Source of the DNA: a virus
DNA: 45,273 nucleotides
IMG/VR virus record: IMGVR_UViG_3300050821_005745
Location: 1-45,273 of that record
Direction: 5' to 3' (one strand)
Positions within the stretch are counted from its first letter, which is position 1, and every line of letters starts with the position of its first letter. The notes under the pieces are model-generated. The model was not told the DNA's origin and did not search any database. It saw only the letters and a program-made list of their open reading frames with translations. This document shows, piece by piece, positions 1 through 45,273 of the stretch. A program made the translations under genes and the position numbers.

Positions 1-157
1 CTACGCCCTATAAGGTTTGCGTTATAGTCGACCGGAATTTCGGCGAGCGATTGGCCGAACTCCCACGAGGCGTGCCCGTGTGGATAGTGGACACGCCCCT
101 TTGTGGAAAGAACGACCTAACGAGAGTCATCTGACGGGCATCACGACTTTCAACGAC

Positions 158-376
158 ATGGAATCTTCGAGCCCTGAGGAACTCCTGATAGAGGAGCTTG
201 ACTCAGTCGATTTGCATCATGGCGTCCACTCGGCAGACCCACCATACGCCGTGCTTGAAGTGCTAGGCACGCAACTTACGGACAGCGCCAAACATGCGCT
301 CGCCGCCTACGGGTTCGAGGAGTTCCACGAAAACTCGACTGGATTCACCGCAATCAGGCGCGAACCAGTCACCTAG
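158..376 (+). CDS. Small acidic hypothetical protein
   Basis: I do not recognise this protein. From the ATG used here it is 72 residues, acidic in its first third (SPEELLIEELDSVD) and ending FTAIRREPVT. The frame is open from just after a TAA at position 11, and a TTG at 17 or GTG at 80 would give a longer, arginine-rich N-terminus. No clear Shine-Dalgarno decides between the starts. It converges with the gene on the minus strand, and the two 3' ends overlap by 8 bp. The compositional break between the basic first 47 residues and the acidic remainder is why I chose the ATG. Whether it is expressed is uncertain. Confidence 0.35.
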   Translation: MESSSPEELLIEELDSVDLHHGVHSADPPYAVLEVLGTQLTDSAKHALAAYGFEEFHENSTGFTAIRREPVT

Positions 377-809
377 TCGGTTCTCCTGCTTTGAGGAGGC
401 TTCCGAAAGTTGATCCAGTGCGGCCCGTTCTCTTTCGCCACCGCTCCCTGCTCACACACCTTCCGTCTTCATCGGTATAGGTGACCACGTGAGTAGCGCG
501 ATCTTTTGCAGTCAGCCGCATCGTGTGAAATGCCTTGTGCTTCGTAGGTGGGTAGAGACTTTGAAAACGAAGCTCCTTGCCGCCCCACGCAATCCGCGAT
601 ATTTCCAACGGGCTCTGGTCGCTCTCGTCAACGGCCGTGATGCGAACCATCCGTCCCCTGGCAGCGATTCTGTAAACCACAGCAGTTGTATGGTAAGGAT
701 TCGGCACTTGCTCCCAGACCCCCACGAAGGTGTGCGACAGACTTCGCTTTGCCCGCCCATTGGTTGACCCACCGTGGTCCGCTCTCTTCCGCTTTGCCCC
801 TGCTTTCAT
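369..809 (-). CDS. Hypothetical protein linked to HigBA
   Basis: Protein of 146 residues with no family I can name. The N-terminus is basic (KAGAKRKRADHGGSTNGRAKR). The middle is beta-rich (FVGVWEQVPNPYHTTAVVYRI) and could be a small lipocalin-like or beta-barrel fold, and the tail is basic. The ATG at 809 was chosen over one 30 bp upstream because AGAGGA sits just before it. The gene starts 46 bp after the antitoxin stop on the same strand, so it is probably the third gene of the toxin-antitoxin operon. It carries two copies of a short motif (DHGGSTN, RTGSTFGSLL) like DHSGSTFDSFL at the antitoxin N-terminus. The shared motif is seen directly; what it means is unknown. Confidence 0.5.
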   Translation of the reverse strand: MKAGAKRKRADHGGSTNGRAKRSLSHTFVGVWEQVPNPYHTTAVVYRIAARGRMVRITAVDESDQSPLEISRIAWGGKELRFQSLYPPTKHKAFHTMRLTAKDRATHVVTYTDEDGRCVSRERWRKRTGRTGSTFGSLLKAGEPTR

Positions 810-855
810 CGGCGTCCTCTGCTCGTATTCTCGGCCCATGCCGGAACTCTTCTAC

Positions 856-1182
856 CTAAGCCCGCTTCGCTGCCTTCGCATCGGCCACGCGAATGATTAC
901 ACGCTTGCCAAGCGCCTTGGCTGCACGAGTGATCGTGTCGAGAGTCACAGAAACATTCTGAGGGTCCAGCAGACGATCCAACTGTGACCTGCTCGTGCGA
1001 AGCTGCTTCGCCATCGCTTGTTTGGTCTTCTGCTGCTCTTGCATGGCCTGTTCCAGTTGCCACGCCAGCACCCGTTTGATTGCGACCGCCTCGACTTCCT
1101 CTCGGATTCCTTCCTCTTCGAGGAAGCTATCGAAGGTTGACCCACTGTGGTCCATTTTCTTGCGATTTTTCTTCACATTCAT
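856..1182 (-). CDS. higA: HigA-like antitoxin (XRE helix-turn-helix)
   Basis: Antitoxin of a type II toxin-antitoxin pair. It should bind and neutralise the RelE/HigB-like toxin encoded just upstream and repress the operon. The 108-residue protein has an N-terminal DHSGSTFDSFLEEEGI motif, seen in many such antitoxins, followed by an XRE-type helix-turn-helix at about residues 53-92 (TKQAMAKQLRTSRSQLDRLLD, then SVTLDTITRAAKALG). The toxin comes first and the antitoxin second, as in higBA operons. The ATG overlaps the toxin stop by 4 bp, which suggests translational coupling. A convergent or longer operon could include the gene at 369-809. The family is recognised from sequence alone, and toxicity is inferred. 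Confidence 0.8.
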   Translation of the reverse strand: MNVKKNRKKMDHSGSTFDSFLEEEGIREEVEAVAIKRVLAWQLEQAMQEQQKTKQAMAKQLRTSRSQLDRLLDPQNVSVTLDTITRAAKALGKRVIIRVADAKAAKRA

Positions 1183-1619
1183 TGCAGTCCCCCTTGATGC
1201 TTAGTCTTGTTGCGGCGCGCCAGGTCCAAATCCTCGTCCGGTGTCTTCCGCGTTTTCTTGAAGAATCCATGCAGCAAGACCATCCGGCCCTTCTTGTCGA
1301 TATAGAAAAGCACCCTCGCAATTCGGTTCTGGCCCAATGTCGTCCGTACTTCATGAATGCCGTCGCCTAGCGACTTGCAAACAGGCATCCCGATGGGCCA
1401 ACCGAATTCCACGGTTTTGACGTCTTTCCCGATCCGTTTCCGGTCATCGGGTGACAGCCCTCTCAGCCATTCCCGCACAGGCTCTCCGCCTGCCTCCGTG
1501 CAATAGAAGATCGCCGGAACCCTCTTGCCCTGTCGTTCAAGCGCCTCAGGCGGGGTACCTATGCCCGTCGAGGATTTGGGTTTCTTGCCCACTGAAACAG
1601 TGTACCACGCGCGGTACAT
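1179..1619 (-). CDS. higB: HigB/RelE-like toxin (phage-derived Gp49-like)
   Basis: Probable mRNA interferase of the RelE/HigB (Gp49-like) superfamily, which cleaves mRNA at the ribosome. The core begins near KRVPAIFYCTEAGGEPVREWL. It continues through GKDVKTVEFGWPIGMP, the conserved block KSLGDGIHEVRTTLGQNRIARVLFYIDKKGRMVLLHGFFKKTRKTP and a basic C-terminus, all typical of the family. The first 30 residues are poorly conserved. The ATG at 1619 lies inside a palindrome and lacks a ribosome-binding site, so the true start may be the GTG near 1577. It overlaps higA by 4 bp. Location at the end of an integrative element suggests a role in element maintenance, which is inference. Confidence 0.8.
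   Translation of the reverse strand: MYRAWYTVSVGKKPKSSTGIGTPPEALERQGKRVPAIFYCTEAGGEPVREWLRGLSPDDRKRIGKDVKTVEFGWPIGMPVCKSLGDGIHEVRTTLGQNRIARVLFYIDKKGRMVLLHGFFKKTRKTPDEDLDLARRNKTKHQGGLQ
1601..1618. promoter_or_regulatory. Palindrome at the higB start, candidate operator
   Basis: TGTACC-ACGCGC-GGTACA is a perfect inverted repeat with 6-bp arms and a 6-bp centre, directly over the first codons assigned to the toxin. HigA-type antitoxins repress their own operon through such palindromes. If this is the operator, the promoter lies just upstream (about 1620-1660) and the toxin probably starts downstream of 1601. Confidence 0.4.
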
Positions 1620-2296
1620 ATAAGGAGACAGTTCTTGAGTATGTGGTGCGGAAGGCCTAAACGTCGTCGCTTGGAAACCAAGGAAAAGTGAATTTTGTCT
1701 CTCACATTTTCGGTTATTTCTGCCTCTCTATATATAGGGCACACTCTCGCCGATTTCTTTGATTTTCTCGGTGAGGTTTGGCGAATTTTAACCCTCTATA
1801 TAGTAGGAGAGCTTTGTCGATGCGTGGTTCGGCAGATTCGACCGGGATGCCTGATGTCAAGAGTCGCCCGGCTGTGTTTCGCTTTGAAATTGTGAGCCAA
1901 GATTGGCTGCAAGAAATGAAGCTTGAATCTACTTCCGATTTTTTCCGTTCAGAAATGCGAGCAGTTCGCGGCCCATTTTTCAGCATGACGTTCAGGCACA
2001 TTCTGTCTCTGCTATTTCTCAGCAATTCTTCTGTGGCCCCGTTTCGTGGCCCCAATTCCGACAGCAGAAATGGAACGTGTTTTGCGACCTCGCGGCAGGC
2101 AAGCGAAATGATCGCGCCAGAAGCTCCCCATTCTCATGCAGATTTTCTAAGCATCGACCCGGATTCTACTTCTGGGGGTGAACGGTGCATGAAACATACA
2201 GATCACCCTGTCGTTCACTTCTTGGTTCACCTCATGATTTTCAGAACAGTCCGAAGCAGAAGAAGTTACGCAGGGCATGACGATCAATTTGGACAC
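1620..2296. other. Region without a convincing gene
   Basis: AT-richer DNA between the toxin-antitoxin operon and the inverted repeat upstream of xis. Two similar AT-rich stretches, ctctatatat near 1731 and ctctatatag near 1794, could be promoter parts. An open frame on the plus strand runs from an ATG at 1820 (with TAGGAGA 9 bp upstream) to 2449. Its translation has low-complexity composition, matches nothing I know and runs through the inverted repeat, so I do not call it a gene. Confidence 0.4.
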
Positions 2297-2414
2297 GGAC
2301 AAAACACCGGATTGGGCTGGAGCGACCCCACTTTTGTGCACGGTTCCGTGCCCAAAGTAATTCGTGGGGTCGCTCCAGCCCAACTGCGCATTGACCGCGC
2401 ACAGTGTTTTGTCC
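2297..2414. repeat. Nested inverted repeat upstream of xis-int
   Basis: Three inverted repeats lie inside one another. The outer arms ggacaaaacac (2297-2307) and gtgttttgtcc (2404-2414) are perfect. The middle arms, 20 bp perfect, are 2312-2331 and 2364-2383. In the centre gcacgg-tt-ccgtgc forms a third palindrome. The element ends 32 bp before the excisionase ATG. It could be a regulatory cruciform, an origin or transfer site of the element, or a MITE-like insertion. Confidence 0.85.
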
Positions 2415-2445
2415 GCTCTGCATTTTGCAGCAGGAGGCCACAGCA

Positions 2446-2658
2446 ATGAACAACGGAGATGAAAACCACACTGAACTTTTGACCGTGCATGAGATCGCCA
2501 GGCTTCTGAAGGTACCGGTTTCTTGGGTGTACGGGCACACCAGAAAACGCTCGATAGATCGCCTGCCGGGATACCGCCTTGGGAAGTATTGGCGTTTCCG
2601 TGCAGACGAAGTAATGGCCTGGGTGCAGCGCCAGAGGAGAGATCGCGAAGCGGCTTGA
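2446..2658 (+). CDS. xis: Excisionase-family helix-turn-helix protein
   Basis: DNA-binding directionality factor or excisionase of the left element, expected to bend DNA at the attachment site and steer the adjacent integrase toward excision. The 70-residue protein has one winged-helix (MerR/Xis-like) domain: LTVHEIARLLKVPVSWVYGHT forms the helix-turn-helix, and PGYRLGKYWRFRADEVMAWV is the wing with the tryptophan-arginine pair common in this family. The ATG at 2446 is preceded by AGGAGG at 2432, a good ribosome-binding site, so a longer frame from 2404 is rejected. The integrase follows on the same strand. The nested inverted repeat lies directly upstream and may control the pair. Confidence 0.8.
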   Translation: MNNGDENHTELLTVHEIARLLKVPVSWVYGHTRKRSIDRLPGYRLGKYWRFRADEVMAWVQRQRRDREAA

Positions 2659-2731
2659 CATGCGGACTACACTCATAAGCGACGCAGAACAAGCTGGGCG
2701 GGCCATCGAGATCCCAAGGAAGGGAGAAACG

Positions 2732-3928
2732 ATGGCTCGAAGAGGTTTCCAGCAAGGATCGCTTTTCCAGCGCGGCACTCGGGGAAAGCTTCGGGTGGCA
2801 CGCTGGTGGGAGGATGTAATTCAAGCAGACGGCACGCTCGGCAGACTGAGGCGATCCGAAGTGATCGGGACCGTCGCCGAATTTCCGACGCGCCGCGTGG
2901 CTATGCAGGTTCTGTCTCAAAGGTTAGGGTCCATCAATAGCGGAACGGCACGACCACAGTCCGTCCGTACATTTGGCGATTTCGTCAAGGACGATTGGAC
3001 GCCTGTAGTTTTGCCCACACTCAAGTACGCAACCCAGAAGCACTATCGGTACATGCTCGACGTGCATCTCAATCCAGCTTTCGGCCAGAGACAGCTTAGG
3101 GAGCTTACGCGAGAAGAGCTGCAAAGCTTCCTCAGCCGAAAACTCCGCAACGGGCTATCGTGGGAAACCGTTCACCACTTCAAGTGTGGTATGAGCAAGA
3201 TTCTCGGAGCAGCCGAAGAATGGGGCTACATAGCCGAGAACGTAGCTCAGAAAACGAAACTCCCGCGACGGCAGCGTGGAACGGAGCGAATTGTCCTCAC
3301 TCCGATCCAGGTGCGAGACATAGCTGCGGTACTGAATGAACCCGCACGCTCGGTCACGTTGCTACTGGCGCTGACGGGATTGCGTGTAGGGGAGTTGCTT
3401 GCACTTCGTTGGGGGTGTATTGATTTGACTGCTCGCATGCTCCGTGTTTGTGAAACGGTGTATGACGGGCACTTCGATCAACCCAAGACGAAGCGCAGTG
3501 CGCGAACCATCCCGATTGGAACGGAGACGGCAGAAATTCTCGCCGCTATCCGTCCCGCCGCTATTGATGCAAAGGCCCTGGTATTCGCCACACGTGAGGG
3601 ATTGCCGCTAGATCGTTGGAATCTCTTGCGCAAGCACCTGAAGCCCGCCGCAAAGAAGCTAGGGCTTCCTGGAGTCACGTGGCATCTTCTGAGGCATAGC
3701 CACGCGACGATGCTCGATTCTGTAGGAACGCCGCTAGGAACGATGCAATCGCTTCTAGGGCATTCCACGCCGGAAATCACGCGCGAGATTTATTTGCACG
3801 CGATCCCGGAAGAGCAGCGTCGCGCAGTGGAAAGTGTCGAGCGGCTTGTATTTGGACCCAAATGGACCCAAATGGACCCAAATGGACCCAAGTTCAGCCT
3901 TCGGCGCAACCGGCGTCAAGCAGAGTAA
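2732..3928 (+). CDS. int: Tyrosine recombinase (integrase) of the left element
   Basis: Site-specific recombinase of 398 residues. The N-terminal part (MARRGFQQGSLFQRGTR, ARWWEDV) is an arm-type DNA-binding segment, followed by a SAM-like core-binding domain at about residues 80-185 and the catalytic domain. Catalytic residues visible are Arg218 (TGLRVGEL), Lys252 or Lys254, His318 and Arg321 (HLLRH), His344 (LLGHS) and the nucleophile Tyr354. The ATG at 2732 has AAGGGAG upstream and is preferred to one at 2660. The stop lies about 20 bp from the tRNA-Pro 3' end, so the tRNA 3' end is its likely target. The last codons run through a 10-bp tandem repeat. The N-terminal style resembles acidobacterial integrases (recollection, not a search). 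Confidence 0.9.
   Translation: MARRGFQQGSLFQRGTRGKLRVARWWEDVIQADGTLGRLRRSEVIGTVAEFPTRRVAMQVLSQRLGSINSGTARPQSVRTFGDFVKDDWTPVVLPTLKYATQKHYRYMLDVHLNPAFGQRQLRELTREELQSFLSRKLRNGLSWETVHHFKCGMSKILGAAEEWGYIAENVAQKTKLPRRQRGTERIVLTPIQVRDIAAVLNEPARSVTLLLALTGLRVGELLALRWGCIDLTARMLRVCETVYDGHFDQPKTKRSARTIPIGTETAEILAAIRPAAIDAKALVFATREGLPLDRWNLLRKHLKPAAKKLGLPGVTWHLLRHSHATMLDSVGTPLGTMQSLLGHSTPEITREIYLHAIPEEQRRAVESVERLVFGPKWTQMDPNGPKFSLRRNRRQAE
3854..3893 (+). repeat. Four 10-bp tandem repeats in the integrase 3' end
   Basis: ggacccaaat is repeated three times exactly, and a fourth copy differs at one base (ggacccaagt). The period of 10 bp is not a multiple of three, so each copy is read in a different frame (GPKWTQMDPNGPK). 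A gain or loss of one unit would change the reading frame of the integrase tail. Confidence 0.95.
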
Positions 3929-3948
3929 ATTGAAAACAAAGAAGTAAA

Positions 3949-4025
3949 TGGTCGGGGCGTCCGGATTTGAACCGGAGGCCTCCTGCGCCCAAGGCAGGCG
4001 CGCTACCAGGCTGCGCTACGCCCCG
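3949..4025 (-). tRNA. tRNA-Pro (UGG anticodon), CCA encoded
   Basis: On the minus strand the acceptor arms CGGGGCG and CGCCCCG pair perfectly. The D-arm has GCGC-AGCCTGGTA-GCGC and the anticodon arm is CCTGC-CTTGGGC-GCAGG with anticodon TGG. The T-arm is TCCGG-TTCAAAT-CCGGA, then discriminator A and an encoded CCA. It would decode CCA (and by wobble other Pro codons). It is intact, but its 5' 45 nt and everything upstream are now supplied by the prophage, while its 3' part abuts the other element. Confidence 0.97.
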
Positions 4026-4067
4026 ACCGAGTCAGGAAATGCTGGGTTTAGCAGCACGTTCCCTCCA

Positions 4068-4105
4068 GTCAAAATCATAGCACAGGGGGTCATCTCCGTC
4101 CGGCG
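4068..4105 (-). promoter_or_regulatory. Candidate phage-supplied promoter for the tRNA
   Basis: On the minus strand TATGAT (4074-4079) is a good -10 hexamer about 49 bp before the tRNA 5' end, but no convincing -35 box lies 16-18 bp further upstream. Because integration moved the native upstream region to the far side of the prophage, some promoter in this stretch must transcribe the restored tRNA, or read-through must do so. Confidence 0.3.
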
Positions 4106-4169
4106 ACTACGCACGGGAACCAACCAAAGATATGGCCTTTTCGGAGCGGCTCGAATATCATGCGGTCAC

Positions 4170-4691
4170 GTGAAACTCACCACCTATTCCTACCGCTTCG
4201 CCGCCGAAGTATTGAACAGTCCAGCGTTCCTGAAGGAACGCAAGGACATCGAGGACATTTTCAAATCAATCGTGGTGCCTCAACTGAAGCCGCCCAAGCT
4301 TCGCACCCGAGGCGGCAAGTCCATGACCTTCACCACGGCGCAGAAGGATATGAACGTACTGCTCAACGACGAATTCAAGAAGAAGGGATGGGATTGCCAA
4401 CCGAACGTCACCGAGGACAAAGTGACGGGCATCAAGGCGGACTACAAGAAGGCTCGTGTGCAGGTCGAGGTTCAGTTCGGCAACATGGCGCGGTGGTACA
4501 CGGACGTATTCAAGTTCCAAGTGTCGTACTCGCTGGGCTTGATCGACGTGGGCGTGCTGGTCGTGCCGATGCAGGCGTTCGCCAACACCATCGACGAGAA
4601 CGTCGCCCACTACGAGCGAGTCGTGCGGGAACTTCCTTACGCCAAGATGAGCATCACGCTCCCGATCTGGGTCGTGGGAATCGCTCCCTGA
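4170..4691 (+). CDS. Type II restriction endonuclease, BstYI/BglII-like
   Basis: Restriction endonuclease that should cut unmodified DNA at a GATC-centred hexamer. The 173-residue protein (GTG start) matches the BglII/BstYI family along its length: an opening like BstYI (YSYRFAAEVLNSPAF), the catalytic set Asp91, Glu100 and Gln102 in ADYKKARVQVEVQFGN, and the C-terminus PIWVVGIAP. The spacing Asp-x8-Glu-x-Gln equals that of BglII (D84, E93, Q95). The open frame extends back into the tRNA, so the GTG at 4170 is the first credible start, though its ribosome-binding site is weak. A methyltransferase follows 63 bp downstream on the same strand. The complete absence of RGATCY in the prophage supports a BstYI-like specificity. 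Confidence 0.85.
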   Translation: MKLTTYSYRFAAEVLNSPAFLKERKDIEDIFKSIVVPQLKPPKLRTRGGKSMTFTTAQKDMNVLLNDEFKKKGWDCQPNVTEDKVTGIKADYKKARVQVEVQFGNMARWYTDVFKFQVSYSLGLIDVGVLVVPMQAFANTIDENVAHYERVVRELPYAKMSITLPIWVVGIAP

Positions 4692-4722
4692 GTTTTCCAC
4701 AGAAAACACTTCGACTTGGGCC

Positions 4723-4750
4723 TTGCCTTTATGCACGCACCAGCTATAGT
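4723..4750 (+). promoter_or_regulatory. Candidate methyltransferase promoter
   Basis: TTGCCT (4723-4728), a 16-bp spacer and TATAGT (4745-4750) lie between the endonuclease stop and the methyltransferase start. Transcription would begin near 4757, at or just before the ATGs at 4755 and 4764. That would give a leaderless or almost leaderless mRNA and let the methyltransferase be made independently of the endonuclease. Confidence 0.4.
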
Positions 4751-4754
4751 GGTG

Positions 4755-5690
4755 ATGTTTCCGATGCAGACCGTCCCCCACTACAGCCCCCACGCCAAAG
4801 CGACGCTCTTCCATGGCGACCGACTCGATCTTCTCAAGCAAATCCCAGACGGCACGGCGCGATTGATCGTCACGTCCCCGCCGTACAACATCGGAAAGAA
4901 ATACGAGAAGCGGCTCCAGTTCGAGCATTACTTGGAGCAGCAGGAAGAGACTCTCAAGGCTGCGCATCGTGCGTTGGCTGACGACGGAAGCCTGTGTTGG
5001 CAAGTCGGGAACCACGTGAGCCAGGACGGCGAGATTTTCCCCATCGACATCTTCGTCTACCAGATTTGCAAGAAGCTCGGAATGAAGCTCCGCAACCGTA
5101 TCGTCTGGTGCTTCGAGCATGGGCTGCACTGCAAGAACCGCATGTCGGGGCGCTACGAGAACATCGTGTGGTTCACCAAGGGCGACGACTACGTCTTCAA
5201 CCTCGACCCGATCCGCGTGCCGCAGAAATATCCCGGCAAGAAAGCGTTCAAGGGGCCGCGCAAGGGAGAGTACACCTGCAATCCGCTGGGCAAGAATCCC
5301 GGCGACGTCTGGGTGATCCCGAACGTGAAGCATAACCACGTCGAGAAGACGATCCATCCGTGCCAGTTCCCAATCGAGTTGGTTGAGCGGCTGATACTCG
5401 CCTTGACGAACAAGGGCGACTTGGTGATTGATCCTTACCTTGGTGTGGGGTCGGCGGCGTGCGCTGCGGTGCTCCACAAGCGCCGTGCGGCTGGTGCGGA
5501 CTTGAGCAAGGAATATCTGGAAATCGCACGCGAGAGGATCGAGCTTGCGATGCAGGGAAGACTGCCGAGGCGACCGCTGGGAAAGCTGGTCTACGTACCA
5601 AGCCCGAACGACACGATCACAAAGCGACCGAAGGAACTTGGTCGCGGCAACGGTCACCATCCTTACGACCAATCGCCGCTGTTCGCTTAA
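4755..5690 (+). CDS. DNA methyltransferase of the R-M system (probably N4-cytosine, beta class)
   Basis: S-adenosylmethionine-dependent DNA methyltransferase that protects DNA from the neighbouring endonuclease. From the ATG at 4755 it has 311 residues. The catalytic motif IV SPPY is at residues 41-44 (TSPPYNIGK), a central target-recognition region follows (about 130-200), and the SAM-binding motif DPYLGVGSA is at 226-234. The order IV, target region, I defines the beta class, and SPPY is typical of N4-cytosine enzymes such as those paired with BamHI and BglII. ATGs at 4731, 4755 and 4764 are all possible starts. The protein begins its conserved part only at about residue 17. It converges with the minus-strand phage operon, overlapping its last gene by 4 bp. 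Confidence 0.9.
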   Translation: MFPMQTVPHYSPHAKATLFHGDRLDLLKQIPDGTARLIVTSPPYNIGKKYEKRLQFEHYLEQQEETLKAAHRALADDGSLCWQVGNHVSQDGEIFPIDIFVYQICKKLGMKLRNRIVWCFEHGLHCKNRMSGRYENIVWFTKGDDYVFNLDPIRVPQKYPGKKAFKGPRKGEYTCNPLGKNPGDVWVIPNVKHNHVEKTIHPCQFPIELVERLILALTNKGDLVIDPYLGVGSAACAAVLHKRRAAGADLSKEYLEIARERIELAMQGRLPRRPLGKLVYVPSPNDTITKRPKELGRGNGHHPYDQSPLFA

Positions 5691-6064
5691 GACATCCGCT
5701 TCATTTCCTCTTCGGTCATGATGCGCACAGGGACGGCGAGGCGCGGCAGGTAATCGTTCTCGGCTTCGCGGACGCGCCGCTGGGTCTCCTCGCGCTCTTC
5801 GTCGGTCATCGGATGCCAGTCTTCCTTCTTGTACGCCCCCTTTGTGCCTTTGCGACCGTTGTTCGGGCGTGGCGTGGATACGCCGAGCGACGTCTTCAAG
5901 TCCCTGAGGGATTGGCCGGGGAATTCGTCCGCGATCCACGCGACGAAGCGGTGCTGGGGACAGTCGAACATCTTCCACAGTTCGCGGACTCGGACGCCGC
6001 GCTTGATCAACTCGACGACGCGGTCGCGGAAATCCTCAGGCTTTGTCTTGGGGCGTCGTGGCAT
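5687..6064 (-). CDS. Small basic hypothetical protein, possible DNA-binding
   Basis: Last gene of the leftward late operon, 125 residues, not assigned to a family. The N-terminal half reads RVVELIKRGVRVRELWKMFDCPQHRFVAWIADEFPG, which looks like a helix-turn-helix or terminase-small-subunit-like DNA-binding fold. The middle is basic (RPNNGRKGTKGAYKKED) and the C-terminus is charged and helical. It overlaps the start of the next upstream gene by 29 bp and meets the methyltransferase 3' end with a 4-bp convergent overlap. The helix-turn-helix reading is my inference from residue pattern only. Confidence 0.7.
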   Translation of the reverse strand: MPRRPKTKPEDFRDRVVELIKRGVRVRELWKMFDCPQHRFVAWIADEFPGQSLRDLKTSLGVSTPRPNNGRKGTKGAYKKEDWHPMTDEEREETQRRVREAENDYLPRLAVPVRIMTEEEMKRMS

Positions 6065-6290
6065 TGTCTTTGTGATCCCGTCCCGCCAACTTCACCGCGA
6101 TCCAAGCAGCGCAGTTGTCGTGGACGACACCCAGCCCGCCGATGGCAGTCAAGGCGGCTGCGAACGAATCGGTGAGCTTGCCCATGAAGGCGAGGGTGAT
6201 CATCGCTGCCAAGGACACGATGACGACAAACTCTGCGAAGCCATCCACGGGAGCGAAGAATTGATACAGGGGTTTGAGAGAGTAGCTCAT
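6036..6290 (-). CDS. Small membrane protein, holin-like
   Basis: Protein of 84 residues with two likely membrane segments: EFVVIVSLAAMITLAFMG at about 20-37 and FAAALTAIGGLGVVHDNCAAWIAV at about 43-66, then a polar tail. Size, two-segment topology and position in a string of membrane genes at the end of the late operon fit a class II holin that would form the lysis lesion for the endolysin at 19674-20111. The endolysin is far away, however, so the assignment is tentative. Its ATG overlaps the upstream stop by 4 bp. Confidence 0.6.
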   Translation of the reverse strand: MSYSLKPLYQFFAPVDGFAEFVVIVSLAAMITLAFMGKLTDSFAAALTAIGGLGVVHDNCAAWIAVKLAGRDHKDNATTPQDKA

Positions 6291-6592
6291 ATCTTTGTCT
6301 TAAGGATGGCGTCCACGATGCGGTCGTTGCCGTCTCGGATGGTGTCGGTGAGCTTCTCGAACCTGCTGTCCATCTTCTCTTCAAGGTGCGCGATGTGGTT
6401 CGTGCCGAGGAGCTTGACACCGTCTTCGATGCGGTCAGCCTGATCGTCACGATCTTTCTGCTTCTCTTCGAACTTCTGCTTGAATACGCCGATCTTGAAC
6501 GCCCACACGGCGACACCGAGCAGTCCCGTTCCCATGAGCGCCGTCACGATGTGCGCTATTACTTCAAGTGTCCCGCCGACTTGGTCTGACAT
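6287..6592 (-). CDS. Membrane-anchored coiled-coil protein
   Basis: Protein of 101 residues with one N-terminal membrane segment (VIAHIVTALMGTGLLGVAVWAF, about 11-32). A highly charged helical region follows (KQKFEEKQKDRDDQADRIEDGVK and HLEEKMDSRFEKLTDTIRDGNDRI), likely a coiled coil on one side of the membrane. This topology is seen in phage holin-associated and spanin-like proteins. It overlaps the next gene by 4 bp (ATGA), so the two are probably translationally coupled and may act together in lysis. No sequence family is recognised with confidence. Confidence 0.65.
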   Translation of the reverse strand: MSDQVGGTLEVIAHIVTALMGTGLLGVAVWAFKIGVFKQKFEEKQKDRDDQADRIEDGVKLLGTNHIAHLEEKMDSRFEKLTDTIRDGNDRIVDAILKTKI

Positions 6593-6624
6593 GGCAAAAT
6601 TCCATCCTTATAGGTAATACCCGC

Positions 6625-7284
6625 TCACATGATGAAACCAGCGATGTTGACTGTAGCTGGTGCAGTCCGCTGGAACGCCAACGCGATCTGGAAGCCGAAG
6701 CACGAACCGATGTCGATGGTGTGGCTTCCTGATGCCCCGATGTCCGCTTTCCAGTAGTCGGTCACGCCGCCCGCGAACGGCGGGGACAGCGTGGTGGAGC
6801 TTTGCAGGAGCGTGAAACCGGACGGCGTCGTTGCGCCGGAGTCAATGGTTCCCGTGAAGACATAGACGAATTCGTGGTTGAACCCCGTGGTGAGGGTTGC
6901 CGTGTTGTCAGAGCCAAGGCTCTGCATCGTCGTCGTGGCGTCGTATGCGCCAAGTCCGGAGACTTCGTAAATCTGAACAGCCTGAAGCGCCCCGCTCGAT
7001 GCACCGCTCGTCGATACTGTCGTCTGGGCTGAAGTCACGGGGCAGAAGGCGACCGTGCCGTTCACGAAGTAGTTGGTTCCCGCGCTCGTGAAGTAGCCGT
7101 AGTTGCTCGAACCTATCGTGTAGGTGTTCCCGCCGTCCGTGACGGTCAACCCTGAGAAGACGAACGGTGAGTTGTCAGAGCCTACCCCCATACCCACGAT
7201 GATCGTGTTCCCAATGGTCACCGGATTGGTGAACGTTGCGGATGTTCCGCTGTTCTTAGCCTGCTGTACGATCAACGGTGCCAT
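6625..7284 (-). CDS. Virion or fibre-associated hypothetical protein
   Basis: Protein of 219 residues rich in Gly, Ser, Thr and Val, reading as an extended beta structure (GNTIIVGMGVGSDNSPFVFSG, GGNTYTIGSSNYGYFTSAGTNYF). This composition is typical of phage tail-fibre-associated or surface proteins. The ATG at 7284 lies just after the upstream stop (7287-7289). The frame is open for a further 525 bp upstream, but that part is antisense-type composition overlapping the real gene 7287-8045. Likely a receptor-binding accessory, inferred from position after the spike genes. Confidence 0.7.
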   Translation of the reverse strand: MAPLIVQQAKNSGTSATFTNPVTIGNTIIVGMGVGSDNSPFVFSGLTVTDGGNTYTIGSSNYGYFTSAGTNYFVNGTVAFCPVTSAQTTVSTSGASSGALQAVQIYEVSGLGAYDATTTMQSLGSDNTATLTTGFNHEFVYVFTGTIDSGATTPSGFTLLQSSTTLSPPFAGGVTDYWKADIGASGSHTIDIGSCFGFQIALAFQRTAPATVNIAGFIM

Positions 7285-7286
7285 GG

Positions 7287-8045
7287 TTAGTATTCCAGAG
7301 CCGTAACCCATGCGTACTGCGTGGCAGTCGAAGCATTGGTGTTGAAGCTGACAAAGTCCCCAGCGTTCATCGAAATGCTGTTTTGAATGGAGGGTGAATT
7401 CCAAAAGGTTCCCGTACTTACGGTTGCGGCGGCCCCATACAGATTGGTCGCACCTGCCGATCCCCCGTTCGGGACGATGTTCAACTTCGTGGTACGAGAC
7501 GACCCGGAGCCGTTGAAGTACGCAAGGATGGCTGCCGATGACTGCGGGTTTTGAGACGTAAGAAGCATCCCTGTTTTCCCGCTTGTCACCGTGTAGATCG
7601 TGTTGTCTCCGTTGGCGACAGTCAGAAGCTTGCTCGACTTGAGTCCGTTCGTGTTGTCGAATTCGATGATGAACGGCCAAACGTTGAAAGGCTGTGCGCT
7701 GACGTTTATGCCAAACTGTTCTCCAGCCTCTCCGACATAGGGTACGATCAACTGCTTCTGAATGGTCGTGACCGTTGAAGTGGATGTCACGGTACTTGCC
7801 TGAAACCACGTGCTCGAAGAGTTGAAGATGGCGTAGTTTGACGAAGACCCTGCGTTGTAGTTGTACCCAGAGTAGCCGAAGTAAATTGCTCGTCTGTTGG
7901 AGGGAACCGTGTAGAGACTAACGTTTCCCGTGCTTGTGACGTTCTGGAACCCGCTGACGTACTTCGGATTCGTGAGGAACGGCAGAAACATAAACGGCTG
8001 CCCCGTTGCACCACCACCGCCTGCACCGCCTGCAAAGAGTTGCAT
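7287..8045 (-). CDS. Putative tail fibre or surface protein
   Basis: Protein of 252 residues with a glycine-rich start (MQLFAGGAGGGGATGQ) and a beta-rich body with many Ser, Thr, Asn and aromatic residues (YFGYSGYNYNAGSSSNYAIFN). It ends TQYAWVTALEY. The start codon overlaps the stop of the 704-residue spike protein, so the two are probably co-translated. Composition and position suggest a virion surface component. No named family is recognised. Confidence 0.7.
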   Translation of the reverse strand: MQLFAGGAGGGGATGQPFMFLPFLTNPKYVSGFQNVTSTGNVSLYTVPSNRRAIYFGYSGYNYNAGSSSNYAIFNSSSTWFQASTVTSTSTVTTIQKQLIVPYVGEAGEQFGINVSAQPFNVWPFIIEFDNTNGLKSSKLLTVANGDNTIYTVTSGKTGMLLTSQNPQSSAAILAYFNGSGSSRTTKLNIVPNGGSAGATNLYGAAATVSTGTFWNSPSIQNSISMNAGDFVSFNTNASTATQYAWVTALEY

Positions 8046-10159
8046 TAGTTGTATACCTCCAAGAAGCTCACGGTCTGGGTGCTTGATGCCACGATGCCGT
8101 AGATTTGGACGTTGGCAGGGATGACGACGAACGCGCCCTTAGTGCCAGGCAGGAGCAGCCCGGTCGAAGTCGTCACGCTTGCGTCACCGATAAAAACGTC
8201 GGTCGTTCCGCTGTTCGTGATGATGACGCCGCGACGTGCTGTACGTGCGGAGACAATCGAAGTCGCGGTGCTTGCTACTGACACCTGACCATAGCCAATG
8301 TTCGGAGCGCCCTGCTCCGTGGTCAAAAGCTGGTTGTCAATCGAGTTGATGCCGTTGCCGGAGTTGTCCTGCAACTGCGCCTTCGTATTGAAGTTCGCGG
8401 CGGTCGGCGAGTATGCGATGACTGAAGCCACTGGATCGTAGTCCAGCAGTGCGTAGTTGATCGCGACGGAGTGACCCGATCCGGTCAACGTCGTGCTGAC
8501 CTTGACGCGGAGCGACTGCCATCCCTTGGACGAAATCAGGAAGTATTTGTTGGTGCCGCTGACCAGCGTGTACGGGAGCGCGATCTGCGCCTGAGACGTG
8601 GAAGTCGGGTCGAGCACGGCATCGGCTGGAACTGTGACCCAAACGCTGTTGTCGAAGCTAACTTCGAAAGTGATCGCACCTGCGCTGATCGTCCCGGTTG
8701 GAACAATCTCCACGAGAGCGGCTTCATAGCCTGCTGCTGCGAAAACGTTCTGCGTCGAGCCTGATGTGTCGTTGGAGTTGCCTGCGCTGATGGTCGTCAG
8801 CGTGGCGAGGGTGACGCCGTTCTGCGTTGACACAGACCACGACCCGGACTGCGCGGCTTGGGTTGCAAACGTCCCAGCATTGGTGACAGCCTGCGACGCA
8901 GGATTCTGTTCCATGTAGGAAATCTGCTTGAGAACCTGCATGATCGAAATCGCGGTCGTATCGGTCGCGGTCGATTTCGCGTCAGCCTTGGAACCCAGCG
9001 TAGTGTTAGCGCCGTCCGCTTCAGTTGCCTGCACAGCGAATGTTCCGGCGTTCGTGACAGCACGTGAAGCAGGGTTCTGCTCCATGTAGGAAATCTCTTT
9101 GAGAACCTGCATCGCGGTGACGGATGTCGAATCCGTAGCCGTGCTCTTGGCATCGGTCTTGGAACCGAAGGTCACGTCCTGTCCGTCTGCGATGGAGGTA
9201 GGCTGCGTGACAGCCGAGCCGTCAACCTTAAAGGCGTTCGTGTTCTGAGGTTGGTCGGTTGCAAGAACCACGCGCAGCGTGCCTGCGTCATGGCTTCCGT
9301 TGTTCGTAGAAACTGTGGTGCCGTTCCACTGCGCGACATTGTCGGTCGTGGAGAACGTCCCGCTGATGCTTCCGGTGAAAATCTGCATCGACGGCAGGGT
9401 CGTGAGGCAGTGACCGACTGTGACTGTGCCAGAGCCGCTGATCGTGCCGCTCAAGCGGACACGGAAATACGGCGCGTTGAGCGCGAATGAGAAAGCGATG
9501 TAGGTGCTTGCGACCAGCGTGTACGAAGGCCCAATGATCGTGGTGCTGCCTTGCTGCACACCCTGCACGCCGTACCAATTGCTGTTGTCATTGGACGCTT
9601 CGAAGATCACGGTTCCCGCTGTGATCGTCGAGCCTTGGTTCAAGGTGACGAGGATCGTGCTATATCCGGTGAGGTTGTTGAGAAGGGTGACAGCGGTGTT
9701 GGCGGTCGTGGATGAAGTCCACGATGCGTCGGACGTGGCGGACGTGCCGTAGTTCCCGGTCGGGATCAGACCGTTTACGCCGTTGCTGACGACAGCGTTG
9801 GCGTTGTACTCGGCGATATTGATCCAGCCGCCTCCGTTGGAGTCCACTTTCCATACACGGAGATGGGAACCGTCCCAGCCGCCGATGAGAACAGGATTGG
9901 CTTCAGTAGCGGAGCCGTCAGCGTAGAGACCCTGGACGAGCGGGTCGCCTGGCACCCAGTTGGCACCGTCGAAGATTTGAATCTGTCCCGCGCTTGATCC
10001 AGCAGTCGCGGGTTGCCCCGTGATGTTGGTGTCGGTGTAATTCTTCGTCGTCAGGTCAGACGATGCTGATGGGTCTGCCGAGAAATAGGTATCCCCAGAC
10101 GCACCTTCACTGATGCGCCCCGACGATGCGTCCCGCTTGAGAATTCGCTTCTGTGCCAT
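8045..10159 (-). CDS. Tail spike or fibre protein with internal repeats
   Basis: Structural protein of 704 residues, probably receptor-binding. It opens with LKRDASSG, a motif shared with the 170-residue protein upstream and likely to attach it to the virion. The body is beta-rich. Around residues 320-435 it contains two copies of a module of about 55 residues (TFGSKTDAKSTATDSTSV and MQVLKEISYMEQNPAS in copy one; TLGSKADAKSTATDTTAI and MQVLKQISYMEQNPAS in copy two), each ending VTNAGTFA. The C-terminal part resembles beta-sandwich domains (NDTSGSTQNVFAAAGYEAALVEI). AGAGG lies just before the ATG. Function inferred from composition and context. Confidence 0.75.
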   Translation of the reverse strand: MAQKRILKRDASSGRISEGASGDTYFSADPSASSDLTTKNYTDTNITGQPATAGSSAGQIQIFDGANWVPGDPLVQGLYADGSATEANPVLIGGWDGSHLRVWKVDSNGGGWINIAEYNANAVVSNGVNGLIPTGNYGTSATSDASWTSSTTANTAVTLLNNLTGYSTILVTLNQGSTITAGTVIFEASNDNSNWYGVQGVQQGSTTIIGPSYTLVASTYIAFSFALNAPYFRVRLSGTISGSGTVTVGHCLTTLPSMQIFTGSISGTFSTTDNVAQWNGTTVSTNNGSHDAGTLRVVLATDQPQNTNAFKVDGSAVTQPTSIADGQDVTFGSKTDAKSTATDSTSVTAMQVLKEISYMEQNPASRAVTNAGTFAVQATEADGANTTLGSKADAKSTATDTTAISIMQVLKQISYMEQNPASQAVTNAGTFATQAAQSGSWSVSTQNGVTLATLTTISAGNSNDTSGSTQNVFAAAGYEAALVEIVPTGTISAGAITFEVSFDNSVWVTVPADAVLDPTSTSQAQIALPYTLVSGTNKYFLISSKGWQSLRVKVSTTLTGSGHSVAINYALLDYDPVASVIAYSPTAANFNTKAQLQDNSGNGINSIDNQLLTTEQGAPNIGYGQVSVASTATSIVSARTARRGVIITNSGTTDVFIGDASVTTSTGLLLPGTKGAFVVIPANVQIYGIVASSTQTVSFLEVYN
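8860..9200 (-). repeat. Two tandem module copies inside the spike gene
   Basis: The DNA at about 8860-9027 and 9030-9196 encodes the two repeated modules. Short identical runs such as tccatgtaggaaatct and gagaacctgcat appear in both, with diverged DNA between them. The duplication is old enough to have acquired many silent changes but keeps the protein pattern. Confidence 0.85.
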
Positions 10160-10234
10160 AACCTCTGCTCCCTGCTAATCCGTGCAGGGCAGGTGATACT
10201 GGCGCTGCCCAACCGCCTTGACACTTGAAACGCT

Positions 10235-10747
10235 TTAGCTTGCGAGGATGATCGCGTCTTCGATGTTTGACTCGATAGCGGTCGTGCTCACAGCAGTTCC
10301 GAGGAACTGAGCGAGAACACCAGCGCCCGTGGGCACTGTCAGTGTCACGCCGCCTGCGGTGCTCTTGTCGCCGTAGTAGCGACCACCGACAGTCAGCGAT
10401 GACTGCTGCGTGTTCGTTCCGCCGTCGTAGTACGTCGCGGTCTGAGTCGTGGTGTACGAAGCAAGCACGAATCCGATTGCTTGGTTTCCACCGCTCGACC
10501 ACACCGCGTTGAACAGCGTCGGAACTGCCGGAGAGCCGCTCAGCTTGACGTAGACGTACGCGCCTGCGCTGATGTTCTCCCCTGCGACTGCTGTCGATGC
10601 ACCGGATGCCGGAAGCAGCGAAGGGTCGATTGTCCCGCCCGATGTCGTCGATACGACGACTTCAGCCGCAGGCCCAACCTCTGTGGTGATGACTTCCGCG
10701 ACGAAGCCAGATGTTGCGTCGCGCTTGAGATACTTTGGTGCTGCCAT
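10235..10747 (-). CDS. Virion structural protein with LKRDATSG N-terminus
   Basis: Protein of 170 residues opening MAAPKYLKRDATSGFVAE, closely parallel to the start of the downstream 704-residue spike (MAQKRILKRDASSGRISE). The remainder is beta-rich (AVAGENISAGAYVYVKLSG, QQSSLTVGGRYYGDKSTAGGVTLTV) and resembles small capsid-cement or fibre-adaptor proteins, though I cannot name the family. A strong AAGGAG precedes the ATG. It sits between a fibre-like protein and the spike, so a tail-tip or fibre role is more likely than capsid decoration. Confidence 0.7.
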   Translation of the reverse strand: MAAPKYLKRDATSGFVAEVITTEVGPAAEVVVSTTSGGTIDPSLLPASGASTAVAGENISAGAYVYVKLSGSPAVPTLFNAVWSSGGNQAIGFVLASYTTTQTATYYDGGTNTQQSSLTVGGRYYGDKSTAGGVTLTVPTGAGVLAQFLGTAVSTTAIESNIEDAIILAS

Positions 10748-10757
10748 GTGATGCTCC

Positions 10758-11285
10758 TTATGCCGTCAGAATCGGTAGACCGATCTGGGCTTCAAGTTTT
10801 GAGGCGGACAACGCCACACCAAGCGGTAGCTCGAAAGCACCCGCGTTGGGTGTCTGGACGAGCGCCCCGCTCGTGCCAAGGTAAACTCTTACGCCGGGAG
10901 TGAACAAAAACCCGGCATTGTCAATCTCTCCCATTTGCACGACCGTCAGGCTGTTTCCTGTGGTCGCGCTGGTGATTGCGATCCCGACGATGCGACCAGC
11001 ATCAGCCGTGTTCCCTGCGTCGGCAATGTAGGCAAGACCGTCAGCATGGACGGCTACCGCCTGATAAGCGTTCACGTTCTGCCCCACCGTCATGTTCAGG
11101 ACGACAGCAGTCGCGTCAGCAGTGAAGCTTGCATTGACCGAAACCATAGGCGAAGAAAGCCCAGCACCAATGAAAAGTTCGTGTGTATCCGTGCAGAAGT
11201 AAGGGCGTCCCGGCTCGAAAGCGTTGGGAGGCAGAGGAAGGTTCGCTTTTAGTCCGCGTGCGATGCGGAGCTTAGTGATTGGCAT
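10758..11285 (-). CDS. Tail fibre-like protein
   Basis: Protein of 175 residues. Its N-terminus (KLRIARGLKANLPLPPNAFEPGRPYFCTDTHELFIGAG) follows the pattern of many phage fibre N-termini, in which a polar helix is followed by G-E/R-P-x-F-x-T-D-T-x-E-L-(Y/F)-I-G. The rest is a beta-rich domain similar in style to the next protein (TVGQNVNAYQAVAVHADG, GVRVYLGTSGALVQTP). The ATG at 11285 is preferred over one 48 bp upstream because GAGGGGA precedes it. A promoter-like element with a palindromic spacer lies about 65 bp upstream, so this gene may head its own transcript for the receptor-binding genes. Confidence 0.7.
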   Translation of the reverse strand: MPITKLRIARGLKANLPLPPNAFEPGRPYFCTDTHELFIGAGLSSPMVSVNASFTADATAVVLNMTVGQNVNAYQAVAVHADGLAYIADAGNTADAGRIVGIAITSATTGNSLTVVQMGEIDNAGFLFTPGVRVYLGTSGALVQTPNAGAFELPLGVALSASKLEAQIGLPILTA

Positions 11286-11350
11286 GTAGGTTCCCCTCGC
11301 CCGCAAGTCCAGCGCCGCCATAGCGCCGTGCATGGCATTCGGTTCAATGT

Positions 11351-11380
11351 CTAATACGGTGTGGCGAAACGTTTCGTCAG
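11351..11380 (-). promoter_or_regulatory. Promoter-like element with palindromic spacer, copy 1
   Basis: Minus strand: CTGACG (11375-11380), an 18-bp spacer containing the perfect palindrome CGAAACGTTTCG (11365-11376), then TATTAG (11351-11356). It matches 25 of 31 bases of the element at 30808-30837 before the capsid gene. It overlaps the stop of the gene upstream and precedes the fibre-spike block. Confidence 0.5.
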
Positions 11381-12027
11381 AATTTGTGACCGAGAGCGAT
11401 TCCGATCCCGATCCCGATGCCCACGGACTTGAACGTCCCTCCGACGCGGTGCCAGAACGACTTGGGCTTCTTCAAGGCTTTGATTTCGTCATCTTTTAAG
11501 GCAATTTGCTTGGTCTGGTCAGCGATGGTGGACTCATCCTTGGCGGTGATGTCCTTCTGGTCTTTCAGGTCAGCTTGGCAGACAAGATTATTTTGTTGAG
11601 CGATGAGACCGTCCGAGACAGCTTGGAACAGAGGTTGGACATCTGCAACAGGCAGCCGCCAATCTGGCGTACCCGGAAGTGAGACGATTGGTTCAGGGAG
11701 CTTGGCTTCCGTTTGTAAGACTTGGACTTGCTGCGGCGGCGTGACCGCCTGCTGCTTCGCTTTGACAAGCTGCGCGATGATCGTGGCATTCTGTGCATCC
11801 CTTGCCGTCATCTGAGTCTTCAGATCGGCGATAGCTGCGTTGTTCGCTTGGATGTCGGTCTGGAGTACCTTGACCTGCTGCTCTGCGACCGCGACCTTCT
11901 GGTCGGCAAGCAGGCGTGCGTCATGCTCTCCGAGATAAGCATGGATGCCGACGAGACCCACGCTCACGAGGATCACCCACGCGAGGTGGTGCATCACGAA
12001 AGTCTTTGCCACGTCAGCGATGCCCAT
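11377..12027 (-). CDS. Membrane-anchored coiled-coil protein, spanin-like
   Basis: Protein of 216 residues with an N-terminal membrane segment (HHLAWVILVSVGLVGIHAYLG, about 13-33) and a long helical coiled coil (VAVAEQQVKVLQTDIQANNAAIADLKTQMTARD). A proline-rich hinge follows, then a second charged helix (QIALKDDEIKALKKPKSFWHRV) and a glycine-isoleucine tail (GIGIGIGIALG). Inner-membrane spanins and phage lysis accessory proteins have this plan, but the genes around it are tail-tip and fibre genes. No outer-membrane partner with a lipobox is visible. The ATG overlaps the upstream stop (TAATG). Role in host-envelope disruption is inferred. Confidence 0.65.
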   Translation of the reverse strand: MGIADVAKTFVMHHLAWVILVSVGLVGIHAYLGEHDARLLADQKVAVAEQQVKVLQTDIQANNAAIADLKTQMTARDAQNATIIAQLVKAKQQAVTPPQQVQVLQTEAKLPEPIVSLPGTPDWRLPVADVQPLFQAVSDGLIAQQNNLVCQADLKDQKDITAKDESTIADQTKQIALKDDEIKALKKPKSFWHRVGGTFKSVGIGIGIGIALGHKF

Positions 12028-12617
12028 TACCAAGAACCGCCGATGGCGACACGCGCCCAGAAGTTCGTCGCGGTGCAGACATAGAGATAGCTGCCGTCGT
12101 AGGCAAGCTGCCCGGCGATGCCGTTCGATGTGTTGTGAGCAGGCGCAGCGACCCAGATAGCTTCATCCGGTGAGAGCGCGGTCAGAGGGATCACATCGGT
12201 GCCGTCGCAGTACAGAATCCAGTAATCGCTTGGCACGAACGGGGAAACAGACCCAAGGTTCGGGATGCCGACGACTTCGCCGGGGATGAACGGGCTTGAT
12301 GGTTCCCGCACTTCGAAGATCAGATTGTGTCCGCCCGTGGTTTGGTTGGAGACGATGTACAGCTTCTCCACTCCTGCGGGTAGGATGATGCTGCGGTCTT
12401 GAGTTAGCGCCCCTGTGAAGACGAAGACCATGTTGTAGCGTGCTTCGGACGAGACCGGGGGACTGTCGGCGAGTGCATAGTCCGCGTCAGACATGACGTG
12501 CGAAAGCTGGTTCGTCAACGCTTGGTCAAGCTGGTCGAACGCGGCGTTTGCCGTGACTTCCTTCGAGGCTTGGTTCGACGCGATGTGTGCAATGCCGAGA
12601 TTTGGTGTACCGCTCAT
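12027..12617 (-). CDS. Tail protein with DUF2793-like N-terminus
   Basis: Protein of 196 residues. The first 40 residues (GTPNLGIAHIASNQASKEVTANAAFDQLDQALTNQL) follow the pattern of the DUF2793 phage family (NLGLP-I--AQAQKEVTHNEAL-RLDALV), found near tail-tip genes. The remainder is beta-rich with a final segment YDGSYLYVCTATNFWARVAIGGSW, typical of a surface-exposed domain. It lies between a glycosyltransferase-like gene and the spanin-like gene. It probably has a baseplate or receptor role. Confidence 0.6.
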   Translation of the reverse strand: MSGTPNLGIAHIASNQASKEVTANAAFDQLDQALTNQLSHVMSDADYALADSPPVSSEARYNMVFVFTGALTQDRSIILPAGVEKLYIVSNQTTGGHNLIFEVREPSSPFIPGEVVGIPNLGSVSPFVPSDYWILYCDGTDVIPLTALSPDEAIWVAAPAHNTSNGIAGQLAYDGSYLYVCTATNFWARVAIGGSW

Positions 12618-12626
12618 ACTTGCTCC

Positions 12627-13196
12627 TTATGAAACTCTTGGGTGGATGAAGGCGTGCTGCTTCGGATCGTAGGGACTCTGCGTGTGCTGCATCCACACCT
12701 CGTGCCAACGCTCCATCTTGATTCCCAGCCGCTTGCAGACATCCGCGAAAATCTTGTCCTGATATGAAACCGTCTCGCCGTTCCACTTATAGGTGTACTC
12801 AGGCGTCTTGTACTTCTCGTCCAGCAACAGCTTCGAATCCACGATCTGCTGCGCTGCTTTCCTGCTCACTCCGAACGTTCCGCCGTGGCACTGCGTCGAG
12901 CCGTCCATGTACGTCAGGATCGAGCCGAACACATCGGCGGTCGGGAACGACGCCGCTGCCCGTGTGACCTGAATGTCGGGGTCGATCTTGATGATCGGAT
13001 CGCCGCCGACGTTGAGAGCCGTCGTCAGCCAACGCTGCGTCCACCCCCCGCCGTGCTCCATGACCTTGAGCCGTGGGTTGTCTTCGATCATCACGTTCAT
13101 GTCAGCGCCGAGTTTGGCAAGCTGGGCGGCAAGCTTCAACGCCTGCGGCTGGTTCTGGTAGTAGTTGATGACAAACGTCGCTTTCATCACGCTCAT
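12627..13196 (-). CDS. Glycosyltransferase-like protein (GT-A fold)
   Basis: Protein of 189 residues with features of a nucleotide-sugar glycosyltransferase. It has an N-terminal beta-strand (KATFVINYYQNQPQALKLAAQL), a DxD-type motif in IIKIDPDIQV (about residues 68-77), and the segment YMDGSTQCHGGTFGVSRKAAQQIV resembling the acceptor loop of small GT-A enzymes. Metal-dependent transfer of a sugar to a virion protein or host glycan is possible. Its ATG overlaps the stop of the 1562-residue tip gene by 4 bp, which suggests it acts on tip or fibre proteins. The substrate is unknown. Confidence 0.65.
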   Translation of the reverse strand: MSVMKATFVINYYQNQPQALKLAAQLAKLGADMNVMIEDNPRLKVMEHGGGWTQRWLTTALNVGGDPIIKIDPDIQVTRAAASFPTADVFGSILTYMDGSTQCHGGTFGVSRKAAQQIVDSKLLLDEKYKTPEYTYKWNGETVSYQDKIFADVCKRLGIKMERWHEVWMQHTQSPYDPKQHAFIHPRVS

Positions 13197-16100
13197 ACGG
13201 TTGCCGTCCCCGGAAAGCCTCGTCCGACTTCGGTGCTGATCTGATACACATTTACCAATACTGCGGGCTGCGTCGATCCGAAGTCGGTCGTCTGGTCTGC
13301 TGCGCTGTAGGCCGTTTCAGGGTTCCCGTTCGCGTCGTAGGTGCCCGGCGTCCAACTGATCGTGCGGACTACCGACTCGGAGTGAGCAATCTCCGGGCTG
13401 TCTGTGATCGCTCCCGTCATCCAGACTGCGTGGACGATCATCTTCACGCCGCCCGTTCCGCCTGTGTGTTGGCAGACGATGTTCATGTCCACCCCCATAG
13501 AGCCGAACTGGGTCGCGCCGTAGTGAGCGATGGTTCTTGCGACTGGCCCTGCGCCCATGGACGCTGAGGCAAGGACAGTCGGCAAACCACCGACTGGAAT
13601 CGAGAGGGAGATTTCCCAAGCTGGAAGGGTCTGACCGGGATCGCTCAAGTCGTTCTGGACAATCTCGTAGTCCACGTAAAGGTCGAATGCTCCGAAGCAC
13701 GACGCACCAGACACAGTTTCCGAGGCGATGTCGCCCGTCGCACCCTGACCGCTGAGGGTGACCGGAGCTTGCCCGGCGATTGGCAACAGCAGGTTGTTAG
13801 GATTCGTGACAAGACCGTTGCCTGCGCCGCCCACGCTTTGCTGAGTAAAGAGGTAGTAGTTGTTTACCGCCTTGAGGATTTCGATGTCGTACTGCTCCGA
13901 ATCTTCGTTGAGCGGTACGTTGCCTGTGTTGTTGAGCCAGTCACCCGCGTAGCGCGTGCGGCGCGTCCAACCGATGGTAAGGTTGCCGCTCATGTCGCGG
14001 GTTCCGCCGATGTTCACCGGGAAGGCGGGCTTCAGGTCGTTCGCCAGGATAGTCAGGTCGGTGTCCGGCACGGTTGTAATGTCTGCGCCGACAGTCACGC
14101 CACGGTAGAAGCGTTCCAAGTCGATCAGCGACAGCGGAGACGTTTCGCGCCTCATGCCCGTGGTCGGATCGAATCCGATTTCCTGCGCCTGAGGGAAACT
14201 CAACTCGGCAAGGAAAATAGTCTGGGTGGTGGAGGGAGTGAAATTAAGCAGGACAGTGTCCGTCCCCGCGACGAGCGGCTTCGTGTTCGTTGCAAGGAAT
14301 CCGGCGAGATAGACGCCCTGATCAAGCAAGTGGCTAACGAGACCCAAAGGCTTGTACTGATTTCCCTGCGTGTCCGAAACAGTGATGGCTGTCGGGAGAC
14401 CGCCGCCAACGTCTCCGCAGACGAGAACCAGCAAGGGGTTGTTTTCCCTCGTGGGGCTGGTGAACGCGGGATTCGTGATGGCTGACGCATCTTTGGTCTG
14501 CACGATGGTCGGCGGATACTTGAACAGGATCATCATGCTTGCCCAGTCGTAAGGCCCACCGTGAGGCGCGTTGTAGTCAACGTCGAAAGACTGCGGCGTC
14601 GTGTCCGTCAAGGCTTTCGTGTAGATAGCGGCGCTCTGGTCGCTGGTGGGGCTACCCATCTGATGGAAGAACGTCCAACCCGGAGTTGACCCCGAGACGG
14701 TCGAGTCGGAGAAGAACGGGGCGACGATAGCCAATGCGTACTCGCCTGAATTCGTCGGCGTGCCCGAGATGTGCGCGATTATTCCAGCGCCATCCTCAGC
14801 GAAAGGATTGTCGAGAACCGCGCCGTGCCCGTAGGCGAACTGCTCGGTGTTGCGGCGTCCGCGAAGTAGGCGGCTGAGCGTGTAGCGACCCGGCGATGTC
14901 TGCGTCGCGTTCACGTATTGCACGACTTCGTTACCGACGATCAGGACGTTGGCTCCGTTGAGCACGTTCAGGTCGGTCGTCCCGGCGAAGACGAAATTCT
15001 TCGAGTCGGCGACGGTGATGTCGATGGTGTTGACGTTATCCCACGTCCAGAGATTCGGCGGATCGCCAAGCGTGTTGTTCAACTGCCCGTACCACACACG
15101 CGCCGTGGACGAATCCACGGAGTCGAAGTTGGTGTCATCGCTACTGCGGTAGAGCACGCCGCCGACCCAGCGAGAGTCAGCCGCGCTCATGCCCATGTAG
15201 TAGCCTGTCTGGCTGCGGTCTGCGACGGCATCCGAATCCTGCAAGTAAGGCAAGTCGCGCAGGAACAGGAACGTCGGGAATAGCGGAATCGGGTTTTGGG
15301 TCGTGATGCCTGCGTCAACTCCAGCGACAGTCACCGCCGTGTAGTTATTCGGGTCTTCGCTCACGCCCTGAATCTGCATCCCGTAGTTCACACCGATAGT
15401 GTTTCCAGTGATGCGCATCGAGTAGGTCACGCCTTGGTAGACGAATTCGACAACGTCGGCGGGGTCGATGACCATGTAACTCGGACGGAATAGGTTGAAT
15501 GCCCACGGCTTGCGTTCCAGCCATGCGAGGTAGAGCGCCTTCTCTGCTATCTGCCGGGCGAAGGTCGAGTCGAGCACCATCGGAAGGTTCATGGTGAGCG
15601 CCTGCTTGGTCTTGACCGTGCGCGATGAACGCGCCTTGTGTTGCTTGTTCTGCTGCCAGTCGATGGTCGGATCGACGTACACGATGTCCACGAAGCGCGG
15701 AAGCTCCTGCGGCATGACCTGCGTCTCGATCAGCTTTGCCTTGTCGGCTTCCAGACCAAGATCGTTCTCAGGGATCGTCAGGACGGAAGGATTCTGTCCG
15801 CGTGGAATGAAGTGCAGGACGAAGTCCGACTCCACCACGTCGAGGAAGAACGCAGCCATCAAATTTTGCAGAGCAGACTTCGCGTCCACCTGCGATGTGA
15901 GCAGATAGCCTTCGACGTACTCGGTCGCTGCTTCGGTCAACGTGATCAGGAACGCCGGGCTGCCGATGTATTCGTAGGCGACCATCAGGTAGCCGTCGCT
16001 TGCCGGAGCTTTGTATGCAATTCCAGCCCAAGGCGAGTAACTCGCAATACTGCGGTTGCGGCCGTTGCGAAGCTGCTGAGTGGGCGGATCGGGCACACCA

Positions 16101-17881
16101 GCGCCTACGATTGCCGTCGTGATGTTGAGAGTGTCTTGAAGCACGAGGAGCGGGTTGAAAGTATTGAAGATGCCGCCCAGTTGCCCGTTAACACCCACGC
16201 CGCCCGGAGCGTCGTCGCCCTGCAAGCCGAGGGTATTGTTTGCTTGCTCCCCGACTTCGAGAGCAGCGATAGGGGAGTCGAAAGTTCCGTTGAAAAAATT
16301 GGAGCCGTCGTTTGCCCCGTCATTCGTGTCGTCGTTGAAAGCGGTCTGCAAGAAAGTGGTCAGCGACACCGCAGTCATCTGCCCAGCCCAGTCAAGGCTG
16401 TTGCCGAGGAACGCGCTGTGGTTGGACGGAAAGTAACCTCCAAACTCGATACCGTTGCGAGACGTGCCGAGCACGGATCGCTTCACGAAATAGGGAGTGA
16501 CATTCAGCCAGTTGGCACTGAAGGGACTGTTAGGCGGCGCTGTGTTTGCGCCGTCCTGCGGGTGCCACTTGACCAGATAAGCGCCGTCGCCGAAGTCGTC
16601 ATAAGTGCCGCTGACGCCGATGCTGTTGTTGCTGAAGACGAACCAAAAGTCGCCGTTCTTGTCGAGGAAGTTTGCTCTTGCCGTATAGCCTTGCCCTGCG
16701 TAGAGCACGCCTGCTGACACATCCGCGTCATAGGAAGTGGTTCTGGTTCCCGCAAAGTTAATGAAGAAGCCAGAAGACGTGAAGACGTTGCCGACTCCGT
16801 TCGAGTCAGGGCGTAGGAACACGCCGTTGAAAAGTGGGTCTGAGCATCCCCAGATACGGAAATAGTCTTCCGTATGAGCGCCAACCGCGCTGGTGGTTGT
16901 CAGGGTTAGTTGATCCTCGCCGAACAGTCCAGCACCCGCCACGACCTTGATGTGCGTGATGCCTTCCACACCGCCAGATAGATTTGTCGCGCCTGCTGTA
17001 GTGAAGGTGTCTGTTCCCGAACCGGAGGTGGTCACAGCGACCCTGCCGAACGTGGTGAAAATTTCTGGAAATGCCGCTGCGTAAGCTGCGACTGTGTAGG
17101 TGTGCGTGTGCAGCGTGATTGCGTCGGTTGATACAGTCGGTGCGCCCGAAGTTGTGTTGTCAACAGCGACCGTGATTGCGTTGCCGCCGAGACCGTGCCT
17201 TTGGCACGTCAGGGTGTAGGTGGACGCGCCTTCCGTCAAGGTGAGAGCCGCCTGCGCACTGCCGCCGAATGTCAGGTTGGTTCCGTCCGTCTCCTCGGTA
17301 ATCCACCAATATCCCTTCTCAGACATAGACCCAGCGGTGTCGATGGCAAAGCACGCTGGTTCGTCTTCCGAGACGGCAGCGAAGTAACGGTTCCCGTCAG
17401 CGGCGGGTCTGACTTTCTGGGTGTAACCTTCAAGGCTCTGAAGGGCGCGACCGAATCCAGTCAATGAGCCGAAACCAAACTCCAGTGAGGCATCGACGAT
17501 GAAGTGTCCGTTGCCGAAGGTTCCCGCAGTGGAAGAGCCTTCGTGAATCTTCCAGAGCACGCCGTGGTCGCTGGAGTCTGAGGCGCGGCTCGAATTCATG
17601 ATGTAGTAGTGGTTCTGGTCATCCTGCGCCCAGCCGATTGTTCCATCCTCGTGTGTGTCAGGATTGTCAACGAAGGAAGTTGGGTCGGTTCCCCACCAAC
17701 TGCTGCTGAAAATATCCAGCCCGGTCGTAAGATCGACCTTGGCAAAGCCCGGATTGAAATAGTTGAAGTACCAACCCTTCGTCGGATCGAGTTGGTCTAC
17801 GAAGACGGAGTACGCCCCGGTCGCGTCGTTCCAATCACGGAACGACTGAAGCTCAACGATAGATTTGATTGTCAGGGCCAT
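13193..17881 (-). CDS. Tail tip / host-specificity protein (1562 aa)
   Basis: Large central tail-tip protein that should contact the host surface and attach fibres, equivalent to lambda gpJ or RcGTA gp15. Residues of about 700-900 carry the putative phage tail protein domain (PF13550-like): YVEGYLLTSQVDAKSALQNLM, FVDIVYVDPTIDWQQNKQHKA, then ADVVEFVYQGVTYSMRITGN. The N-terminal 550 residues are beta-rich with propeller-like or carbohydrate-binding character. The C-terminal 450 contain fibronectin-like stretches (NIGGTRDMSGNLTIGWTRRTRY). It overlaps genes on both sides by 1-4 bp. It follows the separate hub gene 18087-19106, so the function is split across two genes. Confidence 0.85.
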   Translation of the reverse strand: MALTIKSIVELQSFRDWNDATGAYSVFVDQLDPTKGWYFNYFNPGFAKVDLTTGLDIFSSSWWGTDPTSFVDNPDTHEDGTIGWAQDDQNHYYIMNSSRASDSSDHGVLWKIHEGSSTAGTFGNGHFIVDASLEFGFGSLTGFGRALQSLEGYTQKVRPAADGNRYFAAVSEDEPACFAIDTAGSMSEKGYWWITEETDGTNLTFGGSAQAALTLTEGASTYTLTCQRHGLGGNAITVAVDNTTSGAPTVSTDAITLHTHTYTVAAYAAAFPEIFTTFGRVAVTTSGSGTDTFTTAGATNLSGGVEGITHIKVVAGAGLFGEDQLTLTTTSAVGAHTEDYFRIWGCSDPLFNGVFLRPDSNGVGNVFTSSGFFINFAGTRTTSYDADVSAGVLYAGQGYTARANFLDKNGDFWFVFSNNSIGVSGTYDDFGDGAYLVKWHPQDGANTAPPNSPFSANWLNVTPYFVKRSVLGTSRNGIEFGGYFPSNHSAFLGNSLDWAGQMTAVSLTTFLQTAFNDDTNDGANDGSNFFNGTFDSPIAALEVGEQANNTLGLQGDDAPGGVGVNGQLGGIFNTFNPLLVLQDTLNITTAIVGAGVPDPPTQQLRNGRNRSIASYSPWAGIAYKAPASDGYLMVAYEYIGSPAFLITLTEAATEYVEGYLLTSQVDAKSALQNLMAAFFLDVVESDFVLHFIPRGQNPSVLTIPENDLGLEADKAKLIETQVMPQELPRFVDIVYVDPTIDWQQNKQHKARSSRTVKTKQALTMNLPMVLDSTFARQIAEKALYLAWLERKPWAFNLFRPSYMVIDPADVVEFVYQGVTYSMRITGNTIGVNYGMQIQGVSEDPNNYTAVTVAGVDAGITTQNPIPLFPTFLFLRDLPYLQDSDAVADRSQTGYYMGMSAADSRWVGGVLYRSSDDTNFDSVDSSTARVWYGQLNNTLGDPPNLWTWDNVNTIDITVADSKNFVFAGTTDLNVLNGANVLIVGNEVVQYVNATQTSPGRYTLSRLLRGRRNTEQFAYGHGAVLDNPFAEDGAGIIAHISGTPTNSGEYALAIVAPFFSDSTVSGSTPGWTFFHQMGSPTSDQSAAIYTKALTDTTPQSFDVDYNAPHGGPYDWASMMILFKYPPTIVQTKDASAITNPAFTSPTRENNPLLVLVCGDVGGGLPTAITVSDTQGNQYKPLGLVSHLLDQGVYLAGFLATNTKPLVAGTDTVLLNFTPSTTQTIFLAELSFPQAQEIGFDPTTGMRRETSPLSLIDLERFYRGVTVGADITTVPDTDLTILANDLKPAFPVNIGGTRDMSGNLTIGWTRRTRYAGDWLNNTGNVPLNEDSEQYDIEILKAVNNYYLFTQQSVGGAGNGLVTNPNNLLLPIAGQAPVTLSGQGATGDIASETVSGASCFGAFDLYVDYEIVQNDLSDPGQTLPAWEISLSIPVGGLPTVLASASMGAGPVARTIAHYGATQFGSMGVDMNIVCQHTGGTGGVKMIVHAVWMTGAITDSPEIAHSESVVRTISWTPGTYDANGNPETAYSAADQTTDFGSTQPAVLVNVYQISTEVGRGFPGTATV

Positions 17882-18090
17882 TAGACTGTTCCATGTAAAT
17901 TCTTGTCAGGGAAAGCGTCGGGCAGCGTCGCCACGACGGCATCGACTGTCAGCACCGTCCCTGCGTCCATACCTGGAGTGCCGAGCGTGATGGTGTCGCC
18001 GGGATTCGGCGCACTTCCGGTGAAATTCACGCGCCAGATTTCCGGCACGTAGGGACTGACCGATTCCGCTGCTCTAAGCACCAGCTTCAT
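17881..18090 (-). CDS. Small tail-associated hypothetical protein
   Basis: Protein of 69 residues, largely beta (EIWRVNFTGSAPNPGDTITLG, DAGTVLTVDAVVATLPDAF). I do not recognise it. It is wedged between the hub gene and the tip gene with overlaps at both ends (ATGA with the upstream gene, TAATG with the downstream one). It is therefore a genuine member of the tail operon and probably a small tip component or assembly factor. Confidence 0.75.
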   Translation of the reverse strand: MKLVLRAAESVSPYVPEIWRVNFTGSAPNPGDTITLGTPGMDAGTVLTVDAVVATLPDAFPDKNLHGTV

Positions 18091-19106
18091 GCCATTCCCC
18101 CGTTAACCTGCGAGACATCGACCTGCGTCGCGTAGTCGAGTCCGGCGCGTTGGCAGATGTCCTTGATCACATCGCCCAGCTTTGCGGATGTCGGAATTCC
18201 CGTGTCGCCCACGCCGAACTGCACGAGAGCCTGGATGTTCGGGATGCGGTTCCCGAAGTCCGAGAGCAGCATGTCTTCCCACACCGCGTAGATGATTCCC
18301 CGGAAGCCCGGCGTGATCGTCGTTCCTTCAGCGCCTTGGATCAGCGGATCGGGGTTCTGTGTATTCGTGCCGTTATAGATCGTCGGCGCGGGGTAAGTTG
18401 AAATCGGCGACTCCGTCCAGATCACAGCGCCCACGCCGCCGAGGATTGGATCGTTGGTGCTTGCGCCCTGCCCGGTGTAGTTAGGCGCTACGGGATTAGG
18501 CCATGGCGGTGTCGAACTTCCGCTCGTTCCACCCTGAATAGCTGTTTCCAAGTTTCCGTGAGAGTCAACGATTGTCTGTCCAAGCGTATAGGCTGTGTTG
18601 GGTTGCCACGTGCCGATGTCGGCGCTGAGAATGTCGTAGGCGATCTTGGCGTCGAACCAAACCTTGAGGATGTTTCCTGTCCAGACATCCGATGTCAGAC
18701 CGAACGACTCGCCGAACGCACAGGCGAACGACGCGGTGTAGGTGTACGTGGTGCTTGAGTACGAAGGCCCACCCTTTGAGCTTTGCTTCGTAGTCTTGGA
18801 ATGCTCCACCAAGCCCGGCGACCAGATGATGTTCCCGGCGAATCGGTACGCGCCCCAGCCGATGGGGATCGGCGCTCCGTTCGTCGAAGTTGAAACCGTA
18901 AGGTCATTGAGTCGAGGCCCAACCTGATTCGGCAAGTGGATCGGAAACAGGATCGACCCCAGCGCGGTGCCAATCGTGAAGCCCAGCGACGCGCCGAAGA
19001 TCGCGGCTGCGCCTTGTGTGGCGAACAGTCCGGCGATTGGCGGTACGAAGGCGAACAGCAGCGCCGTGCCGACAGCGAATCCGATTGCGAGTGCGATCCT
19101 TGCCAT
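18087..19106 (-). CDS. Tail tip hub protein, N-terminal module
   Basis: Protein of 339 residues. It starts with a hydrophobic glycine- and alanine-rich segment (IALAIGFAVGTALLFAFVPPIAGLFATQGAAAIFGASLGFTIGTALGSILF) that could insert into a membrane. The block GPRLNDLTVSTSTNGAPIPIGWGAYRFAGNIIW follows, which is characteristic of tail-tip proteins next to NlpC/P60 genes. The hydrophobic segment may act during DNA entry. With the 1562-residue protein it probably forms the tail tip that is encoded by one gene in other phages. GGAG motifs in the upstream small gene provide the ribosome-binding site. Confidence 0.75.
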   Translation of the reverse strand: MARIALAIGFAVGTALLFAFVPPIAGLFATQGAAAIFGASLGFTIGTALGSILFPIHLPNQVGPRLNDLTVSTSTNGAPIPIGWGAYRFAGNIIWSPGLVEHSKTTKQSSKGGPSYSSTTYTYTASFACAFGESFGLTSDVWTGNILKVWFDAKIAYDILSADIGTWQPNTAYTLGQTIVDSHGNLETAIQGGTSGSSTPPWPNPVAPNYTGQGASTNDPILGGVGAVIWTESPISTYPAPTIYNGTNTQNPDPLIQGAEGTTITPGFRGIIYAVWEDMLLSDFGNRIPNIQALVQFGVGDTGIPTSAKLGDVIKDICQRAGLDYATQVDVSQVNGGMA

Positions 19107-19228
19107 TACTTTTTCTCCTGCTCCTTCTTGAGCAACATCTGCTCACGCAGAAGGCGGGTGGTCACCATCCACCCCTTCAGAAACTCGATCCAGCGATCCT
19201 TTGGGTTCGTTGCTAAGTTGATCCTCAT
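19106..19228 (-). CDS. 40-residue hypothetical protein
   Basis: A short gene of 40 codons: it starts MRINLATNPKDRWIEF and ends with a basic helix QMLLKKEQEKK. It overlaps the NlpC/P60 stop by 3 bp (ATGA context) and its TAA overlaps the next ATG (TAATG), so it fills the gap exactly. Its 3' end contains the GGAG motifs that serve the hub gene. Function unknown; the exact fit between coupled genes is the main evidence. Confidence 0.7.
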   Translation of the reverse strand: MRINLATNPKDRWIEFLKGWMVTTRLLREQMLLKKEQEKK

Positions 19229-19674
19229 TCTTCTGTCCCCGGAAACTCGAAGCAGCCTTCGATGCGCTTCAGCCACTTCCTGTCTAATACGTGCTCCACG
19301 ACCTTGTCGCTCACAACGTAGGCGTGGATCATTCCGAGGCCGCCTTGCAGGCTGGTCACGATTGCCACGTGGCAGGGAACCGAAGGCACGCGCAGCGTGA
19401 TCATGTCGCCCGGCTGCATCTGGTCGATGGGCTTCTCGATCAGGCGTCGTTGCGCTTCCTCATGCACGAAGCGGTCAAGCGGCTGCGAACTGTAGTTAGC
19501 GTTGTCCATCGCCTTGAACGGCTTGCCGTTCTTGTCCACCAGATGAAGCTCATCGCCGACCATCAGCGGTAAGCCGACGCAGTCGCAGGCATGACCCTTG
19601 ATGCGTCCTTGGTGCTGGAACGGCGTGCCGAGGTACTCGCGTGCCGTCTCTTGAATTTGTTCTCTCGTAGCCAT
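19225..19674 (-). CDS. NlpC/P60 family cysteine peptidase of the tail tip
   Basis: Cell-wall peptidase of 149 residues, equivalent in position to RcGTA gp14, probably mounted on the tail tip to cut peptide cross-links during DNA entry. The nucleophile Cys32 lies in HACDCVGLPL, matching the DCxGL signature. His102 (PCHVAIVT) is the expected base and His117 is a further candidate. The ATG at 19674 overlaps the endolysin stop, and the longer upstream frame is an antisense-style extension. The family assignment is firm. The target peptide bond is not known. Confidence 0.85.
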   Translation of the reverse strand: MATREQIQETAREYLGTPFQHQGRIKGHACDCVGLPLMVGDELHLVDKNGKPFKAMDNANYSSQPLDRFVHEEAQRRLIEKPIDQMQPGDMITLRVPSVPCHVAIVTSLQGGLGMIHAYVVSDKVVEHVLDRKWLKRIEGCFEFPGTEE

Positions 19675-20111
19675 CAGTTTGCCTCTTGGAATTCCTGCTC
19701 CTCGGCGACACGACGACGAAGCAGCCCAGCCACAACCACGCCGCCTGCGTGATCCCACTTCTCAAACTCTTTCGCCGCGTCTTCCATGTCGCCTGCGTTC
19801 ACCAACTTGAGCAGCGTGCTCGACTTGAAGTTCCCGGCTCCGCAGTTGAAGCAAAAATCTACGAGGCCGTCGAATTCCCCTTGGCTCAGCGGCACCTTCA
19901 CGATGTTGTTCACCACGAACACCGCCCAGTTGATGTCGTTCTCCAGCCACTCCTCGGCTTGCGCCTGTGAGCAGGTCATACCCTCGGTCACGCCCAGCGT
20001 GTGTCCATAGCCGATAGTCCACTTGCCGACCGAGTCTTGGTAAGCAGTGAGCCTCAAGCCTTCAAAGCTTTCGGTTAGGCTTAGTCCGCTTTTGCTGTAC
20101 GTCATTCCCAT
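19674..20111 (-). CDS. Endolysin, GH24 lysozyme (T4/P22 type)
   Basis: Muramidase that cleaves the glycan strands of peptidoglycan, either for host lysis or at the tail tip. With the ATG at 20111 (AAGGA 8 bp upstream) it has 145 residues. The GH24 triad Glu17, Asp26 and Thr32 (SFEGLRLTAYQDSVGKWTIGYGHT) has exactly the spacing of T4 lysozyme (E11, D20, T26). No signal peptide is seen, so export would need a holin. It is unusual to find it between DUF2163 and NlpC/P60 tail genes rather than beside holin genes, so it may be a virion-associated lysin. Confidence 0.9.
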   Translation of the reverse strand: MGMTYSKSGLSLTESFEGLRLTAYQDSVGKWTIGYGHTLGVTEGMTCSQAQAEEWLENDINWAVFVVNNIVKVPLSQGEFDGLVDFCFNCGAGNFKSSTLLKLVNAGDMEDAAKEFEKWDHAGGVVVAGLLRRRVAEEQEFQEAN

Positions 20112-20388
20112 ACTTATCGTCCTTCGCTGCCTGCCACTCCCACGGCTCGACATGCTTGATGCCGCAGTCGCGGAGGAATTTCTCGTCCGAGTAGTTCACG
20201 TCCATCGGCTGTTCGCCGAACACAACGCCCAAGCCTTCGAGAATTTCCTTAAGCTTCTGTTCGTCCCAAACCTTGTTTATCTGGTTGCGGTGCGCGTAGC
20301 ACACAATGACGTCTTCAAGGGAGTCATCCCAAACATGCACGAGGCGCTCAGTCGCTCCGCAAACAACGCAGCAGTAGCTATCGGGCAT
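20062..20388 (-). CDS. Small zinc-binding-like hypothetical protein
   Basis: Protein of 108 residues starting MPDSYCCVVCGATERL, with CVVC and a later CYAH pair that could hold one zinc ion. The C-terminal half is charged and helical and ends in a basic tail. GAGGGA 8 bp before the ATG at 20388 supports this start rather than one 33 bp upstream. It overlaps the endolysin start by 50 bp, an unusually long overlap. Function unknown. Confidence 0.65.
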   Translation of the reverse strand: MPDSYCCVVCGATERLVHVWDDSLEDVIVCYAHRNQINKVWDEQKLKEILEGLGVVFGEQPMDVNYSDEKFLRDCGIKHVEPWEWQAAKDDKYGNDVQQKRTKPNRKL

Positions 20389-20644
20389 CCTCGTATTCCC
20401 TCGCCGTGATCGTTCGTCCATCGGCGAAGGTGATCATTGGCTGCACTGGATGCGACTTGCATCCGTATCTCGGGGCGGATTCCAACCACTGAGTCCCGTA
20501 CACTCCCATTCGAGGAATGTTGATAACGACTTCTTCCACCGCGTCTGTGCAACTCATGTCGGCAGGCTTGCCGCACTTGCAGAAGTGCAAATCCTCTGCG
20601 GGTGTGATCGTCGTGCGCTTGTTCTCGATGGTTTCCATAATCAC
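20378..20644 (-). CDS. Small cysteine-containing hypothetical protein
   Basis: Protein of 88 residues (GTG at 20644, or 86 from the ATG at 20638). It contains CKCGKPADMSC and a later YGCKSHPV, a possible zinc site of four cysteines with a histidine. It lies between DUF2163 and a second cysteine-bearing protein, overlapping both. Both proteins end with similar amphipathic segments, so they may be remnants of a duplication, but identity is low. Function unknown. Confidence 0.65.
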   Translation of the reverse strand: MIMETIENKRTTITPAEDLHFCKCGKPADMSCTDAVEEVVINIPRMGVYGTQWLESAPRYGCKSHPVQPMITFADGRTITAREYEDAR

Positions 20645-21579
20645 TTCGCGTTCGGGTACAGCAGGATCAAATCTTGTCCGGGGATGAACGGCTCACCACG
20701 GAAGTTCACGATGTTGTTAAATTTGTTGTTGCAGTCGTCCGTCGTCTTGTTGCAGCCCGGCTCAATCGTGAATGTGTCCGAGGCGCTCGGCTGGTATGGC
20801 AGAGGCAGGTACATCGTCAGCGTCGTGCCGTCCCAGCTTTTAATTTCAAAAGTGAAGTTGCTCAGCACCCCGCTGGTGAAGTGGATGATCCCATCGCTGA
20901 ACCAGCCTGCCGGAGCCGGAGTCGTTGGCGTCGCGCTTCCCACCATCGTCAAGCCAGAATTAGGCGTGATGTGAACCGCGTCCGGTGACGAAGCAACCGA
21001 TCCACTTTGCCGATACGTCGCTGCGTTCAACATGCAGAGGTAGTGGCTGGTCGCGTCGATCACGTCCGCGCCGCCTGATCCGCCGCCCGGATTCGAGAAC
21101 AGTTCAGCCCGGCAGAGAGGCCCGTACAGTTCGCCGATGATCGTCGTTAGCTGCTGTGTCAGTCCGCGAATCTCGGCAGTGAACACGCCGTTCGCCATCT
21201 TGATTTCGCCTGTGGTGCCAGAGCGCAGCTTGATGTCGCCCATCGTCAGGTCGTTGTAGTTCACGACATAGATGCTGATGTTGGCGTTGTCCCACAGACC
21301 ACTTCGCACGTCCGCCTCGGTGATCGAGTCCGCTTGTAGGAACCCAGTGACTTCGAGGTTGTCCGGCGTCGCGTCCGACTTGGAAGCGTTCGCCGTATTG
21401 GTCATGCCCGACCCAGCGAGATAGGTCACTGTGTTCACGCCATCGCTGTAGGTGATGTCTTGGTCGTGCGTCGTGAAACCGAAGATGGTTCCGTCTTGAC
21501 GCACCACTTTCCACAGCATGGCGAGGGTTGTCGTGCCAAGCCCGAAGTGGTTCATCAGCGATGTGGAAATGCTCTTCAT
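20641..21579 (-). CDS. DUF2163 tail hub protein (RcGTA gp13-like)
   Basis: Tail-tip hub component of 312 residues, belonging to the DUF2163 / phage BR0599 family. The first half includes WKVVRQDGTIFGFTTHDQDITY, and a typical C-terminal signature is CNKTTDDCNNKFNNIVNFRGEPFIPG. In the Rhodobacter gene-transfer agent this protein (gp13) carries an iron-sulphur cluster bound by cysteines. Cysteines are present here too, in PLCRAEL, HYLCMLN and the C-terminal CNKTTDDC. The ATG at 21579 overlaps the DUF2460 stop (TAATG). Confidence 0.85.
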   Translation of the reverse strand: MKSISTSLMNHFGLGTTTLAMLWKVVRQDGTIFGFTTHDQDITYSDGVNTVTYLAGSGMTNTANASKSDATPDNLEVTGFLQADSITEADVRSGLWDNANISIYVVNYNDLTMGDIKLRSGTTGEIKMANGVFTAEIRGLTQQLTTIIGELYGPLCRAELFSNPGGGSGGADVIDATSHYLCMLNAATYRQSGSVASSPDAVHITPNSGLTMVGSATPTTPAPAGWFSDGIIHFTSGVLSNFTFEIKSWDGTTLTMYLPLPYQPSASDTFTIEPGCNKTTDDCNNKFNNIVNFRGEPFIPGQDLILLYPNAK

Positions 21580-22286
21580 TAGTCTCCGCTCTGTCCCGGT
21601 TCGATTCGAATCTCGATGATGTTCACCTGCGACCACGTGACCAGAGCCGCGCCGCCATGCACGTCCGACTCAAGCACCTGCGCGTTGGTCATGTCGTCGA
21701 TGTCGAAGCGTACGGGGAAGTGGAACTGCCCGTCCGCCGTGATGATGTGTCCCGCTGCCGGAGGAGTCGTGAAAGTCACGACGCCCGTGGTCTGATCCAG
21801 CGTGTATTGGTATCCGCCGCCCACGAGGTATCCGGGGCTGTGCGTCTGGAGCACGGCGTTGTCGTAGACATTCACCGTGTCGGTCAGACTGTTGCCTTGG
21901 AAATCTTTGACCAGCGAAGTGATCGGCTTGTTGATAATCCGGTTGTAAGTCCGCGTGTTGGTGGTGTACTGCTTCTGAAGCTGGAACGTCGTCGTGGTTC
22001 CGTCGCCCGTGCCGATGACCGATCCGGCGAAGCTGTAGTCCAGCGCCCAGAACAGACGCCATGGATCAGCCTTGCCGCCGACGTTCTGGAAGAAGTTGTA
22101 GACGTTCTCGAATTCGGCTTGCGGTCTGTCGTTCAGCAATAGCTGCCACATGCCGCGAGACTGCACCCAGTTGCGGTTGCGGTTCTCAAAGCCCGAGAAG
22201 CCTGCGTTCACGAAAGTGTTGAACGCCGCGCCGCCTGTGCTGGTGAAGCCAATCGTCCTTGGAAATTCTGTTTCGAAAAATGGCAT
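21579..22286 (-). CDS. DUF2460 distal tail protein (RcGTA gp12-like)
   Basis: Distal tail protein of 235 residues that should join the tail tube to the tip hub. The DUF2460 pattern is clear: FPRTIGFTSTGGAAFNTFVNAGFSGFENRNRNW near the N-terminus, then LNDRPQAEFENVYNFFQNVGGKADPWRLFWALDY, and a C-terminal segment FPVRFDIDDMTNAQVLESDVHGGAALVTWSQVNIIEI. In this family the gene always precedes DUF2163, as it does here. Its start codon directly follows the tape-measure stop. Confidence 0.9.
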   Translation of the reverse strand: MPFFETEFPRTIGFTSTGGAAFNTFVNAGFSGFENRNRNWVQSRGMWQLLLNDRPQAEFENVYNFFQNVGGKADPWRLFWALDYSFAGSVIGTGDGTTTTFQLQKQYTTNTRTYNRIINKPITSLVKDFQGNSLTDTVNVYDNAVLQTHSPGYLVGGGYQYTLDQTTGVVTFTTPPAAGHIITADGQFHFPVRFDIDDMTNAQVLESDVHGGAALVTWSQVNIIEIRIEPGQSGD

Positions 22287-24992
22287 TTATCCGTTCCTCC
22301 GCGCCGCACGCATCGCCGCGTTCAGTCCGGTCGAAGTCACCTGATCCTGCGACTGGCGGAAGGCGTCCGGGTTCGGCGTCATGATGTTGAACGTCTGGTA
22401 GACGTTGGTTCCCTTGCCTTGCGGCTGCCCGGCTGCGTTGACGTGCTGCAACGCATCGTTCGGGATGATCGTTCCCGCCGTCTTCGGTACGAACATTTCC
22501 TGACCGCGCTCACCGACTAAGTAAGCGGTTCCAGCGTTAACGTCGCCGCCCGATGCGTGACCGCCGCCGAACACACCGCCCGAACCGAAGATGGTTCCGC
22601 CGCCCAGCGACGAGAAGAAGTTCGAGTTGTTCAGGAAGCCGAGACCGAGACCGATCAGGCTTTTGAATAGTTGGTTCAGCGCAAGCTTGAGCAGCATCGC
22701 TTGGACGGAAGCCACGAAGTCGCTGAACGCGAACTTGCCCTTGGTCAAGCCGTTCACGATGGTGTTGGTAAAGTCGTCGATGGTGCTCTTCATGACCGTG
22801 GAGACTGCCTGCGCGGCTGTCTGCCCGTCCTTGGTGTATTGGTCGAAGAACACCTTGAAGCCGTTGGACACGCTGTTCGTCTTGAGCAGCAGGTCGTCCA
22901 TGTCTTTCTGCTTCTTAAGCTCGGCGTCGTGGATCAGCGCATCGAGAGCAAGCTGCTGCTCGTCGGTGAGCTTCGTGGTTGAAGCCAGTTTGTTAAGCGC
23001 GTCGATTTCGTCTTGGATGTTGCCGAGGTTCGCAAGCGAGGCGACCTTCTCGGCAGTGGACTTCTGCAAGTCCGCTTGCTGCGCAGCGATTACGGCTGCG
23101 CGGTATTTGTTGACCGCATCGGTGCTCTGGTCGAGCGAAGGGTTGCGTGTGTAGGCAAGCACAGCCTGCTCGACGTTGAATGCACGCAGCGCGGCGGCTC
23201 CGTTGAGTACGGCTGCGGAGTAGGCGATAGCGGCAGTAGCCTGACGGTCGAGGTTAGTTACTGCCTCGGTCGTAGCTGTCGCACGCTGCGCGGCAGCGAG
23301 TTTCTGAATCGCGGTGACCGCGTTGTTGTATTGCGTAGTCGCGTTGGCAAGGTCGGCGGAAAGCTTCTGAAGCTCAGCACCGGACGCCCTGCCCGATGTC
23401 GAAAGCTTCGTGAATTCCTGCTGAAGCTGATCGACTTTCTCGCGCAGCGGGTCGATCTTAGCCTTATCTGTTGCGGCTTGGATCGCAGTCGCGCCCTGAC
23501 CGAACGCGGCTCCCATGTCGAGCACGGCTTTCGTCTGCTCGTTGGTCTTGAATGTTTCGTCGGCGAGAGTCTTGCTAACTTCGTTGGCTACGGTCGCGAA
23601 AGCTTTCTCAGTCGCGGCGTCGAGGATTCGCGCCTTCTGTTTATCGGTGAGTGCGTTGACGTGCTTCTGCACCGCCTCGGCGTTCAGCTTCTCGATTTCC
23701 GAGTTGGCTTCGGCAGCAGCAGTCCCCTCGATGGTCGCGGCGCTGGAGCCTTTCTGAGCGACAGCAAGAAGCGCGGTCTTGTCGGCTGCGGATTGGAGAG
23801 CGATGATCTGCTTCTCGACCATCGCAGTGAAATTTGCTTGATCCTTGCTCGGAGGAGCCGGGGCGTTCGCCGTCCCGGTGATGGGCTTCTTGGCGATCTT
23901 GTCGGTCGTGGCGTTCCAGAAGGCTACGACGCCGTCGCCGTATTCCTTCCAAAGCTTTGTCTGTTCATCGAGAGAAGCCTTGTTGTTAGCCTCAAGCGCC
24001 GAATTCATCTGCTTGATGTCGCTTGTGGCTCCAGCGAAATTGCCCTTCAACGCCTGTCCGGCTGCGTCGCCCAAGCCTTGGAATACGATAATGGTCTCGG
24101 CACCCAAATGCTTGATGAAGTTGCCGAGTGAATCGAAGAACGTCTGCACTGCACCGAACGCGACGATGAATGCCTTGCCCACGACTCCGGCTGCGTTGAG
24201 CACATCCTTGAAGCGGCTGTCGGTCTCTTCTGCACCAGCAGCGACGTTGTCGATAACCATCTGGATCGACGGCAGCAGCTTTGTGAGCATGGAATTGGCT
24301 GCGCCTTCGACTGCGGCGGTGACCTTGTTCATCGACTCTTGGAACTGCTTCGCTGCCGACGCGGTGTCATCGCCGATAACTACGCCAAGCCTCTGAGCTT
24401 CCTTAAGCAAGTCGTCGATACCTGCGGAGCCACGGTTGAGCAGCGGAACCAAGTCAGCACCAGCCTTGCCGAAAATCTGGATGGCAAGCGCGGTCTTCTC
24501 AGGCCCGTCCTTGAAGGATTGGAATTTGTTGGCGAGACTTTCGAGGATCGTGGTGGTCGGCAGCAACTTGCCGTTGGCGTCGGTGATGGTTACGCCGAGA
24601 GTCTTGAATGCGTTGGTGGAATTGACACCGCCAGAGACAGCCTTGTCGAGCGACTTGCCCAGCTTCTCCAACGCTTTGTCCAGCGACTCGGCGCTGATGC
24701 CGCTCTGCTTGGCTACGTACTCCAGACCAGATAGAGCATCTACGCTCACGCCCGTGGCTTGCGCCATGTCGTAGAGACGTGCAGCGTTGTTAACCTGCTG
24801 ATCGAGCAGAGCAGCGAGAGCACCTTCAACGGCGGTGATAGCCGCCCCTGCGGTCGCAGCCATGGACGTGAACGCCTTCTCAATGTTGTTCATTGAGGTG
24901 AGCGAAATCTGTCCTGCTTTGTCCAATCCGCTGACGAACGAGGCTGTGTTAGCCTGAAGGTCAACTATCAGTGTTCCGACTGTTACCGCCAT
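22287..24992 (-). CDS. Tail tape measure protein
   Basis: Protein of 901 residues that sets tail length and is ejected with the DNA. It begins VGTLIVDLQANTASFVSGLDKA, a typical lambda-H/TMP opening. It is almost wholly helical with long heptad stretches, a hydrophobic centre (AGVVGKAFIVAFGAVQTFFDSLGNFIKHLG) and a C-terminal membrane-like region (LALNQLFKSLIGLGLGFLN). The C-terminus contains GGHASGGDVNAGTAYLVGERGQEMFVP, a signature shared by many tape measures. Its ATG overlaps the tail-chaperone gene by 32 bp. Its length predicts a tail of roughly 130 nm at about 1.5 angstrom per residue. Confidence 0.92.
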   Translation of the reverse strand: MAVTVGTLIVDLQANTASFVSGLDKAGQISLTSMNNIEKAFTSMAATAGAAITAVEGALAALLDQQVNNAARLYDMAQATGVSVDALSGLEYVAKQSGISAESLDKALEKLGKSLDKAVSGGVNSTNAFKTLGVTITDANGKLLPTTTILESLANKFQSFKDGPEKTALAIQIFGKAGADLVPLLNRGSAGIDDLLKEAQRLGVVIGDDTASAAKQFQESMNKVTAAVEGAANSMLTKLLPSIQMVIDNVAAGAEETDSRFKDVLNAAGVVGKAFIVAFGAVQTFFDSLGNFIKHLGAETIIVFQGLGDAAGQALKGNFAGATSDIKQMNSALEANNKASLDEQTKLWKEYGDGVVAFWNATTDKIAKKPITGTANAPAPPSKDQANFTAMVEKQIIALQSAADKTALLAVAQKGSSAATIEGTAAAEANSEIEKLNAEAVQKHVNALTDKQKARILDAATEKAFATVANEVSKTLADETFKTNEQTKAVLDMGAAFGQGATAIQAATDKAKIDPLREKVDQLQQEFTKLSTSGRASGAELQKLSADLANATTQYNNAVTAIQKLAAAQRATATTEAVTNLDRQATAAIAYSAAVLNGAAALRAFNVEQAVLAYTRNPSLDQSTDAVNKYRAAVIAAQQADLQKSTAEKVASLANLGNIQDEIDALNKLASTTKLTDEQQLALDALIHDAELKKQKDMDDLLLKTNSVSNGFKVFFDQYTKDGQTAAQAVSTVMKSTIDDFTNTIVNGLTKGKFAFSDFVASVQAMLLKLALNQLFKSLIGLGLGFLNNSNFFSSLGGGTIFGSGGVFGGGHASGGDVNAGTAYLVGERGQEMFVPKTAGTIIPNDALQHVNAAGQPQGKGTNVYQTFNIMTPNPDAFRQSQDQVTSTGLNAAMRAARRNG

Positions 24993-25482
24993 CTCTTGCT
25001 TCCTTTTCGCGCCTGAGCTTCCAAGCTACGAACACTTCGTCCACGACTTCTTCAACGTCGTCGTGACCCTTGCCTTTGAGCTTGTCCACGATCTTTTTGC
25101 GGACTCCCTCTACGTCAAATACCTTGTTAGCGCCGCTTTCCACGATCATTCCGAAGAACGCCGAAACGTTGCGCTTCAGTTCATCGCGGCGGGTTTCTGC
25201 CTCTGGGTCAGGCACGAAGTCCCACGGACTCAAAGCCTTGTCGCTCTTCTTCGGCGTCATGTTCCAGACCATTGAAGCGGTGATCCCGGCGAGGTAAAGC
25301 TGTTCGCGGAACCTTGCCTGCTTCCGACTCAGCAATGCCTTGAACATGCCCGGAGTCAATCTGCCAAACTCTTCTTGGGTAAGCCCGAAGTCGTACCGGG
25401 CTATTGCCCACAACTCTCTGAAACCGTCAGGCGGCTCGTCTAAGCGACGGCTTCTGCGGGAAGGTTTGGCTGGGATTCCCCC
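24961..25482 (-). CDS. Tail assembly chaperone, frameshifted C-terminal part (gpT-like)
   Basis: This segment has no good start codon of its own; the only one is a TTG at 25413. It lies in the -1 frame relative to the 138-residue chaperone gene upstream. The frame is open from the stop at about 25515 to 24961, across the end of the upstream gene. Its helical sequence (WAIARYDFGLTQEEFGRLTPGMFKALL) resembles the T part of gpGT. It is therefore best read as the C-terminal half of a fusion made by -1 slippage at 25476-25482, as in lambda gpGT. The coordinates given here begin at the slippery site. Confidence 0.75.
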   Translation of the reverse strand, partial: GGIPAKPSRRSRRLDEPPDGFRELWAIARYDFGLTQEEFGRLTPGMFKALLSRKQARFREQLYLAGITASMVWNMTPKKSDKALSPWDFVPDPEAETRRDELKRNVSAFFGMIVESGANKVFDVEGVRKKIVDKLKGKGHDDVEEVVDEVFVAWKLRREKEARDGGNSRNTDS

Positions 25483-25856
25483 AGTTGCTTCGCCTTGTCC
25501 TGTTCCTTCTGCGCGGCGTCAATCGCCTCAAGGATTCCTGGGTACGCAGCCTCAAGCAGCATGGCGTAGAGCCTCACGAACATCGGAGGCGAGAACCACT
25601 GGCGCACGGTGCGCAGGTCAATGTCGGCGTGGAAGCGGTCGAGAGCGCCCCAAGCCACGATGGATAGGTCAGAACCGCTAAGGCCGAACCAATTTTCGTG
25701 CTTAGATAGGTCTTTCCCGAGCTTGTCGCTGATCTTCGCGATGGCGTTGTAGTCCAGCACAAGCTGGTATTCGTCCGTCTTCTCGCCGTTCTTGACGACG
25801 ATCTTGACGACCGGAAGCTCAGCAGCCTCAAGGGACGTAATTGCAGGTACAGTCAT
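25440..25856 (-). CDS. Tail assembly chaperone (gpG-like)
   Basis: Protein of 138 residues that should keep the tape measure soluble while the tail tube assembles around it. It has a short beta-strand start (ITSLEAAELPVVKIVVKNGEK) and a helical body ending with a charged tail EAIDAAQKEQDKAKQLGESQPN. The position directly before the tape measure and the open -1 frame are diagnostic of the G/GT pair. GGAAAAACC precedes the ATG, an adequate ribosome-binding site. Two tandem hairpins lie in the gap upstream. Confidence 0.8.
   Translation of the reverse strand: MTVPAITSLEAAELPVVKIVVKNGEKTDEYQLVLDYNAIAKISDKLGKDLSKHENWFGLSGSDLSIVAWGALDRFHADIDLRTVRQWFSPPMFVRLYAMLLEAAYPGILEAIDAAQKEQDKAKQLGESQPNLPAEAVA
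25476..25482 (-). promoter_or_regulatory. Candidate -1 ribosomal slippery site GGGGGAA
   Basis: On the minus strand the zero-frame reads CTG GGG GAA, so G-GGG-GAA allows the P-site tRNA to re-pair on GGG and the A-site tRNA on GGA with one wobble. It lies 13 codons before the gpG stop, within a window of about 75 nt where both frames are open. It does not match the perfect X-XXY-YYZ pattern, which is why confidence is moderate. Confidence 0.55.
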
Positions 25857-26039
25857 GGTTTTTCCTTTTCTGAATTGTTCAAACGCGGCGGACGCCGCTG
25901 AGATGCCCGGAACCGGGCTGCGTCAGGAAATTCCCTGAAGCGTGTTGGGCGGAATGTTTAAGTGACCGCCGCCCCGGTCTGTAGCTCGGTTTGTTTGCCC
26001 CGAAGGGTGCCGAGCTTGACGATGCTAACTAATACTGCG
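25857..26039 (-). other. Gap with two tandem hairpins before the tail chaperone
   Basis: No gene is visible. The transcript would contain GCCCGGTTCCGGGC and, 7 nt later, GCGGCGTCCGCCGC followed by GTTTG, two tight GC-rich hairpins. There is also a weaker GCTCGG...CCGAGC pair nearer the DUF3168 stop. In related phages the tail tube gene sits here, whereas in this prophage it lies next to the capsid gene. The hairpins could attenuate transcription or mark a processing site. Confidence 0.6.
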
Positions 26040-26525
26040 TTACGGCTGACCTTCGTCATCCATCTCCGAGTCGTCGTCAATCGGGAAGATGGAATTCGGT
26101 GCCACGAAGGGCAGGAACGTTTCGGTGTACATCACATCCACTTCGAGCAGGTGCCGATGCACATAGCCCGACTGACCTGGCTCATACGGAAAGTCCATGT
26201 CGCGCACGATGATGCAGCCGTTGACAGCAGAGCCGTCAGGCAGCGTGCCGCTAAATTGTTCGAACAGGGCGCGGACGGCGTCCGAAGTCTTGATGGAGTC
26301 AATGTACTTCCGAGCGTAGCTATCAAACTGGAACCGCTTCTTGCGTAGACCGCTTGTGCCTTGGAAGTGCGTGCCCATGTCGTCGGTGATCACCACAGTC
26401 CACACGATCATCGGCATACTTGCATCTTTGGGCGCTTTCGAGCCGAAGATGCGCCCCTGCACGTAGCTGGTGACGCCGGGGTCTTGCTTCAACCGTTGAT
26501 AAATTCCGACTTCTACTGGCGGCAT
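26040..26525 (-). CDS. Tail terminator/completion protein (DUF3168, RcGTA gp9-like)
   Basis: Protein of 161 residues of the DUF3168 family, which caps the head-proximal end of the tail tube. Family features are the opening EVGIYQRLKQDPGVTSYVQGRIFGSKAPKDASMPMIVW. A central strand-rich section RKKRFQFDSYARKYIDSIKTSDAVRALF and a closing LEVDVMYTE follow. The N-terminal helix and the AxxPMIVW stretch are typical. The start lies 1 bp after the upstream stop. Position after the gp10-like gene matches the usual order of HK97-type connector genes. Confidence 0.85.
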   Translation of the reverse strand: MPPVEVGIYQRLKQDPGVTSYVQGRIFGSKAPKDASMPMIVWTVVITDDMGTHFQGTSGLRKKRFQFDSYARKYIDSIKTSDAVRALFEQFSGTLPDGSAVNGCIIVRDMDFPYEPGQSGYVHRHLLEVDVMYTETFLPFVAPNSIFPIDDDSEMDDEGQP

Positions 26526-26526
26526 C

Positions 26527-26922
26527 TTATTCCTTCAAAGCGTTCAATTCTTGGTTCAAGTTGGCGACAAAAGCGTCAAGCACCTGATCCTTGGTCTGTT
26601 CAAACGCGGGGCGCATGAACGGCTGTGCCTTCATGAACCTCGTGCCGAATTCTTGGAAGATGCCGTAGTAGGCTTTCTTCGAAGGCCCGACCATGACCTG
26701 CATACTTCCTTCATCACCGCCTGTCGCCTTGCTGCTCATGGTGATCTGCGACCGCAGGAACCCAGTCATAGCAGGGGCACGTTCGCTGATGGCTGCTTCC
26801 CAAATATCGGCGGCATCCTTGGCTGCGCGACGCAGCGTCTTCTTCGCAACGTTCTTCGGCTCGTCGCGGAGCTTCTGCTCCAACTCCTTCAGTCCGGTGA
26901 CTGTGACCGTAAATTCGCTCAT
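26527..26922 (-). CDS. HK97 gp10-like head-tail protein
   Basis: Protein of 131 residues of the HK97 gp10 family, a neck or tail-completion component. The start is MSEFTVTVTGLKELEQKLRDEP, followed by the conserved ISERAPAMTGFLRSQI segment, and the end carries YYGIFQEFGTRFMKAQPFMRPAFEQ, both highly diagnostic. AAGGGAAG precedes the ATG at 26922. The upstream frame is open, but it is covered by a separate small membrane-protein gene. It overlaps that gene by 4 bp. Confidence 0.9.
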   Translation of the reverse strand: MSEFTVTVTGLKELEQKLRDEPKNVAKKTLRRAAKDAADIWEAAISERAPAMTGFLRSQITMSSKATGGDEGSMQVMVGPSKKAYYGIFQEFGTRFMKAQPFMRPAFEQTKDQVLDAFVANLNQELNALKE

Positions 26923-27077
26923 TGCAAACTTCCCTTCATCAGGTAAGTGTTGAGGATCAGCGACAGGATGATCCATGCCATGAAAGCGCAGCCAATGAAG
27001 AACCAACCCCACTTCTTCCTGTGCAGCGCGTAAGCTGTGCCTCCCGCAGCCGCGAGAAACCACAGCAGCGGCGTCAC
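26919..27077 (-). CDS. Small membrane protein (52 aa)
   Basis: A short GTG-initiated gene of 52 codons with two hydrophobic segments: TPLLWFLAAAGGTAYALH and GWFFIGCAFMAWIILSLILNTYL. It overlaps the head-closure gene by 4 bp (GTGA) and the gp10-like gene by 4 bp (ATGA), so it is embedded in the operon with perfect coupling. A two-pass membrane protein amid connector genes is unexpected. Its role is unknown. Confidence 0.75.
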   Translation of the reverse strand: MTPLLWFLAAAGGTAYALHRKKWGWFFIGCAFMAWIILSLILNTYLMKGSLQ

Positions 27078-27451
27078 TGTTCACCTGGCAGACCGTCGTT
27101 GCGCTCAAGGCAGAGCAGCGTAAGCTGATACTTGCGTTCGTCCATGTCCTGCCTCGCTTGGATGACGAACGTGCGTCCGTCTTGAAGCTGCACGTACATA
27201 TTCGACTCGACGGGGATGTCGGGGTAGTTGATGATCACCTTGTGCGTGACTTCCGCGACGACTTCCTGCGCCTTTTCCAAATCTTTTCCTTGAAGGATCG
27301 TGACCGCCGCCCATGTCTGGAACAGTTGCAAGGGCGCAAGGAATTCTCCTTCGTAGTCGCGCTCAGGGTTCTCCTGAAGGACGGTGACGTACTGCGTCAT
27401 CTCCCCGGCTCCCGTGCGGGCGATTCCGTGACTGATAGAACGCGGCTGCAT
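27074..27451 (-). CDS. Head closure / head-tail joining protein
   Basis: Protein of 125 residues of the SPP1 gp16-type head-tail joining family, a ring that seals the filled head and docks the tail. The pattern includes an opening strand (MTQYVTVLQENPERDYEGEF), LQLFQTWAAVTILQGKDLEKAQEVVAEVTHKVIINYPD, and the closing QDGRTFVIQARQDMDERKYQLTLLCLER. The ATG at 27451 overlaps the preceding stop (TAATG), so an ORF start 21 bp upstream is rejected. Order connector, closure, gp10, completion is normal. Confidence 0.85.
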   Translation of the reverse strand: MQPRSISHGIARTGAGEMTQYVTVLQENPERDYEGEFLAPLQLFQTWAAVTILQGKDLEKAQEVVAEVTHKVIINYPDIPVESNMYVQLQDGRTFVIQARQDMDERKYQLTLLCLERNDGLPGEQ

Positions 27452-27840
27452 TACGAATGCCTCACTACGCAAAACTTCAAAGTCGGATCGTCCGATTGCA
27501 GGTAAACGTTGCCATAGCCGAACTGATCAGACTGCACCCAGCCGTCAAGCACGCTGAACTGGAGCGCGACAACCGACCCGGCAGGGACACTGTATCCTTG
27601 CAGATCAGCGACCCTGCCAATCCGGTCGGGCGTAGAGTTGACACTGAAGGTGTGAGCGACTGTGTCATTGTTCTGCACCAAGAGGATTTCCGTTCCGAGA
27701 ATCTGGAACTGATCGCCGTTCGCAGGATCGGAAGCAAAGGTCAACGCCAACGATCCAGGCGTGAACGGACTGACCGAAGGTAGAGACACGGGGATGTAGT
27801 TTTGCCAAAGCAGCGGAGTTGTAAGAGTTTCCCTTGCCAT
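27451..27840 (-). CDS. Hypothetical head or connector protein
   Basis: Protein of 129 residues, beta-rich (GSLALTFASDPANGDQFQILGTEILLVQNNDTVAHTFSVN, VPAGSVVALQFSVLDGWVQSD). This resembles small jelly-roll or cement-like phage proteins, but no family name is certain. It lies between the connector and head-closure genes and overlaps the closure gene (TAATG). A decoration or adaptor role is plausible. Confidence 0.7.
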   Translation of the reverse strand: MARETLTTPLLWQNYIPVSLPSVSPFTPGSLALTFASDPANGDQFQILGTEILLVQNNDTVAHTFSVNSTPDRIGRVADLQGYSVPAGSVVALQFSVLDGWVQSDQFGYGNVYLQSDDPTLKFCVVRHS

Positions 27841-27843
27841 CTT

Positions 27844-28632
27844 TTATCCCCTCGTCGGGCTGACATCCTCGATACGGTAAGACCACAAAATGTTTTCCAC
27901 GTGCCATGGCAGCGTTCCTGGCGTTCCAGCGACAACAGGCTCACGGTTCAGATACCAATGGGCGACCAACTGCATGAGACCGAGCTTCAGGTCGTAAGGC
28001 ACGCCGATCTGGTATGTGTAAGTCGTTTGCTGGTTCGGACGCGCATCAGGCACGTAAGGCGACGAAAGGTTCGTGTGAATCGTCACCGTTCTGATGTCGG
28101 TCGGGTTCGGCGTGTAACCAGCGGTGAAGTTCACCAGCACCGCGTTCGGCACGTACTTCACAGGCGGCCAAAAGCTTCCCGCAAGCGGGAACAGGCGCGG
28201 CTGGAGGTTCAGCGGATCGACGATGAAGTCCACACCCTCAGTGAGGCTTTGGTTCGTCCCGTCGTTCGTTCCGCCCGATCCGTCCACATACTCGATGTTG
28301 ACCACGTCGGTCAGAGGCCCACGGAACAGCTTGATCGTCTGCGAGTAGTTCCACAGGGTCGTTGAGTAGCGTGGGTTGGAGTAGTAGTTCGGGGGATACG
28401 CCTGCTGCGACATGATCGTGTCCACGTAATAGGGAAACGAATCCATCGCCTGCACGTAGTTGCGCTGAGCGATAGCCTGATTGCAGAAGATTTCCGCTTG
28501 GTTTCGGGCAGCGGGGATCAGGATATTTTGAAGTAGGTTGTCGTCCTGAGTCGTGGAGATGCGCAGGAAATTCTTCTGTTCTGCGAGGCTCACAACCTCG
28601 GTCGGTAATGATGTAGGTCGGACGTATGCCAT
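27844..28632 (-). CDS. Head-tail connector (gp6-like adaptor)
   Basis: Protein of 262 residues of the HK97 gp6 / phage connector superfamily, which binds the portal ring. The N-terminus carries the family pattern: SLAEQKNFLRISTTQDDNLLQNILIPAARNQAEIFCNQAI. A long insertion rich in Tyr and Asn follows (about 60-190), then the closing helix YDLKLGLMQLVAHWYLNREPVV. Compared with the usual length of 100-200 residues it is long. Start preceded by GGAGACC, close to the ATG. Confidence 0.85.
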   Translation of the reverse strand: MAYVRPTSLPTEVVSLAEQKNFLRISTTQDDNLLQNILIPAARNQAEIFCNQAIAQRNYVQAMDSFPYYVDTIMSQQAYPPNYYSNPRYSTTLWNYSQTIKLFRGPLTDVVNIEYVDGSGGTNDGTNQSLTEGVDFIVDPLNLQPRLFPLAGSFWPPVKYVPNAVLVNFTAGYTPNPTDIRTVTIHTNLSSPYVPDARPNQQTTYTYQIGVPYDLKLGLMQLVAHWYLNREPVVAGTPGTLPWHVENILWSYRIEDVSPTRG

Positions 28633-28724
28633 CGGGTCTCCTTAAAAGTGGGACGGCAGGTCGGCATCCACCATAGAGGTGTGGATGTGTTCCCCAGATT
28701 CCTGCCGCCAACCCTCAGTGGCTA

Positions 28725-29147
28725 TTACGCCGTGAAGACGTTAGGCCCGGTGATCTTGACCTTGACCGTCAGCTTTGCTTCCTTGTCAAAGGTCAAGCTG
28801 TGGTCGATGGATGTGACGATACCTGCAAAATCGAATTCGCCCAGCGAGGACGGAAGGGTAACCTTCCATTGCTGCACTGCGCGGCTCTCAAACGCACTCT
28901 GCAAGAGACCCTGCCCGGATGCTGCTGGAAGGAAGTTGGCGGTGAACTGAAGCTCACCCGCGTCCTTCAGCGTCGCGAGGTACTCGCGGTACGCGGAGGG
29001 TGACTGCATGTTGGTCACGTCAACAAGGTCAACCTTGCTGCCCGTGAATTCCACGGTCTGAACCTCTTCGATCAAGTCGAAGACGAACGGCGACGCGGAC
29101 GTTTCGAGGTTTACTGCTGTTCCGAACCCGGAAAATGCCTGACTCAT
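28725..29147 (-). CDS. Major tail tube protein
   Basis: Protein of 140 residues of the lambda gpV-like tail tube family (TTP): GFGTAVNLETSASPFVFDLIEEVQTVEFTG, followed by VDVTNMQSPSAYREYLATLKDAGELQFTANFLP, then LQSAFESRAVQQWKVTLPSSLGEFDFAGIVTSID, closing with KLTVKVKITGP. It polymerises into the tail tube. It lies directly after the capsid gene and its terminator, not next to the tail chaperone as in most siphophages, so the gene order is shuffled. ATG preceded by GGAGCATTACT. Confidence 0.9.
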   Translation of the reverse strand: MSQAFSGFGTAVNLETSASPFVFDLIEEVQTVEFTGSKVDLVDVTNMQSPSAYREYLATLKDAGELQFTANFLPAASGQGLLQSAFESRAVQQWKVTLPSSLGEFDFAGIVTSIDHSLTFDKEAKLTVKVKITGPNVFTA

Positions 29148-29208
29148 AGTAATGCTCCTTTACTGCCTTCCGGGTGAATTAGCAGCCGTCCCGGTGCCGC
29201 TTAGTTAC

Positions 29209-29253
29209 AAAAATTAAAGGGACGAACAGGCTGTTTGACCTGCCCGTCCCTTT
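29209..29253 (-). terminator. Strong rho-independent terminator after the capsid gene
   Basis: Minus strand: a 15-bp stem with two G-U pairs, built from 29239-29253 and 29216-29230 (AAAGGGACG pairs with CGTCCCTTT at the base). The loop is TCAAACAG and the tail is AATTTTTG. It lies 27 bp after the capsid stop and would separate capsid from tail transcription or set their ratio. Confidence 0.9.
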
Positions 29254-29279
29254 GGGTTTCGGTTTACCTCACGAGGCGA

Positions 29280-30662
29280 TTAAGCCTGCTTGAGGTAGTT
29301 GACTGGGTGCGTTCCCGCATCGACCAACTGGGCGTCGTAACGACCGAAGCTCAGGAGACCGACTTCGCCGAAGTCTGCGTAACGCTCGACGAGGCGCATG
29401 ATGCTCATTTCCTTCACGCGACGGATGACGTACTTGCTCAGGTCGCCGTAGATCACGGTCGGGTTGCCCGAGAAGAACACTGTCGGAGTGAACGGTGAAC
29501 CACCGCCGCTCGGCATTTGCTGGTTGATGGAGTACGGCACACCCAAGATCGTGTCTGGGGAGTTTGCCGCCATGCCCGGCAGCCACAGTGGGCGACCGAA
29601 CTTATCGAGCAGCAAGCGTGCGGACTGAAGAACCTGATCGTGGAACACGAAGCGGGTCTTCGGGCGGTTACGGTAGCTGGGGTCAACCGAGTGAATCAGG
29701 TTGACGTAGTCGTCGTAACCGATGGAGTTGGTGCCAGTCGCGCCCGTGCCGTCTTCACGGCTGGAGCCGACTGCGGTAACTGGGGAAGCGCCCGAAGCCG
29801 CGATGGCGGTCAGGATTCCGGTTGCCTTCTGGTTGCCGTCGCCAGTGGTGAAGTCGCGGTTCAAACCACGGCCCCAACGTACTGCGAAGGCGTCCTTAAC
29901 GATGTTGTCAATGGACTCAAACGAATCCTGCTCAAGTTCGAGAGAGACGCGGACGATGTCGCCCGTGTACTTCCACGCGCCGAACAGCACGTGGCTGAGG
30001 TTGACGTCGTTCTCGGAGACAGGCTGCGATTCACCGATCACGTGAGCCGCTTGCGCGGTGTCGTTCTCGGTCGGCCAATACATGGGGTTGCCTGACGCCG
30101 TGTCGATGATGCGGCAGTCGCCCAGCATGTTGCCGTATGCCTTGGTCGCAACTTCCAGTTCGTACTGGAAACCTTGCGGAACCAAGAACGATGAGTTGGC
30201 GGTAAAGGCGGTGATTGGGTTGCTGATCGCATCCTGCGCACGAACTTCGTACGACGGAATGTTGGTCAGACCGTTGCTGCGGTCGCGGTGCATCACCTTG
30301 CGGGACTCTTCGTTGCAGTCGCCGAAGATGAAGTCGTAGAAGCCGCGCTTCTCTTTGTAGATGCGCTCGTTGCGCTGCTCGGTGGTCTCGTAGCGGTAAC
30401 GCTTGTCGAGCTTCTTGCTGTCGATTGAGGCGTTCTCGGGTGCGCCGTTGCGGGCGGTACGAAGCTCCTCGTCGATCTTCTTCATGCGCTCGTCGGTCGC
30501 CTCAAGCTTGCGTGCTTCCTCAAGCTTCAGATCGACGTCAGCCATGATGGTGTCGAATTTCTTGGTTTCGTCGGCAGTGCGGTTTTCCTTCGTCTGAAGG
30601 GCACGCGCCTCTTTGTACAGATCGTTCGCTTCGGAACGGAGTTGAACTGATTTTACGGACAT
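29280..30662 (-). CDS. Major capsid protein, HK97 fold
   Basis: Main head shell protein, 460 residues. The N-terminal 110 residues form a charged coiled coil (SVQLRSEANDLYKEARALQTKENRTADETKKFD), the HK97 delta domain used as internal scaffold and removed by the protease. The mature part has the HK97 pattern: PQGFQYELEVATKAYGNMLGDCRII, GDIVRVSLELEQDSFESIDNIVKDAFAVRWGRGLNRDFTTGDG, and the P-domain and A-loop segments to KYVIRRVKEMSIMRLVERYADFGEVGLL. GGGAGC lies before the ATG. A structured leader and its own promoter-like element lie upstream. Confidence 0.95.
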   Translation of the reverse strand: MSVKSVQLRSEANDLYKEARALQTKENRTADETKKFDTIMADVDLKLEEARKLEATDERMKKIDEELRTARNGAPENASIDSKKLDKRYRYETTEQRNERIYKEKRGFYDFIFGDCNEESRKVMHRDRSNGLTNIPSYEVRAQDAISNPITAFTANSSFLVPQGFQYELEVATKAYGNMLGDCRIIDTASGNPMYWPTENDTAQAAHVIGESQPVSENDVNLSHVLFGAWKYTGDIVRVSLELEQDSFESIDNIVKDAFAVRWGRGLNRDFTTGDGNQKATGILTAIAASGASPVTAVGSSREDGTGATGTNSIGYDDYVNLIHSVDPSYRNRPKTRFVFHDQVLQSARLLLDKFGRPLWLPGMAANSPDTILGVPYSINQQMPSGGGSPFTPTVFFSGNPTVIYGDLSKYVIRRVKEMSIMRLVERYADFGEVGLLSFGRYDAQLVDAGTHPVNYLKQA

Positions 30663-30743
30663 GATATTGCTCCCGTTTAGGGCAGGGGTGCCCAATTTGC
30701 TTTTGCTTAGCCGGGAGCCGTCCACTGGAAGGCTTGCTATGCT

Positions 30744-30797
30744 CAGTTGTTTCGCGTTCCCCGCTTAAAGGGCAGGCATCCCTGCGCGACACAACTG
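30744..30797 (-). ncRNA. Structured leader of the capsid mRNA, three-way junction candidate
   Basis: On the minus strand CAGTTGT-G-TCGCG (30797-30785) pairs with CGCGA-A-ACAACTG (30756-30744), giving twelve base pairs around one G.A mismatch. The enclosed sequence folds as CAGG-GATG-CCTG and CCC...GGG, so the whole can form a three-way junction. A promoter-like element ends at 30808, so the structure would lie at the very 5' end of the mRNA. No known riboswitch class is recognised. Confidence 0.5.
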
Positions 30798-30807
30798 CTT
30801 TCAGAGA

Positions 30808-30837
30808 TAAATACTGCGTGGCGAAATGTTTCGTGAA
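30808..30837 (-). promoter_or_regulatory. Promoter-like element with palindromic spacer, copy 2 (capsid)
   Basis: Minus strand: TTCACG (30832-30837), an 18-bp spacer with CGAAACATTTCG (30822-30833), then TATTTA (30808-30813). It lies directly downstream of a terminator and upstream of the capsid leader, and matches copy 1 (11351-11380) at 25 of 31 bases. A palindrome in the spacer is a natural operator position. Confidence 0.55.
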
Positions 30838-30863
30838 AACAGAAACGCCGCCTTGCGGCGGCG
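30834..30863 (-). terminator. Rho-independent terminator after the prohead protease
   Basis: Minus strand CGCCGCC-GCAA-GGCGGCG (30863-30846), a 7-bp GC-rich stem with a GCAA tetraloop, followed by TTTCTGTTTTC. It ends transcription of the packaging and portal block before the capsid promoter element. Confidence 0.85.
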
Positions 30864-30915
30864 CTCTGGTTGCTGAGTGCGTCTTCGGAAGAGTCTGTTG
30901 GTCAGTGCCCGAAAT

Positions 30916-32070
30916 TTACATATTTAGTGCGGTTTCGACGAGGCGCAGGCGCATGGCGCGTCCGCCGTCGTCTTCTTTACCCTCTTCGACTTCCTTGTCT
31001 ACGGCCTTTTCGAGGCTGTTGAGCAGGGCGATTAGAGCCTTGACTTCGGTCTGAAGGTCGCCCTTGCCGGAGTCGAAGCTGTCAAGGTCGCCGTCGTCGA
31101 TGGAATCCTTGGCGTCGCCGAGGCAATCCTCAAGCGAGTCCATACACTCCAGAATCTTCGGCGCAAGCGCGGAGATGTCCGCGACCTTGTCGTGGCGCTT
31201 CTCGAATGCCTCTTGCAGAGCCTTCTCTTCGGAGACATCGACGCCAAACTTCTTGGCTGCGGAGACGATCTTCTTGTAGACCGCGTCCTTCTTGTCTGCC
31301 GAGATGCCCTTTGCCTGACCCCAGCGTGCGAGAGCGTTCTGGGCATGGCTCTTGTCGTGTACTGGGAACTTCCATGTGGATGTGTCGTCCGGGTCGCCGA
31401 CATAGGCGAAATCGGACATTGCGACGTCCTGACCGCTCACGCTCTTGGTCTTCCCGGCGCGGGTCGCCATGTGCTTAGCGACTTCCTCGGGGATGCCGTC
31501 TGGGAACAGGCTGCGAAGCTCAAGCGCGGAAACGCCCTTGTCGCGTGCCTTGACTTCAGTTGAGGGATAAGCTGGGCTGGTGACCACGGAAACGTCGCGC
31601 AGGTCAACGTCGTTAAGCTCACGAACGAGCGCCTGCTTGTCTTCGACGCCTTCGTACTGCACATCCTTGAAGCCGCCGTCGCGGGCGTCCATCCAGCGGT
31701 CGCCCTTGGTCACGAAGCCGAAGCTGCACTGCTCCATGATGCCGTTGCGCACGTTCTCGTGCAGGTCGTTGGCTACCTGAGTGTTCGGCAGCGTCACGCG
31801 GAACTTGAGTCCAGTCTTGTCGCTGGTCAGTTCAAGGTTCTTGCCGTTGCGGCCCACAATCTGGTTCGGGTCGTGGTTGATCAGCATCTTGACGTCCTGA
31901 TTCTCTTTGACGGCACGGTCAAACGTGCCTGGCGCGATGATTTCGTTGAAGCCGCCCAAGTCTTGTGACATCTTGCCGTACTTCGCCGCATAGCCAGTCA
32001 GAACCTTCTTGCCGTCCTGAGTCTCTGCGCGAACTTCACTTGCGATAAACCTACGTTCCATCTTGGACAT
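30916..32070 (-). CDS. HK97-family prohead protease with C-terminal extension
   Basis: Maturation protease (U35/HK97 gp4 family), 384 residues. The protease domain covers about residues 1-170: it opens MSKMERRFIASEVRA, and contains GFNEIIAPGTFDRAV. The likely catalytic His66 is in LINHDPNQIVGR and Ser116 in EQCSFGFV. The VTSPAYPSTEV segment typical of the family follows. The extension carries a DUF6582-like section (FAYVGDPDDTSTWKFPVHDKSHAQNALARWG, about 207-260) and an acidic C-terminal helix that may act as scaffold. AGGGAGAGG precedes the ATG at 32070. Confidence 0.9.
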   Translation of the reverse strand: MSKMERRFIASEVRAETQDGKKVLTGYAAKYGKMSQDLGGFNEIIAPGTFDRAVKENQDVKMLINHDPNQIVGRNGKNLELTSDKTGLKFRVTLPNTQVANDLHENVRNGIMEQCSFGFVTKGDRWMDARDGGFKDVQYEGVEDKQALVRELNDVDLRDVSVVTSPAYPSTEVKARDKGVSALELRSLFPDGIPEEVAKHMATRAGKTKSVSGQDVAMSDFAYVGDPDDTSTWKFPVHDKSHAQNALARWGQAKGISADKKDAVYKKIVSAAKKFGVDVSEEKALQEAFEKRHDKVADISALAPKILECMDSLEDCLGDAKDSIDDGDLDSFDSGKGDLQTEVKALIALLNSLEKAVDKEVEEGKEDDGGRAMRLRLVETALNM

Positions 32071-32083
32071 AATGCCTCTCCCT

Positions 32084-34558
32084 TTAATACTCAACATGAA
32101 GCTGGTAGCTTCCGTCGTCCATCCGCCAAACGCTCATGACACCGCCTTGCGAAAGTTCTGCCTTTGTTTTCAGCAAATTCTTGATCGGATCGTCGTGCTC
32201 AATGCTGTCGCTCGTGGTCGCGATGTTCATGCTGTGGAGCACGAGAGCGACCTGCTGTTCTGGTCGCGCTTCCTTGATGTAGTCCAGCGCACGCTTGCCG
32301 CGACCCTTGGCAAAGCTGTTCAGGCTGTCGCCGTTCGGGATCGACGCATCTGGGTTATCGAGGTACGGCTTAAGCTCGGACTCGGGCTTGCCGCTCAGAT
32401 CGCCGATTCGCATCGGACGAAGTTCCTGATCCTGTTGCACCTTGGTGTTGAACGCCTCGGCGATGGGCTGCGCTGTCTGCACTGCCCGCTTCAGGTTGCT
32501 TGAATAGACAGCCTTGATAGCTGGGGCGTTCTGCTTCAGCCATGCGGCTGCCTTCGTAGCTTGCTGCTGACCCTTGTCGTTCAGATCAACGTCGTTATCA
32601 CCGTGCATGTTCCCGCTGTCTGTGACAGCCGTGGCACCGTGCTCGACGATGTAAGCGACGGGCTTACCGCCGACAGGCTGGGAGCGGAACTGCTGCATCT
32701 GCGCCCATCCCATTTCCTTGAACGCCGCCGCGCCGATGGCGCGAACTGCTCGGTCAAGTTCATGCTTGACGCTCTCGGATGTCCACGATGCGAAACGTTT
32801 TGCCATGCCGCCCGTGTAATCCTTCACGAACACCGCAAGTACGTCGTCCTTGGGCTTTTCCTGCCTGATTTGCTTTGACACTTCACCCAAAAGATCGGCG
32901 GAAATAGCCGTCAAAACTGGCGCGAAAGTGTGGAATAGCACATCGGAAGTCGGCTTTTTCTTAGCCAAAGCCCGTGAGAATGCGTCCTTAAAGATCGGAA
33001 AGTAGACCGCCTTGTACCGTTGCTGGAGCACATCCGGCAGATAAGACGTCGGTGGAGTCGGTGGATTGTCGCTGTGGAAGCTTCCGCCGCCGCCGAAGTC
33101 CATGCTGGGCGCTCCGTTCTTACCCGGCTCGGTCGGATTGGTGCCTGGCGCGGTCGGATTCGCGGGATTGCTGCCTGGCGCGTTAGGTTCTGGTGCCGGA
33201 GGCGGTTCGTCCGCACGCATCACGTTCACTGGGACGTAGTAAGCGTCGCCGAATTCGTCGGTGCGCGGGTTCTTGCGTTCCATCGTGCGGATGTCATTCG
33301 GTGAGAGTGCGCCCGTGCTAAAGCCTGTCGCGTAAAACTTCTGTCGGCTATCGGCGTCTGGACGGATTAGGTTGTCAATGTCGAAGTCAAAGGTGTACTT
33401 CTTTCCAGGACGTCCGATCTTCTGCGGCTCGTCAAGAATCTTGGCGCGGAATTCTTGGTTGATGGCTTCGAGCCACGGGAACAGGCAGTATTGGTAAAAC
33501 TCCTGCGCGAACTGTTCTGTGTTGGCGCGTGAAGTCTTCTCCATGATGCCGACCATGTGACCTGGCACGCCGAAGAGCGTGCAAAGCTCGTTGGCTGTCG
33601 CTTGCTCGGTCTCAACGAACTGACCTTCGTTCGCCTTGATTTCAATTGGCTCAATTTCGATGCCAGAGGTGAGCACGATAGGACGAAGCATGTTGTCGCC
33701 GCCCATTGCTTCCTGATAAGACTTGCGTGCGGCGTCGCGCTGCTCTTGGCTGAGGTTGCCCGGCAGCTTGATGATCATCGACGTGCGTCCGCCGTTGCCA
33801 AAGAACTTTGATCCGAACTTTTCCATAGCAAGCTTGCGACCCACGGCTTGGCGTGCGTACTCAATGGTGTCCATGCCGATGCGACCGTCAAGCGACAGAC
33901 CCGGCAGGTGCAGAATGTTCTCGGGCAGGATCACGCGCTCGGCGCGTGTGAGACCAGCGGCGTCGGTCTCGCTCATGTCATAGTCTTGCATTCCGTCAGT
34001 AGTCACATAGACAAGCTGACCTGCGGGATAAAGCTTTGCGCCTTCCCATCCGCCATCAAGCGTCAACGGCTTGAGCAAGCGATACGGGCGCGTCTTTCCG
34101 GGGTTGCGAGGATAGAGACCGAGAACCTCGCCGCCCTTAGACCAGACGATTTCTATGTAGCCGTTGCCCCACAGTAGTGCGTGAGCGACCCATGTCTCCA
34201 TCAGGGTCTTGTGCGTCATCTCAGGGTTGGGGCGTGAGTGAATCTTGTCGTAGTCAGGATGGTCGTCGGCAACCGTGCGGGTCTTGTGTCCGTTGGCTCC
34301 TGGCTTTACTTCGTAAATGTGAAAGGGAAGAGATGCGATAGTCGAGGACACAACTTCGACGCAACGCTTGATGACGATGGTCTGAAGCGCGGTAAGTTGG
34401 CTGACGCGGATACCGGAGTCGGTGCGACCGCCGTTGTAAATATCCAGCAGCCACTCGGCAGGGAACGACAGCGGCGTCTGCGGATTTTCAAGCGACGAGC
34501 GGACTTCGTAGTCCAAGAATGAGGCGCGTTCGCTGCTGAAGAAGTTTCTGATTCCCAT
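32084..34558 (-). CDS. HK97 portal protein fused to a histidine-phosphatase-like domain
   Basis: Portal ring protein and DNA gate, 824 residues. Residues of about 1-430 are an HK97-family portal (FHIYEVKPGANGHKTRTVADDHPDYD, HALLWGNGYIEIVW, the helical LQSYQEAMG section and ANTEQFAQEFYQYCLFPWLEAINQEF). A proline-glycine linker (NPTAPGTNPTEPGKNG) and a helical stretch lead to an additional domain at 633-824 that matches the histidine phosphatase superfamily. It contains EHGATAVTDSGN (canonical RHGET), DNDVDLNDKGQQQA, VYSSNLKRAVQTAQPIA and LHSMN (canonical SHG). His640, Arg691 and His775 are kept, but the RHG arginine is Glu639. Fusion to a portal is unusual. Confidence 0.85.
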   Translation of the reverse strand: MGIRNFFSSERASFLDYEVRSSLENPQTPLSFPAEWLLDIYNGGRTDSGIRVSQLTALQTIVIKRCVEVVSSTIASLPFHIYEVKPGANGHKTRTVADDHPDYDKIHSRPNPEMTHKTLMETWVAHALLWGNGYIEIVWSKGGEVLGLYPRNPGKTRPYRLLKPLTLDGGWEGAKLYPAGQLVYVTTDGMQDYDMSETDAAGLTRAERVILPENILHLPGLSLDGRIGMDTIEYARQAVGRKLAMEKFGSKFFGNGGRTSMIIKLPGNLSQEQRDAARKSYQEAMGGDNMLRPIVLTSGIEIEPIEIKANEGQFVETEQATANELCTLFGVPGHMVGIMEKTSRANTEQFAQEFYQYCLFPWLEAINQEFRAKILDEPQKIGRPGKKYTFDFDIDNLIRPDADSRQKFYATGFSTGALSPNDIRTMERKNPRTDEFGDAYYVPVNVMRADEPPPAPEPNAPGSNPANPTAPGTNPTEPGKNGAPSMDFGGGGSFHSDNPPTPPTSYLPDVLQQRYKAVYFPIFKDAFSRALAKKKPTSDVLFHTFAPVLTAISADLLGEVSKQIRQEKPKDDVLAVFVKDYTGGMAKRFASWTSESVKHELDRAVRAIGAAAFKEMGWAQMQQFRSQPVGGKPVAYIVEHGATAVTDSGNMHGDNDVDLNDKGQQQATKAAAWLKQNAPAIKAVYSSNLKRAVQTAQPIAEAFNTKVQQDQELRPMRIGDLSGKPESELKPYLDNPDASIPNGDSLNSFAKGRGKRALDYIKEARPEQQVALVLHSMNIATTSDSIEHDDPIKNLLKTKAELSQGGVMSVWRMDDGSYQLHVEY

Positions 34559-34561
34559 AGG

Positions 34562-34822
34562 TTATTTCTCCGAGAGCGGGTTCGCGGGCATTCCGTCCAG
34601 CTTGTGGAACATGAGGCGAACTGAATTGACGATGTGAAATTCAACGTACTTGACGACGACGTGGAGAAGACCAGACCACGCGAGGCAGATGAAGCTGCCG
34701 TAAAGAGCGAGAGCGGTGAGACCGCCGAGGCGTTTGAGACCCCAGCCGAGTAGACCGAGACCGATGAGAGCAAGCAAATCTTTGTAGTTGAAGCTGAACT
34801 TGGGCTGCTTTGAATCCGCCAT
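34562..34822 (-). CDS. Small membrane protein near the portal
   Basis: Protein of 86 residues with two likely membrane segments: LLALIGLGLLGWGLKRLGG and ALALYGSFICLAWSGLLHVVVKYV. The start MADSKQPKFSF at 34822 is 3 bp downstream of the terminase stop. It occurs between terminase and portal, where no membrane protein is expected. No family recognised; a role in membrane association of packaging or in superinfection is conceivable but unsupported. Confidence 0.7.
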   Translation of the reverse strand: MADSKQPKFSFNYKDLLALIGLGLLGWGLKRLGGLTALALYGSFICLAWSGLLHVVVKYVEFHIVNSVRLMFHKLDGMPANPLSEK

Positions 34823-34824
34823 GA

Positions 34825-36558
34825 TCACCAAACCTCGATTAGGTTGCCGCTAAATTCTTGCGTCGGGTTCGCGTTGTAGCGTCCGATTGCCATGATCGCC
34901 GCGACGATGCCGTCGATCTTCTCGACGGACTTTTCTTTGTCCGGCTTGACCAACGCGGTCGCGCCTTCGTGAACGACAAGGTTGTCCGCCATCCACGTGA
35001 GCACCGGGTTGTTCAGGTGAACCAGATCGCCAGTCAAGGTCAGCCTCAGCAGTTCCTTGGTTGGCATGTTCATGGAGACGTCGCCCTGACGGTGCAGCAC
35101 CATCTCGAAGCCGTCCTGATCCTTAAGCTGCCCGACGATCTGGGTCGCGTTGTAGGGATCGAAGGCTATCTCCTTGATTAAATACTGCTGCCCCAGCGAC
35201 TTGATGCGTTGGCGGATGAAGTCGTAGTCGATGACGTTGCCGGGTGTGGTGAGGATGAAACCTTCCCTAACCCACACTTCATAAGGCACTTTGTCGCGCT
35301 TCGAACGCTTCTCCACGTTGTCGCCAGGAATCCAGAACCACGGCATCAGGAGAATTTTGTTGCCGTCTTTGAACACGAGAACGAACGCAGAAATGTCAGT
35401 AGTTGTGGACAAATCGAGACCACCGATGCACTCCTTGTTCTTGAGGCGCTCAAGCGCGGCGAGGCGTTCCTTCAGCGGGTCGGCGTCTTCCTCGATGCCG
35501 CCGCACTGCGCCCATTTGTCCATGGGGAGGTAGCGGGTTTCCTGCTGCGTCCAGACGTTGAGGTGTTTTCTGAGGAAGGTGTTGAGCGCGGACGGCGTCT
35601 CTTTTGCCTTGGCGGCTTTACGCCGTAGATCGTCAATCTTGACGGAGACTCCGAGGCTGGGATTGCACTTAGCCCACTCTCGTTCGTCATCCCAAGCAAG
35701 GTACTCTTCCTTACCGACAACCTTGTCCAGACAAGCAACATAAGCAAAAAAAGCATCGCTCCCGTCATCTCGCAGGTTCGACTCAAGTACCTTCTGAGCG
35801 TAAGTGTGCTGAAGCCAACAGATCGAAGTGCGGCTAACTCCCGCCGTTGTGATGACAAATAGCAGCGGATTCCGGCGTGAGCCAGTCGCAGTATCGAGAA
35901 CGTCATAGAGCGCCCGAGTCGGGTGCTCGTGTAGTTCGTCAATGAGCGCACAGTGGATGTTGAGTCCGTCAAGGGTGGAATCCTCCGATGCCAGTGGCAG
36001 GAACTTGGAGTTGGTCGCTTGCACGACCAGCGCGGAGCGGTAATCCTGAATCTTCTTGGCGAGGCTTTCGTTCTTTGACCGCATGGCGACGGCTTCGTCC
36101 CAAACGCGACGTGCCTGTTCCTTGGTGCAAGCAGCGGAGTAAACTTCAGCGCCTGGTTCGCCGTCAGCGACCAGCATGTAAAGCCCAATGATGCTCAGCA
36201 GCGTGGACTTGCCGTTCTTGCGGGGAACTTCGATGTAGGCTTCGCGGAATCGGCGCGTGCCGTCCGCACGCTTCCAGCCGAAGATGCAGGACAGGACGAA
36301 CACCTGCCATTCAAGAAGCTCGATAGGGCGGTTCGCCCATTCACCGATGGAGGGTTTGCAAAACTTGGCGAAGTCAACCACGCGCTGCGCGGCGTCTTCG
36401 TCGAACCACAAGCCGCGTTCGTTCGCAGTCTCAAGGTCGTCGAGGTGACGCTTGCAGGCGAGGATGATGTACTTGGAGGCGGGTATGGTGCCGTCAACTA
36501 CGTCAGTTGCGTAGCGTAGCGCCCGTTCCGCTGCTGAGGAAGGCATCGAGTGGGTCAA
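34825..36558 (-). CDS. terL: Terminase large subunit
   Basis: Packaging motor, 577 residues, cutting concatemeric DNA and driving it into the prohead. The ATPase Walker A is VPRKNGKST at 111-119 and Walker B is CALIDELHEH at 203-212. The nuclease domain has GGLDLSTTTD at 379-388 (Asp382), AFDPYNATQI and a C-terminal KIDGIVAAIMAIGR segment, as in the P27-paired terminase family. It overlaps the small-subunit gene by 56 bp, and an alternative start MPSSAAERAL lies 12 bp later. Confidence 0.95.
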   Translation of the reverse strand: MTHSMPSSAAERALRYATDVVDGTIPASKYIILACKRHLDDLETANERGLWFDEDAAQRVVDFAKFCKPSIGEWANRPIELLEWQVFVLSCIFGWKRADGTRRFREAYIEVPRKNGKSTLLSIIGLYMLVADGEPGAEVYSAACTKEQARRVWDEAVAMRSKNESLAKKIQDYRSALVVQATNSKFLPLASEDSTLDGLNIHCALIDELHEHPTRALYDVLDTATGSRRNPLLFVITTAGVSRTSICWLQHTYAQKVLESNLRDDGSDAFFAYVACLDKVVGKEEYLAWDDEREWAKCNPSLGVSVKIDDLRRKAAKAKETPSALNTFLRKHLNVWTQQETRYLPMDKWAQCGGIEEDADPLKERLAALERLKNKECIGGLDLSTTTDISAFVLVFKDGNKILLMPWFWIPGDNVEKRSKRDKVPYEVWVREGFILTTPGNVIDYDFIRQRIKSLGQQYLIKEIAFDPYNATQIVGQLKDQDGFEMVLHRQGDVSMNMPTKELLRLTLTGDLVHLNNPVLTWMADNLVVHEGATALVKPDKEKSVEKIDGIVAAIMAIGRYNANPTQEFSGNLIEVW

Positions 36559-36994
36559 CGTCCTTTGGCTTTTCCACCTTCAGACGAGACCGCGAGGATG
36601 GGGTACAGCCGAATTCTGCAAGCATGGACTTCATGCTCTTGTAAGCTTTGTCGCGCTCCGCGACGTATGGACTAACCTTGGTGAGCACCTGACCTTTGAT
36701 GCCAGTGGCTTCGTAGGTCATGCCATGCTTCTTGAGATAGATCATGGCGTCCTTCCATTGGGCGTAGGCTTCGCAGTAGAGCATCAGCGCGTCGCCGTCA
36801 GCGACGGTCAGCACACCCATGTTGAGAAGGATCGGGACGATACGCTTCCACGCAACCTTGGCGTAGCGCGACATGCCGGAAGGCATCGGCGGTTCGCCGT
36901 GCTGCGGCTGCGGCTCAAGATCATTGAGCGGACGACGACCGGGGTTGCCCTTGAGCTTCTTCATCGCTGTCGGTTGTGGTGCGGGGCCGGGCAT
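36503..36994 (-). CDS. terS: Terminase small subunit, P27 family
   Basis: DNA recognition subunit of the packaging enzyme, 163 residues. The P27-family pattern is visible: PTAMKKLKGNPGRRPLNDLEPQP, then WKRIVPILLNMGVLTVADGDALMLYCEAYAQWKDAMIYL, and closing VSPYVAERDKAYKSMKSMLAEFGCTPSSRSRL. The ATG overlaps the stop of a 52-residue gene upstream (TGATG). The nearby HNH nuclease and small palindromic region fit a cos-type packaging system. Confidence 0.92.
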   Translation of the reverse strand: MPGPAPQPTAMKKLKGNPGRRPLNDLEPQPQHGEPPMPSGMSRYAKVAWKRIVPILLNMGVLTVADGDALMLYCEAYAQWKDAMIYLKKHGMTYEATGIKGQVLTKVSPYVAERDKAYKSMKSMLAEFGCTPSSRSRLKVEKPKDVDPLDAFLSSGTGATLRN

Positions 36995-37152
36995 CAGCGT
37001 GTTTCCACCTTCGGCTTCGGCTTGGCGAGGTTGGCGTTGAGCTTCTGAAGCTCCGCGAGAATCGCCTCAAGCATCTTGGCTGTGTGAACGACCCCGGCGA
37101 CTGGCGCTTCGGGCTTCGATGCGATTTCAAGTGTTCCAATTTTGATTCCCAT
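36994..37152 (-). CDS. 52-residue hypothetical protein before terS
   Basis: A short gene starting MGIKIGTLEIASKPEAP and ending AELQKLNANLAKPKPKVETR, with a helical C-terminal half. AGGAAGGG is 10 nt upstream of the ATG, and the TGA overlaps the terS ATG (TGATG). Its reading frame is free of stops and matches the spacing between the possible cos region and terS. Function unknown; could be a packaging accessory. Confidence 0.7.
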   Translation of the reverse strand: MGIKIGTLEIASKPEAPVAGVVHTAKMLEAILAELQKLNANLAKPKPKVETR

Positions 37153-37256
37153 GTAGTTTTTACCCTTCCTAACCTGCGACTGTGTGCAAAAAATGGCTGC
37201 GGCGGGCAGGAGCGAATCGCTCCCCTAATTGAGACCCCCTACCCCCTACTTTCTGC
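37153..37256. other. Non-coding region between HNH and terS, candidate cos
   Basis: This 104-bp gap lies where HNH-containing HK97-type phages have their cohesive-end site. It contains GGAGCGA-A-TCGCTCC (37209-37225 region), a 15-bp near-perfect dyad, beside a C-rich tract (gaccccctaccccctac). Terminase recognition sites often combine a dyad with flanking repeats. No coding sequence or clear promoter is seen. Confidence 0.4.
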
Positions 37257-37649
37257 CTATAAAACCCCTTGTTTCATAGCAAAGCGGGTCTCTCTTGCTG
37301 TCTTTCTGCTATGACATGAGTGACACAAGCCTTGCAGGTTGCGCACGTCGTAGTAGTCGTTGTCGCCTGTGCTGCACCACATCGTCGCCATGATGATGTG
37401 ATCGACTTCAACGCTTACCTCACGACGGCAGTCACAGCAGATCGGGTCGCGTGCAAGCACGTACTCTCGTGTGCGACGCCACTGTGCGCCAGACCGCATC
37501 TTGCGGTACGGATCATCAGCACGTTGCTTGTCCAGATCACGGCGATAGTCAGCGCGAGTGTTGTCGTGCTTGTGCTCGACACAGTAGCGATTGTCTGTCG
37601 TGTTGTTGCAACCTGGCTGACAGCACACAGTCTTTGCTCTTGTTGGCAT
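37257..37649 (-). CDS. HNH endonuclease
   Basis: HNH nuclease of 130 residues, of the type required beside terminase for cos cleavage in HK97-like phages. The HNH core is VSVEVDHIIMATMW and NLQGLCHSCHSRKTARE. Zinc-holding pairs are CQPGC (early), CVEH, CCDC and CHSC. The preceding basic segment MRSGAQWRRTREYVLARDP is typical of the family. The ATG at 37649 overlaps the upstream stop (TGATG). Confidence 0.9.
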   Translation of the reverse strand: MPTRAKTVCCQPGCNNTTDNRYCVEHKHDNTRADYRRDLDKQRADDPYRKMRSGAQWRRTREYVLARDPICCDCRREVSVEVDHIIMATMWCSTGDNDYYDVRNLQGLCHSCHSRKTARETRFAMKQGVL

Positions 37650-37879
37650 CAGTCACCGTCGTGCTTGTACTGCCAGTCATTAGCAACCGACTTGGCAACC
37701 GTGCTGCAACCGTGGCAGTCGTGGTCGTGCTTTGATGCTTTGCTCAAATCCTCAAGCATCAGTTGTTCCATGACAGACTCGATGATGCCGCGAACTTCCA
37801 TGGCGTCGAGATGTGCTGGAATGACGAAATGGGCTTGGTTACCGCTGGTGCGGTGAACTTCGATTGGAACTTTCTTCAT
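37649..37879 (-). CDS. Hypothetical protein with HDHDCHGC motif
   Basis: Protein of 76 residues. The first part (PIEVHRTSGNQAHFVIPAHLDAMEVRGIIESVMEQLM) looks like a small alpha-beta domain. The C-terminal KHDHDCHGCSTVAKSVANDW may bind a metal. It follows a 53-residue membrane-type gene directly (TAAATG) and precedes the HNH gene. Not recognised. Confidence 0.7.
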   Translation of the reverse strand: MKKVPIEVHRTSGNQAHFVIPAHLDAMEVRGIIESVMEQLMLEDLSKASKHDHDCHGCSTVAKSVANDWQYKHDGD

Positions 37880-38041
37880 TTACAGCTTCTTTTCGACCGC
37901 AGCTACGACAGCCGACTTCTCGGCGTCAGCTACGACGACTTTTGATTCCTTGACGAACAAAGCCTTGATTTTCCGTGCGATTGCCGGGCAAAACACGCCG
38001 ATGGCGAGTCCGATTGCGATTCCTTCGAGTAGTTGGATCAT
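37880..38041 (-). CDS. Small membrane protein (53 aa)
   Basis: A short gene opening MIQLLEGIAIGLAIGVFCPAIARK, with one hydrophobic segment, then a basic linker and an alanine-rich helical C-terminus (VVAAVEKKL). AGGAG lies 8 nt before the ATG, and its TAA is directly followed by the next ATG. Single-pass small protein of unknown role. Confidence 0.75.
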   Translation of the reverse strand: MIQLLEGIAIGLAIGVFCPAIARKIKALFVKESKVVVADAEKSAVVAAVEKKL

Positions 38042-38062
38042 GGTGGGTTCTCCTGTTGTCTA

Positions 38063-38314
38063 TTACTGCGGAAGCTCGAAATTCGAGAGCACGGCCGTTT
38101 CGAACTTGAGGTAAACCCGAGTGTTCAGCGGATTTTCGATGTCAAACTGCAATCCGCAGTCGATTTCGGCTCCAACAGTGAAAAATGCCAAATTTGCCAA
38201 TTCTTCTGGAGTTTCCGCGATGTAGGTGATCGCATCTTCGCCAGTTAGCTGTTCCAAAACCATCGTTTCGCCGTCGTTAGACCGCACTCTTAGCTTTACT
38301 TCGCCTGCTTCCAT
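38063..38314 (-). CDS. Hypothetical protein (83 aa)
   Basis: Protein of 83 residues, acidic and beta-rich (AGEVKLRVRSNDGETMVLEQLTGED, FDIENPLNTRVYLKFETAVL). No family recognised. It lies in a series of small leftward genes between the glycosyltransferases and the HNH gene, 9 bp after the next gene upstream. The stop is CAG TAA TAG. Confidence 0.7.
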   Translation of the reverse strand: MEAGEVKLRVRSNDGETMVLEQLTGEDAITYIAETPEELANLAFFTVGAEIDCGLQFDIENPLNTRVYLKFETAVLSNFELPQ

Positions 38315-38323
38315 GTTTTCTCC

Positions 38324-38524
38324 TCACCACTCGCTCATGGGTGGATATTTGCCGCCGTTGTCGCGGATTTGCAGCAGGCGCTTGTATGCCCACTTTGAGC
38401 AGGTGTACTTGGCGCAGAATTCCTTATCGTTCAGCACCATCAAATCCCAGTCGATGTGATCCATCGGCTTGCTGCATGTCGGCAGCGAGAACGGTTTGTC
38501 ACTCAGATATTTCGTCATCGTCAA
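38324..38524 (-). CDS. Hypothetical protein (66 aa)
   Basis: Protein of 66 residues (64 from the second ATG) starting MTMTKYLSDKPFSLPTCSKP and with a helical C-terminal half (DKEFCAKYTCSKWAYKRLLQIRDNGG). It overlaps the end of the gene upstream by 26 bp. The tail could be a small DNA-binding helix-turn-helix, but this is weak. Function unknown. Confidence 0.65.
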   Translation of the reverse strand: MTMTKYLSDKPFSLPTCSKPMDHIDWDLMVLNDKEFCAKYTCSKWAYKRLLQIRDNGGKYPPMSEW

Positions 38525-38765
38525 TGTCCCAAGGAACTAATTTGATCGTGTCGCCGACTTTCGGAGTGGCGTTCGCACAACAAGGCTTTCCGTTGATCCA
38601 CACAGTTACCAACTTGCTCCACCAGAGTTTCCCTGCTTGATCACGAAAATGGATGGTTCCGTCCCGGTCTAAAGACACGACCAAGTAGTCTTCCTTGGCT
38701 TCAGACAGACGCAGTTGGCGCTCGATACCGTCGATGTGGTCTTGCAGCTTTTCAAATTCACTCAT
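38499..38765 (-). CDS. Hypothetical protein (88 aa)
   Basis: Protein of 88 residues beginning with a coiled-coil helix (FEKLQDHIDGIERQLRLSEAKEDYLVVSLD). A small beta domain follows with an acidic tail (WDIDDDEISE). The ATG at 38765 was chosen because the upstream extension is antisense-like and overlaps the glycosyltransferase C-terminus. It starts 5 bp after that stop. Function unknown. Confidence 0.65.
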   Translation of the reverse strand: MSEFEKLQDHIDGIERQLRLSEAKEDYLVVSLDRDGTIHFRDQAGKLWWSKLVTVWINGKPCCANATPKVGDTIKLVPWDIDDDEISE

Positions 38766-38770
38766 GGCTT

Positions 38771-40303
38771 CTAATACCTCACGGTTGGCAAACTGCCTGT
38801 CTTGATGAACGCCTTGTGCATTTCCGCCATGCTGACTGGCTGAACGAAGCGATTTTTCGGCAGATTGTCGAAAATCATGCAAGCGGTGCAGAAATCGGTC
38901 AAAGTCTCGCCTTGGAACGGATAAAGCGTGTATCGCTTGTCGTTTTGTGGTTTTATCCCAGCATTGCGTAGAATTCTGCCGATGCTGCGATCTTCAGCCC
39001 AGTCGTCGTCGAGTTTGGCGTTCGCGACGATTTCCATCGCTCTCTTGCTGAGCCAATAACCCGATCCGCCAGAGCAGTAGTGACCGTCCGGCTGGTGGTT
39101 GATGCGTCCGATCCAGTCGTGAGCTTCGAATCCCGATGTGAGCAAGCGGCTTGGCACGACGTATGTGTCGTCGTCGATCTTCAGCGAGTTGGTGTAGCCG
39201 TGATCAACAGCCCACTTGAACGCAGCTTGGACTTTCAGCGGCAAGGATTCGTAGTCATCGGGAACGTCGAGGAAAACCTCGTCGGGATATTGCATTCGGC
39301 ATGTGTCGTTCGTCTTGCCGAAGAAAAACTTCACGATGCCGTTGGTGTCCTGCGCCCATGTGTTTCGGATCGCGGCAGGTCGATCATGGTTCTTGTGGTT
39401 GCACATGACCATGATCAGCGGCTTGGCTGTTTCTGACATCGCAACTGGACCGGGCGGAATGTATTTCGGCTCTGGTTTGATAGGGCGTGCAGGCATCGTG
39501 ACGGTGCGACCATCACCAAGGCGGCGCACGATGCGTGCGCGTGGAATCTCTTCGTCGAAGCCGTAGTAAGTCTTGATGTTTCGCTTTTCGAGGAAAATCT
39601 TGTGACCCAGCGTTCGTGCGCGACCGCGATATTGGTTGTAGTCACGATGCTGCCACTTGGGTTCGTAGGGCAGCGCGTTGACATTCACGCCGGGAATCCA
39701 GACAACGAGCTTTCCAGCTTCTTTGAGCGACAGGAACCAATCGCCGTGTTCGCCGCCGATCTTCATGCGTTCGTCCTGCGGAATTTCAGCAAGCAGTTCG
39801 GGACGAGCCATCCAGTAGTTCACGGTGATGTCCACTTGGTAGAACGGCTGCGTCAGTTCAGCCCACGGCTTGGGATCGGTGAACAGCCGCGTTTCCTTGA
39901 TGTGTGAACCGGGAACGTAGTCGAGGAATCCTTCGTAGGGCATTCGGTTGAAGTGACCGCCTGCCACGTCGATCTGCGGGAACGATTCCATGGATTCGAG
40001 CAGCTTGGTGACGCCTGCGCGTGCTTCTGGCGTGCCGAAGTCAAAGTCGTCGGTGCCCATGAGCATGAACTTGGTCTTGATGGCTTTCGCCCCGGCGTTG
40101 CGCTTGGCAGGCAAACCTGAGTCGAACGGCAGCGGGATGACACCGAAGTTGTGGTCGAAGTCGAATTCAGGCAGGGCGTTGCCATCGTCCACGACGAGAA
40201 TCTTGCACTCGGGCAGGTTGTTGGTGATGCGCTTGACACATTCGTAGAGATAGCCGGGGCGCAGGAACGAGGTAACGAGGATGGTGACGTCAGACAGTGG
40301 CAT
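38771..40303 (-). CDS. Two-domain glycosyltransferase (GT2-like plus GT31-like)
   Basis: Protein of 510 residues with two glycosyltransferase-type halves. The N-terminal half (about 1-270) is a GT2-like domain: VTILVTSFLRPGYLYECVKRITNN, ILVVDDGNALPEF and MGTDDFDFG with a DxD-like motif. The C-terminal half (about 295-490) is GT31-like: RPAAIRNTWAQDTNGIVKFFFGK, VPDDYESLPLKVQAAFKWAVDHGYTNSLKIDDDTYV and SGGSGYWLSKRAMEIV, with the DDD motif at KIDDDTYV. The two sugars would be added in sequence, or to two acceptors. The target could be a virion protein, a surface glycan or modified DNA; the sequence does not say. Confidence 0.8.
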   Translation of the reverse strand: MPLSDVTILVTSFLRPGYLYECVKRITNNLPECKILVVDDGNALPEFDFDHNFGVIPLPFDSGLPAKRNAGAKAIKTKFMLMGTDDFDFGTPEARAGVTKLLESMESFPQIDVAGGHFNRMPYEGFLDYVPGSHIKETRLFTDPKPWAELTQPFYQVDITVNYWMARPELLAEIPQDERMKIGGEHGDWFLSLKEAGKLVVWIPGVNVNALPYEPKWQHRDYNQYRGRARTLGHKIFLEKRNIKTYYGFDEEIPRARIVRRLGDGRTVTMPARPIKPEPKYIPPGPVAMSETAKPLIMVMCNHKNHDRPAAIRNTWAQDTNGIVKFFFGKTNDTCRMQYPDEVFLDVPDDYESLPLKVQAAFKWAVDHGYTNSLKIDDDTYVVPSRLLTSGFEAHDWIGRINHQPDGHYCSGGSGYWLSKRAMEIVANAKLDDDWAEDRSIGRILRNAGIKPQNDKRYTLYPFQGETLTDFCTACMIFDNLPKNRFVQPVSMAEMHKAFIKTGSLPTVRY

Positions 40304-40505
40304 TCTTTTCCGCCTTGCATTGCATTCCGCCCATCACGACAACCGTGTACGTCGTGTGGTCTGTTTCCTTCGAGAAAACCAGATCGACTTTCTGACCGCG
40401 CCATTCGCCCTTGCTTCCAGCGCCACGGATGACGCTGAAGCCTGCGCCCTTGAGCAGGTTGATGATTTCGTGTTCGAACCTGCGGCCCTTGCGTGCGGTA
40501 TTCAT
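40290..40505 (-). CDS. Small PD-(D/E)xK nuclease-like protein
   Basis: Protein of 71 residues with the opening of Hjc/VRR-type nucleases: RKGRRFEHEIINLLKGAGFSVIRGAGSKGEWRGQKVDLVFSKETD. Candidate catalytic residues are Glu11 or Glu13, Asp41, and Gln62-x-Lys64 (MQCKAEK) where a Glu is usual. The length ends where larger homologues continue, so it may be a minimal or inactive form. It overlaps the glycosyltransferase start by 14 bp. Could act as a junction resolvase for phage DNA. Confidence 0.6.
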   Translation of the reverse strand: MNTARKGRRFEHEIINLLKGAGFSVIRGAGSKGEWRGQKVDLVFSKETDHTTYTVVVMGGMQCKAEKNATV

Positions 40506-41200
40506 AAGTCGCCGCCAGTGAACGCCGCGACTTCCTGGTAGTCGATGGGCGTGAAGTATTTCGGAGCGGCTGCGATCTTGGTGCCCACGCTCCCGGCGTT
40601 GGTCGCATGGATGGCGCAGGCGATGGCGTCGCCGTGGACGGGGATGAACTTGCCGCTGTTGTCGCGCTGGAACTGAAGGTCAGCGCCGTGAGGTAGCTCG
40701 GCGAAACGTTTCGCTTCCCATGCGGACTTGCGGAACGCGATGGCTCCGAGCCATGTGCCGCTGGGGTCTGCGTAGCGCCATGCCTTCTGTGCGGCTTTGT
40801 CGTAGTACACGACGTTCTTCAGCCCGGTGCCGACAGTGATGGTCTCGACGTACTTGACGAGCAGCGGTGCGATCTGGCGGAACACGCGGTCTGGGGCGTA
40901 GAAGTCGTCGTCGTCCCACACGATGCAGAATTCGCCTTGGGCGTGCTCACAAGCGACGTTCATCAGTTGCCCGTGATAGATGCGGCGTTCAGGAAAGACT
41001 CCGACGTAACGGATGCGCGGATCGGCAGGCAGCAGTTCAAGGATCGGCACGGCTCCGTTGTCAACGACAAGCAGTTCAAGGTTGGGATATGTCTGGGCAG
41101 CGAAGCAGCGGAGAGCACGCGGGATAAACTCGCGGCGGTCTGCGGTAGGCATCAGACAACTGACAAGCGGATAGCTGGGTGGTACGTATTGGTCGCTCAC
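40502..41200 (-). CDS. GT2-like glycosyltransferase
   Basis: Protein of 232 residues with a GT-A family 2 fold: YPLVSCLMPTADRREFIPRALRCFAAQTYPNLELLVVDNG, then FCIVWDDDDFYAPDRVFRQI (the DxD motif) and a later acceptor-side segment GAIAFRKSAWEAKRFAELPHG. The GTG at 41200 is used because the domain starts directly after it and the open frame further upstream passes through a terminator hairpin. TATTAG lies 6-11 bp upstream of the GTG, so a leaderless start is possible. It overlaps the nuclease-like gene by 4 bp. Confidence 0.75.
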   Translation of the reverse strand: MSDQYVPPSYPLVSCLMPTADRREFIPRALRCFAAQTYPNLELLVVDNGAVPILELLPADPRIRYVGVFPERRIYHGQLMNVACEHAQGEFCIVWDDDDFYAPDRVFRQIAPLLVKYVETITVGTGLKNVVYYDKAAQKAWRYADPSGTWLGAIAFRKSAWEAKRFAELPHGADLQFQRDNSGKFIPVHGDAIACAIHATNAGSVGTKIAAAPKYFTPIDYQEVAAFTGGDL

Positions 41201-41221
41201 CCAGACTAATACTTGGGGAAA

Positions 41222-41254
41222 ATGAAAAAGGCTGGAAGTCGCCTCCCAGCCTTT
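41222..41254 (-). terminator. Rho-independent terminator before the glycosyltransferase genes
   Basis: Minus strand: AAAGGCTGG (41254-41246) pairs with CCAGCCTTT (41235-41227), with a 10-nt loop and a TTTTT tail (41229-41225). It lies only 22 bp upstream of the glycosyltransferase start, so either a promoter sits in this short gap or read-through controls the downstream genes. Confidence 0.85.
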
Positions 41255-41409
41255 CCCCTCTTGCAAGCCAGAAAACGTGAGCGACGTTTCCGGTAGCGAT
41301 GTCTAATACTTGGTGCCGCCGTTTACCTGCGTCGCGGCAGCGGGTGTGGAGGGGCATGGCAACAGTCCGCCCTTGCAGGCACCCAATCGGCCAACCGACT
41401 GGCCGAATC
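41255..41409. other. Spacer without a clear gene
   Basis: This stretch holds a leftward open frame of about 25 codons ending GGTKY-TAG near 41301, without a good start. It also has a GGCCAGTCGGTTGGCC inverted repeat at about 41391-41406. I see no other gene. The frame ends just before a terminator and could be a decaying gene tail. Confidence 0.4.
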
Positions 41410-41547
41410 TTATGCAAGCTCCAGATCAGCAGGCTCGGCGCGGGAGCCGAAGAGGCCCGTGCAGAACGCCGTGAGGTTGCCGATGTGGAACCACCTGAGC
41501 GCCAGGTCGCACCAGCGGATTCCCTGGCGACAGTTAATGCAGGTCAT
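41410..41547 (-). CDS. 45-residue cysteine-containing protein
   Basis: A short gene opening MTCINCRQGIRWCDLALRWF. CINC and a third cysteine suggest a small metal-binding fold. The ATG overlaps the upstream stop (TGATG), which supports it as a real gene coupled to its neighbour, which is itself cysteine-rich. Function unknown. Confidence 0.6.
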   Translation of the reverse strand: MTCINCRQGIRWCDLALRWFHIGNLTAFCTGLFGSRAEPADLELA

Positions 41548-41777
41548 CAGACGCACTCGCCGCAGACGCAGCCGATTTTGTGAGCGTCGGGACTCGGCGG
41601 ATGGTCAACCACGCAGTCTGGGCAGGTGACCGTCGTCTTCAGCAGTTCCCAGATGCGTTCGTCCGTGGCGTCAGGCGCTTCCATCTTTCCCCGACTAAAC
41701 CAAGAAGCCAACGCCTCTGGCGTCATCTGGATTTCGGCTGTCTTCTTGCAGTGGTAGCAGGTCACTTCGATTTTCAT
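41547..41777 (-). CDS. Zinc-ribbon-like small protein
   Basis: Protein of 76 residues with three cysteine pairs: CYHC at 7-10, CPDC at 53-56 and CVCGEC near the end. It could bind one or two zinc ions. GGAGG lies 6 nt before the ATG, and the start overlaps the upstream stop (ATGA). Zinc-ribbon proteins of this size are common in phage early regions, but no family name is certain. Confidence 0.7.
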   Translation of the reverse strand: MKIEVTCYHCKKTAEIQMTPEALASWFSRGKMEAPDATDERIWELLKTTVTCPDCVVDHPPSPDAHKIGCVCGECV

Positions 41778-41947
41778 AGTTCCTCCAGATCGTTGATTGG
41801 CGGCTCCCAGCCGTAGACTTCCACCAGCGACTCCTCCACCGCGAAGAGAAGCGCTCTTTCTCCTGCAAGCTCCAGTTCAAGCGAGGTAATTCTTTCCAAC
41901 TGCTTCTCGTGGAGATTCAACAGTTCATCTCTCGTCGGTCTCTTCAC
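41774..41947 (-). CDS. Small coiled-coil protein (57 aa)
   Basis: From the GTG at 41947 (GGAGG 5 bp upstream) it reads as one long acidic helix (RDELLNLHEKQLERITSLELELAGERALLFAVEESL), then VYGWEPPINDLEEL. A longer upstream frame is rejected because it covers another gene in a different frame. Overlaps of 4 bp on both sides. Function unknown. Confidence 0.65.
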   Translation of the reverse strand: MKRPTRDELLNLHEKQLERITSLELELAGERALLFAVEESLVEVYGWEPPINDLEEL

Positions 41948-42114
41948 GCTGCCTCCGTTGCCGTGCCCACGACGGTGTTGGACTTCACGATCCACTGGCG
42001 GGGGTTGAACACGACCTGCTTCCACTTGCTGAAAGCCTTGGCCGAATCCTCGGCTTCGACGATGAACGTCACCGTGCCGAACCCGAGATGGTGCGCTGTG
42101 ATTTCGTGCTTCAT
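41944..42114 (-). CDS. 56-residue hypothetical protein
   Basis: A short gene starting MKHEITAHHLGFGTVTFIVEAED and ending SNTVVGTATEAA. It looks like a small alpha-beta domain. Its ATG overlaps the upstream stop (ATGA), and its TGA overlaps the next GTG by 4 bp. These coupled ends, and the stop-free frame, support a real gene. Function unknown. Confidence 0.7.
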   Translation of the reverse strand: MKHEITAHHLGFGTVTFIVEAEDSAKAFSKWKQVVFNPRQWIVKSNTVVGTATEAA

Positions 42115-42650
42115 TGGTCAACCTCTTCTGGCGTCACTGGGACGCCTCCGTCAGAGACGCCACCCTTGGTGAAATCCTCGTACGTCGTGGCACGCATCCG
42201 AGCCTTGGTGTGTTCGGTGTCGATGAAATCTTCCAGGCGTTCAAACGCCTTGTCGGTGTCGTCGTGCGCTTCAACTTCGGTCGGGGCGATGGACTCCGTC
42301 TTTCGCCTGGTGAACGTCGTAAGCATCTTGGACATCTTGCTGTCTGGGTCTTCGCATTTGGCAAGGATCGTGTGCGCAGCCTTGACTGGGTTCCTGCTGT
42401 TGTTCAGCGCCTTGGCGTTGTAGCTGAGCCACCCAAGAAATTCGATCTGGAGCGTGGTGAATCCCCCGAGGTACAGGGCGTCTATAATCTTCTCGTGAAG
42501 CAACTGCTTGGGTGTCCACATCCAGTTCCATCTCCAGTCCCCGTTTTGGGTTTGACTCTGTTCGCCAACCAACTGATGGGCCAAAGGGGTTTCGTCTTTC
42601 TTCCAGGAAGCAGGGGCAGGAAGCCCAGACGCTTCAAGGCTTCTGCCCAT
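42111..42650 (-). CDS. Hypothetical early protein (179 aa)
   Basis: Protein of 179 residues that I do not recognise. The central part is helical and hydrophobic (LHEKIIDALYLGGFTTLQIEFLGWLSYNAKALN), followed by a basic segment and an acidic C-terminal tail. It is the largest uncharacterised gene in the early region and the first one downstream of the palindrome-rich region 42754-42843. It is a candidate regulator or replication accessory by position only. Confidence 0.65.
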   Translation of the reverse strand: MGRSLEASGLPAPASWKKDETPLAHQLVGEQSQTQNGDWRWNWMWTPKQLLHEKIIDALYLGGFTTLQIEFLGWLSYNAKALNNSRNPVKAAHTILAKCEDPDSKMSKMLTTFTRRKTESIAPTEVEAHDDTDKAFERLEDFIDTEHTKARMRATTYEDFTKGGVSDGGVPVTPEEVDQ

Positions 42651-42897
42651 CGCTACTTAAGAGCAAAATAACCCCAGCACGTCACCACGTCATTTCTTTG
42701 GCGCTTAAACCCACTCACACCTCGTCACCTAAACCCATAACCACTTCAACACCTTAAAGCTTTAATGCATAAAGAGTCATCTAAGAGTGACTCTTAGAGC
42801 CTCTCTTAAAGCCTCTTAGAAACATTGGGATTTCGCTCTTAAAACCCCTCTATTTCTACTTTCTCACGGCTCCAGCATTCGTCAACCCGAGGCCGTT
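42651..42897. promoter_or_regulatory. Palindrome- and repeat-rich control region
   Basis: No gene is seen in these 247 bp. They contain TTAAAGCTTTAA (42754-42765, perfect 12-bp palindrome) and CTAAGAGT-G-ACTCTTAG (42781-42797, perfect 8-bp arms). Three more CTCTTA half-sites lie at 42803, 42813 and 42836, and an AAGAGTC copy at 42772. CTCTTA starts are spaced 12, 10 and 23 bp, close to whole helical turns. Also TGGGTTTA is repeated on the minus strand. This could be an operator array or an origin. Confidence 0.6.
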
Positions 42898-43083
42898 TTA
42901 CATCACCCTCTCGGGCATCGCCTTCCACTGGAGGAATCCCTCGCGAGTGCGACCGCAGGCGTAGATCATCCCGTGCTTCCACGTCTCCACGAAAGCGTCG
43001 GTCATCTCGCCGTTGGGGTCGCATCCCTGCCTGGAAGCATCGTCACGGATGTCCTGCTCGGTGATTTCAATGTAGTCGTTCAC
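42898..43083 (-). CDS. Hypothetical early protein (61 aa)
   Basis: Protein of 61 residues with a GTG start: VNDYIEITEQDIRDDASRQGCDPNGEMTDAFVETWKHGM. It overlaps the upstream gene by 4 bp. No family recognised. It borders the palindromic control region, so it may influence it, but no DNA-binding motif is evident. Confidence 0.65.
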   Translation of the reverse strand: MNDYIEITEQDIRDDASRQGCDPNGEMTDAFVETWKHGMIYACGRTREGFLQWKAMPERVM

Positions 43084-43490
43084 GCCGTTTCAAGCTCCTC
43101 TTCGTACTGGGCTTGGCGCTCGGCTTCAAGCTTCGCCATCTCAAAGTCAGCCCACGTCTCGTTGTTCATTCCCAAAGGCTCCCAGTCGGCGTTGCCGATG
43201 CGAGTCTCAAAGAAGCCGTATAGGTCAGGCTCCTTCATCATAATTTCCCTGGCGTAGTAGGAAGCCACGTGGTCGTTGATCATATAGCCTTGCTCGTCCT
43301 TCTCCAGCTTGAAGCGCCCAGACCAGCGGATGATTTCCACGGCGGCGCTCACCGACCACTTGCCGTATCCCTTCTCCCACTTGGCCGTGCGTGCCGTCTC
43401 AGCGATCCAGTTGTAGACACGGGGATACTTCTGCCTGTGCTGACGGAAGCGCACGGCGTCCTTGTTGTTGGAATTGTATTTCTGGGGCAT
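43080..43490 (-). CDS. Conserved phage hypothetical protein (FKL..YAR..GFFETR family)
   Basis: Protein of 136 residues from the ATG at 43490. The pattern NWIAETARTAKWEKGYGKWSVSAAVEIIRWSGRFKL, then SYYAREIMMKEPDLYGFFETRIG, resembles an uncharacterised protein frequent in phages and mobile elements (variants of FKLNNNxxSxYARxxMxxxPxxxGFFExR). I know no assigned function. The C-terminus is a charged helix. It overlaps both neighbours by a few bases. Confidence 0.7.
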   Translation of the reverse strand: MPQKYNSNNKDAVRFRQHRQKYPRVYNWIAETARTAKWEKGYGKWSVSAAVEIIRWSGRFKLEKDEQGYMINDHVASYYAREIMMKEPDLYGFFETRIGNADWEPLGMNNETWADFEMAKLEAERQAQYEEELETA

Positions 43491-43492
43491 CG

Positions 43493-43702
43493 TCAATCCT
43501 TAATACTGGCTTGCCCCTTCTTGCGTGCCTCGTCCTGCGATATGCAGAAGCGATCCGCAAGGTAGACTTCGTTGTGCTGGGGAAATTCGTTCCCCGTGGC
43601 TTGGAGGGTGAAGGCGATTGCCTCCATCACCAAGTGGTGCAGGTCACGGTACTGCGTGGACTCAAGGGATTTCAGGTTGGCGAACAGCGTGAACTTTCTC
43701 AT
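43493..43702 (-). CDS. Hypothetical early protein (69 aa)
   Basis: First gene downstream of the integrase terminator, 69 residues from the ATG at 43702, which has GAGGAG 6 nt upstream. Reads RKFTLFANLKSLESTQYRDLHHLVMEAIAFTLQATG, then FCISQDEARKKGQ. No family recognised. The strong terminator only 20 bp upstream means its transcript must either read through or start in the short gap. Confidence 0.65.
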   Translation of the reverse strand: MRKFTLFANLKSLESTQYRDLHHLVMEAIAFTLQATGNEFPQHNEVYLADRFCISQDEARKKGQASIKD

Positions 43703-43719
43703 TCTCTTCTCCTCAAGAC

Positions 43720-43768
43720 ACAAAAAAAGCCCGCTGACCCCAAGGTTGTCCTTGGAATCAGCGGGCTT
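43720..43768 (-). terminator. Strong rho-independent terminator after the integrase
   Basis: Minus strand: AAGCCCGCTGA (43768-43758) pairs with TCAGCGGGCTT (43737-43727), 11 bp. A second hairpin CCAAGG-ACAA-CCTTGG sits inside, and a run of seven T follows (43722-43728). It should stop integrase-derived transcripts before the early genes. Confidence 0.92.
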
Positions 43769-43880
43769 ATCGTTAGCCTGCTCTTACGTCGGGTGTGCCT
43801 AACTACTCTTTAAGACCGATGACTGTCGCCGACGCGCTCGTTTACTTTGATGCCACAACCAGGCGAATCGGCGCAACCCT
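43769..43880. other. Short gap between terminator and integrase
   Basis: No gene. A further CTCTTTAAGA copy of the control-region motif lies near 43806, and otherwise I see nothing. Confidence 0.5.
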
Positions 43881-44684
43881 TTATGGCCGAGTCAAGGGAG
43901 AACGGTGCGTCGCGCTCAGGTCGTGGGTCGTGAGGTTCACGTAGCGCCTGACCATGTCCAAGCTGGAGTGGCCCAGCGCCTTTTGAAGGTGGAAAATGCT
44001 GCCTCCCCTCCTGACGTACGTCAGGGCGAAGGTATGCCGAAGCGCGTGCAGCGCACGCACGGGCGGGACGATGCCGAGGCGTTTGAAGAGACGCTTCGCG
44101 TCCCTCAGCATATCGCGCCTGTCGAGCGCGTTACCGTCCCTCGTGCAGAACACGAGCGGGAAATTTCCCGGAGCCTTGCGGTGGACGAACAGCGCCTTGC
44201 GAAGCTCGAAGCTAAACGGGACGACGCGCTGCCTGCCGCCCTTGCCGTCGAGCTTCACCAGCATGTTGTCGAAGTCCACGTCGTCCCAGCGGACGGAAAG
44301 AGCCTCGCTGATGCGTGCGCCAGTGTCGGCAAGGAACAGGAGCAGGCAGCGCAGCCTTTGCTGGTAAAGATATTTCGGCTTGCAGGTCAGCAGCATCCTG
44401 ATGTCTTCGGGAGGGAACGTCGGTAGCACAAGCTGCGGCTCCTTGATCTTCGGGATGCGCAGGGTGCTGTCGCTCCACTTCAGGTATGCGTTCACGGCAC
44501 GGATGCGGTTGTTGCACGACGAAGGCTTGAGGCCCTTCTCCCGCATCCTCATCACGAACGCTTTCAAATCGGAATCAGTAGGGCAGGGGGTCAAAAGCCA
44601 CTTGAACGACTCCCTATACCAATCGACTGTGCGTGGGGAAACCCCTGTAAGGTACTGTCTTTCCTTGATGAACTGATCAAACAT
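43881..44684 (-). CDS. int: Tyrosine recombinase (prophage integrase)
   Basis: Integrase of 267 residues, XerC/D-like, that should recombine the 47-bp core. It has an N-terminal core-binding domain (about 1-80) and catalytic residues Arg124 (TGARISEAL), Lys148, His213 and Arg216 (HALRH), His239 (LGHSS) and Tyr248 (RRYVNL). GGAG 10 nt before the ATG supports this start. The gene begins 31 bp from attR and reads away from it. The orphaned tRNA promoter on the right points through the tRNA remnant into this gene. No arm-type N-terminal extension and no excisionase is seen. Confidence 0.92.
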   Translation of the reverse strand: MFDQFIKERQYLTGVSPRTVDWYRESFKWLLTPCPTDSDLKAFVMRMREKGLKPSSCNNRIRAVNAYLKWSDSTLRIPKIKEPQLVLPTFPPEDIRMLLTCKPKYLYQQRLRCLLLFLADTGARISEALSVRWDDVDFDNMLVKLDGKGGRQRVVPFSFELRKALFVHRKAPGNFPLVFCTRDGNALDRRDMLRDAKRLFKRLGIVPPVRALHALRHTFALTYVRRGGSIFHLQKALGHSSLDMVRRYVNLTTHDLSATHRSPLTRP

Positions 44685-44715
44685 GGACGCATTCTCCTTT
44701 TCAGGAGGGAAGCTA

Positions 44716-44760
44716 TCCTGCGCCCAAGGCAGGCGCGCTACCAGGCTGCGCTACGCCCCG
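44716..44760 (-). pseudogene. Truncated tRNA-Pro, 5' 45 nt
   Basis: Acceptor 5' strand, D-arm and anticodon arm of the tRNA-Pro are present, but the variable loop, T-arm and 3' acceptor strand are missing. It retains the native upstream region and is the part of the original gene cut off by integration. It cannot yield a functional tRNA. Confidence 0.95.
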
Positions 44761-44762
44761 AC
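44716..44762. repeat. attR, right copy of the 47-bp core
   Basis: Identical over 47 bp to 3981-4027. It contains the tRNA-Pro 5' part from two bases before the mature 5' end to the base after the anticodon stem. Strand exchange is likely over the anticodon loop region, as in other tRNA-targeting integrases. Confidence 0.95.
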
Positions 44763-45125
44763 AAGTACGACGGGTTATTCTACCGTAAGTTGCGCAATTG
44801 TCCTCAAGCGAGGCGACATCGCTGATCCGTGTAAGCAATCGGGTTCGGTGAATTGGTGCGAATTTACGGAAAGCGCGGGCGACCGGCGCGATTGAATCGC
44901 TGAAAAATGGGGCTTGCGAAACGCAGGTGAGTTTTTTCTAACAATGGCAGCGGCGCGCATTGTTCCGTTCGGTGCGCCGCGGGCGCCGAAATGCCAGAAA
45001 AACTAGCGATTAGAAAAAGTTATCTCGACGTGGCGCGGACTTTGAGACGTAGGAGTGATCTGCAGGAAAAAACACCGCAACAAAAATCCTGCGGGTGACG
45101 AAGCCGGCGACTTTCTGTGGCAAAG
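44763..45125. other. Right chromosomal flank without a gene
   Basis: Contains the native tRNA promoter at its left end. On the minus strand CCGCAGGATTTTTGTTGCGG followed by TGTTTTTT (about 45068-45096) could terminate the gene on the right. GC-rich inverted runs around 44960-44985 may be structural. I see no coding sequence. Confidence 0.5.
44777..44807 (-). promoter_or_regulatory. Native tRNA-Pro promoter, now upstream of int
   Basis: Minus strand TAGAAT (44777-44782) is one mismatch from TATAAT and lies 16 bp before the tRNA remnant. TTGAGG (44802-44807) is a possible -35 box with a 19-bp spacer, slightly long. Transcription would start near 44770, pass through the tRNA fragment and enter int. 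Confidence 0.5.
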
Positions 45126-45272
45126 TTACGGCGATGCAGGCTCCGGTTTCAGGGATTGTTTGCTGGGAGTTTGCGGTTTGTCGGGGCGGGCAAATGCGTA
45201 AATTCCCGCGGGATCGGAAACCAGCAGGATGCGATCGGGCTCAACCAAAATTCCCACTGGCTGCAGCGCGGC
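45126..45272 (-). CDS. C-terminal end of a chromosomal gene (partial)
   Basis: The frame enters from the window edge and ends at TAA 45128-45126, giving 48 residues. They begin AALQPVGILVEPDRILLVSD, continue with PAGIYAFARPDKP and close with a Pro-rich tail. The strand-turn pattern resembles a beta-propeller blade (for example a lactonase or quinoprotein type) but the fragment is too short to name. It belongs to the host, outside attR. Confidence 0.55.
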   Translation of the reverse strand, partial: AALQPVGILVEPDRILLVSDPAGIYAFARPDKPQTPSKQSLKPEPASP

Positions 45273-45273
45273 G

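Follow-up and report, generated by a model that had tools for sequence, protein, structure and literature searches.

A histidine-phosphatase-fold domain with an altered active site fused to the portal protein of an uncultured phage

The C-terminal part of the portal protein encoded in IMG/VR record IMGVR_UViG_3300050821_005745 (45,273 nt, analysed in full and referred to here as the window) has the fold of histidine phosphatases (HPs), and two residues of its active site differ from those of typical members of this superfamily. The fold, the fusion to the portal, the conservation and modularity of the domain, the active-site residues that it has lost, and the location of its relatives in head modules are established here. 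With moderate confidence, we consider these 193 residues to be an accessory domain of an acid-less phage HP type, which is attached to an ordinary HK97-type portal, would be carried in the virion, and may act on or bind a phospho-ligand.

The portal-HP gene and its surroundings in the window

The presence of genes for an integrase and a tape-measure protein identifies the window as DNA of a temperate, siphovirus-like phage. The fusion gene belongs to an HK97-type module of the order terminase small and large subunits, membrane-protein-like ORF, portal-HP, S78 protease, and major capsid protein (Table 1). The start of the prohead protease gene (32070) is located 13 nt past the portal stop and is preceded by a ribosome-site-like sequence, GGGAGAGG. 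In the protease, the DUF6582 match extends over residues 229-282 and is followed by an acidic helical tail.

Table 1. Features of the portal-HP gene and neighbouring genes of the window.
Feature	Position	Strand	Basis
Portal-HP fusion gene, 824 aa	32084..34558	-	Single ORF; architecture recurs in L002, L003, L007
HK97-type portal domain, residues 63-427	33278..34372	-	PF04860 (Phage_portal), phrog_12, TIGR01537
Pro/Gly-rich linker, residues 451-505	33044..33208	-	Sequence; high dN between homologues
Helical portal C-terminal region, residues 506-628	32675..33043	-	Alignment with L135, L137, L138
HP-fold domain, residues 632-824	32087..32665	-	PF00300, phrog_12933, AlphaFold2, Foldseek PDB
Glu639 codon (GAG), replaces Arg of RHG	32642..32644	-	Invariant in 8/8 EHG sequences
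His640 codon, nucleophile equivalent	32639..32641	-	Alignment
Arg691 codon, second conserved Arg (LKRA.QTA)	32486..32488	-	Alignment
Pro715 codon, replaces catalytic Glu	32414..32416	-	Alignment; all EHG sequences
His775 codon, second conserved His (LHS)	32234..32236	-	Alignment
Terminase small subunit	36503-36994
Terminase large subunit	34825..36558	-	PF20441/PF03354, phrog_9
Short membrane-protein-like ORF	34562-34831
Prohead protease (Peptidase_S78) with C-terminal DUF6582	30916..32070	-	PF04586 E 1.8e-46, PF20223 E 1.8e-7
Major capsid protein	29280..30725	-	PF05065 E 9.8e-42

The assignment of the N-terminal part of the protein to HK97-type portals is based on profile matches of residues 63-427 (PF04860, E 2.9e-89 in the Pfam search; phrog_12, E 2e-105 in the PHROG search; TIGR01537, above its curated cut-off), as well as on the position of the gene between those of the large terminase and the prohead protease and capsid. 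The linker that follows is the fastest-evolving portion of the protein in terms of dN between homologues, and the region of residues 506-628 is predicted to be helical in a low-confidence AlphaFold model. This full-length model is poor outside the HP domain (pLDDT 42), and was therefore left out of any inference on domain arrangement.

Residues 636-787 match the His_Phos_1 family (PF00300) with an E value of 4.5e-28 and a score of 98.7 bits, which, given the Pfam cut-off of 21.7 bits, is far above chance; the domain also matches phrog_12933. AlphaFold2, supplied with an 8-sequence alignment of residues 631-824, predicted a confident HP fold (pLDDT 91.2, pTM 0.89; confidence was lower, 61-75, for the remaining four models), and a Foldseek search of the PDB with this model retrieved glucosyl-3-phosphoglycerate phosphatase (GpgP), phosphoserine phosphatase, and PhoE, with TM scores of 0.77-0.83 and E values of about 1e-12. 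Both fold and profile thus place the domain in branch 1 of the HP superfamily. The first-pass annotation of this DNA, which had matched the portal C-terminus to this superfamily by its motifs and had named an unrelated predicted fold as evidence that would speak against it, is in this respect borne out by the profile, the model and the PDB matches alike.

The same annotation had pointed to other portal fusions as a check and to a frameshift joining two genes as a possible source of error. The ORF is free of internal stop codons across its 824 residues, and the same fusion is present in three further IMG/VR contigs, two of them from one metagenome (L002 and L003) and one from another (L007). 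The HP domains of these contigs are 47-82% identical (L007 48%), and all retain EHG, LRP, NG[DE], and LHS. The dN/dS ratio of the HP part is 0.14-0.24 in pairs that include the window and up to 0.33 over all pairs, somewhat higher than that of the portal core yet well below 1, so that this part of the fusion is under purifying selection. The probability that a frameshift or misassembly fused two separate genes is negligible, considering the recurrence of the fusion in four contigs, the codon-position GC, which is continuous over the portal/HP junction, and the purifying selection.

Active-site residues and the phage HP clade

Inspection of the active site confirmed E639-H640-G641, R691 within LKRAVQTA, and L774-H775-S776. 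The earlier reading is correct in these points: Glu stands where RHG has its Arg, LHS forms the second histidine motif, and the catalytic His, one Arg and the second His are kept. A second loss had escaped the first-pass annotation: in the alignment with PhoE (1ebb/1h2e), Glu639 lies over the Arg of RHG, and Pro715 lies over the catalytic Glu of 'LRE'. With branch 1 HPs (PF00300; PhoE, CobC, GpgP, phosphoserine phosphatase) the domain shares the fold, the order and spacing of motifs, the nucleophile-equivalent His (H640), the second Arg (R691), and the second His (H775), the last three being invariant in 8/8 EHG sequences. It differs from them in its fusion to a portal, in Glu639, which is present in 8/8 EHG members, and in Pro715, which occupies the position of the proton-donating Glu.

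Sequences with EHG were searched for in viral contigs and bacterial genomes with the use of a DNA pattern that encodes E-H-G-x-T and keeps the spacing of HP motifs. Beyond the fused set, the viral contigs yielded only a free-standing 202-aa gene (L011/L098). Of 77 matches in bacterial-genome contigs, most were chance frames and the true HPs were only those of L048, L072, and L074, all of which adjoin virion genes. The portal-like protein of these free-gene phages (L072, 591-3101, and also L048) contains, by eye, a zinc-ribbon-like CxxC...CxxC insert; that of L072 matches no PHROG family. Small proteins resembling GNAT acetyltransferases by eye are encoded near virion genes in L072 (256-711), L074 (5085-5498), and L095 (5404-5859, -); those of L072 and L074 are without a Pfam match.

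The same pattern with a CGN-encoded Arg matched at least 120 stretches of viral contigs, and true HPs accounted for 78/80 among the matches listed. Such sampling favours fixed spacing and CGN arginine, and all viral relatives found are uncultured contigs. Direct protein searches with the HP domain recovered few relatives, and none in bacterial genomes; the fixed-spacing DNA patterns succeeded. Records of isolated phages gave only generic HP matches (24-41% identical), many of them in unannotated records that are possibly host DNA.

The catalytic acid is lost in 59/59 sampled members of the phage HP clade. In the 51 viral RHG sequences of the clade, its position is occupied by Pro (23), Ala (12), Thr (12), or Ser (4), and in 8/8 EHG sequences by Pro. 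In contrast, Glu is retained in 15/15 sampled viral HPs outside the clade; in 29 cellular HPs, a sample of a single phylum, Glu (16) and Asn (13) occur there. The Arg of RHG is present in all 29 cellular HPs, which were sampled by profile search, whereas the 66 other viral HPs do not test this residue, because they were picked by the RHG pattern. The profile of phrog_12933, a family of phage proteins, matches 8/8 EHG domains and every phage HP scanned, but it is broad, as it also matches acid-bearing viral HPs such as that of L145. The latter belongs to a separate viral set of 318-332 aa proteins with RHG and the acid (L145, L157, L177, L191, L202, and others); the C-terminal domain of the L145 protein matches phrog_7878 (heptose kinase/adenylyltransferase type). 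Within the phage clade, Ser replaces the second His in 12 of the 51 RHG sequences; a subclade that keeps RHG shows this change ('CSGSN'; L206, L163, L175, L178, L213, L218), its L206 member being portal-fused.

In a quick maximum-likelihood tree, in which the cellular sequences are all of one phylum, phage HPs are placed apart from cellular ones (clade support 91). The fused EHG domains fall within a clade of 12 rows that they share with L174 and with free genes next to portals (support 96). This tree drew the Arg-to-Glu change as two events, but a single EHG clade is also compatible with the data (p 0.42). A one-off substitution is excluded, as Glu is found in 8/8 EHG sequences belonging to two phage groups. 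EHG is a rare variant within the acid-less phage HP clade and a conserved trait of its subfamily.

Modularity and gene context among relatives

Three sister portals of 591, 559, and 553 aa (L135, L137, and L138, respectively) share with the window protein the portal core, which in L135 is identical at 185/397 positions (47%), and the helical C-terminal region. They terminate at the point where the HP domain starts, which indicates that this domain is a modular add-on, and the existence of such close portals without it implies that portals of this type can function in its absence. In all three, the protease gene directly follows the portal gene, and no HP gene was found elsewhere in these records, several of which are partial. 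The window protein thus carries, like portal-fused effectors, an extra domain that is modular among relatives.

Fusion of acid-less phage HPs to portals occurred more than once. Among the matches listed, three more portals are fused to an RHG HP of phrog_12933 (L174, 817 aa; L206, 814 aa; L209, at least 763 aa at a contig edge), and the junction sequences of L174 and L206 differ. These are the 3/50 sampled HP-bearing viral records with a PF04860 portal, and the HP is fused in 3/3; the PF04860 match of L209 is slightly below the cut-off, but its portal matches phrog_2662. A single clade of all portal-fused HPs, and with it one sole fusion event, is excluded (p-AU 1e-46).

The acid-less phage HP clade sits in head-packaging gene clusters. 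A terminase, portal, or capsid gene is present within the same few kb in at least 47/84 sampled HP loci, the count being a lower bound obtained with a 15-protein query set on partial loci. Non-fused HP genes adjoin those of terminase, capsid, or portals of other families. They directly abut the portal gene in L154, L144, L184, L217, and L072, stand in the order TerL-HP-portal in L163, L178, L194, and L168, and follow the capsid gene in L199. The order in L154 is portal-HP-scaffold-like-capsid, its portal and capsid being identified from where they lie and from their resemblance to related loci, without a PHROG match. In L165, the HP is embedded in a 1,899-aa multidomain protein (-), which resembles published polyvalent proteins; its HP (RHG, RPW) is at residue 356 and is joined to a stretch resembling, by eye, a zeta-toxin-like P-loop kinase.

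Possible role of the domain

The first-pass annotation had offered a phosphoesterase, a phospho-binding domain, or a purely structural add-on. This set of options still holds, and is narrowed by the modularity, the conserved EHG, the loss of the acid, and the membership of the domain in a phage HP clade of head-packaging modules with repeated fusion to portals. Since similar domains adjoin or are fused to the DNA-loading machinery in many uncultured phages, the HP domain is probably a virion cargo or tool; the association with head genes, the repeated portal fusion, and the modularity all fit a virion-carried accessory. Portal C-termini point toward the capsid interior, on which grounds we propose that the virion holds the domain in its interior. 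Made together with the portal, it could reach up to 12 copies per head, either tethered through the Pro/Gly-rich linker or freed by the prohead protease encoded by the adjacent gene. The portal normally remains in the virion, so that ejection would require release of the domain, which could then exit with the DNA and act early in the host. Location in the virion, release, ejection, and substrate are in this scheme what we infer.

As for the reaction, His640 and Arg691 are retained, but the phosphate pocket would have its charge reversed by Glu639, and with Pro715 the site would have no proton donor; classical phosphomonoester hydrolysis by the EHG domain is for these reasons unlikely. In our preferred view, the domain acts on, or binds, a phospho-ligand for which the donor would not be needed, e.g., phosphohistidine, an acyl phosphate, or a nucleotide signal. 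Phosphohistidine could be a substrate type suited to an acid-less site. The phosphohistidine phosphatase SixA is also a small branch 1 HP and retains RHG, but the window domain shows no specific similarity to it past the fold, and TIGR00249 is below its cut-off.

The Arg-to-Glu change alone might have abolished catalysis entirely. That the EHG domain is a catalytically dead binding module, such as a ligand sponge, a decoy, or a docking point for a partner from the virion or the host, is a less likely alternative. Every EHG member has substitutions at two of the five usual active-site positions, the second His is lost as well in 12/51 sampled RHG phage relatives, and two Arg and two His are stated to be required in all HPs (PMC10218301). 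There is also a precedent in flea salivary acid-phosphatase-like proteins of the HP superfamily, in which catalytic residues are likewise replaced and which, devoid of the catalytic His, are reused to bind amines and leukotrienes, although these are eukaryotic proteins of branch 2 that have lost other residues (PMC10728186). However, the nucleophile-equivalent His, the second Arg and the second His, for which a binder has no obvious need, do not vary among EHG sequences.

An enzyme of assembly only, which would remove phosphate from capsid, scaffold, or terminase, or act on them in another way, while virions are being produced, and would play no part once they infect, would agree with the portal location and the head-gene context. 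We regard it as improbable, since the HP is missing from closely related sister phages whose portal, protease, and capsid are the same (several of their records being partial) and we know of no phospho-regulation of HK97-type assembly. Similarly improbable is a solely structural add-on, i.e., a capsid-interior spacer or DNA-organising domain of incidental fold origin: 12 copies would lie close to the DNA entry site and the active site is altered, but the invariant positions of the domain include active-site residues, and the phage HP family also occurs as free-standing genes.

The reading that we prefer, a virion-carried accessory, has parallels in pyrophosphatase, 2H, PBECR, and Nudix domains on portal or MuF proteins, for which packaging and injection have been proposed (PMC5512222, PMC9503650). 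These effectors, as far as the relevant parts of both reports describe them, are likewise enzyme-like, modular, portal-fused domains encoded in the head module; those parts do not mention the HP fold, and the window domain differs in its altered active site, its packaging and injection being putative. Portal-fused enzyme domains are thus a known theme, and our search of the literature for HPs connected with portals or with phage defence found nothing relevant and no HP example of such a fusion. The HP domain also had no match among known defence-system families.

It is tempting, though doubtful, to extend this to all acid-less phage HPs as widespread, unrecognised virion-carried effectors, free or portal-fused, among which the EHG subgroup, where Glu has taken over the position of the phosphate-binding Arg, would carry out a reaction unlike that of known HPs. 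The HP fold joins the short list of enzyme-like domains carried on portals, and the results point to a large uncharacterised phage HP clade in the head-packaging module whose active site is changed in a defined way: all sampled members have lost the acid, and one group has Glu instead of Arg. This clade supplies candidate early-infection factors, and the natural series of RHG, EHG, and second-His-less forms is suited to testing how an HP site gets rebuilt.
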